DNA from: Salipiger pallidus
GTDB lineage: Bacteria; Pseudomonadota; Alphaproteobacteria; Rhodobacterales; Rhodobacteraceae
Length of the DNA: 64,000 nt
Direction of reading: 5' to 3'
NCBI RefSeq assembly: GCF_014643635.1
Contig: NZ_BMJV01000001.1
Location: 1,060,925-1,124,924, forward strand
In this document: positions 1 through 64,000 of the stretch, piece after piece
How positions within the stretch are numbered: position 1 is the stretch's first letter
Layout of the letters: each line of letters opens with the position of its first letter
Position numbers and translations under genes: made by a program
The notes under the pieces: model-generated
What the model was told of the DNA's origin: nothing
The model's input: the letters and a program-made list of their open reading frames with translations, nothing else
The model's database searches: none

Positions 1-2
1 CC

Positions 3-596
3 GAGTTCCTACCCGCCGTCATAAGTGACTTCGCTGCGCGCCACCCGCAGATCGGCTTCGAGATCCGTTTCGATTCGACCGATGGCATCGTCGGCGCACT
101 GATTGACGACGTGGCCGACATCGGGATCACCTTCAACGGGCCAGCCCGTAACGACATCGCAACCGTGACCGAGCATATCGAACCGATCTGTTGCCTTGTC
201 CGGCCCGGCCACCCGCTTGCCGAGCTCTCCAGACCACAGCTTGCTGACGTTTTGGGATGGCCGCTGGCGCTGCCGGAGACATCTTTTGGGATGCGCCGTA
301 TGGTCGATGTGGCGATCGCGCGCAGCTCAGGGGTGCCGCGCATCGCAATCAACACCAATTCGCTGGAGCTGACCAAGCGGGTTGCCATGACCGGCGACGC
401 AGTCGCCTTCATGCCCGGTTTCATGGTGCACAAAGACATAGCGGCAGGGCGGTTGCTCGCGCTGCGTCTTAACTGTCCCGATCTCGAAGAGGCGCGCGTG
501 TCGGTCTGTGTTCACCGCGACCGGGAACTGTCCTTCGCCGCAAAGGCGTTGTCATCGCTTCTCACCTCACATTTCCGGGCGCTCGGCGCGGGCTAG
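3..596 (+). CDS. LysR-family transcriptional regulator, effector-binding domain (5' truncated by window edge)
   Basis: The reading frame is open from the first bases of the window to a stop at 594-596, so only the C-terminal ~197 residues are present and the N-terminal helix-turn-helix lies outside. The visible part has the alternating alpha/beta pattern of a LysR substrate-binding domain: 'ADIGITFNG' followed by 'IEPICCLVRPGHPLA' and later 'INTNSLELTKRVAMTGDAVA' are typical strand/loop motifs of that fold. It lies 142 bp upstream of, and in the same direction as, the ABC transporter/rut operon, so it is a plausible regulator of it, although LysR regulators more often sit divergent to their target. 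The effector is unknown; a pyrimidine-related ligand is inference from context only. Confidence 0.85.
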   Translation, partial: EFLPAVISDFAARHPQIGFEIRFDSTDGIVGALIDDVADIGITFNGPARNDIATVTEHIEPICCLVRPGHPLAELSRPQLADVLGWPLALPETSFGMRRMVDVAIARSSGVPRIAINTNSLELTKRVAMTGDAVAFMPGFMVHKDIAAGRLLALRLNCPDLEEARVSVCVHRDRELSFAAKALSSLLTSHFRALGAG

Positions 597-738
597 GCTG
601 CGTGTTGTGTTTTGCGCAACGCCAGCGTGCGACATTGGCACTTTTTGGCGCCGCAGACTCGGATAGGCTGTTGTCATCCGGCCCACTGGCTCACCAGCAA
701 GAGGCCGGCACAAAACAGCGATCCAACAGGAGAAGTCC

Positions 739-1752
739 ATGACACACCCGTCCCTGGGCCGGCGGAGCTTTATGCTCGGCCTTGCCGGTCTGTCCGGCAC
801 CGCAGGCCTCGGCATGCCTGGTTTTGCCCACGCCGCCACGCCCGCCCGTATTTCTGAGGCCATCCACCTCGGTCTCTACATGCCGCTCTATGCCGCGATG
901 AACGGCGGCTTCTTCGAAAAGCATGGACTGACCCCCGATCTCAAGACCGCGGGCGGTATCGCCCAGCCTGTCCCCGCGCTGCTGTCGAATGCTGCGGATT
1001 TCGCCGTCACCGGCACGGGCATGTCGATCAATGCCACCGTCGAGGGCGCGCAGATGGTCAACGTCGCCAAGATCGCCGGGATGATCTCGGTCTGGGTCGT
1101 GGCAAAGCCCGGCATCACCTTCAACGGGCCCGAGGATTTCGCCGGCAAGACCGTCGCCACGCTGAAATTCCCGTCCAACACCTACACCACGCCGTTCTAC
1201 GCGATGAAGCAGGCCGGCATGGACCCGGAAGCCGATGTCACCTGGCTTCAGCTGCCCTTCGGTGCGCAGCTTCAGGCGGTCGTCGACGGGCGGGCCGATT
1301 TCGCCACCGTCTTCGAATGGGACGCCTCAATCGGCGCGACGCAGTTCGATCTCGAGGTGGTCTATTCGCTGGGCGAGGCGCTCGGGCCGGTGGTGTTCTC
1401 GTCGTCCTTCGTGACCGCAGACTTCCTCGAACAGAACCCCGAAGCGGTGCAGGCCTATTGCAACGCCATCGCCGATGCGCAGCGCGCACTGCACGAGGAT
1501 GAGCAACTTTTCATCGACGTCGCGGCCAAGGAGTTCCCGCAGATCGATCCCGAGGTGATCGCCGCCGCGCGTCCGCGCTTCTTCGGCGAGGTGCCGCTGG
1601 TGCCGCGCAACCCGACCATCAGCGCGCAGGAATGGCGCACGCTGGTCGACCACGAGGCCGGTGCAGGCACGCTGCGCGAAGATTTGCCCTACGAGCAGAT
1701 GGTCGACAACAGCTTCGCCGAGAAAGCCGCGCAGGAGTTTGGCCTGTCATGA
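739..1752 (+). CDS. ABC transporter substrate-binding protein, NMT1/SsuA-like, Tat-exported
   Basis: A 337-aa periplasmic binding protein. The N-terminus carries a twin-arginine signal ([10 protein letters not shown] at residues 8-17) with a cleavage-like end near AHA at about residue 31. The mature part has the NMT1/THI5/SsuA fold signature: '[21 protein letters not shown]' style opening, '[15 protein letters not shown]' and '[16 protein letters not shown]'. A good Shine-Dalgarno (AGGAGAAG) precedes the ATG at 739. It is the first gene of the operon; permease and ATPase follow but are interrupted by rutB, rutC and rutD. In this family ligands include sulfonates, taurine and pyrimidine precursors. 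The rut genes make a pyrimidine or a pyrimidine breakdown product the likely ligand here (inference). Confidence 0.88.
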
Positions 1753-2453
1753 AGGATCTGAAGGATACGCGCCGGCTGGAATTGCCGGCGCTTCCCGAGC
1801 CGGTGACGCTCGACCCCTCCTCCACCGCGCTCATCGTGGTGGACATGCAGAACGCCTATGCGGCAAGCGGCGGCTACCTCGACATCGCCGGCTTCGACCT
1901 GTCGGGCATCGACGCGGTGAATGCCAATGTCGCGACGCTGGCACAGATGTGCCGCGACAGGGGCGTGCAGGTGGTGTTCCTGCAGAACGGCTGGGACGCG
2001 AGCTATGTCGAGGCGGGCGGTCCCGCTTCGGTCAATGTCGCCAAGTCCAACGCCCTGCGCGTCATGCGCGAGCGGCCCGAGCTGCAAGGCACGCTGCTCG
2101 CCAAAGGCGGTTGGGACTACCAGCTCATCGACGCACTGACGGTGCAGGAGGGCGACCTGCTCCTGCCCAAGCCGCGCTATTCCGGCTTCGTCAGCACGCC
2201 GCTCGATTCCATGCTGCGCTCGCGCGGAATCTGCACGCTGCTGGTCTGCGGCGTGGCCTCGAACGTCTGCGTCGAGACCACGATCCGCGATGCCTTCGGC
2301 CTCGAATACCACCCGGTCATGGTCGAGGACTGCTGCCTTCAGGCAGGGCCGCGCGCCATGCACGACGCCACCGTCTTCAACGTCCGCACCTTCTTCGGCT
2401 GGACGACCACGCTGGCAGAGGTGGACGCCACCCTGCCCGCCCCCGAACAATAA
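1749..2453 (+). CDS. rutB: Ureidoacrylate amidohydrolase RutB (isochorismatase-like)
   Basis: RutB hydrolyses (peroxy)ureidoacrylate, releasing carbamate, in Rut pyrimidine catabolism. The 234-aa protein starts at an ATG overlapping the previous stop by 4 nt. It has the cysteine-hydrolase triad: Asp32 (VVDMQN), Lys141 ([10 protein letters not shown]) and Cys174 (ASNVCVE). Long stretches match what I remember of E. coli RutB, for example '[13 protein letters not shown]', '[11 protein letters not shown]', '[13 protein letters not shown]' and 'FNVRTFFGW', which go beyond the generic isochorismatase fold. An upstream in-frame extension from 1632 would overlap the binding-protein gene and is not used. 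RutA, which would make its substrate, is not in the window. Confidence 0.88.
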
Positions 2454-2464
2454 GGACACAACCC

Positions 2465-2851
2465 ATGTTCACCCCCGTCATCCCCGAGGGCGCGCCCAAG
2501 CCCATCGCCCCCTTCGTCCCCGGCAGCCGCGTCGGCGACACGCTCTACGTCGCGGGCATGCTCGCGCTCGGCCCCGACGGCGAGAGCCTCCACACCGGTG
2601 ACGTCAAGGCGCAGACCCGCTATGTCATCGATGAGATCCTGCGCGTCGTGAAGAGCGAAGGCGGCAGCGCCGAGGACATCTGCTACAACGCGATCTTCCT
2701 CAAGAACCGCGAGGATTACGCGGCCTTCAACGAGGTCTATGCCGAGTATTTCGGAGCCAACCCGCCGGCGCGCTACTGTATCATCTCAGAGCTGGTGCGT
2801 GACGAGCTGCTGGTCGAGATCGCCAGCACAGCCTATCTTGGCAAGCCGTGA
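2465..2851 (+). CDS. rutC: RutC-type aminoacrylate reductase/deaminase, RidA/YjgF family
   Basis: A 128-aa RidA/YjgF/YER057c-family protein. The order of blocks 'IAPFVPGSRVGDTLYVAGMLA', 'GDVKAQTRYVIDEI', 'DICYNAIFLKN' and 'NPPARYCI...LVEIASTAYL' is closer to RutC than to generic RidA, which normally begins with a different segment. In the Rut pathway RutC acts on 3-aminoacrylate (peracid) between RutB and RutD. The gene starts 11 nt after the rutB stop, with the AAGGA motif just upstream, and its stop overlaps the start of the permease gene. The exact chemistry of RutC is debated for the family; assignment here rests on sequence resemblance and on its rutB and rutD neighbours. Confidence 0.85.
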   Translation: MFTPVIPEGAPKPIAPFVPGSRVGDTLYVAGMLALGPDGESLHTGDVKAQTRYVIDEILRVVKSEGGSAEDICYNAIFLKNREDYAAFNEVYAEYFGANPPARYCIISELVRDELLVEIASTAYLGKP

Positions 2852-3657
2852 TGGCTATGGCGACGCATTCCTCTGCCCCGGCGCGTGCGCCGCGCCGTGG
2901 CCCCCTGGGCGAGACGACGAAGATCCGCCTCTACCAGATTGCGGTGCTGCTGGTCATCATCGCCCTGTGGCAGGTCGGGCTCTGGATCGGCTGGCTGAAA
3001 CCCTATGTCTACGGCACCCCGCTAGGCGTGCTCCAAAGCTTTGCCACGCAGATCGCCGACGGCAGCCTGCTGCGGCATTTCTGGGTCACTGGGCAGGAGG
3101 TCGTGATCGGCTTCGTGCTGGGCTGCGCCCTAGGCAGTGGCGCGGGGCTGCTGCTCTGGCTCTCGCCGCTCTGGGCGAAGATCCTACACCCCTACATGAT
3201 CGCGCTCAACGGTGTGCCGAAGATCGCCTTGGCGCCGCTCATCATCGTCTGGTTCGGCCTCGGCATGGAGAGCAAGATCGCCATCGCGACGATCATCACC
3301 TTCATCGTCGCCTTCCTCCAGGCCTATAAGGGCTCGCAGGAGATCGACCCAGACCTGATCCGGCTGATGAAATCGCTCGGTGCCTCACCCTGGCAGACCT
3401 TTCGCACCATCGTTGTTCCGGGCAGCGTCCCGTGGATCGTCTCGGCGCTGCGGCTCAACGTCGGCTTTGCGCTGATCGGCGCGGTGGTCGGCGAATACAT
3501 CTCTGCTGAAGAGGGCCTTGGCTACATGGTCTACTACTCAGGCCAGCTCTACGACTTGAACTCGGTCTGGGTCGGCATCTTCAGCCTGATGATCATGGCG
3601 CTACTGCTCGAAGCCATCGTGGCGCGCCTCGAACGTTACCTCGACATGGAGCACTGA
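2851..3657 (+). CDS. ABC transporter permease, SsuC/TauC-like
   Basis: About 268 aa with some six hydrophobic segments. It has the BPD_transp_1 EAA-type loop around 'LMKSLGASPWQTFRTIVVPG' and the family-typical 'GVPKIALAPLIIVWFGLG'. This places it with the nitrate/sulfonate/taurine/pyrimidine-precursor permeases. Three starts are possible: GTG 2848, ATG 2851 and ATG 2857. I use ATG 2851, which overlaps the rutC stop by one base. The gene lies between rutC and rutD, so transport and catabolic genes are translationally interleaved. It should form the inner-membrane channel with the binding protein at 739 and the ATPase at 4462. Confidence 0.87.
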   Translation: MAMATHSSAPARAPRRGPLGETTKIRLYQIAVLLVIIALWQVGLWIGWLKPYVYGTPLGVLQSFATQIADGSLLRHFWVTGQEVVIGFVLGCALGSGAGLLLWLSPLWAKILHPYMIALNGVPKIALAPLIIVWFGLGMESKIAIATIITFIVAFLQAYKGSQEIDPDLIRLMKSLGASPWQTFRTIVVPGSVPWIVSALRLNVGFALIGAVVGEYISAEEGLGYMVYYSGQLYDLNSVWVGIFSLMIMALLLEAIVARLERYLDMEH

Positions 3658-3658
3658 C

Positions 3659-4465
3659 ATGCCCTCCATCACCCTCCCCGACGGCGACACGCTGTATTAC
3701 GAAGAACACGGGCAAGGCCGCCCACTGGTCATGGTCGCGGGCCTTGGCGGCATCGGCGCCTACTGGGCCCCGCAGGTCGCGCCCTTCGCCGAGCATTTCC
3801 GCGTCATCCTGCACGATCATCGCGGCACCGGGCAATCGAGCCGCTCGCAGATCACCTATTCGGTTGAGCAGATGGCCGCCGATACGCTGGCGCTGATGGA
3901 TGCGCTAGGGATCGAACAGGCGGATTTCGTCGGCCATTCCACCGGCGCCTCGGTGGCGCAGGTGATCGCCGCCGAACATCCGAACCGGCTGGGGCGCATC
4001 ATCCTCGCCTCGGGCTGGACCAAGGCCGATGGCTTCTTCCGCCGCTGCTTTGAGACCCGCAAGCAACTTCTGCTGACCGCCGGGGCGGAGGCCTACATCA
4101 AGGCGACACCGCTGTTCCTCAACCCCAGTTGGTGGATCCGCGACAACATCGACACCATCGAGCGCGGTGAAAGCGGCATCTACGGCGGCAACCATGACGT
4201 CGGGATCATGGCCAGCCGCATCGACGCGCTGCTGGTCTTCGACCGCACCGCCGACCTGCCCAGTATTCCGCACGAGGTGCTAGTGATGGGGGTCGCCAAC
4301 GATCACCTGACCCCCGCCTATTTCTCTGAGGAGATGGCGGCGCTGATCCCAGGCGCAAAACTGTCAATCATGACCGACGGCGGACATGCCGCAAGCCAAG
4401 TGCTGCCGGACGAGTTTAACGCCATTGCGCTGGCCTTCCTGACCGGAGAAGGAGAGGCAGCATGA
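3659..4465 (+). CDS. rutD: Alpha/beta hydrolase, RutD-like aminoacrylate hydrolase
   Basis: A 268-aa alpha/beta hydrolase. Blocks resembling RutD are 'VAGLGGIGAYWAPQ' (oxyanion region), 'HDHRGTGQSSR', the nucleophile-elbow region 'DFVGHSTGASVAQV' and 'RCFETRKQLLLTAGAEAYI...PLFLNPSWW', the last being characteristic of RutD rather than other hydrolases. The C-terminal 'DGGHAASQ' supplies the catalytic His. In the pathway RutD speeds hydrolysis of aminoacrylate to malonic semialdehyde. The gene begins one base after the permease stop and overlaps the ATPase gene by 4 nt, so it is firmly operonic. The nucleophile position reads GHSTG, a normal serine elbow. Confidence 0.83.
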   Translation: MPSITLPDGDTLYYEEHGQGRPLVMVAGLGGIGAYWAPQVAPFAEHFRVILHDHRGTGQSSRSQITYSVEQMAADTLALMDALGIEQADFVGHSTGASVAQVIAAEHPNRLGRIILASGWTKADGFFRRCFETRKQLLLTAGAEAYIKATPLFLNPSWWIRDNIDTIERGESGIYGGNHDVGIMASRIDALLVFDRTADLPSIPHEVLVMGVANDHLTPAYFSEEMAALIPGAKLSIMTDGGHAASQVLPDEFNAIALAFLTGEGEAA

Positions 4466-5265
4466 GCGCCCATGACACCGTCCTGACCGCCGAGGCTGCC
4501 CGCGTCGTCTACAACGAGGGCACCGATGCCGCCGTGGAAGCGGTGCGCGATATCACGCTCGAGCTGCGCCGCGGCGAAATCCTCGCTTTGGTCGGCCCAT
4601 CAGGCTGCGGCAAGACCACGCTGTTCAACGCCATCGCAGGGCTGATTCCGCTTCAGGGAGGAGCGGTGTCGGTTGGCGGCGACCGGGTTGAGGATGCGAA
4701 GGGCCATGTTGGCTACATGCTCCAGAAGGACCTGCTGCTGCCCTGGCGCAGCGTGATCGACAACGTGACGCTGGGGCTTGAGATCCGCGGCATCGCAAGG
4801 ACCGAAGCGCGGCGCCGGGCGCAGACGCTGATCGACCGCTACGGCCTATCGGGTTTTGAGAATTCGAAGCCTGCCGGCCTGTCGGGCGGGATGCGCCAGC
4901 GCGCGGCACTGATGCGGACGCTGGCCTTCGAGCCCGAGGTGATCCTTCTCGACGAGCCCTTCTCGGCACTCGACTTCCAGACCCGCATCCTGCTGCAATC
5001 AGACGTCAAGCGCATCATCCGCGAAGAGGGCCGCAGCGTAATCCTGATCACCCACGACATCGGCGAGGCGATTTCTATGGCCAACCGCATTGTCGTGCTG
5101 ACCAACCGTCCTGCGACAGTCAAGTCTGTCTACGAAACGCCCTGGGGCAGTGAAGAGATCGACCCGGTCGCCGTGCGCGAGCGCCCCGAATACCAAGAAC
5201 TTTTTTCCACGATCTGGCAAGAACTCGAACTAGCTCCGCGGCAGTGTGAGATCGGGCTAACCTAA
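4462..5265 (+). CDS. ABC transporter ATP-binding protein, SsuB/TauB-like
   Basis: A 267-aa ATPase with Walker A 'GPSGCGKTTLF', Q-loop 'MLQKDLLLPWR', signature 'LSGGMRQRAALMRTL', Walker B 'VILLDEPFSALD' and H-loop 'ILITHDIGEA'. The LLPWR Q-loop and ARTLAF-like region put it with the sulfonate/nitrate/taurine class, matching the binding protein and permease of this operon. It starts with ATGA overlapping the rutD stop and is the last gene of the operon. After it the base composition drops and the accessory segment begins. The energised substrate is unknown, most likely a pyrimidine. Confidence 0.9.
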   Translation: MSAHDTVLTAEAARVVYNEGTDAAVEAVRDITLELRRGEILALVGPSGCGKTTLFNAIAGLIPLQGGAVSVGGDRVEDAKGHVGYMLQKDLLLPWRSVIDNVTLGLEIRGIARTEARRRAQTLIDRYGLSGFENSKPAGLSGGMRQRAALMRTLAFEPEVILLDEPFSALDFQTRILLQSDVKRIIREEGRSVILITHDIGEAISMANRIVVLTNRPATVKSVYETPWGSEEIDPVAVRERPEYQELFSTIWQELELAPRQCEIGLT

Positions 5266-5639
5266 GGGTTGGGAGTGGCGTGCAGAATTCGAGCACAGGT
5301 TCGCCGCTCTCAATTTTCTGAGCATTTCTGAGCGCTTCGTGTGGCTGTAGGTGACGTTGACGGTGCGCATTCCTACATCTGCGCGTTTGCGCGGCCAGAG
5401 GAGCATTGGGCCTATGATCTATGCCGACTGCGGCTCGATCCCCTGCGCGATGCGTCACATTTTCTAGGACTTCGAATTGATCCCGAGCAATGAGCGATCG
5501 GTCCCATGTGGATGCTCAGCCATTCCTAGCCGACCCGCTGGAACACCGCCGACAGCGCTTTCTTGATGACCAAGCTGCCTCCCGCTTGAGCGCGACTTTT
5601 CCAGCGCCTATTCCTCCGCAAGAATCGAAGCGAGGCAGC
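5266..5639. other. Intergenic stretch at the left edge of the accessory segment
   Basis: No convincing gene. It is visibly less GC-rich than the operon before it. A short direct repeat TTTCTGAGC occurs twice around 5313-5334. I looked for a copy of the tRNA-Ser 3' end (the expected left attachment site of an element integrated at 11861) and did not find one. The next gene could begin as early as 5490, but the ATG at 5640 has the better ribosome binding site. Confidence 0.5.
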
Positions 5640-7652
5640 ATGAACATTCAGCGTGAGACGAGGGAGCAAAAGCTCACGAAGCTATTCGAAGATGGCAAAC
5701 TTGAAGAGGCCGGAGATGATGCCGCCTTTCTGACACGCCTGAACCAGATGGTGATCGGAAAGCGCCCCGATGTTCCTGCGAACACCCCAGCCGAGATCGC
5801 TGACGGGATCGACAGGCATGGCCGCCTCCACCCCCACCACGAGCTCTACTGCTTTGGGCACTGGCTACTGCTCGACCAAACCAACGGCTTTCGCGACAGT
5901 CGCGGTCACCCCATCGACCGCAGGCGCCTGCTCAAGTCTGTGGGTGCCGGGCTCGACCACCTGCACATGCGCGATCTCGCAACGAGATATACAGACAAGC
6001 TTGCCGAAGTTGAGACGTCGCCTGGTGAGAAGGCTATCCCCCGCCCGGTGCCGACGGCACGGGAAAGGTCAGTCTCAAACCTGACGAAGAAGGATCTCAG
6101 CACACGCTGGAACAAGCTCTTCGGGGACAAGATGAAGACCTCCGACTTCGACGCGCAGCTGAAGAGCATGAAGCGCGTCCTGCCGCTTTACATCGGCTAC
6201 ATCCAATCCGACCCGAAGACCCTCTGCGGCAAGACACTCAAGAGGTCGCCGAAGATCGAGGCGCTGCTGCACGCGTTGAAGACGCCTCCCAAACCATCTG
6301 CGAAACCGATTGCGTCGCCGCTCAAACCTCCGGCAGAACCGCTTCCTGCAGCGCGCGAGCCGTTCGAGATCGCCCTGCAATACTCCAGCGATGAACAGCG
6401 GGAGGAATATCGCGCCATTGTGGAGCCGGACCTGGCAATGCCGACCCTGACCTACACGCCGGAAGAGATGACGGCGACGTCTTCAGAGCATGAGATTGCG
6501 AAGAGCCGGAAGGGCAGACTCGTGTTGCAGCCGGCCATCGAGGTCCGGAAGAGCTACAGGACCGAGGCACTGCTTGATCGCATGGTTATCCTGCTGCACA
6601 CCAGAGAGATCACCTCCCACAAGAGCATTCAAGGCAAGCTCCAGAATGCGACCGGCGCCAGCATGAAGGTGGTCAGTTGGGACGCCAGCATGCATCGGAA
6701 AGCATGGGGCTGTTCATTCCCTCGTGTTTCTGCTCCGGATCCCGGACGACAATTTGCGATCCTGATACAGGAGCCGACACCGGAGCTCTTAGCGCAGATT
6801 GTATCCACGCTGGAGACGATCTGTGGTGTGATCGGAGACGTGCGGATCCACATGATCGAACTCTCTGTCGATTTCTACATAAGGGCGATGACGCAGTCTG
6901 AGATGCTCTCGATGCGCGAGAAGTTCGTCGGCGCGCTGCACCGGCATCACTGGGTTTTGCCTACGTTATTCCTTACTGATGAGCCAAGTGACACGCGCAA
7001 TATCGACCCCCGACAGAGGTTCACTGACGCACAGGGAGACGGAAAGACGCGCTACCTTTTCGCAGGCACGAAACGAGCTACCGACTTCGATGTCTTCAAC
7101 CCAGAGATCCGGGACATCATCCTGACCTCAAGCTCAGGCGAGCGACTCCACCTCAACAGCACGATTTACAAAGGCGAGCAAGGAAGCAGTTGCTGGGTCA
7201 GCATCCAGCATAAGATCGCGGATGAGAGGAACGAGCTTACTGGCACCAAGAGAGACCTCGAGCAGAGTGACAGGCGAGCACGCATCGAGGTCACGCTCTC
7301 CGGGAGAAAGCGCCTTTCCGAACTCGGCACCGTGCAGGATCTTGCGAGTGCGTCGTTTCGCCAGCTCGGCAAAAGGTATCTCACCTTCAAGCTTGCTGCC
7401 ATCGCCCCCCTGCAGCACGTGCTAGAGGACGCAAAGACGCAGCTGTCGAGCCGCGGCGTCTACGGGATCGAGCTCAGGCATCGTGCACAGGCGGAGCTCG
7501 AGCGCGAGACGGCCAAGAAAGATGGGAGGACGCCTCCGAGGATAAGCTTGGCAGACAGCGTGGCCCTTACGGACTGGACGGAGATGAACACCTGCATCGG
7601 TGAAGCACTGGACGCGCTGACGCGACGCTGGAAGCGTTTCTCGGGGACATGA
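5640..7652 (+). CDS. Unrecognised 670-aa protein of the tRNA-Ser element; possible replication-initiator-like domain
   Basis: No family recognised with confidence. The ATG at 5640 follows a GAGGCAGC-type Shine-Dalgarno; an in-frame ATG at 5490 has none. Residues ~1-140 form a charged region with 'HGRLHPHHELYCFGHWLLLDQ', followed by a Pro/Lys-rich linker at about 210-240. The second half (about 310-600) has the strand pattern 'IHMIELSVDFY', then 'SSCWVSIQHKIADERN', then 'RRARIEVTLSGRKRL'. That order recalls Rep_trans / phage gene II-X initiators (a DFY strand, a Y/W-x-K tract, an R-x-E-V-x-L strand). This is pattern resemblance only, and no catalytic HUH or Tyr site was assigned. Composition is lower GC than the flanking core genes, consistent with transfer. 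Confidence 0.75.
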   Translation: MNIQRETREQKLTKLFEDGKLEEAGDDAAFLTRLNQMVIGKRPDVPANTPAEIADGIDRHGRLHPHHELYCFGHWLLLDQTNGFRDSRGHPIDRRRLLKSVGAGLDHLHMRDLATRYTDKLAEVETSPGEKAIPRPVPTARERSVSNLTKKDLSTRWNKLFGDKMKTSDFDAQLKSMKRVLPLYIGYIQSDPKTLCGKTLKRSPKIEALLHALKTPPKPSAKPIASPLKPPAEPLPAAREPFEIALQYSSDEQREEYRAIVEPDLAMPTLTYTPEEMTATSSEHEIAKSRKGRLVLQPAIEVRKSYRTEALLDRMVILLHTREITSHKSIQGKLQNATGASMKVVSWDASMHRKAWGCSFPRVSAPDPGRQFAILIQEPTPELLAQIVSTLETICGVIGDVRIHMIELSVDFYIRAMTQSEMLSMREKFVGALHRHHWVLPTLFLTDEPSDTRNIDPRQRFTDAQGDGKTRYLFAGTKRATDFDVFNPEIRDIILTSSSGERLHLNSTIYKGEQGSSCWVSIQHKIADERNELTGTKRDLEQSDRRARIEVTLSGRKRLSELGTVQDLASASFRQLGKRYLTFKLAAIAPLQHVLEDAKTQLSSRGVYGIELRHRAQAELERETAKKDGRTPPRISLADSVALTDWTEMNTCIGEALDALTRRWKRFSGT

Positions 7653-8636
7653 TCCAGGTGAGCCTGCTGGCGGCGCGGCGACGTCTGCATGGTTGGCTTC
7701 CTGGCTGTCTGTTGCGCGCTACCGGCTTTCTGCTCTTCTTCTCTCTTCCGGTAAGCATGGTAGAGCCTATATGGTATTGGTTGGGTTCCCCAGTTATTAG
7801 CTCCGCATGCTGCCGCCTGCAGAGCGGAGATGCCTGCGCCCCCCAAAAGTAAGAAAACACTGAAGATACCTGGACACCGCGACCTAGATCCGAGCTCAAT
7901 CCAATTGGCCAATCCTCAACAAATCTGCGTAGCGAAGCCAAGTTAAGAGCTAATAGATGGGCGCGTCGCGGGTGACGGCAGCGCCGCATTCCGAGCGCGG
8001 CCGACGCGACCGCATAAAGGCTCTTCGCGCCGAGCAGAACCGCCTCTGGAGCGGTAGCGCCGTTGATGAGGTCTACCCTGGCATCGGCAGAGGGCTGGCC
8101 CGACGGAGCCTTGGCCCCTCCCAGAAGGGCAAGGCGCATATCGGACAACCACATACCTTGCCTCCTCTTAGTGATCCGCCTGTGCGCTCATCAGCCGAGC
8201 ACCATTGCGGGATTCGATACCTTATTGCCTGAGCTTCGATGCCGTCACGCTGCGGCTGAAAGGCCGACGACGGGTGCGGCCGAAAAAGACGAGAAGTGAT
8301 CTCGCTCCTGCGAGCACTGACGCAAAGAACCTTATTTTGCGGACCAAAAATGTAAACTTTTGTCAACTTAATGGAAACGTTGGCATCCGATTTCGGCGCA
8401 TACTGCACGTTCTTACGGTCATAATGACAACCACACGTCAACCTGACGACAACCTTATGTAAACCTTGCGCAACCTGACGTCGGCGAGATCAGGCCCTTG
8501 CCGGACCACACGCTCACCCAAATGGGGACGGACTGCGAATCTCTGTAGCCATTGCGCCGAAGCCACCATACTCTTCACGCCCCCCCTCTGCAGAGACCGA
8601 CAGGGGCCGCCGTGGATGCCGCCCCTCTCGAAACCA
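7653..8636. other. Unassigned kilobase in the accessory segment; one weak ORF with a strong RBS
   Basis: No confident gene. The best candidate is on the minus strand: an ATG at 8152-8154 preceded by a strong GAGGAGGCAAGGT Shine-Dalgarno. It opens a frame (8154 down to 7567) whose first ~60 residues look protein-like (VDLINGATAPEAVLLGAKSL) but which then turns Arg/Cys/Ser-rich, as if frameshifted or truncated. The stretch 8320-8460 is AT-rich for this genome. The 10-mer CAACCTGACG occurs directly repeated at 8439-8448 and 8471-8480, which could be a protein-binding or origin feature. No tRNA or integrase was seen. Confidence 0.45.
8439..8480. repeat. Direct repeat CAACCTGACG, two copies 32 bp apart
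   Basis: Identical decamers at 8439-8448 and 8471-8480 lie in the AT-richer part of the accessory segment, with AACCTTATGTAAACCTT between them. The position, roughly midway between the Rep-like gene and the XRE regulator, would suit operator or origin sites. Function is not shown by sequence. Confidence 0.5.
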
Positions 8637-9038
8637 TCAGACACCGAAGAGCCCCCTGAGCGCCGCCCTGCTGCGCGCCGTCAGCCTTGGGTCGGCGTCG
8701 TCTGAAAACTCGCGGATCGCCTCGATCCAACCGAGCTCGTTGGCCGTGATGGGCGTGCCGAAGATCTCAATGATCGCCTGCGCCGAGGTATCGCCAACCT
8801 GCTGCGCAAGAGCGAGACGAAGCAGATAGGCAGGATCGCCGTCGAGCGCCTTCGCCATCGACGGCACGCGGTCAAGCGCGAGCTTATTCGCGCCCTGCTT
8901 GATCATCGTGATCATATTTTGCGAGACGAAGCCCGCCTCATTTGCGATCTGAAGCTGCGATTTCCGGGGCTTCAGTTCCAAGACCCGGCGCTCGACGAAT
9001 TTCGCGAGATCGGTGTCCGCAAAAGGCTTGTTTGCCAT
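8637..9038 (-). CDS. XRE-type helix-turn-helix regulator of the accessory element
   Basis: A 133-aa protein. The N-terminal half 'KSQLQIANEAGFVSQNMITMIKQGANKLALDRVPSMAKALDG' has the length and spacing of a Cro/CI helix-turn-helix: helix 2 'QLQIANEAGF', recognition helix 'SQNMITMIKQG', then a 'LALDRVPSMAKAL' dimerisation-like helix. The C-terminal half 'ITANELGWIEAIREF...SRAALRGLFG' is helical and unassigned. The ATG at 9038 has an AAGGA ribosome binding site 8 nt upstream. It is likely a repressor-like control protein of the element; its operator may lie in the 9039-9304 interval, which contains 9-bp iterated repeats. Confidence 0.8.
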   Translation of the reverse strand: MANKPFADTDLAKFVERRVLELKPRKSQLQIANEAGFVSQNMITMIKQGANKLALDRVPSMAKALDGDPAYLLRLALAQQVGDTSAQAIIEIFGTPITANELGWIEAIREFSDDADPRLTARSRAALRGLFGV

Positions 9039-9151
9039 CGCTTTTTTCCTTTTCTGTCATGCATTTCGCAACGTCTGCTGCATGACTTTCTTATAGCGAC
9101 GGCTCCTGTGGGGACTGCGGCGGGAAGCGAAAGTAGCAGCGCTTCCGGCTT

Positions 9152-9201
9152 GGACCACCCGGACCACCCGGACCACCCGGACCACCCGGACCACCCGGAC
9201 C
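9152..9201. repeat. Iteron-like tandem repeat, five copies of GGACCACCC plus a partial sixth
   Basis: Five perfect head-to-tail 9-mers GGACCACCC occupy 9152-9196, with GGACC continuing to 9201. About 35 bp downstream, 9236-9252 reads GGTGGTCCGGGCGGTCC, two imperfect copies in inverted orientation, so the strands could form a long hairpin or a bidirectional array of binding sites. It sits in the only non-coding interval between the XRE regulator and the DUF927 ATPase gene. Iterated 9-mers beside a helicase gene are the usual look of a replication origin, but no DnaA box or AT-rich unwinding element is obvious. Confidence 0.85.
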
Positions 9202-9304
9202 GGAGCCTGTATTGGCCAGGCGGTCAAGAGGTCGAGGTGGTCCGGGCGGTCCAAGTCAGTTCGGACCGAAGATCGTCTCGTGCTACCGCACGCCTTTGCA
9301 GCGG

Positions 9305-11098
9305 CTAGCCGAGATACGGCACGAGGGCTTCTTCCCTGACGGCATAGACCCGCGGCCGGCTCGGGAACTTCCGCCCCAGCCTCTTCTGCAAACTACCCGG
9401 TGTCGACGCATCCAGATATCCAACATCCTGCAGGGCGCGCGCAGCATCCTGAGCCTCTCCATCATTAAAGATCTGATGCCACCACTCCGGCCTGACGTGG
9501 TAGAACCCGTCAATGCGCCATCCCGCCTGCACCTCACTAATCGCCCCCGGCTCCGTCGCAAAACGGGAGGGGGCAGCCCGAATAAACGCTGAGAGCTGCT
9601 CCAGATGCGCAGCAACTTCTGCACCTGTCGCAGCATCGCGCCCCTCGAACCACTTCTCGAGAACGCCAAGCGCCGCCTTATGCGCCTGGCCCGGCTGCCA
9701 CCCCGTGATGTCGTAGCCCGTGGCGAGTTCTCCGGCGACAGCGGCGATCGCGAAGCGCTTCATCACGCGCTGCACCTGTCCTTCCGGCAAGATGCCAAGT
9801 GCTGTGCTCCAATGGCGCAGGAACTTGGCAACCGTGGAATCGATGTTACGCTTCACATCGCCCCCGTTCGTGACCGTTTTCACAAGCCGTTCGACAAACC
9901 GACGCCCCGCGACCCCATTCGCCTCGCCAACCCGCTGCTTCAAGCCATCAGCAAAGGCACGACCGTTCTCGAACTCGTGGAGCTCATCGAACGCGCCATA
10001 GCGCTGTCCGGTCGCTTCGATGTCGATCAGGCGCACCTCCTGCCCGGCGTAGATTGCCCTGTTCGCCGTCTTCATATGCTCCTCCAGAGAGATTTCCCCG
10101 CTCGACAGGATCGGCACCTGCCAGCGCAATGTGTTCCGCTGCGCGCCGCCAGAGGTCATCCTGCTCTTGCCGCGGCCATTCGCGAGATCGTAAGCGATAT
10201 TCCCAGCCAGCTTCGGGTCAACCTGATGCAGTTCGTCGAGCACGAGCAGAGTGTCATTGCTTGCAGCCGCAACCACTTCGAAGCCATTGTCCGTCCCGCG
10301 CCAGCTCTGCACGAACTCTGGCGCGCCCCAGACCGAGGCCGCGACCCCGAGCAGCGTTGACTTCCCTCGCGAGGACGCTCCACGCAGGTGAAAGCCGCCA
10401 CCGTCGCTTCCGAGGATCGAGAGCAGCGGCCCGCTGAAGGCGTGCGAGACCGACAGCATCATGAGCGGATTGCCGATGCAGGCCAAACCAATCTTGTCGC
10501 GCCATTCCTCGAGCGAGCCGCGCGCACGCCGTGTATGCTGGACCTCCCCCGACACTCCCTCGAGGAAGACCTCAGACTTGCCGATTGCGCGTCCCGCCCC
10601 GAGCACGAAGGTATCGTGCTGATCATCGACCCAGCCCAGCCGCTCCACGCGGGTGATGCGTTTGCGGGGTTTCCACTCCTTCAGTAGCTTCCGGATGCTC
10701 TTGGCGACCTTGTCGACCTCAGCAGGCTCAAAACCAAAATCGCGCATCGGAGCGAGAGGTGCGAGGGACGTGCCGCCATCATTGAGCTTTTCGATGAGGA
10801 CTTCGTGCCACTCGCCATCCGGATCCTGAACGGAGACAATCTTCGCCCAGCCGCTCCCGTTGGCCTTACGGGTCAAGCCATGCACGATGACCGGCGAGCA
10901 GATCCGCACGGCGATCTCATCAGTATCCTCGTTGCCGCGCATTTCGTATATCCCGTCCTCACGCAGCATGAAGCCATCCGGAATGCGTTCGGGCTGAGAA
11001 AGGTCCGAGTCGGTCTCCGGGGTGGCGGGTCCGAGTGCCTCGCTGGGCATCTCAAGGCGTTCCGCGTGCAGGGTGATGGTGTTGCTCTGATCAGTCAT
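9305..11098 (-). CDS. DUF927-domain ATPase/helicase (stand-alone)
   Basis: A 597-aa P-loop NTPase of the DUF927 family. Visible motifs are Walker A 'GASSRGKSTLL' (about residues 240-250), Walker B 'DTLLVLDEL' (about 282-290) and the family-typical 'IAYDLANGRGKSRM' (about 300-315). DUF927 proteins are helicase-like modules of phages, plasmids and integrative elements, often fused behind a primase/TOPRIM region. Here the N-terminal ~200 residues show no primase motifs, so it appears to be helicase only. The ATG at 11098 begins 98 bp after the upstream alpA-like gene on the same strand, suggesting one operon controlled by the small regulator. The role is likely replication of the mobile element. 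Confidence 0.88.
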   Translation of the reverse strand: MTDQSNTITLHAERLEMPSEALGPATPETDSDLSQPERIPDGFMLREDGIYEMRGNEDTDEIAVRICSPVIVHGLTRKANGSGWAKIVSVQDPDGEWHEVLIEKLNDGGTSLAPLAPMRDFGFEPAEVDKVAKSIRKLLKEWKPRKRITRVERLGWVDDQHDTFVLGAGRAIGKSEVFLEGVSGEVQHTRRARGSLEEWRDKIGLACIGNPLMMLSVSHAFSGPLLSILGSDGGGFHLRGASSRGKSTLLGVAASVWGAPEFVQSWRGTDNGFEVVAAASNDTLLVLDELHQVDPKLAGNIAYDLANGRGKSRMTSGGAQRNTLRWQVPILSSGEISLEEHMKTANRAIYAGQEVRLIDIEATGQRYGAFDELHEFENGRAFADGLKQRVGEANGVAGRRFVERLVKTVTNGGDVKRNIDSTVAKFLRHWSTALGILPEGQVQRVMKRFAIAAVAGELATGYDITGWQPGQAHKAALGVLEKWFEGRDAATGAEVAAHLEQLSAFIRAAPSRFATEPGAISEVQAGWRIDGFYHVRPEWWHQIFNDGEAQDAARALQDVGYLDASTPGSLQKRLGRKFPSRPRVYAVREEALVPYLG

Positions 11099-11196
11099 GT
11101 TCGGTCTCTCTGGGTCAAAGAAGGTGCGTCCGGCGCACCAAGGGCACGCCGGTCCGGCTTTTGCAGTCGATGGCTCAGGCCGCCGACGCGGCAGCG

Positions 11197-11430
11197 TCAG
11201 CTCAGGCCGACGGGTTCGAAATCGAGGAACATCGCGAGGCCGCAGCGCAACCGGCCCTCGTAATCCTCAATGTCGGCGAGACGCCAGCGGGTGGTATTGC
11301 CGCCGAGCTTCACAGGCGCTGGAAATTCGCCTTCACGCTTCCAGCGCCAGATCGAGTCCTTCGAGACGCCAAAACGGCTTGCAACCTGCTCGACCGAGAG
11401 ATACAGGTTCATCGTGGGATCGTGCATCAT
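11197..11430 (-). CDS. AlpA-family helix-turn-helix regulator
   Basis: A 77-aa AlpA/MerR-like DNA-binding protein. 'NLYLSVEQVASRFGVSKDSIWRWKREGEFPAPVKLG...TRWRLADIEDY' is the classic AlpA/excisionase winged-helix pattern with the R-W binding wing. The in-frame ATG at 11445 and an upstream extension exist, but the ATG at 11430 follows GGAAGAG at proper spacing and is chosen. AlpA-type proteins activate integrase/excision or replication genes of prophages, satellites and integrative elements. This one is the first gene inside the element next to the tRNA-Ser and is followed by the DUF927 gene. Its usual partner integrase is absent. Confidence 0.85.
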   Translation of the reverse strand: MMHDPTMNLYLSVEQVASRFGVSKDSIWRWKREGEFPAPVKLGGNTTRWRLADIEDYEGRLRCGLAMFLDFEPVGLS

Positions 11431-11860
11431 GTGTTTCTCTTCCATGTTAGGCACACAAAAATACCCCGGCACGGAGCTGGCACTCTGTAGCTCGGGGTTG
11501 GGTTTCGATTTCGCGAAGTTTGCTTAGAACATAAAATTGACTGCAAAGTCAATAAAATGGCTCATTGTGCTTAGCTTTTCGCGCTGCGCAGTTGAAGCTG
11601 AGCGACGAAAACCTTCCTATGCATGCGCCTGATGCAACTCCCTCAGCCGCAAGCTGTAGCTGAGCATTCGAGTCATCCACCTGCCACTCTACCCCGCTGA
11701 GCAAGAGCCGCTATACACCGGCTCTGTGACTTGAGCACCAAGCACGGCATCCTGTTGCATCACGTGGTGTGCTATTGCGATTCCAATGGTGGCAAGGATG
11801 GTGCATTGACATCCGATAGTGATAATTTTCGCATAAATACTAGAGGCCTGGACACCTTTA
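11431..11860. other. Non-coding interval between alpA-like gene and tRNA-Ser
   Basis: No gene found in 430 bp. It contains the promoter region of the alpA-like gene and the sequence directly abutting the tRNA 3' end, where an integrase gene would normally be expected in a tRNA-targeted element. A minus-strand reading frame at 11689-11901 runs through the tRNA itself and is spurious. Part of the interval (11520-11580) is AT-rich relative to the core genome. Confidence 0.5.
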
Positions 11861-11950
11861 TGGCGGAGGCTCAGGGATTCGAACCCTGGGGACGCTCTCA
11901 CGCCCGACGGTTTTCAAGACCGTTGCAATCGACCACTCTGCCAAGCCTCC
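11861..11950 (-). tRNA. tRNA-Ser (TGA anticodon)
   Basis: The minus strand reads as a 90-nt class II tRNA beginning GGAGGCTTGGC and ending with an encoded CCA. The acceptor stem is GGAGGCT/AGCCTCC. The anticodon stem ACGGT/ACCGT holds the loop CTTGAAA, so the anticodon is TGA (reads UCA/UCG). There is a long variable arm (CGGGCGTGAGAGCG region) and a T arm with GGTTCGAATCC. The 3' end faces the accessory segment at lower coordinates, making this the probable integration site for the element carrying alpA, DUF927 and the XRE gene. Confidence 0.95.
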
Positions 11951-12213
11951 GGTTTGCATGATCTACCCCCCACGAAACGATTCTGAAAGCGGCAGAGCAT
12001 CGAAAACCGCCGATCACGACATTGCAGGCTTTTCTTGATCGGAGCATACCGTTAATCTGCGGCCAAACCACCGGTCCGGGAACCGGCGGCGACCTGCCGG
12101 CGGGACCGGGGAAAACCGCCGCCGTCCCGTGAACCGCAGAGCAACCCGGCAGCAAGATCCGGGACGAGCAGACGACCGGGCACCGCGTCCCGACGACAGG
12201 CAAGGACAAGAAC

Positions 12214-13113
12214 ATGCGCAGACTGTTTCCGATGCAGCGCAAGGCGGGCTTCCGGCTGGCCCTTTTGCTTGCCGGCACCGCCGCCCTCGCGGGCTGCGAG
12301 TCCGTGGACATGCCCGCGTTCCTGCAGTCGAAGGACGGCGGCTCGGGCAGTGCCACGGCCCCCGCCGCAGCCTCCCGCACCACCGAGCGTGATATCGAAG
12401 CGCCCGAGATCTTCCACGTGACCGAGGCCGGTCTTTGGGACGGACGGCCCTCTCTGGGCGGTGTCTGGGTCGCACACCCGGACGTGAAAGACCCCGAGAG
12501 GGTCATCATCCGCAACCAGAATAATGGCCAATTCGTCATCGGCGCGCTGTTCCGGCGCGAGCGTGAAACCCCCGGGCCGCAGCTGCAGGTGTCCTCCGAT
12601 GCCGCCGCCGCGCTCGAGATGCTGGCAGGCTCGCCCACCAACCTTGACGTGATCGCCTTGCGCCGCGAAGTGGTCGATGCCCCTGCTCCGGCCACCCCTG
12701 CGGCCCAAAGCACTGACGCCATGGCACCGCCGGCCCCGTCCGAGGTGACCGAAGGTACGCTGGACCCGGTGACTGATGCCGCCACGGCCGCCATCGAGGC
12801 CACGCCCCAAAGCGCGCCGGACGCAGCCCCGGCCCCCGAGCCAGTGGCTCCGCCGCCGGCGCCGCCCCAGACCTCGACGCTGGACCGCCCCTACCTGCAG
12901 ATTGGCATCTTCAGCGTCGAGCAGAATGCCGAGAACACCGCCACCGCCATGCGCCAGAAAGGCATGGTGCCGACGGTTCTGGAACAGACCAGCTCGGGCA
13001 AGACCTTCTGGCGCGTCATCGTGGGCCCCGCCCAGAACGCCTCGGAGCGGACTGCGCTGCTGGCCAAGATTAAGGCTGCGGGCTTCACCGACGCCTACGC
13101 CGTGACGAACTGA
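12214..13113 (+). CDS. SPOR-domain lipoprotein
   Basis: A 299-aa exported protein. The N-terminus has a positively charged start, a hydrophobic helix and a lipobox (ALAGC with Cys28), so it should be lipid-anchored. A long Ala/Pro/Glu-rich low-complexity region (about 150-220) leads to a C-terminal SPOR domain: 'YLQIGIFSVEQNAENTATAM...TFWRVIVGPAQ...KIKAAGFTDAYAV'. SPOR domains bind denuded septal peptidoglycan glycans. It lies directly upstream of a D-Ala-D-Ala carboxypeptidase gene in the same orientation (57 bp gap), a cell-wall pairing seen repeatedly in this order of bacteria. An AAGGACA Shine-Dalgarno supports the ATG at 12214. Confidence 0.87.
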   Translation: MRRLFPMQRKAGFRLALLLAGTAALAGCESVDMPAFLQSKDGGSGSATAPAAASRTTERDIEAPEIFHVTEAGLWDGRPSLGGVWVAHPDVKDPERVIIRNQNNGQFVIGALFRRERETPGPQLQVSSDAAAALEMLAGSPTNLDVIALRREVVDAPAPATPAAQSTDAMAPPAPSEVTEGTLDPVTDAATAAIEATPQSAPDAAPAPEPVAPPPAPPQTSTLDRPYLQIGIFSVEQNAENTATAMRQKGMVPTVLEQTSSGKTFWRVIVGPAQNASERTALLAKIKAAGFTDAYAVTN

Positions 13114-13170
13114 TGCGCCCACGGCAGGCCTGCCGCGGGACACGACCGATAAAGGACAAAGGAGCCCCCC

Positions 13171-14352
13171 ATGATCCTGTCCCGCCCGCTGCGCCACCTG
13201 CTGGCCGCCGCCTCCGTGGTGGCGATGACCGCCAGCCAGGCCGCCGCCTTTGACACCTCGGCCCGTGCGGCCTTCGTGCTAGACTATACCACCGGCACCG
13301 TGCTGCTGGCCAAGAACGCCGACGAGGCCCTGCCGCCTGCGTCCATGTCGAAGCTGATGACGCTCTACATGGCGTTCGAGGCAATTCACGATGGCCGACT
13401 GTCGCTGGATGAACGGCTGCCGGTCTCCGAGCACGCCATGTCCTACGGCGGCTCGACCATGTTCCTCAACACGCAGGACCGGGTCCGGGTCGAAGACCTT
13501 CTGCGCGGCATCATCGTGCTCTCGGGCAACGACGCCTGCGCGGTGATCGCCGAGGCGCTGTCGCCCAACGGCACCGAGGCTGGCTTTGCCGAGATGATGA
13601 CCCGCCGTGCCCAGCAGCTGGGCATGACCAATTCGACCTTTGCCAACGCCAGCGGCTGGCCGAACCCGGAGCAGCGCATGTCCATGCGCGACCTGACGCT
13701 GCTGGCCACCCACATCATCGAGGATTTCCCCGAATTCTACGAGATCTTCGGCGAAACCCGCTATGAATTCGACGGCCGCGCGCCGTCAAACGTGAACAAC
13801 CGCAACCCGCTTCTGCGGCTCGGCATCGGGGCTGACGGCCTCAAGACCGGCCACACCTCCGAGGCGGGCTATGGCCTCGTGGGTTCTGCCGCGCAGGACG
13901 GACGGCGGGTGGTCTTTGCAATCACCGGGCTCGACAGCGAACGCGCCCGCGCCGAGGAAAGCGAATCCATCGTCAACTGGGCCTTCCGCCAGTTCGCCGA
14001 GCGCACCCTGCTCGAGGCCGATACCGAGGTCGCCCGGGCCGATGTCTGGCTTGGCGCACAGGACAGCGTCGGCCTCGTGGCTCAGGAGGACGTGACCCTG
14101 CTGGTGCCCTTTACCCCGGGCGCGACGCTCGAGGCCGAGGTGGTCTACACCGGCCCGCTCAAGGCCCCCATATCATCGGGACAACAGCTGGCCGAACTCA
14201 TCATCCGCCCAGAGGGCCTGCCGGAACACCGCGTGCCGCTGTTCGCCGCGCAGACCGTTGATGGTGGAGGTTTCAGCAAGCGCATGATGACCGTGAGCCG
14301 CGCGCTCATCGGTCGCATCCAGGAGCCGTCCGCTACCGGCGAGGCGATGTGA
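13171..14352 (+). CDS. D-alanyl-D-alanine carboxypeptidase (PBP5/6, DacA type)
   Basis: A 393-aa serine peptidase S11. The signal peptide ends near AAA at about residue 26. The active-site tetrad SxxK is 'SMSKLM' (Ser58, Lys61), the SxN motif is 'LSGNDAC' (about residue 119) and the KTG motif is 'LKTGHTSEAG' (about 227). The C-terminal ~100 residues have the beta-rich PBP5_C pattern. It trims the terminal D-Ala of peptidoglycan pentapeptides in the periplasm. It is preceded by AAAGGAG and its stop overlaps the GTG start of tmk by 4 nt, linking wall trimming to the tmk-holB unit in one operon. Confidence 0.92.
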   Translation: MILSRPLRHLLAAASVVAMTASQAAAFDTSARAAFVLDYTTGTVLLAKNADEALPPASMSKLMTLYMAFEAIHDGRLSLDERLPVSEHAMSYGGSTMFLNTQDRVRVEDLLRGIIVLSGNDACAVIAEALSPNGTEAGFAEMMTRRAQQLGMTNSTFANASGWPNPEQRMSMRDLTLLATHIIEDFPEFYEIFGETRYEFDGRAPSNVNNRNPLLRLGIGADGLKTGHTSEAGYGLVGSAAQDGRRVVFAITGLDSERARAEESESIVNWAFRQFAERTLLEADTEVARADVWLGAQDSVGLVAQEDVTLLVPFTPGATLEAEVVYTGPLKAPISSGQQLAELIIRPEGLPEHRVPLFAAQTVDGGGFSKRMMTVSRALIGRIQEPSATGEAM

Positions 14353-14975
14353 CCGGCACCAAAGGGCTGTTCGTCAGCCTCGAAGGCATCGATGGCTCTG
14401 GCAAGACCACGCAGGCGCGGCTTTTGGCCGAGCGTCTGCGCGAGGCCGGTCGCGAAGTGGTCCTGACCCGCGAGCCCGGCGGCTCTCCCGGTGCCGAAGA
14501 GATCCGCGCGCTGGTGCTGCAGGGCGATACCGACCGCTGGTCGGCGGAAACCGAGCTGCTGCTCTTTACCGCCGCTCGCCGTGACCACCTCGAACGCACC
14601 ATCCGCCCGGCGCTGGTGCGCGGCGCCATCGTGATCTGCGACCGCTTCGCCGATTCCACCCGGCTCTACCAGGGCCTGTCGCGGGGTAATCTGCGCGGCG
14701 CGGTGGATACGCTGCACGCGCTGATGATCGGGGTGGAGCCGGACCTCACACTGCTGTTCGACATGGACCCCGAACTTGCCCTGTCCCGCGCCAAGGCCCG
14801 CGCCACCGCCGAGGAAAGGTTCGAGGATTTTGGACTTGGCCTGCAGCAGAAGATGCGCGCGGGCTTTCTCGGCCTTGCCGCCGAGTTCCCGGAACGGTTC
14901 CACGTCATCGACGCGGGCCGCGCCCCCGAAGTGGTGGCACAGGACGCGGCGGCTGCGCTAGAAGCGCGGGCATGA
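14349..14975 (+). CDS. tmk: Thymidylate kinase
   Basis: A 208-aa dTMP kinase that makes dTDP for DNA synthesis. The P-loop is 'LEGIDGSGKTTQ' (about residues 8-19), the 'DR' motif is 'ICDRFADSTRLYQG' and the LID-like segment is 'EERFEDFGL'. The start is GTG (14349) overlapping the dacA-like stop by 4 nt, and the stop overlaps the holB ATG by 4 nt, so the three are translationally coupled. tmk-holB order is widespread in bacteria. Confidence 0.94.
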   Translation: MTGTKGLFVSLEGIDGSGKTTQARLLAERLREAGREVVLTREPGGSPGAEEIRALVLQGDTDRWSAETELLLFTAARRDHLERTIRPALVRGAIVICDRFADSTRLYQGLSRGNLRGAVDTLHALMIGVEPDLTLLFDMDPELALSRAKARATAEERFEDFGLGLQQKMRAGFLGLAAEFPERFHVIDAGRAPEVVAQDAAAALEARA

Positions 14976-16087
14976 GCGACGACATCCCCCAGCCCGACCG
15001 CGTCGAAGGCGCGCCCCATCCTCGCGAAACGCCTCTGCTCTTCGGGCAGCAAGCGGCGGAAGAGGTGTTCCTGCAGGCACACAATTCAGGCCGCCGGCAT
15101 CACGGCTGGCTGATCTCGGGGCCGCAGGGCCTCGGCAAGGCGACGCTCGCCTGGCGCATCGCGAAATTCCTGCTGGCAACCCCTCCGCAGGACGGCGGAG
15201 GCCTCTTCGGTGCGCCGCCACCACCGGAGACGCTGGAGATCTCCGGGGATCACCCCGTCTCGCACCGCATCCAGGCCCTGTCCGATCCGGGCCTCTTTCT
15301 GCTGCGCCGGGCCTGGGACGACAAGGCCAAGCGGCTCAAGACCCAGCTAACCGTGGACGAGGTGCGCAAACTCAAGAGCTTCTTCTCGCTGTCCTCTGCC
15401 GAAGGCGGGCGCCGGGTGGTCATCGTCGACAGCATGGACGAGCTGAACACATCGGCCGCCAACGCAATCCTCAAGCTGCTCGAGGAACCGCCCGCCCGCA
15501 CAACGCTGCTCATGGTGGCGCACCAGCCCTCGCGCCTGCTGCCGACGATCCGCTCGCGCTGCCGCGAGCTGCGCCTCGCACCGCTGGGCCCCGACGACAT
15601 GGCCCGCGCCCTCGGCCAGGCCGGGGCCGACGTGGCAACCGAGGATGCGCAGGCGCTCGCCGCCCTGTCCTCGGGCTCGGTGGGCGCGGCCATGCGGCTG
15701 CTCAACAATGACGGGCTGCGCCTTTACGGCCAGATCATCAGGCTGATCGGCACCCTGCCCCGGCTCGACCGCCCAGGCGCCATCGCCCTTGGCGAAAGCA
15801 CCGCCGGCAAGGTGAACGAGGCGCGGCTCGACCTCGTGCTCGGCCTCGCGGACATCGCCATGTCCCGCCTTGCCCGCACCGGCGTCACCGGCATGCCGCC
15901 CGCGCCCGAGGCCGCTCCCGGAGAGGCCGAGACCATGCTGCGCCTCGCCCCGGACATGGCCCGAGGCCGCGCCTGGGCCCAGCTGGCGCAGGATGCCGGG
16001 GACCGCGCCCGTCACGCCCGCGCGGTCAACGTCGATCCCGCCGCGCTGGTGCTCGACCTCATCTTGCAGATGCACAAGATCGCCTGA
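14972..16087 (+). CDS. holB: DNA polymerase III subunit delta'
   Basis: A 371-aa clamp-loader subunit. An AAA+ P-loop-like motif 'SGPQGLGKATLAWRIA' is at about residues 48-63. The 'RVVIVDSMDELNTSAANAILKLLEEPP' region is the conserved delta'/gamma signature, including the sensor and SRC-like 'TIRSRCRELRL'. Ala follows the P-loop Lys where active ATPases have Ser/Thr, consistent with delta' not hydrolysing ATP. Located immediately after tmk (4-nt overlap). A hairpin at 16154-16185 lies downstream. Confidence 0.92.
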   Translation: MSDDIPQPDRVEGAPHPRETPLLFGQQAAEEVFLQAHNSGRRHHGWLISGPQGLGKATLAWRIAKFLLATPPQDGGGLFGAPPPPETLEISGDHPVSHRIQALSDPGLFLLRRAWDDKAKRLKTQLTVDEVRKLKSFFSLSSAEGGRRVVIVDSMDELNTSAANAILKLLEEPPARTTLLMVAHQPSRLLPTIRSRCRELRLAPLGPDDMARALGQAGADVATEDAQALAALSSGSVGAAMRLLNNDGLRLYGQIIRLIGTLPRLDRPGAIALGESTAGKVNEARLDLVLGLADIAMSRLARTGVTGMPPAPEAAPGEAETMLRLAPDMARGRAWAQLAQDAGDRARHARAVNVDPAALVLDLILQMHKIA

Positions 16088-16153
16088 CCACCGCTCAAGC
16101 CACCCGCCTCGCGCGACACGTTCCCAAAGCCCGCCGAGCGGCCATGCCCAAAA

Positions 16154-16185
16154 GAAAGGGCGCCGCATCTCTGCCGCGCCCTTTC
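16154..16185 (+). terminator. Hairpin downstream of holB
   Basis: Perfect 10-bp inverted repeat GAAAGGGCGC / GCGCCCTTTC with a 12-nt loop. The 3' T tract is poor, so it may be a weak or bidirectional terminator. Confidence 0.6.
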
Positions 16186-16193
16186 CCGATTTA

Positions 16194-16256
16194 CTTTGAC
16201 CTGAAATATCCCGGGGGAGCCTCCGAAGGAGGCGGGGGCAGCGCCCCTCCCCCCTG
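16194..16256 (-). repeat. Dispersed intergenic palindromic repeat, copy 1 (minus orientation)
   Basis: On the minus strand this reads GGGGCGCTGCCCC, then a GCCTCC/GGAGGC hairpin, then TCCCCCGGGATATTT and GGTCAAAG. The same arrangement occurs at 18458-18513 and 58041-58102. The outer blocks are conserved while the inner hairpin arms vary between copies with pairing retained. Confidence 0.75.
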
Positions 16257-16302
16257 AGACGCATCACAATGGCTGGGACTGCCGCCCCGAAGGCCACCGC
16301 CC

Positions 16303-17367
16303 TTAGGCGATCCCGGCGGCGATGAAGCGCTCGGCCAGCGCCTTGTAGGCCTCCGACATAACGCCATCGCCAAGCGCCACGGGACGCCCCTCGTCACCGC
16401 CAACGCGGGTCTCGAGGTCGATGGGAAGCTGCGCCAGCACCGGCAGGCCAAGCTTCTCGGCCTCGGCCTGCACGCCGCCCGCACCAAAGACATGGGATTC
16501 ATGGCCGCAGTCGGGGCAGATGAACATGGACATGTTCTCGATCAGCCCCAGCACCGGCACCTTGAGCGTGTCGAACGCATCCAGCGCCTTGCGCGCGTCG
16601 ATCATCGCCACGTCCTGCGGGGTCGAGACAACGATGGCCCCGGCAAGATCGCTCTTCTGGCCTAGCGTGAGCTGAACATCCCCGGTGCCCGGCGGAAGGT
16701 CGACCAGCAGGATATCCAGCTCGCCCCACTCCACCTGCATCATCATCTGCTGCAGCGCCCCCATGAGCATGGGCCCGCGCCAGACCACTGCCTTGTCCTC
16801 AGGCAGCATGAAGCCGATGGACATGAGCGTCACGCCGTGGGCCTCAAGTGGAATGATGGTCTTGCCGTCCGGCGAGGCGGGGCGTTTCGAGATCCCGAAC
16901 ATGCGCGGTTGCGACGGCCCGTGGATGTCCGCATCCAAAAGACCCACCCGCCGACCGGCCTTTGCCAGCGCCACGGCGAGGTTCGAGGACACGGTGGATT
17001 TCCCCACCCCGCCCTTGCCCGAGCCGATGGCGATGACCGATTTCACGCCCGGAGGGTTCATCCGCCCCTCCTGCGCCTTCATGTGCCCGCCCACCTTCAG
17101 CGAAGGCGCGGGTTTGGGCGCCGAATGGGCTGTCAGAGCCACGCTGACGCTGTCCACACCGTCAAGATCTGCCACGGCCCGCTCTGCGGCGGCACGCAGG
17201 GGCTCCATGTGACGGGCAACTTCGGGATTCGGTGCCTCGATGACAAAGCGGACGGAGGCCCCGTCAACGCTCAGGGCTCGAATCAAATCCCTCGAAACAA
17301 GGTCGCCGCCGTCGGGCAATGGTAGCGCTGCCAGCCGTGCCTTCACCGCGTCGATTGTCGTACTCAT
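16303..17367 (-). CDS. Mrp/NBP35-family Fe-S cluster carrier ATPase
   Basis: A 354-aa protein. The N-terminal ~85 residues form a MIP18/DUF59-like domain. Then come the deviant Walker A 'GSGKGGVGKSTVSSNLA' (about 113-129), the 'DLPPGTGDVQL' Walker B region and the CxxC pair in 'FICPDCGHES' that binds the transferred Fe-S cluster. I chose ATG 17367 because it is preceded by AGGATGG; an in-frame start at 17391 lacks a site. ApbC/Mrp proteins load Fe-S clusters onto apoproteins in the cytosol. It is transcribed away from the DUF1127/sRNA locus. Confidence 0.92.
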   Translation of the reverse strand: MSTTIDAVKARLAALPLPDGGDLVSRDLIRALSVDGASVRFVIEAPNPEVARHMEPLRAAAERAVADLDGVDSVSVALTAHSAPKPAPSLKVGGHMKAQEGRMNPPGVKSVIAIGSGKGGVGKSTVSSNLAVALAKAGRRVGLLDADIHGPSQPRMFGISKRPASPDGKTIIPLEAHGVTLMSIGFMLPEDKAVVWRGPMLMGALQQMMMQVEWGELDILLVDLPPGTGDVQLTLGQKSDLAGAIVVSTPQDVAMIDARKALDAFDTLKVPVLGLIENMSMFICPDCGHESHVFGAGGVQAEAEKLGLPVLAQLPIDLETRVGGDEGRPVALGDGVMSEAYKALAERFIAAGIA

Positions 17368-17606
17368 GGTCCATCCTTTCGAGAATTGCATGTTGACGCT
17401 GGGTCAATATGCGCTGGCCGCAAACCTGGATCCGTTAGCGCCCAAAAAAGTCGCTTAACGCCTCGTTATTGCACAACACCCTGCCAGAACGTCCATGCGC
17501 AAACTGCATATCGGCCTTGAGGAAGGACGGGATTGTGCAGTCGCAGCATTTCCACCATTTTGACCTCAACAACGACGCAAACGATGCACATAGGCTAACG
17601 AACAAG
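17368..17606. other. Divergent intergenic region between mrp and the DUF1127 gene
   Basis: The promoter of the DUF1127-sRNA transcript should lie here. I could not place it with confidence: a CTTGAG at about 17516 and TTGACC at about 17560 are candidate -35 elements, but neither has a convincing -10 partner. In Rhodobacter sphaeroides the equivalent locus is driven by the heat-shock sigma factors RpoHI/RpoHII. Confidence 0.4.
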
Positions 17607-17813
17607 ATGGCATACGCAACCGATCACAGCACCCACGGCCGCAGCGCCTTCGCCGGTATCGTGGCTGCCTTCCGCGAGCGCAGCGCACGCCGCCGCCTCT
17701 ACAAGGACACCCTTCGCGAGCTGAACAGCCTCAGCTCCCGCGAGCTGAGCGATCTGGGGCTGCACCGCTCGATGATCCGCCGCATCGCGTACCAGGCCGC
17801 CTACAGCGCCTGA
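17607..17813 (+). CDS. DUF1127 small protein, CcaF1-like
   Basis: A 68-aa basic protein. The C-terminal half 'RRRLYKDTLRELNSLSSRELSDLGLHRSMIRRIAYQAAYSA' is a canonical DUF1127 motif (L-x-x-L-S-x-R-E-L-x-D-L-G-L). The ATG at 17607 is taken; a longer frame from 17469 adds a segment with no DUF1127 similarity and no evident ribosome site. In R. sphaeroides the DUF1127 protein CcaF1 binds RNA and is encoded directly upstream of, and on one transcript with, the CcsR sRNAs, affecting their maturation. Here the same arrangement is seen, with the first CCTCCTCCC hairpin starting only 16 nt after the stop codon. Confidence 0.88.
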   Translation: MAYATDHSTHGRSAFAGIVAAFRERSARRRLYKDTLRELNSLSSRELSDLGLHRSMIRRIAYQAAYSA

Positions 17814-17829
17814 CGGAATACAAGGTTTC

Positions 17830-17904
17830 GAGACGCTCTCTCCTCCTCCCTGAGCGTTTCGGACATCGGCGACGGCCCCTCTCCTCCTCCCTGGGGTCGT
17901 CGCC
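17830..17904 (+). ncRNA. CcsR/cuckoo-like sRNA unit A (two hairpins with CCTCCTCCC loops)
   Basis: Hairpin 1 (17830-17860): stem GAGACGCTC/GAGCGTTTC around a TCTCCTCCTCCCT loop. Hairpin 2 (17868-17904): 12-bp stem GGCGACGGCCCC/GGGGTCGTCGCC with one G-U around the same loop. The stem sequences differ entirely from the following units while the loop is invariant, as expected for an RNA whose loop is the functional part. It lies immediately downstream of the DUF1127 stop. Confidence 0.82.
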
Positions 17905-17919
17905 ATAAAGAATTCGGAT

Positions 17920-17993
17920 CGGAGCCCCCTCTCCTCCTCCCTGGGGCGTTTCGACAGAGCGGCGATCTCTCTCCTCCTCCCTGAGATCGCCGC
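17920..17993 (+). ncRNA. CcsR/cuckoo-like sRNA unit B
   Basis: Hairpin 3 (17920-17953): CGGAGCCCCC/GGGGCGTTTCG, pairing through a bulged C and G-U pairs. Hairpin 4 (17959-17993): GCGGCGATCTC/GAGATCGCCGC, 11 bp. Both present the TCTCCTCCTCCCT loop. This is the first of four units repeated every 108 bp. A GGGGCC-N5-GGCCCC hairpin follows at 18004-18020 and may mark the boundary or processing site to the next unit. Confidence 0.85.
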
Positions 17994-18027
17994 ACCTTAC
18001 AAAGGGGCCCCCTAGGCCCCACATCTT

Positions 18028-18101
18028 CGGAGCCCCCTCTCCTCCTCCCTGGGGCGTTTCGATAGCGCGGTGATCTCTCTCCTCCTCCCTGAGATCACCG
18101 C
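18028..18101 (+). ncRNA. CcsR/cuckoo-like sRNA unit C
   Basis: Hairpin 5 (18028-18061) repeats the CGGAGCCCCC/GGGGCGTTTCG stem. Hairpin 6 (18067-18101) is GCGGTGATCTC/GAGATCACCGC. Compared with hairpin 4, both arms changed together (C-G to T-A), a compensatory substitution supporting an RNA structure. A GGGGCC-CACTA-GGCCCC spacer hairpin follows at 18112-18128. Confidence 0.85.
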
Positions 18102-18135
18102 ACCTTACAAAGGGGCCCACTAGGCCCCACCTCTT

Positions 18136-18209
18136 CGGAGCCCCCTCTCCTCCTCCCTGGGGCGTTTCGATAGAGCGGTGATCTCTCTCCTCCTCCCTGA
18201 GATCACCGC
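18136..18209 (+). ncRNA. CcsR/cuckoo-like sRNA unit D
   Basis: Hairpin 7 (18136-18169) and hairpin 8 (18175-18209, GCGGTGATCTC/GAGATCACCGC), both with the CCTCCTCCC loop. Nearly identical to unit C over the full 108-bp repeat, indicating recent tandem duplication. The spacer hairpin GGGGCC-CACTA-GGCCCC is at 18220-18236. Confidence 0.85.
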
Positions 18210-18243
18210 ACCTTACAAAGGGGCCCACTAGGCCCCACATCTT

Positions 18244-18317
18244 CGGAGCCCCCTCTCCTCCTCCCTGGGGCGTTTCGATAGCGCGGCGATCTCTCTCCTC
18301 CTCCCTGAGATCGCCGC
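18244..18317 (+). ncRNA. CcsR/cuckoo-like sRNA unit E
   Basis: Hairpin 9 (18244-18277) and hairpin 10 (18283-18317), the latter with the C-G version GCGGCGATCTC/GAGATCGCCGC as in unit B. The following spacer (18318-18350) is diverged (CGGGCAGACATGGCCC) relative to the GGGGCC spacer of the other units. Confidence 0.85.
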
Positions 18318-18350
18318 ACCCTACATCGGGCAGACATGGCCCATCGGTTT

Positions 18351-18429
18351 CGGAGCCCCTCTCCTCCTCCCTGGGGCCTTCGGAAAGCAAGACGGCGGCG
18401 CCCCTCCTCCTCCCGGGCGCCGCCGTTTT
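18351..18429 (+). ncRNA. CcsR/cuckoo-like sRNA unit F, ending in a terminator hairpin
   Basis: Hairpin 11 (18351-18382): CGGAGCCCC/GGGGCCTTCGG with a bulge. Hairpin 12 (18392-18426) has a new perfect 12-bp GC stem ACGGCGGCGCCC/GGGCGCCGCCGT, a CTCCTCCTCCC loop and a TTTTC tail. The last loop motif is therefore carried by the rho-independent terminator of the whole array, so the 3' RNA would end in the terminator itself. Confidence 0.83.
18392..18429 (+). terminator. Rho-independent terminator of the DUF1127-sRNA transcript
   Basis: Perfect 12-bp GC-rich stem followed by TTTT at 18426-18429. Its loop contains the twelfth CCTCCTCCC motif. Confidence 0.85.
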
Positions 18430-18457
18430 CATGTCTGGTTCAAACCTGGCGCGTGGA

Positions 18458-18513
18458 TGGGGCTCTGCCCCAGCCGCTGCGCGGCTTCCCCGGGATATTT
18501 GCGGTCAAAGGAA
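18458..18513 (+). repeat. Dispersed intergenic palindromic repeat, copy 2
   Basis: GGGGCTCTGCCCC, then an inner hairpin GCCGC/GCGGC, then TTCCCCGGGATATTT and GGTCAAAGGAA. Same family as 16194-16256 and 58041-58102. It lies between the sRNA array and valS. Confidence 0.75.
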
Positions 18514-18611
18514 GCCCCTGCGCGGCGCCGGCGGCGATCTGCGGCCTTTTCCTTTGAGGCGGCATTGGATAGACGAGGCTGAACAACGGATGATGGCACG
18601 GGAAGAGACCC

Positions 18612-21600
18612 ATGGGCATGGACAAGACCTTTGACGCGGCCGAGGCCGAGGCGCGGATCTACGAAGCATGGGAGCAGTCGGGCGCTTTCAAGGCGGGGGC
18701 GAACGCCTCGAAGGGCGAGAGCTTCACCATCATGATCCCGCCGCCGAACGTGACCGGCAGCCTGCACATGGGCCACGCCTTCAACAACACACTGCAGGAC
18801 ATCCTGATCCGCTGGCACCGGATGCGCGGCTTCGACACCCTCTGGCAGCCGGGACAGGACCATGCGGGCATCGCCACGCAGATGGTGGTGGAGCGCAAGC
18901 TGGCCGCCGAAGGCCAGCCCGGACGGCGCGACATGGGCCGCGAGGCCTTTACCGCCAAGATCTGGGAATGGAAGCAGGAATCCGGCGGCACCATCATCAA
19001 CCAGCTGAAGCGCCTCGGCGCATCCTGCGACTGGTCCCGTAACGCCTTCACCATGAGCGGCGCCGAAGGGGCGCCCGCCGGTGAGGAAGGCAACTTCCAC
19101 GACGCGGTGATCAAGGTCTTCGTGGAGATGTACAACAAAGGGCTCATCTACCGCGGCAAGCGGCTGGTGAACTGGGACCCGCATTTCGAGACCGCGATTT
19201 CCGACCTGGAGGTCGAAAACGTCGAAGTTGCCGGCCACATGTGGCACTTCAAGTACCCGCTGGCGGGCGGCGCGACCTACACCTACGTCGAGAAGGATGA
19301 AGACGGTAACGTGCTCTTCGAGGAAGAGCGCGATTACATCTCCATTGCCACCACCCGTCCCGAGACCATGCTGGGCGATGGCGCCGTGGCCGTACACCCG
19401 TCGGACGAACGCTACGCCTCGATCATCGGGCAGCTTTGCGAGATCCCGGTGGGGCCGAAAGAGCATCGCCGCCTCATCCCGATCATCTCGGACGAGTACC
19501 CGGACCCGACCTTCGGTTCGGGCGCGGTGAAGATCACCGGCGCGCATGATTTCAACGATTACCAAGTGGCCAAGCGCGGCGGCATTCCGATGTACCGCCT
19601 CATGGACACCCGCGGCGCCATGCGCGCCGACGGCCTGCCCTACGCCGACTGCGCCGCCATCGCCGCAGAGGTTGCCCGTGGCGAGCGGGAGCTGACCGAG
19701 GCAGAGGCCGACGCCATGAACCTCGTGCCCGACCACCTGCGCGGGCTCGACCGCGAGGACGCCCGCAAGGCCGTCGTGGACGAGATCTCGGCCGATGGGC
19801 TGGCGGTGATGACCGAAAGCACCGATCCGCGCCTCGGCAAGCCGATAAAGGCGCCCGTGGCGCCCGAGGAAGGCGGCGAGCCGCGCGAGGTGGAGCTGGT
19901 GCCGCTGGTCGAGGCCAAGCCGATCATGCAGCCCTTCGGCGACCGCTCGAAGGTGGTGATCGAGCCCATGCTCACCGACCAGTGGTTCGTGGACACCTCC
20001 AAGATCGTCGGCCCGGCGCTGGACGCCGTTAAGGACGGCAAGGTCCGGATCATGCCGGAAAGCGGCGAGAAGACCTATTACCACTGGCTCGAGAACATCG
20101 AGCCCTGGTGCATCTCGCGCCAGCTGTGGTGGGGCCACCAGATCCCCGTCTGGCACACTCCCGGGCTGGGGGGCGAATGGCGATCCTTCTGCGCCCCGAG
20201 CGAGGCCGAAGCGCTGAAACAGATGCACGACTTCTTCGGAGAGGACGCCGAGTTCCTTGCCGTCGAGGATGCCGCTGCCGCCGAGGACATGATCGCCGAC
20301 CTGCTGTCGCAGGGCACTGATTTCAGCGGCGTCGACCAGCGCCGCCGGGCGCAGGCGATCCCGTTCTTCCGCGACCCCGACGTACTTGATACGTGGTTCT
20401 CGTCAGGGCTCTGGCCCATCGGCACGCTGGGCTGGCCCGAGCAGACTGAAGAGCTCAACCGCTACTTCCCAACCTCCGTGCTGGTGACGGGGCAGGACAT
20501 CCTGTTCTTCTGGGTCGCGCGGATGATGATGATGCAGCTGGCCGTGGTGGACGATATCCCTTTCCACGATGTCTACCTGCATGGCCTCGTGCGCGACGCC
20601 AAGGGCAAGAAGATGTCCAAGTCGCTTGGCAACGTGGTCGATCCGCTCGAGATCATCGACGAATACGGTGCCGATGCCCTGCGCTTTACCAACGCTGCCA
20701 TGGCGTCGCTTGGCGGCGTGCTCAAGATGGACACGCAACGGATCGCGGGCTACCGGAACTTTGGGACAAAGCTGTGGAACGCCACCCGCTTTGCCGAGAT
20801 GAACGAGGCCGTGGGCCTTGGCGGCGGTCTGCCCCAGCCCACCGCGACGGTGAACAAGTGGATCCTCGGCGAGACCGCCAAGGTGCGGGAAGCCGTTGAC
20901 GCAGCGCTGGCCGACTACCGGTTCAACGATGCCGCACAGGCCCTGTACGCCTTTGTCTGGGGCGTGGTCTGTGACTGGTACGTGGAGTTCTCCAAGCCCC
21001 TGCTTCAGGGCGAGGATGCCGCCGCCAAGGCCGAAACGCAGGCGACCATGTCCTGGGTCATCGACCAGTGCCTTATCCTGCTTCACCCGATCATGCCCTT
21101 CATCACCGAAGAGCTCTGGGGAACCGTGGGCACCCGGTCCAAGATGCTGGTGCACGGCGACTGGCCGACCTACACCGCCGCCGAGCTGGTGGATGCGGAC
21201 GCCGATGCCGAGATGACCTGGGTCATCGCGCTGATCGAAGGGGTGCGCTCGGCCCGGGCACAAATGCACGTTCCCGTGGGCCTTTACGTGCCGGTTCTGG
21301 TCACGGGCCTCGATGCCGCCGGACAGGGCGCATGGGACCGCAACGAGGCGCTCATCAAGCGTCTGGCGCGGCTCGAAAGCCTGACGCCGGTGGACAGCTT
21401 CCCCAAGGGTTGCATCACCGTGCCCGTGGGTGGGGCGTCCTTCGGGCTGCCGCTGGCCGAGATCATCGACGTCGCCGAAGAGAAGCTCCGCCTTGAGAAG
21501 GCGCTTGGCAAGCTGAGTAAGGAATTGGGCGGCCTGCGTGGGCGCCTGAACAACCCCAAGTTCGCCGAAAGCGCCCCCGCCGAGGTGGTCGAGGAAGCGC

Positions 21601-21677
21601 AGGCCAACCTTGCCGCCCGCGAGGAGGAAGAGGCCAAGCTGCGCGAGGCGCTGAACCGGCTCGCCGAGATCGGCTGA
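18612..21677 (+). CDS. valS: Valyl-tRNA synthetase
   Basis: A 1021-aa class I aminoacyl-tRNA synthetase that charges tRNA-Val. The HIGH motif appears as '[13 protein letters not shown]' (about 43-55), KMSKS as '[10 protein letters not shown]' (about 664-673), and the CP1 editing domain spans roughly 200-440 with '[17 protein letters not shown]'. The C-terminal ~65 residues are a charged coiled coil ('[20 protein letters not shown]'), the tRNA-binding arm usual for ValRS. The ATG at 18612 follows GGAAGAG; 18618 is an alternative. A strong terminator follows at 21698-21732. Confidence 0.97.
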
Positions 21678-21697
21678 GCTCCCGGCTCATGAACGTG

Positions 21698-21732
21698 AAA
21701 AGGGGCGCCCTTGCCGGGGCGCCCCTTTTTTC
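21698..21732. terminator. Bidirectional terminator between valS and trkH
   Basis: GGGGCGCCC/GGGCGCCCC stem flanked by A's on the left and a run of T's on the right, so it can stop transcription from both convergent genes. Confidence 0.9.
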
Positions 21733-21784
21733 GTCTCGCGTGTCCGTCCGCGACCGGCCACCCTGCCGGCAGAGCGAGGCTCCG

Positions 21785-23233
21785 TCAGGCGCGCCAGAAC
21801 CGCGCGGTAAAAATGGTGAAGACCACCATGACCTCGAGCCGCCCGGTGAGCATGGCAAAGGCCAGCATCCACTTGGCGGGGTCGTTAATGGTGGAAAAGT
21901 TGCCCGCCGGGCCGATGATGTCCCCAAGGCCCGGCCCCACATTCGCCAGCGCCGTCGCCGCGCCCGACAGGGATGTCACGAAATCGAGGCCCGTCATTCC
22001 CAGGGCAACCGCCATCACCCCCAGCGTGACCACGAAGAAGGCAAAGAAGCTAAGAACCGAATAAAGCGTCTCATCATCCACCGGCCGACCATCGAAGCGC
22101 GGGGTGAAGACGCCGTGCGGGGCGCGGATGCGTTTCAGCTGGACGCGGATCGACGAGAACAGCAGCTGGTAGCGGAAGATCTTGATCGAGCAGGCAGTCG
22201 AGCCCGCGCACCCTCCGATCAGGCCGATGAAGAAGAACAGCGTGATGAGGAACGGGCCCCACTGCATGTAATCCACAGAAGCATAGCCGGTGCCGGTGAT
22301 GATCGAGCTGATGTTGAACAGCGCCTCGCGGAACGCCTGCTCCGGGTGATGCGGGAACTTGAACACCAGCGTGCCCGCCACCACGACCACCAGCGCGAGG
22401 ATCACGCCGAAGAAGGACAGCACCTGCGTGTCCCGCCAAAGCGCCCGGTAGTTGCCGCCCAGCATCTGCACGTAGCGCACGAAGGGCAGCGCCGCCGAGA
22501 CCATGAAGACCGCTGCGACATATTCCGCAGGGCCGGTGAAGGCGCCGAAACTCGCATCGTAATTGGCAAAGCCCCCGGTGGACAGCGTGGTCAGCGCATG
22601 CACCACCGCGTCGAAGGCGGACATGCCGCACAGCAGGTAGGCCACGGCGCAGGCCAGCGTCAGAGCAACATAGATGGTGGAGATGGACGAGGCGATCTCG
22701 GTGGCGCGGGGCAGGATCTTGCCCATGGTCTCGAACGCCTCCGAGCGGAAGACCTGCATGCCGCCCACCCTCAGTTCAGGCAGGAAGACCATGGCGACGA
22801 CGATGATGCCCACACCGCCCAGCCATTGCAGGATGCCGCGCCACAGCAAGAGCCCCTTGGGAAGCGTATCCAGCCCGGTGAAGACCGTGGCTCCGGTGGT
22901 GGTGAAGCCGGACATCGCCTCGAAATAGGCATCGGTAAAGCTGGCTTCGGTAGCGCCGAAGATAAAGGGCAGCCCGCCGAACAGCGGCAACACCGCCCAG
23001 ACCGATACGGTCAGCAGGAACCCCTGCTGCAATGTCAGCCCCTCCCGGGGGGCGTTGGCGCAGGACAGCGCAAGAAAGCCTCCGGCCAGAAGCGTCACCA
23101 CGCCCGTTTCGAAGAAGACATGCCATTCTCCCCTGCCCTCGGCGATGTCGACGAGCATCGGCAGGAACATGGTGAGGCCAAGGGTGGCCACGAGCAGGCC
23201 GACAACATATGCGACAGGGCGAAGATCGAACAT
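21785..23233 (-). CDS. trkH: TrkH-family potassium uptake protein
   Basis: A 482-aa inner-membrane protein with about ten hydrophobic helices. Selectivity-filter-like P-loops are seen as 'SGFTTTGATVF' (about residue 106), 'TLSTGGFANY', 'SSIITGTGYAS' and 'GLIGGCAGSTACSIK'. The four-repeat MPM layout is typical of TrkH/TrkG, the translocating subunit of the Trk K+ system. The TrkA gating partner is not adjacent. The gene converges on valS across a shared terminator. Confidence 0.9.
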   Translation of the reverse strand: MFDLRPVAYVVGLLVATLGLTMFLPMLVDIAEGRGEWHVFFETGVVTLLAGGFLALSCANAPREGLTLQQGFLLTVSVWAVLPLFGGLPFIFGATEASFTDAYFEAMSGFTTTGATVFTGLDTLPKGLLLWRGILQWLGGVGIIVVAMVFLPELRVGGMQVFRSEAFETMGKILPRATEIASSISTIYVALTLACAVAYLLCGMSAFDAVVHALTTLSTGGFANYDASFGAFTGPAEYVAAVFMVSAALPFVRYVQMLGGNYRALWRDTQVLSFFGVILALVVVVAGTLVFKFPHHPEQAFREALFNISSIITGTGYASVDYMQWGPFLITLFFFIGLIGGCAGSTACSIKIFRYQLLFSSIRVQLKRIRAPHGVFTPRFDGRPVDDETLYSVLSFFAFFVVTLGVMAVALGMTGLDFVTSLSGAATALANVGPGLGDIIGPAGNFSTINDPAKWMLAFAMLTGRLEVMVVFTIFTARFWRA

Positions 23234-23293
23234 GGCGCAGCGTTGGACCGCCGCCGCGATGCTGTCAAGCAGGGTCGCACGCAGCGGCCGGCC

Positions 23294-23318
23294 CCAAATT
23301 CCCCGGCAAAGAATTTGG
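23294..23318. other. Hairpin between trkH and the small DUF1127-like gene
   Basis: Perfect 8-bp inverted repeat CCAAATTC/GAATTTGG with a 9-nt loop, directly after the stop of the small gene (minus strand). May end its transcript or be part of another short repeat family. Confidence 0.5.
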
Positions 23319-23322
23319 CCGC

Positions 23323-23550
23323 CTAGCCCACCAGCAGGTCGCGGAAAACATGCGGCAGGATCTGGTCTCGGCTGAGCCCCATGCGCGCCAGCTGGTCATC
23401 ACTGTGCATCTCGAGGCGAATGATCTCGCCCATGCGCGCGCGGCGCAGACCATGCGGGTTGAGCCCCAGCCCGATGCTGACGAAATAGAGGTCGATCTTC
23501 TGCCCGAGCGACCCGCGCCCCATGGCAATCCTGATGTTGTCTGCGCTCAT
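23323..23550 (-). CDS. Small DUF1127-like protein
   Basis: A 75-aa protein. The C-terminal 'LEMHSDDQLARMGLSRDQILPHVFRDLL' resembles the DUF1127 core (S-D-x-x-L-x-x-x-G-L-S-R-x-x-I), though the preceding region 'GQKIDLYFVSIGLGLNPHGLRRARMGEII' is longer and different from classical DUF1127. I chose the ATG at 23550, which follows AGGAAG at good spacing; the in-frame extension to 23643 has none. DUF1127 proteins in alphaproteobacteria are small RNA-linked or stress/phosphate-regulation proteins. Function here unknown. Confidence 0.7.
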   Translation of the reverse strand: MSADNIRIAMGRGSLGQKIDLYFVSIGLGLNPHGLRRARMGEIIRLEMHSDDQLARMGLSRDQILPHVFRDLLVG

Positions 23551-23715
23551 TCGGAAACTTCCTGCACATGCGAGTTTCCTCCCGCCACAAGACTTGGGGC
23601 GTTTCCCAAAGATGTCCCGAATGGCCGGTGTTTTACTTTCCACAACACGGCATTCTGCGCGGAAATTCAGCCACCAGAGCCTGTACTGCCGTGGTTTCTA
23701 GCGAGCGGCAATAGG

Positions 23716-24807
<1,092 letters not shown>

Positions 24808-24946
24808 GGCGCACCCTCGGGGCAGTTACCTGAGGCAAAGATAAGCACTGCCCCCGGTTTTTTACAGTATTTTATGTACCTCTTTCGCCCTGAGCCCGGC
24901 GGCTTCCGTGCGACAGGCGCCGCACGGAAAACGCCTTACTGGCTTC

Positions 24947-26134
24947 TCAGGCGGCGTCCAGCGCCTGCAGAAGGTCGGCCTTGAGGTCCTCGATATCCTC
25001 GAGACCGATGGACAGGCGCACGAGACCATCCGAGATGCCCAGCATGTCCTTCTGCTCCTGCGGGAGGCGCTGGTGCGTCGTCGTGGCCGGGTGCGTCGCG
25101 ATGGATTTCGCGTCGGCGAAGTTGTTCGAGATGATGATCGTTTCAAGCGCGTTGAGGAAACGGAAGCAGGCCTCCTTGCCGCCCTTCACCTCGAAAGCCA
25201 GCACCGTGCCACCCGACGGGGCTTGACGCAGCGCCAGCTCCTGCTGCGGGTGGTCCGCATGGGTGGGGTAGCGCACGGCGGCGATCTTGTCGTGCCCCGA
25301 CAGCGCATCGGCCACGGCCAGCGCGCCAGCGGCCTGCGCCCGCACGCGCAGTTCCAGCGTTTCCAGAGCCTTGAGGTGCGACCACGCGGTGAACGGGTTC
25401 ATCGCGCCGCCGGTGTGCTTCATGTAGGCCTCGATCGGGCCGCGGATCAGCTCTTTCGAGCCGCAGATCATGCCGCCCAGCAGGCGCCCCTGCCCGTCCA
25501 CATGTTTGGTGGTCGAGATCACCACCAGATCCGCGCCACAGTCCTTGGCGTAGGAGAACACCGGCGTCGCCATGGCATCATCGACGATGACCAGCGCACC
25601 GACTTTGTGAGCGGCCTCGCAGACATGGGCAAGGTCGATCACCTCGAGCGTCGGGTTTGAGATCGACTCGAGGAATACCACCGAAGTCTCGGGGCGCAGC
25701 GCCGCGTCCCATGCGGCGTTGTCGCGGCCATCGACCAGCGTGATCTCTACCCCATAGCGGCCCAGGACCTCTTCGAGCACGTAAAGGCACGAGCCGAAGA
25801 GCGCCCGCGAAGCGACGACGTGATCGCCGGCCTTGCACAGCGCCAGCAGCGCACCGGACACGGCGGCCATGCCGGAGGTGCAGGCAAAGCCGTCCTCGTA
25901 GCCGAGGTAGCCTGCCAGCCGGTCCTCGAACATGCGCATGGTGGGGTTGCCATAGCGGGCATAGATGAACTCGTCGTCGCCCACCTTGATGAAGCGCTGT
26001 TCGGCGGCCTCGGCGGTGTCGTAGACGAAGCCCTGGGTCATGAAGACGGCCTCGGAGACCTCGTTCCACTGGCTGCGCTTCGATCCACCATGCACAAGCT
26101 TCGTGCGGGGGCGGTTGTTGGTCTTGTCGCTCAT
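24947..26134 (-). CDS. metZ: O-succinylhomoserine sulfhydrylase (MetZ)
   Basis: A 395-aa PLP enzyme of the Cys/Met metabolism family, forming homocysteine from an acylated homoserine and sulfide. Visible are 'YARYGNPTMRMFEDRLA', 'GMAAVSGALLAL', 'DNAMATP'-type Asp loop 'VDDAMATPVF' and the Schiff-base Lys in 'VISTTKHVDGQGRLLGG'. The ATG at 26134 follows GGAAGGA at proper spacing. The frame stays open upstream to 26425, but that stretch is the leader RNA with a SAM-II riboswitch, which itself supports methionine biosynthesis as the role and the annotated start. Confidence 0.93.
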   Translation of the reverse strand: MSDKTNNRPRTKLVHGGSKRSQWNEVSEAVFMTQGFVYDTAEAAEQRFIKVGDDEFIYARYGNPTMRMFEDRLAGYLGYEDGFACTSGMAAVSGALLALCKAGDHVVASRALFGSCLYVLEEVLGRYGVEITLVDGRDNAAWDAALRPETSVVFLESISNPTLEVIDLAHVCEAAHKVGALVIVDDAMATPVFSYAKDCGADLVVISTTKHVDGQGRLLGGMICGSKELIRGPIEAYMKHTGGAMNPFTAWSHLKALETLELRVRAQAAGALAVADALSGHDKIAAVRYPTHADHPQQELALRQAPSGGTVLAFEVKGGKEACFRFLNALETIIISNNFADAKSIATHPATTTHQRLPQEQKDMLGISDGLVRLSIGLEDIEDLKADLLQALDAA

Positions 26135-26171
26135 CTGTCGTCCTTCCGGGCCCGCATGGCCCAAATCAAAA

Positions 26172-26204
26172 AAAGCCCCGACGCGGTCAAGCGAAAGGGG
26201 CTTT
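26172..26204 (-). terminator. Intrinsic terminator in the metZ leader (riboswitch expression platform)
   Basis: On the minus strand AAAGCCCC, 17-nt loop, GGGGCTTT followed by seven T's (26174-26168 region). It lies between the SAM-II aptamer and the metZ start, so ligand-dependent termination is plausible. Confidence 0.85.
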
Positions 26205-26211
26205 CGGTCGA

Positions 26212-26263
26212 CCTCTTTAGCGGGATGTTTAACGTGGCCCGCAATCCGGTAACAAAGCGCCAC
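26212..26263 (-). promoter_or_regulatory. SAM-II riboswitch aptamer upstream of metZ
   Basis: On the minus strand the 52 nt read GTGGC-GCTTTGTTACCGGATTGC-GGGCCAC-GTTAAACA-TCCC-GCTAAAGAGG. P1 is GTGGC/GCCAC. The loop TTACCGGATTGC, the joining GTTAAACA and the pseudoknot-forming GCTAAAGAGG match the SAM-II (SAM_alpha) consensus. An intrinsic terminator follows. SAM binding would reduce metZ expression when methionine/SAM is plentiful. SAM-V shares this core, so the two cannot be separated fully by eye. Confidence 0.88.
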
Positions 26264-26440
26264 GGCGCCCGAATTACGCCCCGACAGACCGTGCGTCAAG
26301 CGTGCAGCGTTTGGGGCGGTAAATGTCTGCTTGCCTTTCATGCGGCAGACATGACGCCGTGCCATCCTTTCCGTGAGAGCGGTTGTGTTCGGGGGCGGCC
26401 CCGGCCCATCATGCAGGCAATCCAAAGACGCGGGACGATC

Positions 26441-28312
26441 ATGACGGGATTTCTCTACCAGGCCTCGGTGTATCTTCTGGCAGCGGTGATCGCCGTGCCC
26501 ATCGCGGCGCGGCTGGGGCTTGGGTCAGTGCTGGGTTACCTGATGGCGGGCATCGCCATCGGGCCGGGGCTGGGACTGGTCCATGCGGATGCGGACCTGC
26601 TGCACTTTGCCGAGTTCGGCGTGGTCATGATGCTGTTCATCATCGGGCTCGAGCTTGAGCCGAAGGCGCTGTGGGGCATGCGGCACCGGCTGATCGGACT
26701 GGGTGGCAGCCAGGTGCTGCTGACCATGTTCGCGGTGATGGCTGCGGCCATGGCGATGGGGCTGGACTGGGCCCCGGCGCTGGCCTGCGGCATGGTTTTT
26801 TCACTCTCCTCCACCGCCATCGTGCTGCAGACCCTGAGCGAAAAGGGCCTGATGCAAAGCTCTGGCGGGCGGTCCGCCTTTTCAGTGCTGCTGACGCAGG
26901 ACATCGCGGTGATCCCCATGCTGGTTGTGCTGCCGCTGTTCGCCATTCCGGTGATGGCGCAGCTGTCGCCGGACGGGTCGATCTCGCTCCCGTCGCCCGA
27001 GGCAGACGCCCACCACGCCATGAGCCTCGTCGACGGGCTGCCGGGCTGGGCCGTGGCGCTTGTGACGCTGGGGGTCATCGCGTCGATCATCGTGGCAGGG
27101 ATTTACGGCGCGCGCCCGCTGTTTCGGCACATCAACGCTGCCCGCCTGCCCGAGATGTTCACCGCCATCGCCCTGCTGATCGTCGCGGGCATCGCCTTCC
27201 TGATGGAGCTGATCGGCCTGTCCCCGGCCCTTGGCACCTTCCTTGCCGGCGTGGTGCTGGCAAACTCGGAATTCCGTCATCAGCTGGAATCGGACATCGA
27301 GCCGTTCAAGGGCCTGCTGCTAGGGCTGTTCTTCATCACCGTGGGCGCTGGCATCGACCTTGGCGCCTTCATGGCCGAGCCATTCACCATCCTCAGCCTC
27401 GCCCTTGGGCTGATCCTGCTCAAGGGCGTGATCCTCTACGGGCTGGCGCGGGTGTTCAAGCTGCGCAAGCGGGGGCGGATGCTATTCACCCTGTCGCTGG
27501 CGCAAGCGGGGGAATTCGGCTTCGTGCTGATTTCCTTCGCACTGCAGCTGAACATCTTCACGCAAGGGTTGGGGCAGCGGCTGCTGCTGGTGGTCGCGCT
27601 GTCGATGCTGATCACACCGCTGCTGTTCATCCTGTTCGACTGGCTGTCCTCGCGCATCGAGGAAGCGCGCGAACAACGGCCCGCTGACAAGGTCGAGGCG
27701 GAAGGCCCCATTATCATCGCCGGCATCGGGCGCTTTGGCCAGATCGTCAACCGGCTGGTGCAAAGCAGTGGCTACAGGACGGTGGTGATCGACCACGACA
27801 TGCAGACCATCGAGCTGATGCGCCGTTTCGGCTTCAAGGGGTTCTTCGGCGATCCAACCCGCCCCGAACTGCTGCACGCAGCGGGAATCAAGGACGCCAA
27901 GGTGCTGGTTGCCGGGCTGGACGATCCCAAGGCCACCACCAAGCTGGTGCGCTTCGCCCGGCGCATGCGCGAGGATGTGTTCATCATCGCCCGTGCCCGT
28001 GACCGCACCCATGTCTACGAACTGTACCAGGCCGGAGCGAACAAGATCGTGCGCGAGATGTTCGACAGCTCACTGCGTGCAGGGCGCTACGTCCTCGAAG
28101 AAGTCGGCATGACCGAATACGAGGCGGCACTGGCGCAGCAAACCTTCTACCACCACGATCGCGAAACGATACGCGAGCTGGCGGCGCTGTGGGATCCGAA
28201 CCTGCCATCCGGCGAGAACGAGGCTTACATCGAGCGTGCCCGCGAGCTGGAAAAGGAACTGGAGACGGCGCTTTACACTGCCCTGTCCGAAAGCCGCAAC
28301 GACGCGGCCTGA
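26441..28312 (+). CDS. Kef-type monovalent cation:proton antiporter (CPA2) with RCK_N domain
   Basis: A 623-aa protein. The N-terminal ~390 residues form a Na_H_Exchanger domain of about 12-13 helices ('VLGYLMAGIAIGPGLG', 'LSSTAIVLQTLSEKGL', 'GTFLAGVVLANSEFRHQLE'). The C-terminal half has a Rossmann RCK_N/TrkA-N domain ('IIAGIGRFGQIVNRLV...VVIDHD') typical of KefB/KefC. KefC-type proteins export K+ under electrophile stress, but many CPA2 relatives are uncharacterised K+/H+ or Na+/H+ antiporters. ATG 26441 is preferred; in-frame ATG 26411 adds ten residues. Divergent from metZ. Confidence 0.88.
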   Translation: MTGFLYQASVYLLAAVIAVPIAARLGLGSVLGYLMAGIAIGPGLGLVHADADLLHFAEFGVVMMLFIIGLELEPKALWGMRHRLIGLGGSQVLLTMFAVMAAAMAMGLDWAPALACGMVFSLSSTAIVLQTLSEKGLMQSSGGRSAFSVLLTQDIAVIPMLVVLPLFAIPVMAQLSPDGSISLPSPEADAHHAMSLVDGLPGWAVALVTLGVIASIIVAGIYGARPLFRHINAARLPEMFTAIALLIVAGIAFLMELIGLSPALGTFLAGVVLANSEFRHQLESDIEPFKGLLLGLFFITVGAGIDLGAFMAEPFTILSLALGLILLKGVILYGLARVFKLRKRGRMLFTLSLAQAGEFGFVLISFALQLNIFTQGLGQRLLLVVALSMLITPLLFILFDWLSSRIEEAREQRPADKVEAEGPIIIAGIGRFGQIVNRLVQSSGYRTVVIDHDMQTIELMRRFGFKGFFGDPTRPELLHAAGIKDAKVLVAGLDDPKATTKLVRFARRMREDVFIIARARDRTHVYELYQAGANKIVREMFDSSLRAGRYVLEEVGMTEYEAALAQQTFYHHDRETIRELAALWDPNLPSGENEAYIERARELEKELETALYTALSESRNDAA

Positions 28313-28416
28313 GAGGCCGACCCCGGGCGCGCCCTCCCCCCCTCAGGCCTGCCCCACCCGCCCCCGGCTTGACTGGGTGGGTCAGGTAGGCCGGCGGAGG
28401 ACCGGCCGCAGACATG

Positions 28417-28444
28417 AAAAAAGCGGACCCTGAGGCCCGCTTCT
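28417..28444 (-). terminator. Terminator of carD
   Basis: On the minus strand AAGCGGGCC-TCA-GGGTCCGCTT followed by T's (28421-28416), 37 bp beyond the carD stop. Confidence 0.75.
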
Positions 28445-28481
28445 TTCGGTTCGCAGTCTTGCGGTTCGCGATGGTGCCGGA

Positions 28482-28994
28482 TCAGGCGGCGCGCAGGCCG
28501 AGCACCTCGTCCACCTTGCGGGCGGCCGACACTTCGTCACCGCCAGACACGGCAGCGACTTCACGGGTCAGACGCTCGAGCGCCGCTTCGTAGAGCTGAC
28601 GTTCGGAATAGGACTGCTCGCGCTGGTCGTCGGCGCGGTGCAGGTCACGCACCACTTCGGCGATTGCGATCAGGTCGCCCGAGTTGATCTTCTGTTCGTA
28701 TTCCTGAGCGCGACGCGACCACATGGCGCGCTTCACCTTCGCCTTGCCCTTGAGGGTCTTCATGGCTTGGCTCACCACGTCGGGCGAGGACAGGCTGCGC
28801 ATGCCGATCTCGGTCGCCTTGTGGGTGGGCACACGCAGGGTCATCTTGTCCTTCTCGAAAGAAATCACGAAGAGTTCCAGCGTCATGCCGGCAACTTCCT
28901 GCTCTTCGATCGAGATGATCTGGCCGACGCCATGCGCCGGATAGACCACGTGATCGTTCGGGCTGAATTCGTTCTTCTTGGTCTTGGTCGTCAT
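28482..28994 (-). CDS. carD: CarD/CdnL-family RNA polymerase-binding regulator
   Basis: A 170-aa protein. The N-terminal Tudor-like RID domain 'FSPNDHVVYPAHGVGQIISIEEQEVAGM' binds RNA polymerase beta. The C-terminal helical part includes the conserved DNA-contact region 'WSRRAQEYEQKINSGDLIAIAEVVRDLHR'. I use the ATG at 28994 (MTTKTKKNEF), the family-typical beginning, rather than the upstream in-frame extension to 29069. CdnL proteins stabilise open complexes at rRNA and housekeeping promoters in alphaproteobacteria. It is next to fdxA, an order conserved in Rhodobacterales. Confidence 0.92.
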   Translation of the reverse strand: MTTKTKKNEFSPNDHVVYPAHGVGQIISIEEQEVAGMTLELFVISFEKDKMTLRVPTHKATEIGMRSLSSPDVVSQAMKTLKGKAKVKRAMWSRRAQEYEQKINSGDLIAIAEVVRDLHRADDQREQSYSERQLYEAALERLTREVAAVSGGDEVSAARKVDEVLGLRAA

Positions 28995-29289
28995 ATGCAA
29001 CAGGGTCCTCAGCAGCCGAGCCGCCAGATACGGACAGACAACAAAAACGCGCACGGCCATGCTACGCATGCCGTTCGCTGAGACTATAGAAGTCCTTGGT
29101 TATCCTGCCGGGCGCAGACGTGCCCGGTTTCGCATCAGTGGCTTTGTCATTTCTGGGCAGATCATAACATAAATCGGCCCGCTTTCCCAGAATCTTGGCG
29201 AATGCCCGGATTCTGCGTGGAATCATATGGTTGCACGCAAACGGACGGCCCGGATCAACGCCAGACCGTCACAACGTGCGAATCGCGCC

Positions 29290-29628
29290 TCAGCCGCCTT
29301 CGCCCGGCGCTTCGGAGAAGTACTTCTCCATCTTGCCCGCCTCGCCGTCGCGCTCTTCAGCCTCGGGCATCGGGTCTTTCTTGGAGATGATGACCGGCCA
29401 GAGTTCCGAATACTTGCGGTTGAACTCCACCCACTTCTCCATGTCGGGATCGGTGTCCGGGCGGATCGCATCGGCGGGACACTCGGGTTCGCACACACCG
29501 CAGTCGATGCATTCGTCGGGGTGAATCACCAGCGTGTTCTCACCCTCATAGAAACAATCGACCGGGCACACCTCGACACAGTCGGTGTACTTGCAGGCGA
29601 TGCAGTTCTCGGTGACCACGTAAGTCAT
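29290..29628 (-). CDS. fdxA: Ferredoxin FdxA, 7Fe-8S ([3Fe-4S][4Fe-4S]) type
   Basis: A 112-aa ferredoxin. '[29 protein letters not shown]' and '[16 protein letters not shown]' give the Cys pattern for one [3Fe-4S] and one [4Fe-4S] cluster, with the long acidic C-terminal tail ([15 protein letters not shown]) of alphaproteobacterial FdxA. ATG 29628 gives the standard N-terminus; an in-frame TTG lies two codons upstream. The electron-transfer partner is unknown. Confidence 0.95.
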
Positions 29629-29686
29629 GGGCAATCCATCCGTCAGGCATTGGCGATATCCGGCCTAGCTAGACCAGCCGGACAGA

Positions 29687-30067
29687 TCATTCAAGGGCAT
29701 CCCGGTGTCGATCGAGCAACCGGCGGTCGCGCTTGGTCGGGCGCCCACCACCGTCGTATTTCGGCGCCTTGGGTTCCGGCGCTTTCGGCGTCGGCGGGTC
29801 GAGGTCGTCGTAGAGGGCCTGCGCCTCCGGCGCGGGGCCCCTGCGGGTGCCAAGGGCGAGAATGCGGATCACCCGCACCTCCCGCCCTTGGGAAAAGGTC
29901 AGTGTGTCACCGACGGCCACGCCATAAGCAGGCTTGGCCACCGGCAGGCCGTTCACCCGCAACCCGCCGCTCACGATCTTGGCGGCAAGGCTCCGCGTCT
30001 TGAAGAAGCGGGCCCGCCAGAGCCATTTGTCGATGCGCAGCTTTTCGGTCGCGGGTGCGTCGGTCAC
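29687..30067 (-). CDS. RNA-binding S4-domain protein (HslR-like)
   Basis: A 126-aa protein. The S4 domain starts at about residue 9: 'LRIDKWLWRARFFKTRSLAAKIVSGGLRVNGLPV', as in heat-shock protein 15, which rescues stalled 50S subunits carrying nascent chains. The C-terminus is basic and Pro-rich. The start codon is GTG at 30067, one base past the end of the upstream helicase gene, so the two are translationally coupled. Confidence 0.9.
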   Translation of the reverse strand: MTDAPATEKLRIDKWLWRARFFKTRSLAAKIVSGGLRVNGLPVAKPAYGVAVGDTLTFSQGREVRVIRILALGTRRGPAPEAQALYDDLDPPTPKAPEPKAPKYDGGGRPTKRDRRLLDRHRDALE

Positions 30068-30068
30068 G

Positions 30069-33041
30069 TCAGTCCTTGTTCTTGAGCCCCATCAGCGCCG
30101 CGGCGAAGGGGTTGTCGGGGTCGATCTTCTGCTCCTTGCGGGGGCGCGATTCGTAGGTCTTGGGACCCTTTTCGCCGCCGCCGGGCTTGCCCTTGCCACC
30201 CTTGCGGGGGCCGCCCTTGCCCTGCGGTGCGCCGCGGCCCTTGCCACGGTTGCCGCCGGCCTTCTGACCGTCACGGCCACCTTCACGATTGCCGTCGCGG
30301 CCACCTTCGCGGCGCGGGCCGCGCTGGCGGTTTCCGCCACCCCAGGTGAAGGTATAGAACACCTCGGTCTCGGGGCCGGAGAGCGCCTCGTCCGGTGCGG
30401 TGCCGGGCAGGATCTCTTCCTCGGGGGTCTCGGCGATGCCGTCGTCCACCTCGCTCGGCTGCGGATCCTCATTGACGGGGGCAAAACCTTCGTCGTCGAG
30501 CGCGTCCGCAGGCACGACCTCATCGGCGGCGGCAGGGGTTTCCGCGGCCATCGGGTCGGCACCGGGGGTAGCCACTTCCTCCTGCGCGGCGTCGAACACG
30601 GGCTGGGTTTCGCCCGGCTCGCCCGACGGATCGGAGGTTTCGGTGACCACGGCATCGGCCGCGCGCACCTTGGTGCGCTCGCCCTTCTCGGCCTTGTAGC
30701 CAAGACCGCCCATGAGATCCGAGAACTGCTCCAGGGTCATGCCGGTGATCGACAGCATGTCGGGGTTCGCCTCGAAGCCGCCACGGCTGTCCTGAGCGCG
30801 CAGCAGGTCGGCGAGCCGTTCCAGCATGTCGATGCGGATCGCCCGTTCGCCCGCCGGACGGTAGCCCGCCAGCGCGTAATGCTGGGCCGGCACGTCCCTG
30901 ATGTTCGGCACTGTCACGAGGCCCGGAGGGGGCGCCTCGGGGAAGGTCTCGAGGCCCGCGTGCAGCGACCACAGCACGAGACGCAGGCGCGTCGGTGCGG
31001 GCTTGAGCAGCAGCGGCATGAAAATGGTGTACTGACCAAAGCGCAGCCCGTGCTTGCGCAGGGCGCCGCGTGCGTCCTGATCCAGCTGCTTGACCTCATC
31101 GGCCACCTGACCGCGCGGCAGAATGCCCAGGCTTTCCACCATACGGAAGGCAAAGCCACGGGCCAGCCCGGTGAGCGCTTCGTCGTGCGACAGGTTCAGC
31201 AGCGGTTCGAACAGCGCAGCGATCTTGCGGTCGATGAAGTGCTGCAAGCGGCGTTCCACCTTTTGCACCACGTCCGGACCGGCGATCTCGTCCACGAAGG
31301 CCGTCACGCGCGGTTTCAGCGGATCATCGCCGCGTGCCAGCTTACCCACCGCCTGCTCGCCCCACATGAGGCCGCCCTGTTCGGTGAAATCGATCTCGGT
31401 ATCGGGTGCGTTGTAGAAGCGATCCGCCCGCAGGTGGAACTGCGGCGCGAGCGCCTGCAGAGACGCCTGTTTCAGCGTCTTGGCCTCCTGGCCCGTTGCT
31501 CCTGCATCCTGACGGAACCGGAATCCCTCCAGACGGCCGACGAATTCGCCTTCGACCGTCACTTCACCCTTGTCGTTCACTTCGGCCAAGAGGGCCTCCT
31601 TCTGCTTCAACCGGCGAAGCAGCACTGATGTCCGCCGGTCAACAAATCTTTGCGTCAGCCGCTCGTGGAGCGCATCCGACAGTGCGTCTTCTACAGCGCG
31701 GGTGGCCCCGCGCCAATGGCTTTCGTCATCGACCCAGCCCTTGCGCTGAGCCACGTAGGTCCAAGTGCGGATAAAGGCCAGACGTTTCGACAACGTATCT
31801 ATGTCGCCATCGGTCCGGTCGATCCTCTTCACCTGCCGGGCCATAAAGTCCATGGGAATCGATCCGCGTTCGTGCAGGTGCTTGAAGATAACCTGCAACA
31901 AGCCCGCGTGTTCCGCATGAGAGATGCCGCGGAAATCGGGCACCCGGCAGACATCCCACAGAAGCTTGACCGATGCAGGGCTGGATGCGCGGGCCATGAC
32001 CTCGGCCTCGCCCGAGAGAGATTTCAGTACCTGCAGGTCGTCGGCCTCGCGGGCTTTCATCAGCCATTCGTCATCGGGGCTTTTCTCGAGCGAGCCGACA
32101 AGGTGGTCGACGGTGCCGAACCGCAATTCATGGTTGCGCCAGTTGAGCTTGCGGATCGGCGTGAAACTGTGACTGGTGATCGCGTCGACCCAGTCGTCGG
32201 GGATCTGGCCCGCGTCGCCGGTGGTGCCGAATGTGCCTGACTTCATCCCCCGTCCGGCACGCCCGGCAATCTGCGCCAGCTCGTTGGGCTGAAGTTCGCG
32301 CATGCGCCGGCCATCGAACTTCGTCAGGGATGAAAACGCCACGTGGTCGATGTCGAGGTTGAGCCCCATGCCGATGGCATCGGTGGCGACAAGGAAATCC
32401 ACGTCACCGTTCTGGTAAAGCTCGACCTGCGCGTTGCGTGTCCGGGGGCTCAGCGCGCCCATGACCACCGCGGCACCGCCCTTGGTGCGGCGGATCAGCT
32501 CGGCGATGGCATAGACATTATCGACCGAGAACCCCACGATGGCCGATCTGGGCGGCATCCGGCTTATCTTTTTCGAACCAAGATAGCTCAGCTGGCTCAT
32601 CCGCTCACGGCGGATGAACTCCACGCCCTTTACCAGCTGCGAGATCGGCCCGCGCATGGTGTCGGCACCAAGGAACAGTGTCTCGTGCAGGCCGCGCATG
32701 CGCAGCAGGCGGTCGGTGAAGACATGCCCCCGCTCGGGATCGGCGCAGAGCTGGATCTCGTCGATGGCGACGAAATCGCAGCCCATCCCCTCGGGCATCG
32801 CCTCCACGGTGCAGACCCAGTACTGGGCCCGGGGCGGCACGATGCGTTCCTCGCCGGTGACCAGCGCCACCACCGAAGGGCCGCGCGCCGCGACCACCTT
32901 GTCGTACACCTCGCGCGCCAGAAGCCGCAGCGGCAGGCCGATCATGCCTGTCCTGTGGCCCAGCATCCGTTCTATGGCGTAATGGGTCTTGCCTGTGTTG
33001 GTCGGGCCGAGAACGGCCGCGATCCTTGCGCGCTCGGGCAT
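30069..33041 (-). CDS. SUV3-like superfamily II RNA helicase
   Basis: A 990-aa helicase. Motif I is 'LGPTNTGKTHYAIERML' (about 11-27), motif II 'FVAIDEIQLCADPERGHVF' (about 91-109), and motif VI-like 'ELAQIAGRAGRG' (about 258-269). A C-terminal Suv3-like helical segment follows ('NLSHDEALTGLARGFAFRM'). From about 820 onward comes a long acidic then Gly/Arg/Lys-rich low-complexity tail (30160-30330), likely RNA-binding. Family members unwind RNA with 3'-5' polarity and support degradosome function; the bacterial role is little studied. Followed by the S4 protein, fdxA and carD on the same strand. Confidence 0.9.
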   Translation of the reverse strand: MPERARIAAVLGPTNTGKTHYAIERMLGHRTGMIGLPLRLLAREVYDKVVAARGPSVVALVTGEERIVPPRAQYWVCTVEAMPEGMGCDFVAIDEIQLCADPERGHVFTDRLLRMRGLHETLFLGADTMRGPISQLVKGVEFIRRERMSQLSYLGSKKISRMPPRSAIVGFSVDNVYAIAELIRRTKGGAAVVMGALSPRTRNAQVELYQNGDVDFLVATDAIGMGLNLDIDHVAFSSLTKFDGRRMRELQPNELAQIAGRAGRGMKSGTFGTTGDAGQIPDDWVDAITSHSFTPIRKLNWRNHELRFGTVDHLVGSLEKSPDDEWLMKAREADDLQVLKSLSGEAEVMARASSPASVKLLWDVCRVPDFRGISHAEHAGLLQVIFKHLHERGSIPMDFMARQVKRIDRTDGDIDTLSKRLAFIRTWTYVAQRKGWVDDESHWRGATRAVEDALSDALHERLTQRFVDRRTSVLLRRLKQKEALLAEVNDKGEVTVEGEFVGRLEGFRFRQDAGATGQEAKTLKQASLQALAPQFHLRADRFYNAPDTEIDFTEQGGLMWGEQAVGKLARGDDPLKPRVTAFVDEIAGPDVVQKVERRLQHFIDRKIAALFEPLLNLSHDEALTGLARGFAFRMVESLGILPRGQVADEVKQLDQDARGALRKHGLRFGQYTIFMPLLLKPAPTRLRLVLWSLHAGLETFPEAPPPGLVTVPNIRDVPAQHYALAGYRPAGERAIRIDMLERLADLLRAQDSRGGFEANPDMLSITGMTLEQFSDLMGGLGYKAEKGERTKVRAADAVVTETSDPSGEPGETQPVFDAAQEEVATPGADPMAAETPAAADEVVPADALDDEGFAPVNEDPQPSEVDDGIAETPEEEILPGTAPDEALSGPETEVFYTFTWGGGNRQRGPRREGGRDGNREGGRDGQKAGGNRGKGRGAPQGKGGPRKGGKGKPGGGEKGPKTYESRPRKEQKIDPDNPFAAALMGLKNKD

Positions 33042-33099
33042 ATCGCCGCCTTTTGGTCTTCGAGGTCGTCGCCCGTATATAGGGCGCCTTTCGCTGCGA

Positions 33100-33660
33100 T
33101 CAGGTCTCGATGCCCTGAACCCGGCCTGCGAGCCGCTCCAGCGCTTCGGTCACGGCCTCGTCATGGGGCCGCAGCTCAAGTACCTGCGTATAGGCGTCAT
33201 ACGCAAGGGCATCGTTGCCCAGCTGCTCGTGCACCGCAGCCACACCGCGCAAGGCCCCGAAATGCTGGGGATTGAGCGCAAGCGTGTGTTCCAGTGCATC
33301 CATGGCGGGGCCGAACATCTCGGACCCGTAATAGGCCAGCGCCAGCACATGCCAGCCCTCGGCGAACTCCGGCGCATGGTCGGTAAGCGCGGTCAGATGA
33401 TCGATCGCGGTAGGCAGTTCGTTCACCTCGAGCGCGTCGCGCCCGCGCTTGAGCAGTAGGTCCATGGCGGCAGAGCCGGACTTCGACCACTCCGTCTGGA
33501 TGTTGCGTTCGATCCGCGCCGCAGCCTCGGCGCTGTCGGCGGCGCCAAGCTGTTCCAGCAGCTCTCCGGCGCGGGCCTGCGCCCACGATCCCGAGGGTAT
33601 GGAAAACAAGACTGTGAGGGCAGCTGCCGCCACGATACGTTTGCCTATGGGTCGATCCAT
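33100..33660 (-). CDS. Exported tetratricopeptide-repeat protein
   Basis: A 186-aa protein. The signal peptide 'IGKRIVAAAALTVLFSIPSGSWAQA' is cleaved near residue 27-28. It carries about three TPR motifs ('GWHVLALAYYGSEMFGPAMDALEHTLALNPQH', 'ALRGVAAVHEQLGNDALAYDAYTQVLELRPHD'). The chosen ATG (33660) has GAAGG seven bases upstream; the frame continues open upstream only because it is antisense to the SCP2 gene. A periplasmic scaffolding or adaptor role is likely; partner unknown. Confidence 0.85.
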   Translation of the reverse strand: MDRPIGKRIVAAAALTVLFSIPSGSWAQARAGELLEQLGAADSAEAAARIERNIQTEWSKSGSAAMDLLLKRGRDALEVNELPTAIDHLTALTDHAPEFAEGWHVLALAYYGSEMFGPAMDALEHTLALNPQHFGALRGVAAVHEQLGNDALAYDAYTQVLELRPHDEAVTEALERLAGRVQGIET

Positions 33661-33730
33661 GCTCATACCTTCACAGTACCCCGAAGTTGCTGGGAATCCA
33701 GCACAGGATTTCGTGAAGAAAGGATCAAGC

Positions 33731-34021
33731 ATGAGCAAGGTTGTCGAGGCGGCAGTCGAAGCCCTGAACAAGAAGCTGGACGGAGAAGGGTTCGACGGCG
33801 TGGCAAAGTTCGACATCGAGGACGAAGGCTCCATCATCGTCGACCAGAACGGCGCCCGCGCAGGAGACGACGATGCGGATGTCACGCTGAGCGCCGACAC
33901 CGACACTTTCCAGAAGATCATCGAAGGCGATCTGAACCCGACCACCGCATTCATGTCGGGCCGCCTGAAGATCGACGGAGACATGGGCGCCGCCATGCGC
34001 CTCGGAGGAGTTCTGTCCTGA
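33731..34021 (+). CDS. SCP2 sterol-binding domain protein
   Basis: A 96-aa single-domain protein. 'AKFDIEDEGSIIVDQNGAR...DVTLSADTDTFQKIIEGDLNPTTAFMSGRLKIDGDMGAAMRLG' is the complete SCP-2 signature, with the glycine-rich 'SGRLKIDGDMG' ligand-pocket strand. It has the AAAGGA ribosome site six bases upstream. The stop is immediately followed by the ATG of the lysophospholipase-like hydrolase, suggesting a lipid-handling pair. SCP2 proteins carry lipids or acyl-CoAs; substrate unknown. Confidence 0.92.
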   Translation: MSKVVEAAVEALNKKLDGEGFDGVAKFDIEDEGSIIVDQNGARAGDDDADVTLSADTDTFQKIIEGDLNPTTAFMSGRLKIDGDMGAAMRLGGVLS

Positions 34022-34993
34022 ATGCTGCCTGACGCCCCGTTCCATGCCGAGCTGGCGGAAGGCCCCGAGGGCGCCCGCGGCTTCTGGCTGACGACCGATG
34101 ATTCCCTGCGCATCCGCGTGGCCCACTACCCGGGCCCCGAAACGGCGCGGGGCACGGTGCTGTTCTTCCCTGGGCGCACCGAATACGTCGAGAAGTATGG
34201 GCGCGTCGCGGCGGATTTCGCTGACAGGGGCTATCACACTTTCGCGGTGGACTGGCGCGGCCAGGGGCTTGCGGACCGCATGCTCGGGGATCGCCGGGCG
34301 GGGCACGTGAACCTCTTCCGCGATTACCAGCGCGACGTGCGTGCCATGGTCGAGGCGGCACAAGCGCTGGCCCTGCCCAAGCCGTGGTTCGTCGCCGGCC
34401 ATTCCATGGGTGGGTGCATCGCGCTGCGGGCGCTGACGGACGGGCTCGAGGTGTCCGCAGCGGCCTTCACCGGCCCCATGTGGGGCATCCGCATGCCCGC
34501 TCCCCTGCGTCCTGCCGCATGGGCCCTTGGCTGGTCCAGCGCGAGGTTCGGGCTGGGGCACGTATACGCGCCTTCGACCGGACCGAACAGCTACGTGGCC
34601 AGCGCCGCTTTCCTTGGCAACCTGCTCACCCGGGACGAGGACGGCTGGAATTACATGGTGCGGCAGGTGTCCGATTTGCCCGAGCTGCAGTTAGGCGGGC
34701 CGTCCCTGCGCTGGCTGCACGAGGCGCTTGGTGAATGTGCGGCGCTGTCGCGCCTGCGCTCGCCCGCCATCCCCGCCATCACCTTCGTGGGCAGCAACGA
34801 ACGCATCGTCGACGTGCCGCGCATCGCGGCACGCATGGCCGCCTGGCCCGGAGGCCAGCTCGAGACCGTGGCGGGGGGCGAACACGAGGTGCTGATGGAA
34901 GACGCGGTGACCCGGGGCCGCATCATCAGCCAGATAGTGCAGGTCTTCGAGAAGGCTGGCGGCGGGACTGGCGAGGTTCAGCACATCGCCTGA
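34022..34993 (+). CDS. Alpha/beta hydrolase, lysophospholipase L2-like
   Basis: A 323-aa hydrolase. The oxyanion region is 'VLFFPGRTEYVEKYGRVAADFADRGYHTFAVDWRGQG', the nucleophile elbow 'VAGHSMGGCIAL' gives Ser in GHSMG at about residue 125, the acid lies in 'ITFVGSNERIVD' and the His in 'VAGGEHEVLMED'. This order fits the monoglyceride lipase / PldB group (Hydrolase_4). The start codon abuts the SCP2 stop with no gap, so they form an operon probably acting on membrane lipid breakdown products. Confidence 0.88.
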   Translation: MLPDAPFHAELAEGPEGARGFWLTTDDSLRIRVAHYPGPETARGTVLFFPGRTEYVEKYGRVAADFADRGYHTFAVDWRGQGLADRMLGDRRAGHVNLFRDYQRDVRAMVEAAQALALPKPWFVAGHSMGGCIALRALTDGLEVSAAAFTGPMWGIRMPAPLRPAAWALGWSSARFGLGHVYAPSTGPNSYVASAAFLGNLLTRDEDGWNYMVRQVSDLPELQLGGPSLRWLHEALGECAALSRLRSPAIPAITFVGSNERIVDVPRIAARMAAWPGGQLETVAGGEHEVLMEDAVTRGRIISQIVQVFEKAGGGTGEVQHIA

Positions 34994-35016
34994 CCGTTTG
35001 CGGGCCCGCCCCTTGT

Positions 35017-35064
35017 CGGGACTGTCCATTGCCGGGACTGCCCTTTGACCGGACTGCCCTTTGC
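35017..35064. repeat. Three tandem 16-bp imperfect repeats
   Basis: Units CGGGACTGTCCATTGC, CGGGACTGCCCTTTGA and CCGGACTGCCCTTTGC follow one another in the intergenic region after the hydrolase gene. Probably a minisatellite; no function evident. Confidence 0.75.
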
Positions 35065-35197
35065 CAAGCCTCGACCTTATCAGGCTTGTGTTCTGATCAA
35101 CCGTCTTATGTCCTGCCCGGCGCGGGCCGTCACCGGCGCCGGGCCTTCCCCCGCCCAGAGTCTTCCCCCGCCCTGAGCTGGCGCTATGTCAGCCGGC

Positions 35198-36235
35198 ATG
35201 AGCGACGTTCTGACCTTTACGGACCGGGGCATCTACTGCCCGGCAGGCGATTTCCACATCGACCCGTGGCGCCCGGTGGACCGGGCGCTGATCACTCATG
35301 GCCATTCCGACCACGCCCGCCCCGGCCATGGCGCCTATCTCGCCACGGAGGGCGCCGCCCCGGTGATCCGCCATAGGCTGGGGGCTGACATCACGCTCGA
35401 GACCATCCGCTATGGCGAGGAACGGCGCATCGGCAGAGCCACCGTCAGCTTCCATCCCGCCGGGCATATCCCCGGTTCGGCGCAGGTGCGCGTGGAGGTG
35501 GGCGGCGAGGTCTGGGTGGTCTCTGGCGATTACAAGCTGGCGCCGGACGGACTGTGCGAGACGTTCGAGCCCATCCGCTGCCACGCCTTCATCACCGAAT
35601 GCACTTTCGGCCTGCCGGTGTTCAAATGGGCCCCGCAGGCGCAGGTTGCTGCCGAGATCAACGACTGGTGGGCCGATTGCGCCGCCTCAGGGCGGACCGC
35701 GATGCTGGGGGCTTATTCGCTCGGCAAGGCTCAGCGCCTCCTCGCGCTGGTCGATCCGGGCATCGGGCCCATCCTCACCCATGGCGCGGTCGAAAACACC
35801 AACGAAGTGCTCCGCGCGCAAGGCTATACCCTGCCGCGCACGTTGCGGGTGACGCCGGATCTGGACCCCAAACACCACATGAAACAGCACGGGGGCGCGC
35901 TGGTGATCGCGCCGCCCTCGGCGCTTGGCACGCCATGGGCGCGGCGCTTCGGCGCGGTGTCGGCGGGGGTCGCCTCGGGGTGGATGCGCATGCGCGGAGT
36001 GCGGCGGCGGCGCGGCGCGGACCGGGGCTTCGTGCTGTCGGACCATGCCGACTGGGCCGAGCTGCAGACCGCCATCCGCGAGACCGGCGCAGAGCGCATT
36101 TTTGCAACTCACGGCTACACCGAGATCTTTTCGCAGTGGCTTGCCTCCGAAGGCTATGACGCCAAGGTCGTGCCCACCGAGTTCGGCACCGAAGATGACA
36201 GTGCCGAAGGCGACAGCCACGGGGACGCCGCATGA
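35198..36235 (+). CDS. Ligase-associated DNA exonuclease, metallo-beta-lactamase fold
   Basis: A 345-aa beta-CASP-like nuclease of the ligase-associated family. The metal motif is 'LITHGHSDHARPGHG' (HxHxDH), followed by 'VSFHPAGHIPGSAQVRVE', 'GDYKLAPDGLCETFEP' and the C-terminal 'FVLSDHADW...IFATHGYTEIF'. ATG 35198 (MSDVLTF) is used; ATG 35186 is four codons upstream. The stop overlaps the ligase start by 4 nt. Proteins of this set act in DNA repair together with the ATP-dependent ligase, and commonly with an Lhr helicase and a phosphoesterase, which are not seen here. Confidence 0.9.
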   Translation: MSDVLTFTDRGIYCPAGDFHIDPWRPVDRALITHGHSDHARPGHGAYLATEGAAPVIRHRLGADITLETIRYGEERRIGRATVSFHPAGHIPGSAQVRVEVGGEVWVVSGDYKLAPDGLCETFEPIRCHAFITECTFGLPVFKWAPQAQVAAEINDWWADCAASGRTAMLGAYSLGKAQRLLALVDPGIGPILTHGAVENTNEVLRAQGYTLPRTLRVTPDLDPKHHMKQHGGALVIAPPSALGTPWARRFGAVSAGVASGWMRMRGVRRRRGADRGFVLSDHADWAELQTAIRETGAERIFATHGYTEIFSQWLASEGYDAKVVPTEFGTEDDSAEGDSHGDAA

Positions 36236-37824
36236 AGGCCTTTGCCACCCTTTTCACCGCCATCGACCAGAGCACAAAAACCACGGTCAAGACCGCCGCG
36301 CTGGCCGAGTATTTCCGCACCGCCCCGGCGCAGGACAAGCTGTGGTGCGTCGCGCTGTTCTCGGGCCGCCGCCCAAAACGCGCGGTGACCACGACACAGC
36401 TGCGCGAATGGGCTGCCGAGCGCGCCGGGCTGCCGCTCTGGCTGGTCGAGGAAAGCTACCCGGTGGTAGGCGATCTGGCAGAGACCATCGCCCTGATCCT
36501 GCCCCCCGCGCAGCATGAGGGCGACGCCAGCCTCACCACATGGATCGAGGGGCTACTGGAATACCCCGCGCTGGATCTCGAAACCCGCAAGGCCCGTATC
36601 CTAGAGGCGTGGGACCAGCTCGATGAGACCGGGCGGTTCCTCTTCAACAAGCTCATCACCGGGGGCTTTCGCATCGGCATCAGCCGCAAGCTGATGACCC
36701 GCGCGCTGGCGCAGGCCACCGGGCAGGACGAAGCAGCCATGGCCCTGCGTCTGATGGGCGACTGGACGCCGCAGAGTACTTCGTGGGAGCGGCTCATCGA
36801 GAACCCCACACCCGAAGAGGACGACAGCCGACCCTACCCTTTCTACCTCGCTTACCAGTTAGAGACGGCGCCCGGGGATCTGGGCAACCCGCACGATTGG
36901 CAGGCGGAATGGAAGTGGGACGGCATCCGCGGCCAGCTGATCCTGCGCGGCGGCGCACACCACGTCTGGTCCCGTGGCGAAGAGCTGATGACTGACCGTT
37001 TTCCGGAACTCGCCCGCGCACTGGATTTCCTTCCCGAAGGCCTAGTCTTCGACGGCGAAATCGTCGCGTGGGACGGCACGCAGCCTCTGCCCTTCAACAC
37101 GCTTCAGCCGCGCATCGGGCGCAAAACCGTACCGAAGAAGCTGCTCAGGGACGCGCCCGTGGTGCTGCTGGCCTACGATCTGCTCGAGGCAGACGGCACG
37201 GACCTGAGGGACACGCCACTCAAGAAACGTCGCGCCCGACTGGATCAGCTTCTCGAGGGCCTGCCACCTGACGCCCCGGTACGCCCGTCCCCGGTAATCG
37301 GCTTTGACGACTGGGAGGCGCTTGCGCAGGTCCGCGCCACCGCGCGCGAGGAACGCGCCGAGGGGCTGATGCTCAAACGCCTTGATGCACCCTACCTTGC
37401 GGGGCGCAAGAAGGGCGACTGGTGGAAATGGAAGCTCGATCCGCTGACCGTCGATGCGGTGATGATCTATGCTCAGCAGGGCAGCGGACGGCGGGCGAAC
37501 CTCTTTACCGACTTCACCTTCGCGGCATGGAACGGCAATGAACTGGTACCCTTCACCAAGGCTTATTCAGGGCTCACCGACGCAGAGTTCAACCGCATCA
37601 CGGCTTGGGTGCGCCGCAACACGCAGCAGCGCTTCGGCCCGGTGCGGCAGGTAAAGCCCGAACTGGTGTTCGAGATCGCCTTCGAGGGCATCCAGCCCTC
37701 GCCCCGCCACAAGTCCGGGCTGTCCCTGCGGTTCCCCCGCATGGCGCGCTGGCGCGAGGACAAGCCCGCGCAGGAGGCCAACACTCTGGACGACCTGCGC
37801 GAGATGCTGGCGCTATACGGCTAA
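36232..37824 (+). CDS. ATP-dependent DNA ligase
   Basis: A 530-aa ligase. The N-terminal helical DNA-binding domain (about 1-200) is followed by the adenylation domain. Its motif I is 'EWKWDGIRGQ' with the catalytic Lys at about 228, motif III 'LVFDGEIVAW', motif IV 'AEGLMLKRLDAPYLAG' and motif V 'DWWKWKLDPLTVDAVM'. A C-terminal OB domain ends with 'PRMARWREDKPAQEA'. It forms a two-gene unit with the exonuclease. Such ligases supplement the essential NAD-dependent LigA in repair. Confidence 0.94.
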   Translation: MKAFATLFTAIDQSTKTTVKTAALAEYFRTAPAQDKLWCVALFSGRRPKRAVTTTQLREWAAERAGLPLWLVEESYPVVGDLAETIALILPPAQHEGDASLTTWIEGLLEYPALDLETRKARILEAWDQLDETGRFLFNKLITGGFRIGISRKLMTRALAQATGQDEAAMALRLMGDWTPQSTSWERLIENPTPEEDDSRPYPFYLAYQLETAPGDLGNPHDWQAEWKWDGIRGQLILRGGAHHVWSRGEELMTDRFPELARALDFLPEGLVFDGEIVAWDGTQPLPFNTLQPRIGRKTVPKKLLRDAPVVLLAYDLLEADGTDLRDTPLKKRRARLDQLLEGLPPDAPVRPSPVIGFDDWEALAQVRATAREERAEGLMLKRLDAPYLAGRKKGDWWKWKLDPLTVDAVMIYAQQGSGRRANLFTDFTFAAWNGNELVPFTKAYSGLTDAEFNRITAWVRRNTQQRFGPVRQVKPELVFEIAFEGIQPSPRHKSGLSLRFPRMARWREDKPAQEANTLDDLREMLALYG

Positions 37825-37826
37825 GG

Positions 37827-38380
37827 TCAGGCAAAGGAGCCCACCAGCCCCACCGTGCCGCCTATGCCGGCCACCGTCACGTTGCACGAGGTGTCGCCCG
37901 AGGACACCTCGACGGTCTCGCCCGCGTCGACCGACTGCGTGGTCCAGCCGTACACCGAGGCGCGGGCAGCGCTGCCCTCAGCCGCCAGGGACGGCACGAA
38001 GACGACAGCCTCTCGGCCTGCACCGGCGTCTCGCCCATTCCAAGGCCATTCTCGGGGGCCTCGGTCTGCGCGGCGTCATCGCCCCCGGCATCCTGTTCTC
38101 CCTGTTCCGTGTCGGCGTCGTCCGACTGATCCACGTCCCACTGTCCGGCGCCTGCCTCCCCGGCACCGGCCCCCGCCTCTTAAGCCATCCCGCAGTCGGC
38201 CCCGAGGGTCACCGTGCCCTTGGCCAGCTCCATCACCACAACGCTGCAATCGGCCTCGCCCGTGCTCACCATGGTCGCGCCGCCCGACCCGAGGCTCACG
38301 TCCCTGCCGTTCACCCGCAGCCGCGCGGCCACACCCGCCGTGCCCAGCCACGACACGACACGACACGACACGAACGCACC
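37827..38380 (-). pseudogene. Decayed minus-strand gene(s) with in-frame stop, frameshift and pentanucleotide repeat
   Basis: No intact gene fits this interval, yet protein-like pieces are visible on the minus strand. A first piece ends 'STGEADCSVVVMELAKGTVTLGADCGMA' at a TAA (38180-38182). The same frame then continues with an acidic linker (DQSDDADTEQGEQD...AAQTEAPENGLGMGE). Near 38010 the coherent frame shifts by one and runs 'EAVVFVPSLAAEGSAARAS...VTVAGIGGTVGLVGSFA' to a TGA at 37827-37829. A CGACA repeat lies at the 5' side. The family is not recognised; two adjacent short genes are an alternative reading. Confidence 0.4.
38351..38370. repeat. Pentanucleotide microsatellite (CGACA)4 with partial flanking units
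   Basis: Four perfect CGACA units, with near-matching bases on both sides, inside the decayed minus-strand locus. A 5-bp unit would shift the reading frame with each gain or loss. Confidence 0.8.
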
Positions 38381-38546
38381 GCGCCGCCCCATTGCAAGGC
38401 GAGCGGCGATTGCGCCCGCACCCAAGAATGCAGCCGGAAGTCGGTGCCACGCCAAACCGCCGCACTGCCAAATTCGCGCCGCGCCATTGCCTTGCAGGGG
38501 CGTGCGACCCTATGTCTGAGGACAAACACTGCATGCGAGGACCAAG

Positions 38547-40373
38547 ATGACGTTCGCCTTTTCCCACACCAGCCCCGTTCGGGACGCCAATGCCTCTGCC
38601 GGAGGCCGCGATCTGGGCGCCCTGCCCGAGTGGGATCTGTCCGATCTCTACCCCTCCCAGGACGCCGCCGAACTGAAGCGCGATCTCGACTGGCTCGAGG
38701 ATGCCTGCGCCCGCTTCTCCGAGGATTTCGAAGGCAAGATCGCCGGGCTCTCCCCCGAGGGTTTCCTCGACATGGTCAAGCGCCACGAGCGGATCGAGGC
38801 GGTGGGCGGACGCCTGATGTCCTACGCGGGCCTGCGCTACTACCAGCAAACCACCGATGCGGAACGCGCCAAGTTCCTCTCGGACCTGCAGGAAAAGGTG
38901 ACGATCTACACCACACCGCTGGTTTTCTTCACCCTGGAGCTCAACACCCTCGAGGATGACGCCTACGCCGCGCTCTTCGAGGATGCGGACCTCGCCCGCT
39001 ACAAGCCTGCCTTCGACCGCGTCCGCGCAATGAAGCCCTACCAGCTCTCGGATGAGCTGGAACACTTCCTGCATGACATGGGCGTCGTCGGGGATGCTTG
39101 GATGAAGCTCTTCGACGAGACGATCTCGGGCCTCGTGTTCACGATCGGAGGCGAGGAAGTCGGCATCGAGACCGCTCTCACCGAGCTCACCGAACAGGAC
39201 CGGTCGCGCCGCGAGGCCGCCGCCCATGAGCTTGCCCGCGTCTTTGGCGAGAACATCCGCACCTTTGCCCGCGTCCATAACACGCAGGCCAAGGAAAAGG
39301 AGATCATGGACCGTTGGCGGGGCATGCCTTCGGCCCAGATGGGCCGCCACCTCAGCAACGACGTGGAACCCGAGGTGGTCGAGGCGCTGCGCGACGCGGT
39401 GGTGAACGCCTACCCGCGCTTGTCGCACCGCTACTATGCGCTTAAGGCGAAATGGCTCGGGCTCGACACCATGCAGGTTTGGGACCGTAACGCACCCCTG
39501 CCCATGGAATCCGACCGCATCGTCGGCTGGGACGAGGCCCGCAACACCGTGATGGACGCCTACGAAGGCTTCGATCCACGCATGTCCGAGATCGCCGAGC
39601 CGTTTTTCACCAAGGGCTGGATCGACGCCGCGGTGACGCAAGGCAAGGCCCCCGGCGCCTTCGCCCACCCCACGGTAACCGATGTGCACCCCTACGTGAT
39701 GCTCAACTACCTTGGCAAACCGCGTGACGTGATGACCCTCGCGCACGAGCTGGGCCATGGCGTCCACCAGGTGCTGGCGGCGGGCCAGGGCGAAATGCTC
39801 GCCTCCACGCCCCTCACCCTGGCGGAAACCGCGTCGGTTTTCGGCGAGATGCTGACCTTCCGGTCCATGCTCGACCGCACCACCGACCCCAAGGAGCGCA
39901 AGGTCCTGCTCGCAGGCAAGGTCGAGGACATGATCAACACGGTGGTCCGCCAGATCGCCTTCTACGATTTCGAATGCAAACTGCACGAGGCGCGCCGCGG
40001 CGGGGAACTCACCCCTGACGACATCAACGCCCTGTGGATGTCGGTACAGGCCGAAAGCCTCGGGCCCGTCTTCGAGTACATGCCGGGATACGAGACCTTC
40101 TGGGCCTACGTTCCTCACTTCGTGCACTCGCCCTTCTACGTCTACGCCTATGCCTTCGGCGACGGCCTGGTGAACGCGCTCTACGCCGAGTTCCAGCAAA
40201 ACCCCGATGGCTTCCAGGACAAGTACTTCGAGATGCTCAAGGCTGGCGGCTCCAAGCATCACAGCGACCTGCTGGCACCCTTCGGCCTCGATGCGTCCGA
40301 TCCCAAGTTCTGGGACAAGGGCCTGTCGATGATCGAAGGCTTCATCGACGAACTCGAAGCCATGGAAGACTGA
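38547..40373 (+). CDS. pepF: M3-family oligoendopeptidase PepF
   Basis: A 608-aa cytosolic zinc metallopeptidase. The HExxH motif is in 'TLAHELGHGVHQVL' (about 398-403), followed by 'LTLAETASVFGEML' with the third zinc ligand Glu about 25 residues on. The N-terminal helical lobe and the C-terminal 'FVHSPFYVYAYAFGDGLVNALY' match PepF/M3B. The enzyme cleaves short peptides. A GC-rich hairpin at 40393-40423 lies 20 bp after the stop. Confidence 0.95.
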   Translation: MTFAFSHTSPVRDANASAGGRDLGALPEWDLSDLYPSQDAAELKRDLDWLEDACARFSEDFEGKIAGLSPEGFLDMVKRHERIEAVGGRLMSYAGLRYYQQTTDAERAKFLSDLQEKVTIYTTPLVFFTLELNTLEDDAYAALFEDADLARYKPAFDRVRAMKPYQLSDELEHFLHDMGVVGDAWMKLFDETISGLVFTIGGEEVGIETALTELTEQDRSRREAAAHELARVFGENIRTFARVHNTQAKEKEIMDRWRGMPSAQMGRHLSNDVEPEVVEALRDAVVNAYPRLSHRYYALKAKWLGLDTMQVWDRNAPLPMESDRIVGWDEARNTVMDAYEGFDPRMSEIAEPFFTKGWIDAAVTQGKAPGAFAHPTVTDVHPYVMLNYLGKPRDVMTLAHELGHGVHQVLAAGQGEMLASTPLTLAETASVFGEMLTFRSMLDRTTDPKERKVLLAGKVEDMINTVVRQIAFYDFECKLHEARRGGELTPDDINALWMSVQAESLGPVFEYMPGYETFWAYVPHFVHSPFYVYAYAFGDGLVNALYAEFQQNPDGFQDKYFEMLKAGGSKHHSDLLAPFGLDASDPKFWDKGLSMIEGFIDELEAMED

Positions 40374-40392
40374 CGCCTGCAAGTCGGTTCCA

Positions 40393-40423
40393 GTGCGCCC
40401 GGGAGTCCCCGTCCCGGGCGCAC
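40393..40423 (+). terminator. Hairpin after pepF
   Basis: Perfect 12-bp inverted repeat GTGCGCCCGGGA/TCCCGGGCGCAC with a 7-nt loop; followed by a pyrimidine-rich stretch rather than a clean T run. Confidence 0.65.
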
Positions 40424-40553
40424 CCTGTCCTTCTTCTCTTTCCAAAACCGCAGGTGTCGGCAGGCCTCCACCGGCCCAAGCATTGACATGACGCGCGACG
40501 CCGCCGCCATTGACTTGGCGGGGCAGCGCACAAACATCTGTCCTTCCTCGAGA

Positions 40554-40871
40554 ATGGACCCACAGATGCCCCGCCGCAGCTTCAAGCAGATGACCCGACG
40601 CTTCCTCGTCCGCGTACGCCGCCGCGTGCCGCCGGGCTTACGCCTGCTTCTCGGCGCACTGCTGATGGTAGGAGGCGTCTTCGGCTTCCTGCCCATCTTG
40701 GGCTTTTGGATGATTCCCCTCGGCGTCGCCGTGGCCGCGCTCGACGTGGTGCCGCTCTGGCGCGCCGGACTGCGCCGCGCCGGCATCTTCGGTGGTGACG
40801 AAAAGGACCAGACGCACCCCGAAGCGCGAACCAGACCGCGGCCCGCCAAAAGTCAGAAACCAACCGACTAA
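40554..40871 (+). CDS. Small membrane protein with basic N-terminus, unknown function
   Basis: About 105 aa. A strongly basic N-terminus (RRSFKQMTRRFLVRVRRRVP) precedes one hydrophobic hairpin, 'LLLGALLMVGGVFGFLPILGFWMIPLGVAVAALDVV', which looks like two short membrane helices around a Pro-Gly turn, then a charged tail. The start is uncertain: ATG 40554 or 40566 give the conserved-looking protein, and the frame extends to 40488 without an obvious ribosome site. No function recognised. Confidence 0.65.
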   Translation: MDPQMPRRSFKQMTRRFLVRVRRRVPPGLRLLLGALLMVGGVFGFLPILGFWMIPLGVAVAALDVVPLWRAGLRRAGIFGGDEKDQTHPEARTRPRPAKSQKPTD

Positions 40872-41046
40872 GCGTCAGGCCCCCACGGGCCCGAGGCAAG
40901 GCTCATGCCGCAGGCGAGACGACCTGTGCGTCAGCGCCTGCGCTTCGCCGCACGGCCTCGTTCCGCGAACAAGCCGCCCTTGCCCAACATGATCTGACAA
41001 AGCCGCCGCGGCCTTGCAGGCTGCGGCGGCCAGCATCTGCTCCGGC

Positions 41047-41316
41047 TCACTTCAGCTGCGAATCCTTCGACCCACGCCGGTTGAAACCACCGCGCGCCTT
41101 GAAGGTGCCGTCCCGCTCTTGCTGACAGTCGATGCACAGCTTCACTCCCGGCCGCGCAAGGCGGCGGGCCTCGGGGATCTCTTCACCACATTCTGCGCAT
41201 TCGGTCAGGCTCTCGCCCACCGGCTGAGACCGGGCGCGCATGCGCTCCAGCTCCTCGGAAATCGATGCTTCGATCTGTTCGTTCACCGCTCCGTCGCGGC
41301 TCCAGCCTCCGGCCAT
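41047..41316 (-). CDS. DksA/TraR-type C4 zinc-finger protein
   Basis: An 89-aa protein with the four-Cys finger 'ECAECGEEIPEARRLARPGVKLCIDCQ' of the DksA/TraR family preceded by an acidic helix 'NEQIEASISEELERMRA'. The N-terminal coiled coil of full DksA is very short here, as in TraR and YbiI-like proteins. The ATG at 41316 has a perfect AGGAGGTG five bases upstream. Such proteins bind the RNA polymerase secondary channel; the specific role is not known. Confidence 0.9.
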   Translation of the reverse strand: MAGGWSRDGAVNEQIEASISEELERMRARSQPVGESLTECAECGEEIPEARRLARPGVKLCIDCQQERDGTFKARGGFNRRGSKDSQLK

Positions 41317-41437
41317 GGCAGCACCTCCTGAATGGCAAGGATATGCCGATGCGCCGAACGGTTCCAGCCCCCACGCCTCACCAGAAGTTGACATCGGCGG
41401 CACCACGCTATCATTCCCCTAGCAAGGAGACCTGCCC

Positions 41438-41965
41438 ATGCCCCGCTTCATCGCCCCCTTCGCCCTCGCTGCCATCACCGCCTTTGCGGCGCTGCCCGTG
41501 GCCGCCTCCGACGGCTTCACCTTCGACAGCATCGACGGCGGTACTATCGACACAGGCGACTGGCAGGGCCAGCCGGTGCTCGTGGTCAACACCGCCTCGC
41601 GCTGCGGCTTCACCCCACAATTCGACGGGCTTCAGGAGCTCTATGACCGCTACCGCGACGAGGGACTCGTGGTGCTTACCGTGCCGTCGAACGATTTCCG
41701 GCAGGAACTGGGCTCCGAACAGGAAGTGAAGGACTTCTGCGAGCTGAACTTCGACCTCGACATGCCGATGACCACGATCACCCATGTCACCGGCACCGAC
41801 GCGCACCCACTTTACCAGTGGCTCGCGGACGAAGGCTTCACACCCGGCTGGAACTTCAACAAGGCGCTCATCGGCCCCGATGGCAGCTTCGTGAGCGGCT
41901 GGGGCGCTGCCACCAAACCGATGTCGAACGCGATCACCTCGAAGATCGAGGCGCTGCTGGACTGA
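41438..41965 (+). CDS. Exported glutathione peroxidase-like protein
   Basis: A 175-aa thioredoxin-fold peroxidase with a signal peptide ending around 'PVAAS' (residue 24). The peroxidatic Cys is Cys56 in 'VNTASRCGFTPQ', and the 'PGWNFNKALIG' segment supplies the Trp and Asn of the Gpx tetrad. The usual 'PCNQF' reads 'PSNDF', so the conserved Gln and second Cys are replaced. As it is exported, thioredoxin-like reductants rather than glutathione are likely. Substrate unknown. Confidence 0.88.
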   Translation: MPRFIAPFALAAITAFAALPVAASDGFTFDSIDGGTIDTGDWQGQPVLVVNTASRCGFTPQFDGLQELYDRYRDEGLVVLTVPSNDFRQELGSEQEVKDFCELNFDLDMPMTTITHVTGTDAHPLYQWLADEGFTPGWNFNKALIGPDGSFVSGWGAATKPMSNAITSKIEALLD

Positions 41966-42041
41966 CCATTCGACGGCCCGTCAGCAGCACCACATCCCGG
42001 TCCGCCGGACGTCACCCTCGCAAGACGCTCTACCGGCCCGC

Positions 42042-42752
42042 TCAGCGCTGCGCCCGGCGCCATCCGGCAGCGCGAGCGTCGGCTTCCGAGCAGAACCAGC
42101 GCTCGCCCTTCGTCTCATCGATGCGGGTGGGCTCGTACCACTGCTGTCCCGGCACATGGTAGATACGCTCGCCCGAGCTCGAGATATTGCCCTTGATGAC
42201 ACATCCCGCGGGCGCCGCGGCAAGGTTCACCGCCGCCCGCCCGGCCCGCGCATTGGCGCGATATTCCGAGGGCAGTTCGACACCGGAGCCATGCAACCCC
42301 CGTTCAGCGATCACCGCGCTCTTCTCGTCCAGATCATAGGCCATGGAATAGCGCCGGTACGCAAAGGCGAGCCCGTCCTGAACCAGCACCCGCCCCATAT
42401 CCTGGCCATCGACCAGGCAGCGGGCCACGATGCGGCCATAGCGGTCCAAGTCCTGCTGTTCGCAAATCGCCTCGCGCCCCTCGTAGCGATCTCGGACCGC
42501 ATCGGACACCCATGCGCCGCAGGCCCACATGGGGGTGCCGTCCCCGCCGCACATCTGGTCCTGCTCGGGCGTGTCGATCCCGTGCAGGCGGACCCGCGCC
42601 CCATCGACGTCGATGGTGTCACCATCGATGACATGAATGGCACCGGTCGGGCCGGCGCCACGGACCGCGGTATTGGTCGACGCCGCGCTGGCGGGCATCG
42701 CAAGCCCGCCCGGCATGAGCGCCAGCAAGAGGAAATAGAGGATATGTCGCAT
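42042..42752 (-). CDS. Exported thermonuclease-family (SNase-like) protein
   Basis: A 236-aa protein with a cleavable signal (LLALMPGGLAMPASAAS). The SNase core runs 'VIDGDTIDVDGARVRLHGIDTPEQDQMC', with the Asp/Arg/Glu catalytic set (D in DGDT, R in RLHGID, E in TPEQ), then 'DRYGRIVARCLVDGQDMGRVLVQDGLAFAYRRYS'. The C-terminal ~60 residues ('CVIKGNISSSGERIYHVPGQQWYEPTRID...WFCSEADARAAGWRRA') form a Cys-containing domain often attached to such nucleases. Probably periplasmic or secreted. Confidence 0.9.
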   Translation of the reverse strand: MRHILYFLLLALMPGGLAMPASAASTNTAVRGAGPTGAIHVIDGDTIDVDGARVRLHGIDTPEQDQMCGGDGTPMWACGAWVSDAVRDRYEGREAICEQQDLDRYGRIVARCLVDGQDMGRVLVQDGLAFAYRRYSMAYDLDEKSAVIAERGLHGSGVELPSEYRANARAGRAAVNLAAAPAGCVIKGNISSSGERIYHVPGQQWYEPTRIDETKGERWFCSEADARAAGWRRAQR

Positions 42753-42921
42753 GATGCCGGAATCAGGGAGGATTTCGGCAATACTACGACAGGACGCATA
42801 GAACGGTTAAGGAATTGTTAACGCTGGAATGAGCAAGACATGCTTGACGCGACGCCTGCGTCAGACCGCCCCAGGGCCAATGCCGCGCCCCCGCCTCAAC
42901 GGCGGGCACACGGCCCCCAAA

Positions 42922-43119
42922 TCAAAGCTCCAACGTGCCTAGCACCGTATTGCGCGGCAGGCGCGCGACCTCCATGCCGCCGTTCGTGCGGCGCAGGTTG
43001 TAGCCGTAGCCCCGCATCCGGAACCGCCATTCCGCCTCGCTCAGGACCTTCGCGCGTTCGCGCAGCAGGAACTCGCGGACTTCGGTCATATCTTCGGTAA
43101 GCTTGTTATCTGCAAACAT
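42922..43119 (-). CDS. Small basic protein of unknown function
   Basis: A 65-aa protein beginning MFADNKLTEDM and containing 'EVREFLLRERAKVLSEAEWRFRMRGYGYNLRRTNGGMEVARLP'. The ATG at 43119 has GGAGA five bases upstream, which decides it over ATG 43131. No domain recognised; the amphipathic helix and strand-rich end look like a genuine protein. It is followed on the same strand by nothing close and preceded by an AT-richer promoter-like interval. Confidence 0.65.
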   Translation of the reverse strand: MFADNKLTEDMTEVREFLLRERAKVLSEAEWRFRMRGYGYNLRRTNGGMEVARLPRNTVLGTLEL

Positions 43120-43238
43120 CGTACTCTCCATAAGCTCGTTACCACGGTAAGAAGATTGGTCGCGGATTCGGGCAGGATTGTGCAAATGCGGAGGATTTTC
43201 CAAGAATTGGAAACGATCCGTTTCGCACCACTCAAAGG

Positions 43239-44135
43239 CTAGTGAACAGCCTCGTCCGCCCTCGGAGCCACGCGCCGCTTCAGCACCGCCTCGCGCAATG
43301 TAATGAAGAGCACCGACCCGAGGATCACCACGCCCCCGGCGATGACCCAAGGGTCCACCGGCTCGGCGAAGAACAGCGCGCCAAGGATCACGGACCAAAC
43401 CAGCTGCAGGAAGGTCACCGGCTGCGTCACCGTCACCGGGGCCGCCGCAAAGGCCAGCGTCATGGTGTAATGCGCCGTGGTGGCAAAGCAGGCCACGGCA
43501 AGCAGGATGCCCACGTCGGCCCAGCTGGGCGTCACCCAGACCGCCGCGGCGAAGGGCGCAAGGCCGATCGTCACCGACACCGACAGCAGCGCCACCACGG
43601 CGGCGGCGCTCATCTCGCCCGAGACGATCTTGGCCACGAGGTAGGAGATCGAGAAAAAGAACGCTGTCACCAGCATGGCGAAATGGCCGGTGTCGAGCTC
43701 GCGGAAGCCCGGCCTAAGGATCAGCAGCGCCCCACCCAGCGCCACGACGATGGCAAGGATGCGGCGTATGGCCATGCGCTCGCGCAAGACGACCACCGCA
43801 AGGATACTGACGTAGATCGGCGTAAGGTAGTTCATCGCCGTCACCTCGGCGAGCGGGATGCGGGTCATGGCGTAGAACCAGCACATCACCCCCAGCGTCT
43901 GTGACACCCCGCGCACGCCTGTGAGGACCCATTGCCTTCGGGTCAGGCGCAGCCCCAAAAGGTCGCGCCACATTGGCAGCAGGAACACCAGCCCCAGCGC
44001 AAAGCGCAGGAAGGCCGATTGCGCCGCCGGCACGCGTCCGCCCAGAACTTTGACGAGCGCCGTGACACCGACGAAGCACAGGCCGGTGACGACCATCCAC
44101 AGGATACCCCGCACCGGGGCCGACAACTTGTTCAT
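43239..44135 (-). CDS. EamA/DMT-family transporter
   Basis: A 298-aa integral membrane protein with ten hydrophobic helices in two EamA repeats, e.g. 'WMVVTGLCFVGVTALVKVL', 'PLAEVTAMNYLTPIYVSILAVVVLRERM' (end of repeat 1) and 'PVTVTQPVTFLQLVWSVILGALFFAEPVDPWVIAGGVVILG' (end of repeat 2). ATG 44135 (MNKLSAPV) is used; the frame extends to 44171. Substrate of the export is not predictable. Confidence 0.88.
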   Translation of the reverse strand: MNKLSAPVRGILWMVVTGLCFVGVTALVKVLGGRVPAAQSAFLRFALGLVFLLPMWRDLLGLRLTRRQWVLTGVRGVSQTLGVMCWFYAMTRIPLAEVTAMNYLTPIYVSILAVVVLRERMAIRRILAIVVALGGALLILRPGFRELDTGHFAMLVTAFFFSISYLVAKIVSGEMSAAAVVALLSVSVTIGLAPFAAAVWVTPSWADVGILLAVACFATTAHYTMTLAFAAAPVTVTQPVTFLQLVWSVILGALFFAEPVDPWVIAGGVVILGSVLFITLREAVLKRRVAPRADEAVH

Positions 44136-44344
44136 GACCGCGACATGACCCCGCGAAGCGCGCGGGTGCAAGTGCTATCCCCGCAAGCCCGGCCCGGGAG
44201 CGAGAGGACAGGAATTCGGGATAGGGTAGACAGGGGCGCCCCCCTTGCAACCATGCCCCGGTGACAGGCCCCACCATGGGGGCACGGTGTCAGGGCCCCG
44301 CTATCAGCATTCCTGCCTGATGCCCCCGTCTGGGCCCTGGAGTA

Positions 44345-44944
44345 TCAGGCCCCGAGGATCAGCTTCGCGGCGATCGCCCACATGACCACCCCGATCCCGG
44401 CATCGAGCATCTGCCAGGCGCGCGGCCGGGCAAAGACCGGCGCCAGCAGCCGTGCCCCGTAGCCAAGGGTGAAGAAGAACAGGAACGACCCCGCCATCGC
44501 CCCGGCGGCAAAGCCTGCCTGGTGATCATACTGCGCCGACACGCTGCCCAGCAGCACCACCGTGTCGAGGTAGACATGCGGGTTGAGCCATGTGAGCGCC
44601 AGGCAGGTCAGCACCGCCTGCCGCAGGCTGCCCGCGCTGGCCCCTGCCTTCAGGCTTTCGCCCCCGCGCCACGCGGCAAGGAAACTGCGCGCGCCGTACC
44701 ACAGCAGGAAGGCTGCGCCGAACCAGCGCATTGCGGTCTCGAACCATGGCGCTGCCTGCGACAGGCTGCCAAAGCCCGTGACCCCCGCAAGGATCAGCAG
44801 CGCATCTGACAGCGCGCAGACGAGGCACACCGCGAAGACGTGGCTGCGCGCCAGCCCCTGCCGCAGCACGAAGGCGTTCTGCGCCCCGATCGCAAGGATC
44901 AGCGACAGGCCGAGCCCCAGCCCGGCCAGCATCGACTGCAGCAT
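44345..44944 (-). CDS. LysE-family amino-acid exporter (ArgO-like)
   Basis: A 199-aa membrane protein with five to six helices. The N-terminal 'LGLGLSLILAIGAQNAFVLRQGL' is the diagnostic LysE/ArgO motif (GAQNAFVLRQG), and 'CLALTWLNPHVYLDTVVLLGSV' is the second signature. Exports basic amino acids in known relatives. It lies 23 bp downstream of pepN on the same strand, a reasonable coupling of peptide breakdown with amino-acid export. Confidence 0.92.
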   Translation of the reverse strand: MLQSMLAGLGLGLSLILAIGAQNAFVLRQGLARSHVFAVCLVCALSDALLILAGVTGFGSLSQAAPWFETAMRWFGAAFLLWYGARSFLAAWRGGESLKAGASAGSLRQAVLTCLALTWLNPHVYLDTVVLLGSVSAQYDHQAGFAAGAMAGSFLFFFTLGYGARLLAPVFARPRAWQMLDAGIGVVMWAIAAKLILGA

Positions 44945-44967
44945 CGTACCCTCTCCCTATCGCCGGC

Positions 44968-47517
44968 TCAGGACAGCAGGCGGGTGACCATTTCGGTCAC
45001 GTCGCGCGACAGGCCGGGACGGGCGGCGATGCGTTCAAGCTGCTCTTTCATCAGCGCCTGACGTCCCGCGTCGTAGCGTTTCCACGTCTGGAACACCGAG
45101 CACATACGGGCGGTGGTCTGCGGGTTCTTTTCGTCCAGCTTGATGAGCCAGTCCGCCAGCAGCCGGTAGCCGCTGCCATCCGCCCGGTGGAAGCCCGCGT
45201 GGTTCATGGCGAGGCTGCCGAACACCGCGCGGAAACGGTTGGGGTTCTTCCAGTCGAAATCGGGCAGCTTTGTCAGCGCCTCAGCGCGGGCGGCGGCATT
45301 GGCGGGCTCGGTGGCCGCGACCTGAAGCGCGAACCACTTGTCCATCACCAGCCGGTCGCCGCTCCATTGCTTACGGAAGGCAGCAAGCGCCTTATCCTCG
45401 GCCCCGGCGCGGATAAGGCAGGACAGCGCCCCCAGTTGCAGCGTCATGTTGTCCGCCGCATCAAACTGCGTCTGCGCCGCCGCGCCGCCGTCCAGCCGGG
45501 TGCGAAGGGCAAGGATCGCGCCGCCAAGGCTGCGCTTGCCCGCCTGCTCGGCACCGGGATCGAAGGGGGCATCCACCCACATCTTGTCCGCGATCTCGGG
45601 CAGCACGCTCGCCCAGCGCTGCGCCATTGCGTCGCGCAGTGCCTCGGAGGCGGCGTGGATGGCGTCGGGATCGGGCGTGATGTCCCGGCTGTGCAGCAGC
45701 TGCGCCAGTTCGGCCTGCGTCGGCAGCGCCAGCATCATCGCCCGGAACGCGGGGTCGAGCGCATCATCACGCACCACCTCGCCGAGCGCGTCGATCCATG
45801 CAAGATCCGGCTCCGAGCCTTGGATGATCATGTCCACAAGGCACTCGCGGCCCAGATCGCGGCTGGCTTCCCAGCGGTTGAAGGCGTCGGTGTCATGGGC
45901 CAGCAGGAAGCGCTTTTCATCCGCCGAGGTCTCGCGGTCGAGCACCACCGGGGCAGAAAAGCCGCGCAGGATCGACGGCACTGGCTTGGCGCTGAGCCCC
46001 TCGAAGGCAAAGCTCTGGGTGGCTTCGGTCATCTCAAGCACGGTGGTCGGCACCACCTCGTCGCCATTGGGGTTCAGAAGGCCGACCGCAATGGGCAGCA
46101 CCTGCGGCAGCTTGTCGGGCTGGCCGGGGGTGGGAGGCGTCTCTTGCGTGAAGGTCAGGGTGTAGATGCCGTCCTCGAAAGTCTCGGAGACTTTCAGATG
46201 CGGCGTTCCGGATTGGGAATACCAGCGTTTGAACTGCGCCAGATCGCGGCCCGTGGCATCCTCGAACACCTGCAGCCAGTCCTCGATGGTGCAGGCCTGC
46301 CCGTCATGGCGGTCGAAATAGAGATCGAGCGCCTTGGCATAGGCCTCGTCCCCGACCAGCCGCTTGAGCATGCCGATCACCTCGGCGCCCTTCTCGTAGA
46401 CGGTGGCGGTGTAAAAGTTGTTGATCTCCTGAAAGCTCTCGGGGCGAACCGGGTGCGACAGGGGGCCCTGGTCCTCGGGGAACTGGCGGGCACGCAGGTC
46501 GATGACATCGCCGATGCGCTTGACCTCGGCTGAGCGCATATCGCTGGTGAACTGGCTGTCGCGGTAGACCGTCAGCCCTTCCTTGAGGCACAGCTGGAAC
46601 CAGTCGCGGCAGGTAATGCGGTTGCCGGTCCAGTTGTGGAAATACTCGTGGGCGATGATCGCCTCGATACGCTCGAAATTCGCGTCGGTCGAGGTTTCGG
46701 GCGACGCCAGAACGCAGGAGCTGTTGAAGATGTTCAGCCCCTTGTTCTCCATCGCGCCCATGTTGAAATCATCCACGGCGACGATATTGAAGATATCGAG
46801 ATCGTATTCCCGCCCGTAGACCTCTTCGTCCCACTTCATCGACGCGATGAGGCTCTCCATCCCCCAGGCGCATTTGCCCTCGTCACCGGGGCGCACCCAG
46901 ATGTTCAGCTCGACCTCCTTGCCCGAGGCGGTGGTGAAGCTCCCGGGATGGTTCACGAGGTCACCGGCGACCAGCGCGAAGAGATAGGCGGGCTTGGGCC
47001 ACGGATCGTGCCATTCCGCCCAGCCCTCGCCCGAGGCGACGGGGTTGCCGTTGGACAGCTTCACCCGCTCATCACCTTCGATGCGCACAGTGAAGGTCGC
47101 CATGACATCGGGCCGGTCAGGATAGTAGGAGATCTTGCGGAAGCCTTCCGCCTCGCACTGGGTGCAGTACATGCCGTTCGACATGTAAAGCCCCTCGAGC
47201 GCGAAGTTCTCGGCCGGCGCGATCTCGACCTCGGCCTCCCAAGTGAAGGCACCCTCGGGGACAGCGCAGCGCAGACCCTCGGCGGTCAGCTCGGGGGTCA
47301 CTGGCGCGCCGTCGATGGACGCGGAGATCAGACGCAGATCCTCACCATGCAGAAAGAACTCGGGGTGTTCCGCCCCGGGGGTCGGCTCGAACCGGATGCG
47401 CGAGCGCACGCGCGTCGCGGTAGGATCAAGCCTGACGGTAAGGTGAACATCCGCGATATGCCATCCGAAGGGCTTGTAATCGCTAAGGTATACGGTCTGC
47501 GGGCTGGCGTCTTTCAT
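44968..47517 (-). CDS. pepN: Aminopeptidase N
   Basis: An 849-aa M1-family zinc aminopeptidase. The exopeptidase motif is 'NMGAMENKGLNIFN' (about 252-265), and HExxH plus 18 Glu is 'IIAHEYFHNWTGNRITCRDWFQLCLKEGLTVY' (about 287-318). The C-terminal alpha-helical domain is of the E. coli PepN (DUF3458) type. The ATG at 47517 follows AAGGA seven bases upstream; the frame extends to 47658 but has no better site. It clips N-terminal residues from peptides in the cytosol. Confidence 0.95.
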   Translation of the reverse strand: MKDASPQTVYLSDYKPFGWHIADVHLTVRLDPTATRVRSRIRFEPTPGAEHPEFFLHGEDLRLISASIDGAPVTPELTAEGLRCAVPEGAFTWEAEVEIAPAENFALEGLYMSNGMYCTQCEAEGFRKISYYPDRPDVMATFTVRIEGDERVKLSNGNPVASGEGWAEWHDPWPKPAYLFALVAGDLVNHPGSFTTASGKEVELNIWVRPGDEGKCAWGMESLIASMKWDEEVYGREYDLDIFNIVAVDDFNMGAMENKGLNIFNSSCVLASPETSTDANFERIEAIIAHEYFHNWTGNRITCRDWFQLCLKEGLTVYRDSQFTSDMRSAEVKRIGDVIDLRARQFPEDQGPLSHPVRPESFQEINNFYTATVYEKGAEVIGMLKRLVGDEAYAKALDLYFDRHDGQACTIEDWLQVFEDATGRDLAQFKRWYSQSGTPHLKVSETFEDGIYTLTFTQETPPTPGQPDKLPQVLPIAVGLLNPNGDEVVPTTVLEMTEATQSFAFEGLSAKPVPSILRGFSAPVVLDRETSADEKRFLLAHDTDAFNRWEASRDLGRECLVDMIIQGSEPDLAWIDALGEVVRDDALDPAFRAMMLALPTQAELAQLLHSRDITPDPDAIHAASEALRDAMAQRWASVLPEIADKMWVDAPFDPGAEQAGKRSLGGAILALRTRLDGGAAAQTQFDAADNMTLQLGALSCLIRAGAEDKALAAFRKQWSGDRLVMDKWFALQVAATEPANAAARAEALTKLPDFDWKNPNRFRAVFGSLAMNHAGFHRADGSGYRLLADWLIKLDEKNPQTTARMCSVFQTWKRYDAGRQALMKEQLERIAARPGLSRDVTEMVTRLLS

Positions 47518-47638
47518 TGCGAGATCCTTCGAAGATGGCGCGCCCCCGGAACAGGGCAGTTTCCCAAGTGTTAGGACGGCAAGAGCAGCGCCACAACCGC
47601 GCAGCCGCAAGTTCTGTAACCAGAGAGGAGGCCCTTCG

Positions 47639-47890
47639 ATGTCCGCACCGGATACCAATGTGAAACGTCAGGAAAAACAGCACAAGGCACCACTTCTGGG
47701 CATGTGGGTCGGACTTGGCTTTGTCGCCCTGCTCTTCGTGGGATGGCTGTTTTACGTGGCCGCCGATGGCAGCGAAGAAGAGCAGACCCCCGAAACGGGC
47801 AGCACAGTCGAACAGACTGAAGAGGTGTCGCCTACCACCTCCGACAGCGACAACGCTCAGACCACGACCGCCCCCGCCGCCGAAGAGTAA
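47639..47890 (+). CDS. Small single-pass membrane protein, unknown function
   Basis: An 83-aa protein. A charged N-terminus (KRQEKQHK) leads to one membrane helix 'MWVGLGFVALLFVGWLFYVAA', followed by an acidic Thr/Glu-rich tail (EEEQTPETGSTVEQTEEV...). An AGAGAGGAGG ribosome site lies just upstream of ATG 47639. Divergent from pepN. No domain or function recognised. Confidence 0.7.
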   Translation: MSAPDTNVKRQEKQHKAPLLGMWVGLGFVALLFVGWLFYVAADGSEEEQTPETGSTVEQTEEVSPTTSDSDNAQTTTAPAAEE

Positions 47891-47908
47891 CCTGACTTCC
47901 AGCATGCA

Positions 47909-47940
47909 AAGGCCGCCACCGATGTCCTCGGGGCGGCCTT
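47909..47940. terminator. Hairpin between the small membrane protein and the lytic transglycosylase
   Basis: Perfect AAGGCCGCC/GGCGGCCTT stem between convergent genes; short A and T flanks on either side suggest a bidirectional terminator. Confidence 0.7.
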
Positions 47941-47966
47941 ACGCTGCTGTTGCCTGTAGTTCGGAC

Positions 47967-48899
47967 TTATTCGAAGCGAGCGCCATGCTCCGCTGCCGGC
48001 AGCAAGCTGCCTGACGTAGCGATGACCGGAGCCGACATTTGCGACGGGCGCAGGATCGCGCCGTTCACGTTGTAGGTGATGACGCCGTCCGGGTTCGGCA
48101 GCACAGGCTCGGCATGGCCCATCGACGACAGGATCGGCGAACGGGTTGTGGGCACTGACGCTTTAGCAGGCACCACACGCGGCACTATGGGCGGACGCGC
48201 CTCGGCCATGACGACCGGCTTGCTCCATGCATCAGGACGCGGCACCGGACGCAGCGACCGGGCAAGACCGGTGCAGAAGGGCTGCGAGCGGGTCCAGGCG
48301 ATCATGTCCTCGCGTTTGGTGCGGGAATGGAACGGGCCCCAGTCGGCAGCAACGCCGCGCATGTTCTGGCTAACCACGCCATCCCGAGCCACAGTGCGGG
48401 CCATGATGCGCAGACCGCAGGACAGGTTGAGCGCGGGATTTTTCAGCGCTTCGCCGGAACGTGCCTGGCAGCCATAAGCGCGCGCTGTGGACGGCAGGAT
48501 CTGCAAGAGGCCGTACCAGCGGCCTCCCCCACCCACGACAGCTGGACGATATGTGCTTTCGTGCTTGGCAAGGGTCGAGACAAGGCCAACCCAGAACGCC
48601 TCGCGCTGGTCGCGGCCCGCGGTCTCGTAGGTGGGGCACCAGGTCGAAATGTCCGTGGGCACGATCTCAGGGAGGTTGGCGGCAGGACCGCGCAGCGCGG
48701 CCAGCGCGGCCACGGACCAGTTGGTCCGCCCCCCGGCAGTGCCCCAGCGGGCCTTGGGAATCTTCATACGACGCGCCTGGGGGCGCGGCGAGGTGTCGAC
48801 GGCATGCACGCTCAGCTTCGGCGGCATCATCATGGGTTCGGCGGTCGCGACACTGGCGCAGAGCAGCGTGGCAACCATGACAAGGGTACGTGGCAGCAT
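47967..48899 (-). CDS. Exported lytic transglycosylase, SLT domain
   Basis: A 310-aa protein. The signal peptide 'LVMVATLLCASVATAEP' has cleavage near ATA. An SLT/lysozyme-like domain follows with the catalytic Glu in 'LVSTLAKHESTYRPAVVGGGGRWYGLLQILPSTARAYGC' and 'NPALNLSCGLRIMAR'. The C-terminal third is Pro/Val-rich and probably unstructured. ATG 48899 gives a clean signal peptide; the long upstream open frame is ignored. It cleaves the MurNAc-GlcNAc glycan bond in the periplasm. Confidence 0.87.
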   Translation of the reverse strand: MLPRTLVMVATLLCASVATAEPMMMPPKLSVHAVDTSPRPQARRMKIPKARWGTAGGRTNWSVAALAALRGPAANLPEIVPTDISTWCPTYETAGRDQREAFWVGLVSTLAKHESTYRPAVVGGGGRWYGLLQILPSTARAYGCQARSGEALKNPALNLSCGLRIMARTVARDGVVSQNMRGVAADWGPFHSRTKREDMIAWTRSQPFCTGLARSLRPVPRPDAWSKPVVMAEARPPIVPRVVPAKASVPTTRSPILSSMGHAEPVLPNPDGVITYNVNGAILRPSQMSAPVIATSGSLLPAAEHGARFE

Positions 48900-49194
48900 G
48901 TGGCGAGAGATGCCACACGCCCCTTCGCGGGTAAAGATGGGCGCCCCTCCCGCCTCGTGCGCCATCGGCAACAATCCGTGCCCGCATGGGTAAGCTATTG
49001 TTAAACCGGCAGTCCGCAGGCTCGGCGGGGTGGCGGATTGCCGCCGGTTCTTCTTGCAGGGGTCAAGAATGCGCCCCAATCCGGGCGCAGACTGACGGCT
49101 GAACACCCCTTCGGCCTCCCCCCTCACCTGGCAGCCCCGCCGCCAAACCACCAGCCTCCGCCGCCCCAAGCCCCTCCCCCAGAGCCCCTGCCCC

Positions 49195-50505
49195 ATGCCC
49201 TTCACCGTCCGCGCCCTGTCGCAGAAACTGCTGTCCCTGCGAGACCGGGCGAAACGCCCTGATGATCCCGCCAAGGCCAACGCCCCAGACAGCGATGCCT
49301 TGGGCCACCCACGGGTGCATATCCCGATGCGCGACATCCCGCCCGACGCGTCCGAGCAGTCGCGGCTTTGGCTGCAAGGCAGGTTTTTGGCCCGGCAGGA
49401 AAACTGGGAGGCACTGGCCCGCGGCCTGCGCGAGGCCGATCAGGACCGCGCAGGCACCATCGGCGGCACCCCTGTTGCCCGGCTTCTGGCCGAAGGCGCC
49501 TGTTCGGACGCGCTCGACACGGCCATCGTCGCAGTATCGCGCAATGACGCGATCGCGGCGCGGGCGGCCCTGTTCGCTCTTAGCGACGACCTTGCCGATG
49601 GCGGCGGCGATCCATGGCTCGCGGGGATGCTCGCGCGGGCCCATGTGGCAGTGGCCCGAGGCTGGACCGCTGCGTCCGGGGCATCCGCTTCGACGCCCCA
49701 GCGCAGCGATGCCCGCGCCCAGCACCTCGAAACCGCCGCCCGGCTACTGGCAGGGTTCGACCCCATCGAGTACGATTCCCCCGCGCTCGCAGAGCTGCGG
49801 TGCGCCCTACTAGAGCTCGGCCCCCGGCCAAGATCGCGCGTGGCGGATGATTACGAGGATCTCATCGACCTTTCGCCGGCTTGCCCGGACCACATGCGCG
49901 CCCTTGGCCGGGACCTCATGCCCGACCGCTTCGGCAGCTGGACACTGATCGACCGCGAGGCGCGCCGTACCGCCGGGCGGCTTTCGGATGTTTGGGGTGC
50001 TGGCGCCTATGTCTGGGTGTGGTTCGACGTGCTGGCCAGTGGCGAGGCCAGGGCCTTCGCCCAGGTCGATCCCGAACTTTTCGCCGAGGGGCTGCACGAC
50101 ATCCTGCATCGCCGCCCCGACCAGCACATGGCCAACCTGCTTGCCGCCTATTGTGGCCTGACCTTGTCGGGCGCGGCCGAGCCTGGCTCGGCCCAGGCGC
50201 GGATCTGCGACTGCTTCGGCTGGATCGTGCAGGACCACCTGCGCGAGATCCACCCAGGGCTCTGGGCCGCGGCCCGCCCGATCCCCGGCAAAGCCGACGA
50301 AGCCGAGACCCTGCGCCGCGGCAGCAGTCGCGCGGTGTCGACCCTCGCCGAACATTTCGCACACCAATTGCGCCTTGGCCGGCAGGTGCATTTCAACGAT
50401 GCTGGGGTGACGCTGTCGCCTGACTCCTGCACCCTTGCCCCCTGTGGTTCTCTGGCGTATCCCCGTGCCGATCAGCGGAACGAGGATAGGCGATGCTTGA
50501 CCTGA
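49195..50505 (+). CDS. Unknown 436-aa protein overlapping gatB
   Basis: No family recognised. The protein is rich in Ala and Asp, with helical segments that look repeat-like: '[30 protein letters not shown]' followed by '[20 protein letters not shown]', reminiscent of TPR/SEL1-type arrays, then '[37 protein letters not shown]'. It has no signal peptide. Its last 13 nt overlap the gatB start (50493), so translation is probably coupled. The C-terminal ~25 residues look like readthrough sequence, and the 'real' conserved end may be shorter. Confidence 0.72.
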
Positions 50506-52007
50506 CATTCGAAGCCCCGAAACCCAAGGTGATCGCCGGGGCAAAACACGACTGGGAACTTGTGATCGGCATGGAGATCCACGCCCAGGTTGCCAGCCAG
50601 GCCAAGCTGTTCTCGGGGGCATCCACCACCTTCGGCGCCGAGCCCAACTCCAACGTGTCCTTCGTGGACGCGGCGATGCCCGGCATGCTGCCGGTGATCA
50701 ACGAATACTGCATCGAGCAGGCGGTGCGCACGGGCCTTGGCCTCAAGGCCGAGATCAACCTGAAATCCGCCTTCGACCGCAAGAACTACTTCTATCCGGA
50801 CCTTCCGCAGGGCTACCAGATTTCCCAGCTCTACCACCCGCTGGTGGGCGAGGGTGAGGTCATCGTGGACATGGAGCCGGGCATCGCCCGTCTCGTGCGG
50901 ATCGAACGCATCCACGTGGAACAGGACGCGGGCAAGTCGATCCACGACATGGATCCCAACATGTCCTTCGTGGACCTCAACCGCACCGGCGTGGCGCTGA
51001 TGGAGATCGTCAGCCGCCCCGACATCCGCGGCCCCGAAGAGGCCGCCGCCTACGTGCTGAAACTGCGCCAGATCCTGCGCTATCTCGGGACCTGCGACGG
51101 CAACATGCAGAACGGCAACCTGCGCGCGGACGTGAACGTGTCTGTCTGCCGTCCTGGCCAGTACGAGAAGTACCAGGAAACCCAGGATTTCAGCCATCTC
51201 GGCACGCGCTGCGAGATCAAGAACATGAACTCCATGCGGTTCATCCAGATGGCCATCGACTACGAGGCCAAGCGCCAGATCGCCATCCTCGAAGCGGGCG
51301 GCAGCATCGATCAGGAAACCCGGCTCTACGATCCGGACAAGAACGAGACGCGTTCCATGCGGTCCAAGGAAGAGGCGCATGATTACCGCTACTTCCCCGA
51401 CCCCGACCTGCTCCCGCTCGAGATCGAGCAGGCTTGGGTGGACGACATCGCCGCCACCCTGCCGGAACTGCCGGACGCCAAGAAGACGCGCTTCGTCAAG
51501 GACTTCGGCCTGTCGGAATACGATGCCGGCGTCCTCACTGCCGAGGTGGTGAACGCCGCCTATTTCGAAGAGGTCGCGGCCACCGCAGGCGACGGCAAGC
51601 TCGCGGCCAACTGGGTCATCAACGAGCTCTTCGGCCGCCTCAAGAAGGAAGGCCACGACATCACCGAAAGCCCGGTCTCCCCGGCGCAGCTGGCGGGGAT
51701 CGTGCGGCTTATCAAGTCGGACGCAATTTCCGGCAAGATCGCCAAGGACCTCTTCGAGATCGTCTACACCGAAGGTGGCGATCCCGAGACCATCGTCGAA
51801 GAGCGCGGCATGAAGCAGGTGACCGACACCGGCGCGATCGAGACCGCCGTGGACGAGATCATCGCCGCCAACCCCGCGCAGGTCGAGAAGGCCAAGCAGA
51901 ACCCCAAGCTCGCGGGCTGGTTCGTGGGTCAGGTGATGAAGGCCACCGGCGGCAAGGCCAACCCCAAGGCGGTCAACGATATCGTCGCGAAGAAGCTGGC
52001 CGAGTAA
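50493..52007 (+). CDS. gatB: Asp/Glu-tRNA(Asn/Gln) amidotransferase subunit B
   Basis: A 504-aa protein. '[22 protein letters not shown]' and '[13 protein letters not shown]'-type '[13 protein letters not shown]' with '[18 protein letters not shown]' are GatB hallmarks, and the C-terminal ~150 residues are the YqeY-like tail domain that binds tRNA. GatCAB amidates mis-charged Glu-tRNA(Gln) and Asp-tRNA(Asn). gatA and gatC are not nearby, as usual in alphaproteobacteria. A strong terminator follows at 52044-52077. Confidence 0.97.
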
Positions 52008-52043
52008 GACGGCACGCGCAAGGCTCAGAGATTGACGTTTGTG

Positions 52044-52077
52044 AAACGCCCGGGAGAACACTTCTCCCGGGCGTTTT
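52044..52077 (+). terminator. Terminator of gatB
   Basis: Long perfect stem AAACGCCCGGGAGA/TCTCCCGGGCGTTT with a small loop and trailing T's, 37 bp after the stop. Confidence 0.9.
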
Positions 52078-52374
52078 CTCGCGGCCTGCGCGCGTGTCCT
52101 GTCCACGCTCAGTATTGGCGCGGCTTGGCTCTAAGAAAGCGGCGCGCAGACGCTCCCAACCCGCCCGGATCCAAGGCGAAGCCGCCGCGTATCGCCGGCC
52201 TGCCCCTCGGGCTGGTGATTGTCTGACGCACGCGCCCTTTGTCGAGGTCTGTTGGATTTGGCCGGGATAAACCGAGATGTCCGGAGGCTCCTTTTCCATC
52301 CCGCGAACCGGCGATGCGTGGCTGGAATTTCTTGGCCTGCGAAGCGCCGCAAAACCTTGTCCCGAATATGAAAA
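52078..52374. other. Intergenic region between gatB and the DEAD-box helicase terminators
   Basis: About 300 bp between two convergent terminators. No gene or RNA could be supported; the short frames present have no ribosome sites or recognisable products. Confidence 0.5.
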
Positions 52375-52402
52375 GCTCCGCCCGAGAGGTCTCGGGCGGA
52401 GC
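52375..52402 (-). terminator. Terminator of the DEAD-box helicase gene
   Basis: Perfect 13-bp palindromic stem GCTCCGCCCGAGA/TCTCGGGCGGAGC followed on the minus strand by TTTT. Confidence 0.85.
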
Positions 52403-52453
52403 GATCATGTTCTGTAGCATGAGTGTCAGATGATGTGACGGCTCTGGCTAACC

Positions 52454-53809
52454 TCAGGCCGCGCGCCGACGGCGACGCTGTCCTTGGCCAGCATTGCCAC
52501 CGCCGGGCTTGCCGTGTGCTTCGTGCTTGGGACCGGCAGGCTTGCCGCCACGGCCACCGCCGCCGCCGCCGCCACGGGGACCACCGCGGCCACGGCCGCC
52601 GCCACCACCACCGCCACCGCCGCCGCGACGACGACGGGCACCGCCACCACCTTCGGTCAGCGCAGCGGGCGCTTCACCAGAGGCCACGGGGATGTCGATC
52701 TTCATCAGGCGCTGGATCTGGCGCAGCAGGTCCGCTTCGTCGTCGTCACAGAAGGCGATCGCCTCGCCTTCACGGCCTGCGCGGGCGGTCCGCCCGATGC
52801 GGTGAACATAGTTGTCCGGCACTTCGGGCAGGTCGTAGTTGACCACGTAGGCAACGCCCGGGATGTCGATCCCGCGCGCCGCCACGTCGGTGGCCACCAG
52901 CACGTTGATGTCACCGTCACGGAAGGCCTTGATGGCACGGTCGCGCTGGCCTTGCGATTTGTTGCCGTGGATCGAGGCGGCGTTGAACCCGTCTGCCACG
53001 AGGCCCTTCATCAGACGCTCGGCGCCGTGCTTGGTGCGCGAGAAAACCAGCGTCAGCGCGCCCATGTCCGCCCGCAGCACTTCGCGCAGCTTGGCCGGTT
53101 TCGCGGCCTTGTCGACGAAGTGCACCGACTGGGTGATCTTGTCAGCGGCCTTGCCCGGAGGCGACACCTGCACCTTGCGCGGGTTGGTCAGGTAGGCGGC
53201 GGACAGCTCTTCCATCTGCTTGGACATGGTGGCCGAAAACAGCATGGTCTGGCGCGGCGTGCCCAGCTGCGGCGCGATGCGGCGCAGCGCGTGGATGAAG
53301 CCGAGGTCGAGCATCTGGTCCGCTTCGTCCAGCACCAGCTGGCGCACGGTCGAAAGGTCAATGGCCTTGCGGTCCATCAGGTCGATAAGACGACCGGGCG
53401 TCGCAATGACGATGTCGGTGCCACGGGCAAGGAAGTTGATCTGCCGGTTGATGGACTGACCACCGACCACGGTGCCGACGCGCAGCTTGGTGCCTTCGGT
53501 CAGCACCTTGAGGTTGTCGGCGATCTGGTTGACCAGCTCGCGGGTGGGGGCAAGGACCAGCGCCTTGACGGTCTTGGGCGCGGGTTTGCCCGGCTGGGCC
53601 AGCAGGCCATCAATCAGCGGCAGGCCAAAGGCCAGCGTCTTGCCAGTGCCGGTCTGGGCAAGACCCATGACGTCATGGCCTTCCAGCGCAAGCGGGATCG
53701 CGGCGTTCTGGATCGGTGTGGGTTCGGTAAAGCCGTTGCGCTTGAGTGCCTCGGCGAGGGTCGGCGCGAGGCCGAGCATGTCAAAATCGAACAAGTGGTA
53801 TCCTGTCAT
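52454..53809 (-). CDS. DEAD-box RNA helicase (RhlE-like) with Gly/Arg-rich tail
   Basis: A 451-aa helicase. The Q motif is 'NGFTEPTPIQNAAIPLAL', motif I 'LAQTGTGKTLAFGLPL' (about 53-68), motif II 'LVLDEADQMLDLGF', motif III 'LFSATMSK', and motif VI 'YVHRIGRTARAGREG'. The last ~65 residues are Gly/Arg-rich (RGGPRGGGGGGGR), an RNA-binding tail as in RhlE. The 5' region before the next gene (53810-54182) is long, compatible with a cold-shock type leader, but this is inference. Confidence 0.94.
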   Translation of the reverse strand: MTGYHLFDFDMLGLAPTLAEALKRNGFTEPTPIQNAAIPLALEGHDVMGLAQTGTGKTLAFGLPLIDGLLAQPGKPAPKTVKALVLAPTRELVNQIADNLKVLTEGTKLRVGTVVGGQSINRQINFLARGTDIVIATPGRLIDLMDRKAIDLSTVRQLVLDEADQMLDLGFIHALRRIAPQLGTPRQTMLFSATMSKQMEELSAAYLTNPRKVQVSPPGKAADKITQSVHFVDKAAKPAKLREVLRADMGALTLVFSRTKHGAERLMKGLVADGFNAASIHGNKSQGQRDRAIKAFRDGDINVLVATDVAARGIDIPGVAYVVNYDLPEVPDNYVHRIGRTARAGREGEAIAFCDDDEADLLRQIQRLMKIDIPVASGEAPAALTEGGGGARRRRGGGGGGGGGGRGRGGPRGGGGGGGRGGKPAGPKHEAHGKPGGGNAGQGQRRRRRAA

Positions 53810-54182
53810 GGGCCGCGTCCATCACGGACGTCGGCCATGGGACCAGCCGCCCCGGATGGGCGACATGGCGAGGGTGAGCTGCAGCCTCGGGACGGGCGGG
53901 CGTGTCCCGCGGCGTCCGGCCGAAGCGATCAGAACCCTGCGTGAATGGGAACCGTGAAGGTGCAACGCTGATGAGCCCTCGGTGAGACGCCGTCCATGAC
54001 ATCGGTCAGGGGCAGGCAGAAAGACAGGCTCGGCTAACTCACGCGGCAGCGCAACGTCAGGGCTGCAGATGGTGCATTTTCCGGCATTTGTCAAGCACGG
54101 CGCAACTCTGCCGGGCGTATCGACAAGCCCCACGGCGCGCCCTACCCTTCCAGCATCTGCCCGAGCCCCAAGGAGACGACCC
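53810..54182. other. Divergent intergenic region, DEAD-box helicase / amidohydrolase
   Basis: 373 bp with no gene I can support. It holds the promoters of both divergent genes and an AAGGAGA ribosome site just before the GTG start at 54183. Confidence 0.5.
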
Positions 54183-55223
54183 GTGCGCTGCTTCTTCGCC
54201 CCGGAAACCGACCTGCATGACCCGATCTTCCGTCTGACCCACGGCACGGTCCAGCAGAATGCCGAACGCCCCGAGCGAGCCCGACTGCTGAAGGACGCGC
54301 TGGCACAGATGGGCTTTCGGACCGAAGAGCCGCCCGAAGCGCCGCGCTCGGCCCTCGAGGCGGTGCACACGCCGCAGTTCCTCGATTTCCTAGAGACCGC
54401 GTGGGAGCAGTGGCAAGCCTTGCCCGGAGCCGGGCCAGAGGTGGTGCCCAACGTCTTCCCGGCGCGCCCGCCAATGGGCGGCCCGGCCACCTACCCCGAC
54501 AGCATCGTTGCCCGTGCGGGCTGGCACATGGGCGACACCTCCGCCCCCATCGGCAAGCACAGCTGGAATGCCACCCGCCGCGCCGCCGATTGCGCCATCG
54601 CCGCCGCCGATGCCGTTTTGGAGGGCGACGCTGCGGCCTATGCGCTCTGCCGCCCCGCCGGGCATCACACCGGGCCAGAGACTGCCGCCGGGCATTGCCT
54701 CATCAACAACTCCGCCGTGGCCGCTGCCCGGCTGCTGACCCGGGATGGCAAGGTGTCAACGCTGGACATCGACGTGCACCACGGCAACGGAACGCAGGCG
54801 ATCTTCTACGAACGGGCTGACGTGCTGTGCGTGTCGATCCATGCGGACCCCGCCGACTACTACCCATTCTTTACCGGCCATGCGGACGAGACCGGCGGCG
54901 GCACGGGCGCCGGGGCAAACCTCAACATCCCCTTGCCGCGCAGCACCACCGACGCCGCGTGGCTGGCGGCGCTCCGGCAGGCGCTGGACGCGATCGACGC
55001 CTTCTCACCGGGGGCGCTCATGGTCAGCCTTGGGCTTGATGCGCATGAGAACGATCCGCTTCTGGGCATGAAGGTCACATGGGAGGGCTTTGAGGATGCG
55101 GGCCGGATGATCGCTGCCGCCCACTACCCCACGGTGCTCGTGCAGGAGGGAGGTTACCTGTCGGACGATCTGACCACCTCCTTGGTGTCCTTCCTGCGTG
55201 GTTTCGAGGCAGGGTTGACCTGA
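54183..55223 (+). CDS. Histone-deacetylase-family amidohydrolase (acetylpolyamine-hydrolase-like)
   Basis: A 346-aa arginase/deacetylase-fold enzyme. Zinc and catalytic motifs are 'CRPAGHHTGPETAAGHCLIN' (two catalytic His), 'LDIDVHHGNGTQAIFY' (Asp/His zinc ligands, about 193-208) and 'VSLGLDAHENDPL' (third zinc ligand Asp). The start is GTG 54183 after AAGGAGA; the longer in-frame ATG at 54069 has no such site. Bacterial homologues deacetylate acetylpolyamines. An aminotransferase of the polyamine/omega-amino acid type follows 133 bp downstream, which fits a polyamine-use role (inference). Confidence 0.88.
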   Translation: MRCFFAPETDLHDPIFRLTHGTVQQNAERPERARLLKDALAQMGFRTEEPPEAPRSALEAVHTPQFLDFLETAWEQWQALPGAGPEVVPNVFPARPPMGGPATYPDSIVARAGWHMGDTSAPIGKHSWNATRRAADCAIAAADAVLEGDAAAYALCRPAGHHTGPETAAGHCLINNSAVAAARLLTRDGKVSTLDIDVHHGNGTQAIFYERADVLCVSIHADPADYYPFFTGHADETGGGTGAGANLNIPLPRSTTDAAWLAALRQALDAIDAFSPGALMVSLGLDAHENDPLLGMKVTWEGFEDAGRMIAAAHYPTVLVQEGGYLSDDLTTSLVSFLRGFEAGLT

Positions 55224-55355
55224 ACCGCCCGCGGCGGGAATTTGATCAAATTTGGGACGTGACGCAAAAGTGGCGCTGGCCTAGAGTGGCACACAAGTGG
55301 CGAGGGCCCGCGGCCCTGCGCCCCGAATCGTCCTTCCAACGCCAAGGAGCCCCCG

Positions 55356-56732
55356 ATGAACACGCGCCCCAATTCGCTGCACGCCGCCGACATTGCGCAT
55401 TCCATGCACCCCTACACCAACATGCGCCTGCACGAGGAAAAGGGTCCGATGATCATGACCCATGGGGATGGCGCGCGGGTCTACGACAGCGAGGGCAAAG
55501 AATACATCGAGGCGCTGGCGGGGCTGTGGTCCGTGGCCGTGGGCTTTTCCGAAACCCGTCTGGCGGATGCCGCCTACGAGCAACTCAAGAAGCTGCCCTA
55601 CTACCACACCTTCGCCCACAAGTCGCACGAGCCGTCGATCCGGCTGGCCGAGAAGCTGGTCGAGATGACCCCCGAGGGGCTCAACCGCGTATTCTTCACC
55701 AACTCCGGGTCCGAGGCCAATGATACCGTGGTCAAGATGGCCTGGTTCCTCAACAACGGGCTGGGCCGCCCCGAGAAGAAGAAGTTCCTTGCCCGCACCA
55801 AGGGCTATCACGGCATCACCATCGCGTCGGGCTCGCTGACCGGGCTGGCGGGCAACCACACGGATTTCGACCTGCCGGCGATTCCGGTGACGCACCTCAC
55901 CACCCCCTCCTACTGGCGCTACTCCAACGAGGGTGAAACCGAGGCCGAGTTCACCGCCCGCCTGCTGAAAGAGCTTGAGGACACCATCATCTCCGAAGGC
56001 CCCGAGACCATCGCCGGCTTCATCGGCGAGCCCGTGATGGGCGCCGGCGGCGTGATGACCCCGCCCGAGGGGTACTGGCCCGGCGTGGCCGAGATCTGCG
56101 CCAAGTACGACATCCTTCTGGTGGCCGACGAGGTCATCAACGGCTTTGGCCGCACCGGTGCGCGCTGGGGCTGCGAGAAATACGGGTTCACGCCAGACAT
56201 CCTTGTCACCTCGAAGCAGCTGACCTCGTCCTACATGCCGCTTGCTGCCATCGTGGTGAACGACAAGGTCTACAACGCCATTGCCGATAACACCGCCAAG
56301 CTGGGCACCTTCGGCCACGGCTTCACCGGCTCGGGGCACCCGGTGGCCTGCGCCGTCGGGCTCGAGAACCTTGCGATCATCGAAGAGCAGGATCTCATGG
56401 GCAACGCCGAGCGGCTGGCGCCGCTGCTGCAGGATGGGCTGCGCCAGTTCGCCGATCACCCGCTTGTGGGCGAGGTGCGCGGCACCGGCCTGATCGCCGG
56501 GGTGGAATTCGCCAAGGATGGCCGGGAATCGTTTACCCCCGCCGGGTCCATGGCCCCCAAGGTCGTGGCGTTCTGCGCCGAAGAGGGCCTGATCGTGCGC
56601 GCGGTCTATGAGACTGTCGCCTTCTGCCCGCCGCTGATCGTCACCGAAGAGGACATCACCGAGATCGTCGCCCGCTTTGGCCGCGCGCTCGACAAGGCGC
56701 TGGACTGGGCGAAGGCCGAAGGTCTCGTATAA
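55356..56732 (+). CDS. Class III PLP aminotransferase (putrescine/omega-amino acid type)
   Basis: A 458-aa fold-type I aminotransferase. Motifs are '[18 protein letters not shown]', '[24 protein letters not shown]' (PLP-contact Asp) and the Schiff-base Lys in '[17 protein letters not shown]' (about 286-302). It is closest in pattern to putrescine-pyruvate and beta-alanine/taurine-pyruvate transaminases; the true amino donor cannot be fixed. It is adjacent to a deacetylase of the polyamine family. A strong hairpin terminator at 56764-56793 follows. Confidence 0.88.
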
Positions 56733-56763
56733 GGCCCTTGCCACCGCGAACCATCTGAAATCA

Positions 56764-56793
56764 CCGCGCCCCGCCCCACCCGGCGGGGCGCGG
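56764..56793 (+). terminator. Terminator of the class III aminotransferase gene
   Basis: Perfect 12-bp GC stem CCGCGCCCCGCC/GGCGGGGCGCGG with a 6-nt loop followed by TTGCTTT. Confidence 0.8.
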
Positions 56794-56940
56794 TTGCTTT
56801 GTGCTCCGGGCCGGCGAAGCGGTACTGTGCCACTCGCCGGGCGCGATACTGCGGCAGGCTTGCGACACCGCGCCGGGCCGGGGCCTTTCGGCGGGTTCCC
56901 CTCCCTTCCCATCGGCGGGAATCCGCGCCATAAGCAGGCC

Positions 56941-57699
56941 ATGCTCAAGACCCGTATCATCCCCTGTCTCGATGTCGCCGATGGCCGTGTGGTCAAGGGC
57001 GTGAATTTCGTCGACCTGCGCGATGCGGGCGATCCCGTCGATGCCGCCCGCGCCTACGATGCGGCGGGCGCCGACGAGATCACCTTTCTCGACATCCATG
57101 CCACGCATGAAAACAGGGGGACCATGTTCGACGTGGTCACCCGCACTGCCGAGCAATGCTTCATCCCGCTTACGGTCGGTGGAGGTGTTCGCACGGTGGC
57201 CGATGTTCGCGCCCTCCTGCTCGCGGGCGCGGACAAGGTCTCGTTCAACTCCGCCGCCGTGGCCAACCCCGACGTGGTGGCCGAGGCGGCGGACCATTTC
57301 GGCTCGCAATGCATCGTGGTGGCGATCGACGCCAAGACGGTCGAGCCGGGCCGCTGGGAGATCTTCACCCATGGCGGCCGCAAGCCCACGGGCATCGACG
57401 CGGTGGAGTTCGCCCGAACCGTGGCCGCGAAGGGCGCGGGCGAAATCCTGCTGACTTCGATGGACCGCGACGGTACCAAATCGGGCTTCAACATCCCCCT
57501 CATCCGCGCCATCGCCGATGCGGTGGACGTGCCGGTGATCGCCTCAGGGGGGGTCGGCACTCTGGATCATCTGGTCGAGGGCGTGACCGAGGGGCATGCC
57601 TCGGCGGTGCTGGCCGCCTCCATCTTCCATTTCGGCGAATTCACCGTGCAGCAGGCCAAGCAGCACATGGCGACCGCCGGCATTCCGGTGAGGCTCTGA
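56941..57699 (+). CDS. hisF: Imidazole glycerol phosphate synthase subunit HisF
   Basis: A 252-aa TIM-barrel cyclase: '[29 protein letters not shown]' at the start with catalytic Asp11 (CLDV), then '[11 protein letters not shown]', '[15 protein letters not shown]', catalytic Asp in '[12 protein letters not shown]' and '[14 protein letters not shown]'. It acts with HisH to form the imidazole ring in histidine synthesis. ATG 56941 is the family start; the long upstream frame is not used. The stop overlaps hisE by one base. Confidence 0.97.
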
Positions 57700-58010
57700 T
57701 GACGCTTGAAGAACTTGAAGCAGTGGTCGCAGCGCGGGCCGAGGCGTCGCCGGACGACAGCTGGACCGCCAAGCTGCTGGCCAAGGGCCCCGAGAAATGC
57801 GCCGAGAAGTTCGGTGAAGAGGCCATCGAGGCCATCATCGAGGCGGTGAAAGGCGACACGGACAAGCTGGCGTCCGAAGGGGCGGATGTCTTGTTCCATT
57901 TTCTCGTGATGCTGAAGGCGCGCGGTGTGCCGCTTTCGGATGTCATGAACGAGCTCGCGCGGCGGCAGGGCCAATCCGGTCTTGCCGAGAAAGCCTCGCG
58001 GCGGGGTTGA
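57699..58010 (+). CDS. hisE: Phosphoribosyl-ATP pyrophosphatase
   Basis: A 103-aa MazG-like enzyme removing pyrophosphate from phosphoribosyl-ATP, the second step of histidine synthesis. '[33 protein letters not shown]...[20 protein letters not shown]' is the full HisE core with the EExxE metal motif. The ATG overlaps the hisF stop by one base. The other his genes are not in the window. Confidence 0.95.
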
Positions 58011-58040
58011 GGCCGCCGCGGGCAGGTGGGGGTGGAGTGG

Positions 58041-58102
58041 GGGCTCTGCCCCCGCCCGCCTTGCGGCGGTCTCCCCCGGGATATTTTCCGGTCAAAGGAA
58101 AA
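58041..58102 (+). repeat. Dispersed intergenic palindromic repeat, copy 3
   Basis: GGGGCTCTGCCCC, inner GCCGC-type hairpin (CCGCC/GGCGG), then TCCCCCGGGATATTTT and GGTCAAAGGAAA; the same blocks as copies at 16194-16256 (reverse) and 18458-18513. Confidence 0.75.
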
Positions 58103-58200
58103 CCAGGGAACTCCCGGTGATCTCGTGAACCGGGGCGGGTTTCCAACCGGCGGTCCTGCGGATAGGACTTGCGCAACGACAGTCAGGCAGGAGCAGGACC

Positions 58201-58689
58201 ATGCGGCTTATGGTATGGGTGGCGGCGATCACGCTGGTGATCGATCAGCTGAGCAAGTGGCTTGTGGTCCACGTGATGGCGCTGGACACGCGGCTGGCCA
58301 TTGACGTGCTGCCACCGGTGCTGAATTTCCGCATGGCGTGGAATTACGGTGTCAACTTCGGCCTATTCGGGGGCGGATCGGGCGCGACGCGCTGGGTGCT
58401 GATCTCGGTGGCGCTGGGAATCGTGCTGGTGGTGCTGGTCTGGCTGCGGCGTGATCCGCCCGGACGCATGGGTATGGCGGCCGCCGGGCTGCTGGTGGGC
58501 GGCGCCATCGGCAATGTGATTGACCGGCTGCTGTATGGCGCGGTGGCGGATTTCCTCAACATGTCGTGCTGTGGCATCGACAATCCCTTCGCCTTCAACG
58601 TCGCCGACATCGCGATCTTTGCCGGGGCGGCGGGCCTTGTTCTGGCGCCGGGGCGGCAGGATGGAAAGCGCTTGAAAAAGGGCGCGTGA
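58201..58689 (+). CDS. lspA: Signal peptidase II (lipoprotein signal peptidase)
   Basis: A 162-aa inner-membrane aspartyl protease with four helices. Catalytic Asp pair: 'IGNVIDRLLYGAVADFLN' and 'FAFNVADIAIFAGA'. 'AWNYGVNFGLFGGG' is the conserved N-terminal periplasmic motif. It cuts the signal peptides of prolipoproteins. A strong AGGAG precedes ATG 58201. The next gene encodes a lipoprotein that would be its substrate. Confidence 0.95.
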   Translation: MRLMVWVAAITLVIDQLSKWLVVHVMALDTRLAIDVLPPVLNFRMAWNYGVNFGLFGGGSGATRWVLISVALGIVLVVLVWLRRDPPGRMGMAAAGLLVGGAIGNVIDRLLYGAVADFLNMSCCGIDNPFAFNVADIAIFAGAAGLVLAPGRQDGKRLKKGA

Positions 58690-58741
58690 CGCCACCGCGA
58701 CAATGAGTTAAGCAGGGCTGGAAACGAACCGGAGGGTGGTA

Positions 58742-59263
58742 ATGAGGCTGTCGCACGCCGTTCTGAGCTTGGGTCTTATGGGGCTTGCCGCGTGTTCGGG
58801 TCGCGAGGACGGGCCGCGTCTGCACTATCTCAAGACCAACAGCGGCACCCCCGAAGAGTTTGCCATCGTGCCCAACAAGGCGCTGCAATCTCCGCCCGAT
58901 TACAACACCCTGCCTGCCCCCACGCCGGGCAGTGCCAACCGCACCGACCAGACGCCCGAGGCGGATGCCGTGGCCGCGCTTGGCGGCAACCCGGCACGCC
59001 TGTCCGAGGCCGGCACCCCCGGCCAGGGCGCCCTGGTGAACCGGGCCTCGCGCTTTGGCCGCGATCCGCAGATCCGCGAGCAGCTGGCCGCCGAGGATGG
59101 CGCCTTCCGCCGCCGCAAGGCGATCTTCAACTGGAAGATCGTTCCCGAGGACCAATATTACGATGCCTATCGCCGCGAATGGCTCGATGCGCGCGGAGCC
59201 CTTGACGCGTGGCGCCGAGCCGGTGTGAGGACGCCGTCCGCCCCACCGGAAGGCTACGAGTAA
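58742..59263 (+). CDS. DUF3035 lipoprotein
   Basis: A 173-aa protein. The short signal peptide ends in a lipobox 'GLAACSG' (Cys20). The next segment, 'TPEEFAIVPNKALQSPPDYNTLPAPTPGSANRTD', is the family-typical 'PDEFAVV...L..PPD...LP.P' motif of DUF3035. The start ATG 58742 follows GGAGGGTGG. DUF3035 genes beside lspA are common in Rhodobacterales; molecular function unknown. A hairpin at 59290-59315 may terminate it. Confidence 0.88.
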   Translation: MRLSHAVLSLGLMGLAACSGREDGPRLHYLKTNSGTPEEFAIVPNKALQSPPDYNTLPAPTPGSANRTDQTPEADAVAALGGNPARLSEAGTPGQGALVNRASRFGRDPQIREQLAAEDGAFRRRKAIFNWKIVPEDQYYDAYRREWLDARGALDAWRRAGVRTPSAPPEGYE

Positions 59264-59289
59264 GCCCTTGGCATTGTTGACTTCAGAGC

Positions 59290-59315
59290 ACGCCCGGCAT
59301 GAACATGTCGGGCGT
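59290..59315 (+). terminator. Hairpin after the DUF3035 gene
   Basis: Stem ACGCCCGGCAT/ATGTCGGGCGT with a GAAC loop, one G-U pair; only two T's follow. Confidence 0.6.
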
Positions 59316-59397
59316 TCACGTTCCTGAAACCCTGCCTTGATTACATGCTGGCACAGCGTAGTCTGATGGGACACGTAACAGCAACGGGGCACACCAG

Positions 59398-60804
59398 ATG
59401 AAACAGCTCGCCGCGGCCGTCGCCGTATTGTGCGCAGCCACCTTCCCGGCGCTTGCAGCCACGCAGATTGAAACAGCTGCGAACGGTGTCTCGACCTTCA
59501 CCCTCGACAACGGGATGGAGGTCGTCGTGATCGAGGATCACCGTGCCCCCGTCGCCGTCCAGATGGTCTGGTATCGCGCAGGCGCCGCAGACGAGACGGC
59601 GGGCACCTCCGGCATCGCGCACTTCCTTGAACACCTGATGTTCAAGGGCACCGACACGCTTGAGCCGGGCGAGTTCTCCAAAGTCGTGGCCCAGAACGGC
59701 GGGTCGGACAACGCCTTCACCTCCTGGGATCAGACCGCCTATTTCCAGCGAGTTGCCGCGGACCGGCTGGGGCTCATGATGGAGATGGAAGCAGACCGGA
59801 TGGTTAATCTTCAGCTCGACGAGGGCGACATCGCCACCGAGCGTGACGTCATCATCGAAGAGCGCAACATGCGGATCGAGAATGATGCCGGCGCGCTGAT
59901 GAACGAACAGCTGAATGCGGCGCAATTTCTCAACCACCGTTACGGCGTGCCGATCATCGGGTGGCGTCACGAGATGGTGACGCTTGATCTCGAGGATGCT
60001 TATGCATTCTACAACCGCAATTACGCCCCCAACAATGCCATCCTGATCGTCGCCGGCGATGTCACCCCCGGCGAGGTGCAGGATCTTGCGGTGGAACATT
60101 ACGGCCCGATCCCCGCCAACCCCGAGGTCGGCGCGCCGCGGTCGCGCCCGCAGGAGCCTCCGCAAACGGCCGAACGGCGCCTCGTGTTCCGCGATCCACG
60201 GGTGGCACAGCCCTATCTCATGCGCAGCTATCTTGCCCCGGAACGAGACCCGGGCGACCAGCGCGAAGCTGCAGCACTGGTGCTGCTCGACGAGCTGCTG
60301 AGCGGTGGCCAGAGTTCCGTGCTCAGCCAAGAGCTGCAGTTCGACCGGAAAGTCGCGCTCTATACCGCCAGTTTCTACAATGCGACGTCCTATGACGACA
60401 CCAAGTTCGGGCTCGTGGTCGTGCCCACCGAAGGCACTTCTCTGTCCGATGCGGAGGCCGCGCTGGACGATGTTCTGGCCAAATTCATCGAGACCGGTGG
60501 CGACCCGGAACAGCTTGATCGGATCAAGTTCCAGCTGCGCGCCGAGGAAATCTATGAACGTGACAGCCCCAACGCCATTGCCCGCCGCTACGGCAGCGCC
60601 CTGACCGCCGGTCTGACGCTGCAGGACATCCAAGAATGGCCGGACATCCTGCAATCGATCACCTCCGAAGAGATCGTCGCAGCGGCAGAACGGCTGTTTG
60701 ATCGCAACAAATCCGTCACCGGGTACCTCGAACCCGTTGAGACCGCGCTTGAGACCGCGCCTGGGAACACCCCCGAAAACGCTCCCGAGGAGGTGCTTCA
60801 ATGA
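59398..60804 (+). CDS. M16-family zinc peptidase, catalytic partner, exported
   Basis: A 468-aa protein. The signal peptide ends near 'PALAA' (residue 21). The inverted zinc motif HxxEH is 'GIAHFLEHLMFKGT' (His75-His79), with the downstream Glu in 'EMEADRMVNLQLDEGDI'. The C-terminal M16 lobe includes 'LLDELLSGGQSSVLSQEL'. It is the active half of a tandem pair with the following gene (4-nt overlap). Periplasmic peptide degradation is likely; substrate unknown. Confidence 0.93.
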   Translation: MKQLAAAVAVLCAATFPALAATQIETAANGVSTFTLDNGMEVVVIEDHRAPVAVQMVWYRAGAADETAGTSGIAHFLEHLMFKGTDTLEPGEFSKVVAQNGGSDNAFTSWDQTAYFQRVAADRLGLMMEMEADRMVNLQLDEGDIATERDVIIEERNMRIENDAGALMNEQLNAAQFLNHRYGVPIIGWRHEMVTLDLEDAYAFYNRNYAPNNAILIVAGDVTPGEVQDLAVEHYGPIPANPEVGAPRSRPQEPPQTAERRLVFRDPRVAQPYLMRSYLAPERDPGDQREAAALVLLDELLSGGQSSVLSQELQFDRKVALYTASFYNATSYDDTKFGLVVVPTEGTSLSDAEAALDDVLAKFIETGGDPEQLDRIKFQLRAEEIYERDSPNAIARRYGSALTAGLTLQDIQEWPDILQSITSEEIVAAAERLFDRNKSVTGYLEPVETALETAPGNTPENAPEEVLQ

Positions 60805-62126
60805 AGCCTGTTCTGACATTCGCCGCCAGCTTCGCCGTGTCGATCCTCGCGGCCCTGCCCGCTCTTGCGGAAATCGAGGTACAAGAGGTGGACACCCCCG
60901 GCGGTATTCACGCGTGGCTTCTGGAAGAGCCGTCAATCCCCTTCACCTCCCTCGAGATCCGCTTTCAGGGAGGCACCGCGCTCGACCCGGAGGGCAAGCA
61001 GGGGGCCACGAACCTGATGGTCGGCCTGCTCGAGGAAGGCGCGGGCGAGCTTGACTCGCGCGGCTTCGCCGATGCCCGTGACGCGCTTGCCGCCAGCTTC
61101 CGCTATTCCGCCAACGTGGATTCGGTGTCGGTGTCCGCCAAGTTCCTGACCGAGAACCGCGACGAGGCTGTGGATCTTCTGCGCGAGAGCCTCGTGAACC
61201 CCAGCTTCGATCAGGAGGCGCTCGACCGGGTGCGCGGACAGGTCATCTCGGGGATCCGCAGCGATCAAATGGACCCCGACGCCATTGCCAGTGCCACCTT
61301 CGACAAGCTGATGTTCGGGGATCATCCATATGCCACGCGCTCTGACGGCACGGTGGACAGCGTCACATCCCTGACCCGTGATGACATGATCGATGCATGG
61401 CAGGGTGCGCTGGCGCGTGACAGGATCTACGTGGCCGCCGCGGGAGACATCTCGGCGGATGAGCTGTCGACGCTGCTTGACGAGCTCTTGGGCGATCTGC
61501 CGGAAACCGGCGCCCCGATGCCCGAACCGGTGAGCGTTCAGGCCAGCGCCGGCGTGACTGTCGTACCCTTCGACACGCCGCAATCAGTGGCGCAGTTCGG
61601 CCACGAGGGCATTAAGCGCGACGATCCCGATTTTTTCGCGGCCTACGTGATGAACACCATCCTCGGCGAGGGCGGGTTCGAATCGCGCCTCATGCACGAG
61701 GTCCGGGAAAAGCGCGGGCTGACTTACGGCATCTACAGCTACCTGATGCCAATGGACCATGCCGAGCTTTACGTGGGGCGGGTTGCCTCGGCCAACGATC
61801 GCATTGCCGAGGCGGTGTCCGTTATCGGTGACGAATGGGCGAAGATGGCCTCTGACGGGGTCACCGAGGCCGAGCTGGAGCAGGCCAAGACATACCTCAC
61901 CGGGGCCTATCCGCTGCGGTTCGATGGCAACGGGCCGATCGCGCGCATCCTGGTCGGCATGCAGATGGACGGCCTTACCCCAGACTACATCACCAGCCGA
62001 AACGAACGGATCGAGGCCGTGACGCTCGACGATGTTGCCCGCGTGGCAAAACGGCTGCTGAAGCCCGACTCGCTGCGCTTTGTCGTGGTCGGCCAACCCG
62101 AAGGGCTGGAGGAGACGCCGGGCTGA
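60801..62126 (+). CDS. M16-family peptidase-like protein, zinc site lacking (partner subunit)
   Basis: A 441-aa exported protein (signal peptide ending around 'PALAE', residue 22) with the M16 fold. The position of HxxEH reads 'GATNLMVGLLEEGAG', so the zinc-binding motif is absent. The C-terminal substrate-binding lobe is intact ('NTILGEGGFESRLMHEVREKRGLTYGIYS', the R/Y motif). Such inactive partners form heterodimers with the active subunit upstream. Start ATG overlaps the previous stop by 4 nt and is preceded by GAGGAGGTG. Confidence 0.92.
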   Translation: MKPVLTFAASFAVSILAALPALAEIEVQEVDTPGGIHAWLLEEPSIPFTSLEIRFQGGTALDPEGKQGATNLMVGLLEEGAGELDSRGFADARDALAASFRYSANVDSVSVSAKFLTENRDEAVDLLRESLVNPSFDQEALDRVRGQVISGIRSDQMDPDAIASATFDKLMFGDHPYATRSDGTVDSVTSLTRDDMIDAWQGALARDRIYVAAAGDISADELSTLLDELLGDLPETGAPMPEPVSVQASAGVTVVPFDTPQSVAQFGHEGIKRDDPDFFAAYVMNTILGEGGFESRLMHEVREKRGLTYGIYSYLMPMDHAELYVGRVASANDRIAEAVSVIGDEWAKMASDGVTEAELEQAKTYLTGAYPLRFDGNGPIARILVGMQMDGLTPDYITSRNERIEAVTLDDVARVAKRLLKPDSLRFVVVGQPEGLEETPG

Positions 62127-62670
62127 GATCCGCGTCCGGCGCATCAGCACCGTGCGCCGGGTGCAACGCCTGAATGGTTTGGCAATCGCCCCCTTCGGGC
62201 ATTGCCGCGTTAATTGTCGTTTCGGTGGAGCCAGACCCAGATCGCGGCAAGTGGCTTCGGGTTTGCCCTGTAGAATTTAAGCGGCCTCGGCTTGTCGGAT
62301 CTGCTTCCGGGTAGCACCGCAAGAAAGGGGTCAGCCCTGCCCTTAGGATACTGGGCATGTCCGGCAACGGCGGACAAGGTATAGGACAGCCTTGGCCGTA
62401 GAGGGTGCCCCGGCTCCAGGGATTGCCCGGTTTAAAAGGTCCCGGTTTTCAAAACACGGCCCGGCGTCATCGGGAGTGTCCGCCAGACACAGACGATGCC
62501 GCCCTGCAAGGTCCCCCTCAGAAAAGAGGGCTGCATCCGGGCCCGTCACGTTCCCCTGTCGAACAGGCCCCGCGCCAGCCCATCTTTATCGCCCGGCAAA
62601 TCCAGGCGCCGACATAGAAAAAAGGCCGGAGCGGATGCTCCGGCCTTTTCCCGCTTGAACTGGCTGCCGC
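62127..62670. other. Intergenic region M16 pair / purH with several hairpins
   Basis: 544 bp without a gene I can support. Visible structures: CCGGCGCA/TGCGCCGG near 62140-62165; GGCAATCGCCC/GGGCATTGCC near 62180-62206; and the purH/M16 terminator at 62620-62649. No tRNA or known small RNA pattern was recognised, though an unlisted small RNA is possible. Confidence 0.4.
62620..62649. terminator. Bidirectional terminator before the purH stop
   Basis: AAAAGGCCGGAGC/GCTCCGGCCTTTT perfect stem with GGAT loop; A run on one side and T run on the other serve purH (minus) and the plus strand. Confidence 0.9.
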
Positions 62671-64000
62671 TCAGTGGCGGAAATGGCGCATCCCGGTGAA
62701 GACCATGGCAAGGCCTGCCTCATCGGCTGCGGTGATGACCTCATCGTCACGCATGGAGCCGCCCGGCTGGATCACGGTGGTCGCCCCGGCCGCAGCCGCT
62801 TCCAGCAGGCCGTCGGCGAAGGGGAAGAACGCGTCCGACGCCACGGCCGAGCCCTTGGTCAATGCCTCCGGAAGGCCCATGGCCTCAGCCATGCGCTCGG
62901 ATTTCTTCGCGGCGATGAGCGCCGAATCAAGTCGGCTCATCTGGCCTGCGCCGACGCCGACAGTCGCGCCGTCCTTGACGTAGACGATGGCATTGGACTT
63001 GACATGCTTGGCGACCTTCCAGGCAAACAGCAGGTCGGCAAGCTCCGCGTCGGTCGGCTTGCGCTTGGTCACCACCTTCAGGTCATCGAGACCGATCATG
63101 CCGGTGTCCTTGTCCTGCACGAGGAAGCCGCCCGCCACCTGACGATAGGTGAGGCCTGGCTCGGCGGGGTTGGCGACCCCGTTCGTGGTCAGCAGGCGCA
63201 GGTTCTTCTTCTTGGCAAAGATCTCCTTGGCCGCGTCGTCCGCGCCGGGAGCGATGACCACCTCGGTGAAGATCTCGGTGATCGCCTCGGCGGTCTCGGC
63301 GTCCAGCTTGCCGTTCAGCGCCACGATACCGCCGAAGGCCGAAGTGCGGTCGCAGTCATAGGCCTTGCGGTAGGCTTCGAGCAGGGTCGCGCCGCGCGCC
63401 ACGCCGCAGGGGTTGGCGTGCTTGATGATCGCCACTGCCGGGCCATCACCGGGCAGGAACTCCGACACCAGCTCAAAGGCGGCGTCGGTGTCGTTGATGT
63501 TGTTGTAGCTCAGTTCCTTGCCCTGATGCTGCACGGCGTTGGCCACACCCGGACGGGCGGAGCCGTCGCGGTAGAAGCTGGCGGACTGGTGCGGGTTCTC
63601 GCCGTAGCGCAGGGTCTGGGCGATCTCGCCGGCGAAGGCGCGGCGGCGGGGGGCCGGATCGGCGATGGCACCGGCCATCCAGCTGGACACCGCAGCGTCA
63701 TAGGCACCGGTGCGCGCGTAAGCCACCTGCGCCAGCTTCTGACGGAAGGCGTAAGAGGTCGCGCCATCGTTCGCTTCAAGCTCAGCCAGCAGCGGCTGGT
63801 AATCGGCCACATCGACCACGGTGCTCACGAAGGCGTGGTTCTTAGCGGCGGCGCGGATCATGGCGGGGCCGCCGATGTCGATGTTCTCGATCATCTCGTC
63901 ATATTCGGCACCGCGGGCGAGCGCGGCTTCGAACGGGTAGAGGTTGACGATAAGCAAGTCGATCTCTGGGATGCCGTGGCCGGTCATCGCCTCGACGTGG
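62671..64000 (-). CDS. purH: Bifunctional AICAR transformylase/IMP cyclohydrolase PurH (5' end beyond window)
   Basis: The frame ends at TGA 62671-62673 and stays open to the right edge, leaving the C-terminal ~440 residues visible. Segments: '[18 protein letters not shown]' and '[18 protein letters not shown]' (IMP cyclohydrolase part), then '[15 protein letters not shown]', '[15 protein letters not shown]' and '[14 protein letters not shown]' (AICARFT, with the catalytic Lys/His pair KH), ending in '[32 protein letters not shown]'. It catalyses the last two steps of IMP synthesis. Confidence 0.96.

Follow-up and report, generated by a model that had tools for sequence, protein, structure and literature searches.

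Organization of the repeat array

Behind a gene encoding a small DUF1127 protein in Salipiger pallidus, a marine bacterium, lies a series of short repeats, raising the question of whether these correspond to stress-related sRNAs of the CcsR (cuckoo RNA) type and, if so, whether their number is exceptional. The stretch of DNA analyzed, referred to here as the window, is 64 kb in length. The motif CCTCCTCCC appears in the window exactly 12 times, in every case on the + strand between positions 17842 and 18414 and nowhere else, as compared with a mean of 0.88 and a maximum of 4 copies in shuffled sequence. The spacings from loop to loop (41, 50, 40, 68, 40, 68, 40, 68, 40, 66, and 43) alternate between ~40 and 66-68, with the spacing of 50 falling between units 1 and 2. 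On folding, all 12 copies were found in hairpin loops, arranged as six pairs with two hairpins per unit, in agreement with the original prediction of twelve hairpin loops in six two-hairpin units, although the exact number of units is uncertain, as assembly from short reads can merge neighboring tandem units. The units, as defined by folding and by matches to the Rfam model RF02791, are as follows:

17824..17904, + strand: unit 1, two anti-Shine-Dalgarno (aSD) hairpins; loops at 17842 and 17883; RF02791 match 17825-17908, 49.7 bits
17919..17993, + strand: unit 2; loops at 17933 and 17973; RF02791 match 17910-17998, 52.5 bits, E 1.2e-11
18027..18101, + strand: unit 3; loops at 18041 and 18081; RF02791 match 18023-18106, 52.3 bits
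18135..18209, + strand: unit 4; loops at 18149 and 18189; RF02791 match 18131-18214, 51.5 bits
18243..18317, + strand: unit 5; loops at 18257 and 18297; RF02791 match 18239-18322, 51.7 bits
18348..18429, + strand: unit 6; loops at 18363 and 18406; RF02791 match 18347-18431, 46 bits

The first hairpin begins ~10 nt past the DUF1127 stop codon. From unit 2 to unit 5, the distance between successive unit starts is exactly 108 bp, as had been noted for four of the units. The accompanying description of four nearly identical units holds for units 3-5, which share 95-98% identity with each other, but not for unit 2, which is only 85-87% identical to units 3-5, such that three plus one is the better description; units 1 and 6 reach only ~70%. 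When the array region was folded, a minimum free energy of -307 kcal/mol was obtained, as compared with -222 kcal/mol (sd 7) for dinucleotide shuffles (z -12), meaning that the predicted structure withstood the comparison with shuffled sequence proposed at the outset. When hairpins were instead considered one at a time against versions with shuffled stems, the second hairpin of each unit gave z values of about -5.5 to -6, whereas the first hairpins were weaker, with those at 17933 and 18363 faring only mildly better than their shuffled counterparts (z -1.2 and -1.8, respectively).

Relation to CcsR and other cuckoo RNAs

The covariance-model search that had been suggested returned matches of all six units to CcsR1 (RF02791, in full 'Conserved CCUCCUCCC motif stress-induced RNA 1') at 46.0-52.5 bits (E 1e-9 to 1e-11), with none of the six reaching the gathering cut-off of 65.3. 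Against the same model, the first units of Cereibacter johrii, C. azotoformans, and C. ovatus reached 84-106 bits, while units 2-4 scored only 39-54. Since the scores of the window units equal those of Cereibacter units 2-4, the former are as CcsR-like as are the known paralogs. The rhizobial ar14 model (RF02344) was also matched (best score 55.2 bits, below the gathering cut-off of 58.8); of the three aSD hairpins that this model calls for, the third corresponded to the first hairpin of the next unit.

The genes surrounding the array were considered next to those of relatives:

16303..17391, - strand: mrp, Fe-S NUBPL/Mrp P-loop ATPase (Pfam PF10609), a divergent neighbor and synteny anchor that adjoins the array in most loci of the family
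17607..17813, + strand: DUF1127 gene, ccaF1 ortholog, 68 aa (PF06568, E 1.1e-11), of the type that precedes nearly all arrays of relatives
18612..21677, + strand: valS, downstream neighbor (Pfam PF00133 and PF10458; tblastn), in Salipiger and near relatives

The order of a divergent mrp, a DUF1127 gene, and the array is found in Salipiger, Cereibacter, and most Rhodobacteraceae relatives, with a DUF1127 ORF lying 20-70 nt upstream of nearly every array among relatives. At the site adjoining mrp, and behind the same promoter box, C. johrii and C. azotoformans, both close to R. sphaeroides, contain exactly 8 loops, the equivalent of the published CcsR1-4 of R. sphaeroides. Given the shared mrp-DUF1127-array order and the presence of the 8-loop Cereibacter arrays at the matching place, the Salipiger locus is, at the level of sequence and gene order, the ortholog of ccaF1-CcsR1-4 (CIN1, cuckoo RNA). 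The originally proposed CcsR/cuckoo identity is thus upheld by the RF02791 and RF02344 matches, by synteny, and by the 8-loop Cereibacter arrays, with the Rfam gathering scores not being reached, and the DUF1127 gene described ahead of the array is confirmed by its PF06568 match.

In common with ccaF1-CcsR1-4 of Rhodobacter (Cereibacter) sphaeroides, the Salipiger locus presents a DUF1127 gene, two-hairpin CCUCCUCCC units, mrp as neighbor, and a predicted RpoH-type promoter. It differs in containing six rather than four units, in the homogenization of the middle units, in that the last aSD hairpin apparently itself serves as terminator, and in having valS downstream. Ultraconserved CCUCCUCCC loops and variable stems are likewise seen in the cuckoo RNA ar14/NfeR1 (RF02344) of the Rhizobiales, with anti-SD action having been demonstrated for NfeR1 (PMC10746234). 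NfeR1 is, however, a single sRNA of three hairpins that stands alone under a sigma70 promoter of its own, whereas in Salipiger an array lies in the predicted 3'-UTR behind the DUF1127 gene. Sinorhizobium meliloti SmelA075/SmelA099 and SmelC201 are also modules of one repeated aSD hairpin present in variable number (PMC3927594), yet contain 2-4 hairpins per RNA and are dispersed, unlike the 12-loop Salipiger array, predicted to belong to one transcript.

The predicted promoter and an associated conserved box

Upstream of the DUF1127 gene, three elements could be assigned:

17495..17519, + strand: upstream conserved block in which an ATGC-N7-GCAT palindrome runs into CTGCAT-(A/G)GC-(A/G)GCATTG, here degenerate CTGCATATCGGCCTTG; from the consensus of 96 promoters
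17533..17548, + strand: TTGTGCAGTCGCAGCA box, an RpoH-type -35 (TTG 17533-17535) fused to TGCA-NNY-GCAGCA; found in 124 array loci
17555..17561, + strand: predicted RpoH-type -10, CCATTTT; T-9 in 92 of 96 relatives; predicted start near 17569

The family consensus, drawn from 96 dereplicated promoters, reads ccATGC-N-tt-cTGCATrGCrGCATTG, followed by a gap and ATTGTGCA-NNY-GCAGCATTTgcC-CAT-TT. The TTG and the T 27 bp downstream fit the -36/-34 and -9 positions of the RpoHI/RpoHII promoter logos, with spacing as in those logos (PMC3441632), and a promoter of the RpoHI/RpoHII type is predicted here. Indeed, two RpoH-like sigma factors besides RpoD are encoded in the same genome.

The exact 16-mer box occurs once in the entire S. 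pallidus genome. Its conservation across 124 loci is in part by construction, given that 13 fixed letters were used for their collection; the unforced evidence comes from the frequency of the box upstream of arrays collected by other means and from the flanking positions. The strongly kept spacer is not needed by RpoH, and the array promoters expose a box, TTGTGCANNYGCAGCATT, that known RpoH control leaves unexplained.

Most Salipiger genomes containing a close variant of the box, TTTGCANNYGCAGCATT, have it upstream of a conserved protein of ~72 aa that is DUF1127-like, with the match of this protein to Pfam DUF1127 not being significant (E 0.22). The likeness of this protein (MAFLTASHAHDTAPFFSRLI...LQRLSDEQLAAKGLRREDIVRHVFHDVYYL) to DUF1127 lies in its C-terminal half; in S. 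pallidus itself, the locus is L285 (C4:213075-213091), with further examples at L280-L282, L284, and L286-L289.

The sites described for PhaR in Paracoccus and R. sphaeroides are rich in TGC (PMC10888616), and those of S. meliloti read YGCRNYGCR (PMC12542648). The S. pallidus phaP (phasin) promoter contains the PhaR-like sites CTGCACCGCAG and CTGCGGTGCAGCATT, 28 bp apart (L276, - strand, 1324-1380). The boxes of this PHB repressor from Paracoccus, Rhodobacter, and Sinorhizobium resemble the array box in being TGC-N-GCA inverted repeats, and the half-site GCAGCATT is common to the array box and the S. pallidus phaP promoter. Still, the center of the array box comprises 4 nt (TGC-N4-GCA), as opposed to 3 in the phaP sites (TGC-N3-GCA), and for this reason PhaR is a lead rather than a result.

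Linker hairpins and the terminator

In the gaps between units 2-6, folding revealed a third small hairpin, lacking the CCTCCTCCC motif, that was not mentioned in the original prediction:

18004..18020, + strand: linker hairpin GGGGCC-C(C/A)CTA-GGCCCC, repeated at 18112-18128 and 18220-18236, with a weaker one at 18328-18342

This hairpin is preceded by the unpaired, AU-containing CACCTTACAAA, a candidate RNase E site. Among linkers from relatives with a spacing of 58-82 bp, all 150 examined contained a stem of at least 4 bp, this being a raw count obtained without a shuffle control.

At the other end of the array, the second hairpin of unit 6 (18389-18429) ends in TTTT, a feature likewise not mentioned in the original prediction. 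Of the Salipiger arrays assembled as far as their last hairpin, nearly all retain the CCGCCGTTT(T) end there. The last hairpin, as read from these ends, doubles as an intrinsic terminator bearing the motif in its own loop. A simple promoter and terminator scan found nothing at the array locus, since the promoter is not of the sigma70 type and the loop of the terminator exceeds the length limit of the scanner.

Unit number and turnover among relatives

The array was present in 19 of the 19 other Salipiger genomes searched (the genus as delimited by GTDB, including Alloyangia and Citreicella), with 5-14 exact loops. In a sample of the family, 73 of 149 genomes contained at least three exact loops in tandem. 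Across relatives, loop number per locus ranged from 2 to 17, with Paracoccus yeei containing 14 and other genomes containing 15, 16, and 17, all such counts being lower bounds because units may be lost when tandem arrays are assembled from short reads (one locus contains an N run inside the array). Outside the family, none of 285 genomes of the class showed the strict three-loop pattern in a search whose spacing limits could miss tighter three-hairpin rhizobial RNAs. The description of the S. pallidus array as expanded is hence apt relative to the four units of Cereibacter, but not relative to the 5-14 loops of Salipiger or the 2-17 of relatives at large. An unusual expansion was accordingly rejected, with 12 loops falling inside both the genus and the family range. 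The Salipiger array is ordinary in kind, a larger unit number being common among relatives, and the family as a whole spans 2-17 aSD hairpins, with the four-copy cluster of R. sphaeroides marking a single point along that range.

When ten complete Salipiger arrays were compared, the nearest foreign unit was of the same class in every instance (first with first, 10 of 10; last with last, 10 of 10; middle with middle, 30 of 30), an outcome reached by none of 500 label shuffles, although, since the Salipiger genomes compared are related, this count is not a strict probability. First and last units showed similarities of 0.91-0.92 to the end units of other species, as compared with 0.68-0.72 to their own neighbors. 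For middle units, similarity to own neighbors was 0.91 and to foreign units 0.92, with own neighbors being closer in S. pallidus. By these sequence comparisons, the first and last units each have orthologs at the same end of the array in other species, while the middle units are homogenized, with their number subject to turnover. Such a pattern of fixed ends and a homogenized middle would be expected from repeated rounds of unequal exchange or gene conversion. The conserved ends and freely evolving middle, together with the range of 2-17, make copy number itself a testable trait. This architecture of fixed ends and a mobile middle is a new point, as are a terminator carrying an effector loop and the unexplained promoter box.

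The stems were next considered in a single fixed register across 87 distinct Salipiger hairpins, a cleaner approach than another pairing count in which registers were chosen per hairpin and pairing was thus inflated. Stem position 4 paired in 0.91 of cases, as compared with 0.44 when partners were re-dealt, and all six standard pair types were seen at this position. By contrast, the loops were nearly invariant (547 exact, 33 with one mismatch). Loops that stay constant on differing stems, as originally described, were thus confirmed. As for the compensatory stem change reported within the window, the CG/TA change is present and covariation in the genus is strong, but the window itself offers only one double substitution.

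Proposed mode of action and alternative readings

The locus is very probably a ccaF1-CcsR ortholog in which an RpoH-driven transcript would yield processed two-hairpin sRNAs, the loops of which would mask ribosome sites. Sequence, structure, covariation, homology, synteny, and promoter conservation were observed directly here; transcription, processing, targets, and dosage are what we infer. From the RpoH-type promoter at ~17533-17561, one transcript would extend through the DUF1127 coding sequence and the six-unit array, the latter as 3' UTR, and stop at the last hairpin, acting as intrinsic terminator. By analogy to R. sphaeroides, RNase E, helped by the DUF1127 protein, would cut the AU-rich linkers, releasing some six sRNAs of 75-85 nt, with size and processing sites being taken from that species. 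There, ccaF1 is co-transcribed with CcsR1-4 from an RpoHI/HII promoter and maturation involves RNase E and CcaF1 (PMC10253847), with RpoH transcription and release by RNase E and the DUF1127 protein having been demonstrated in R. sphaeroides (PMC10253847; PMC7866481). DUF1127 proteins may also act through protein contacts (PMC12501420). The two CCUCCUCCC loops of each sRNA would then pair with GGGAGGAGG/GGAGG ribosome sites, much as NfeR1, through its CCUCCUCCC seeds, occludes the ribosome site of ntrB and thereby silences it (PMC10746234), and so lower translation of sugar, C1, and central carbon genes and of transport genes in heat or oxidative stress. More units would provide more sRNA per transcript.

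The perfect pattern GGGAGGAGG-N3-10-ATG was found at only six sites in the S. pallidus genome, as compared with one for a reversed-pattern control. Four of the six head long ORFs, namely, those for an aldehyde dehydrogenase, a polyketide-cyclase-like protein, a PfkB sugar kinase, and a sugar-binding periplasmic protein. As candidate targets, these four would be in keeping with the transport and carbon targets of the CcsR RNA family. Avoidance of SD sequences by the DUF1127 gene was also considered: the SDs of the Salipiger homologs are weak, but they did not differ significantly from those of genes in the window (p 0.10), and self-immunity of ccaF1 through a missing SD is, on that value, not claimed.

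More tentatively, and with rather less confidence than we place in the sRNA assignment, all ccaF1-CcsR loci of the family might be governed not only by RpoH but also by an unrecognized transcription factor, perhaps the PHB-granule sensor PhaR, that would bind the TTGTGCANNYGCAGCATT box together with the block lying 31 bp upstream of it and would also control the second conserved small DUF1127-like gene, with the array serving as a tunable dosage device in which inner units are gained and lost and end units stay fixed.

The strongest alternative is that the array acts as a multivalent decoy, damping translation globally, with aSD loops competing with the 16S rRNA tail on all strong-SD mRNAs and copy number, not specific targets, being under selection. 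The invariance of the loops on drifting stems, the free variation in unit number (2-17 loops), and the redundancy of the loops in NfeR1 (PMC10746234) all speak for such a role. Nonetheless, specific targets and phenotypes have been described for both CcsR and NfeR1 (PMC8307010; PMC10746234), and a perfect 9-nt site is offered by few mRNAs only, making general damping rather unlikely relative to target-directed sRNAs. It is far less probable that the array is a neutral or selfish REP-like tandem repeat merely located behind ccaF1. Such a repeat could be expected to present the homogenized middle units of varying number seen here, as well as the dispersed two-hairpin copies seen in other Salipiger genomes, but not invariant loops on compensatory stems, fixed first and last units, or a locus and promoter fixed across the family, with a function known in Cereibacter-type relatives.

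A repeated protein-coding sequence is scarcely credible. With a unit of 108 bp, equal to 36 codons, an ORF of 233 aa on the minus strand (17731-18432) stays open through the array, and a minus frame is open in many relatives as well; such openness can be ascribed to the GGGAGGAGG-rich composition. In relatives, however, units measure 101-114 bp, often not a multiple of three, such that a coding frame would shift from unit to unit, stops appear in several relatives, and the hairpin changes are compensatory. The coding reading of the 108-bp repeat was rejected, as the frame is not kept in relatives. A CRISPR-like array was likewise rejected, judged from unit layout only, as the units are near-identical throughout, with no unique spacers visible.

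Dispersed cuckoo copies and additional observations

Apart from the array, a search of the S. pallidus genome for dispersed cuckoo copies returned none besides one solitary CCTCCTCCC hairpin, GCGTCCGC-TTTCTCCTCCTCCCAGT-GCGGACGC, with an intrinsic terminator behind it (L007; C9:26208-26290, - strand). This hairpin lies just past the stop codon of what, read by eye, is an apparent TRAP-type large permease gene, and is possibly a 3'-UTR-derived anti-SD sRNA. In other Salipiger genomes, dispersed two-hairpin copies were found at L008, L009, L012, L014, L015, L020, L027-L029, L036, and L180. In many dispersed copies, a TTG and the RNA flank a PhaR-like YGCR-N-YGCR palindrome, and L008 and L180 have the same promoter type as the array. 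A further mrp-DUF1127-array locus of Rhodobacteraceae type was found in a record titled Nocardioides marinus (L258), probably a mislabeled or contaminated assembly. Finally, a SAM_alpha riboswitch (RF00521) was detected at 26196-26273 on the - strand, with a score of 59.7 bits.
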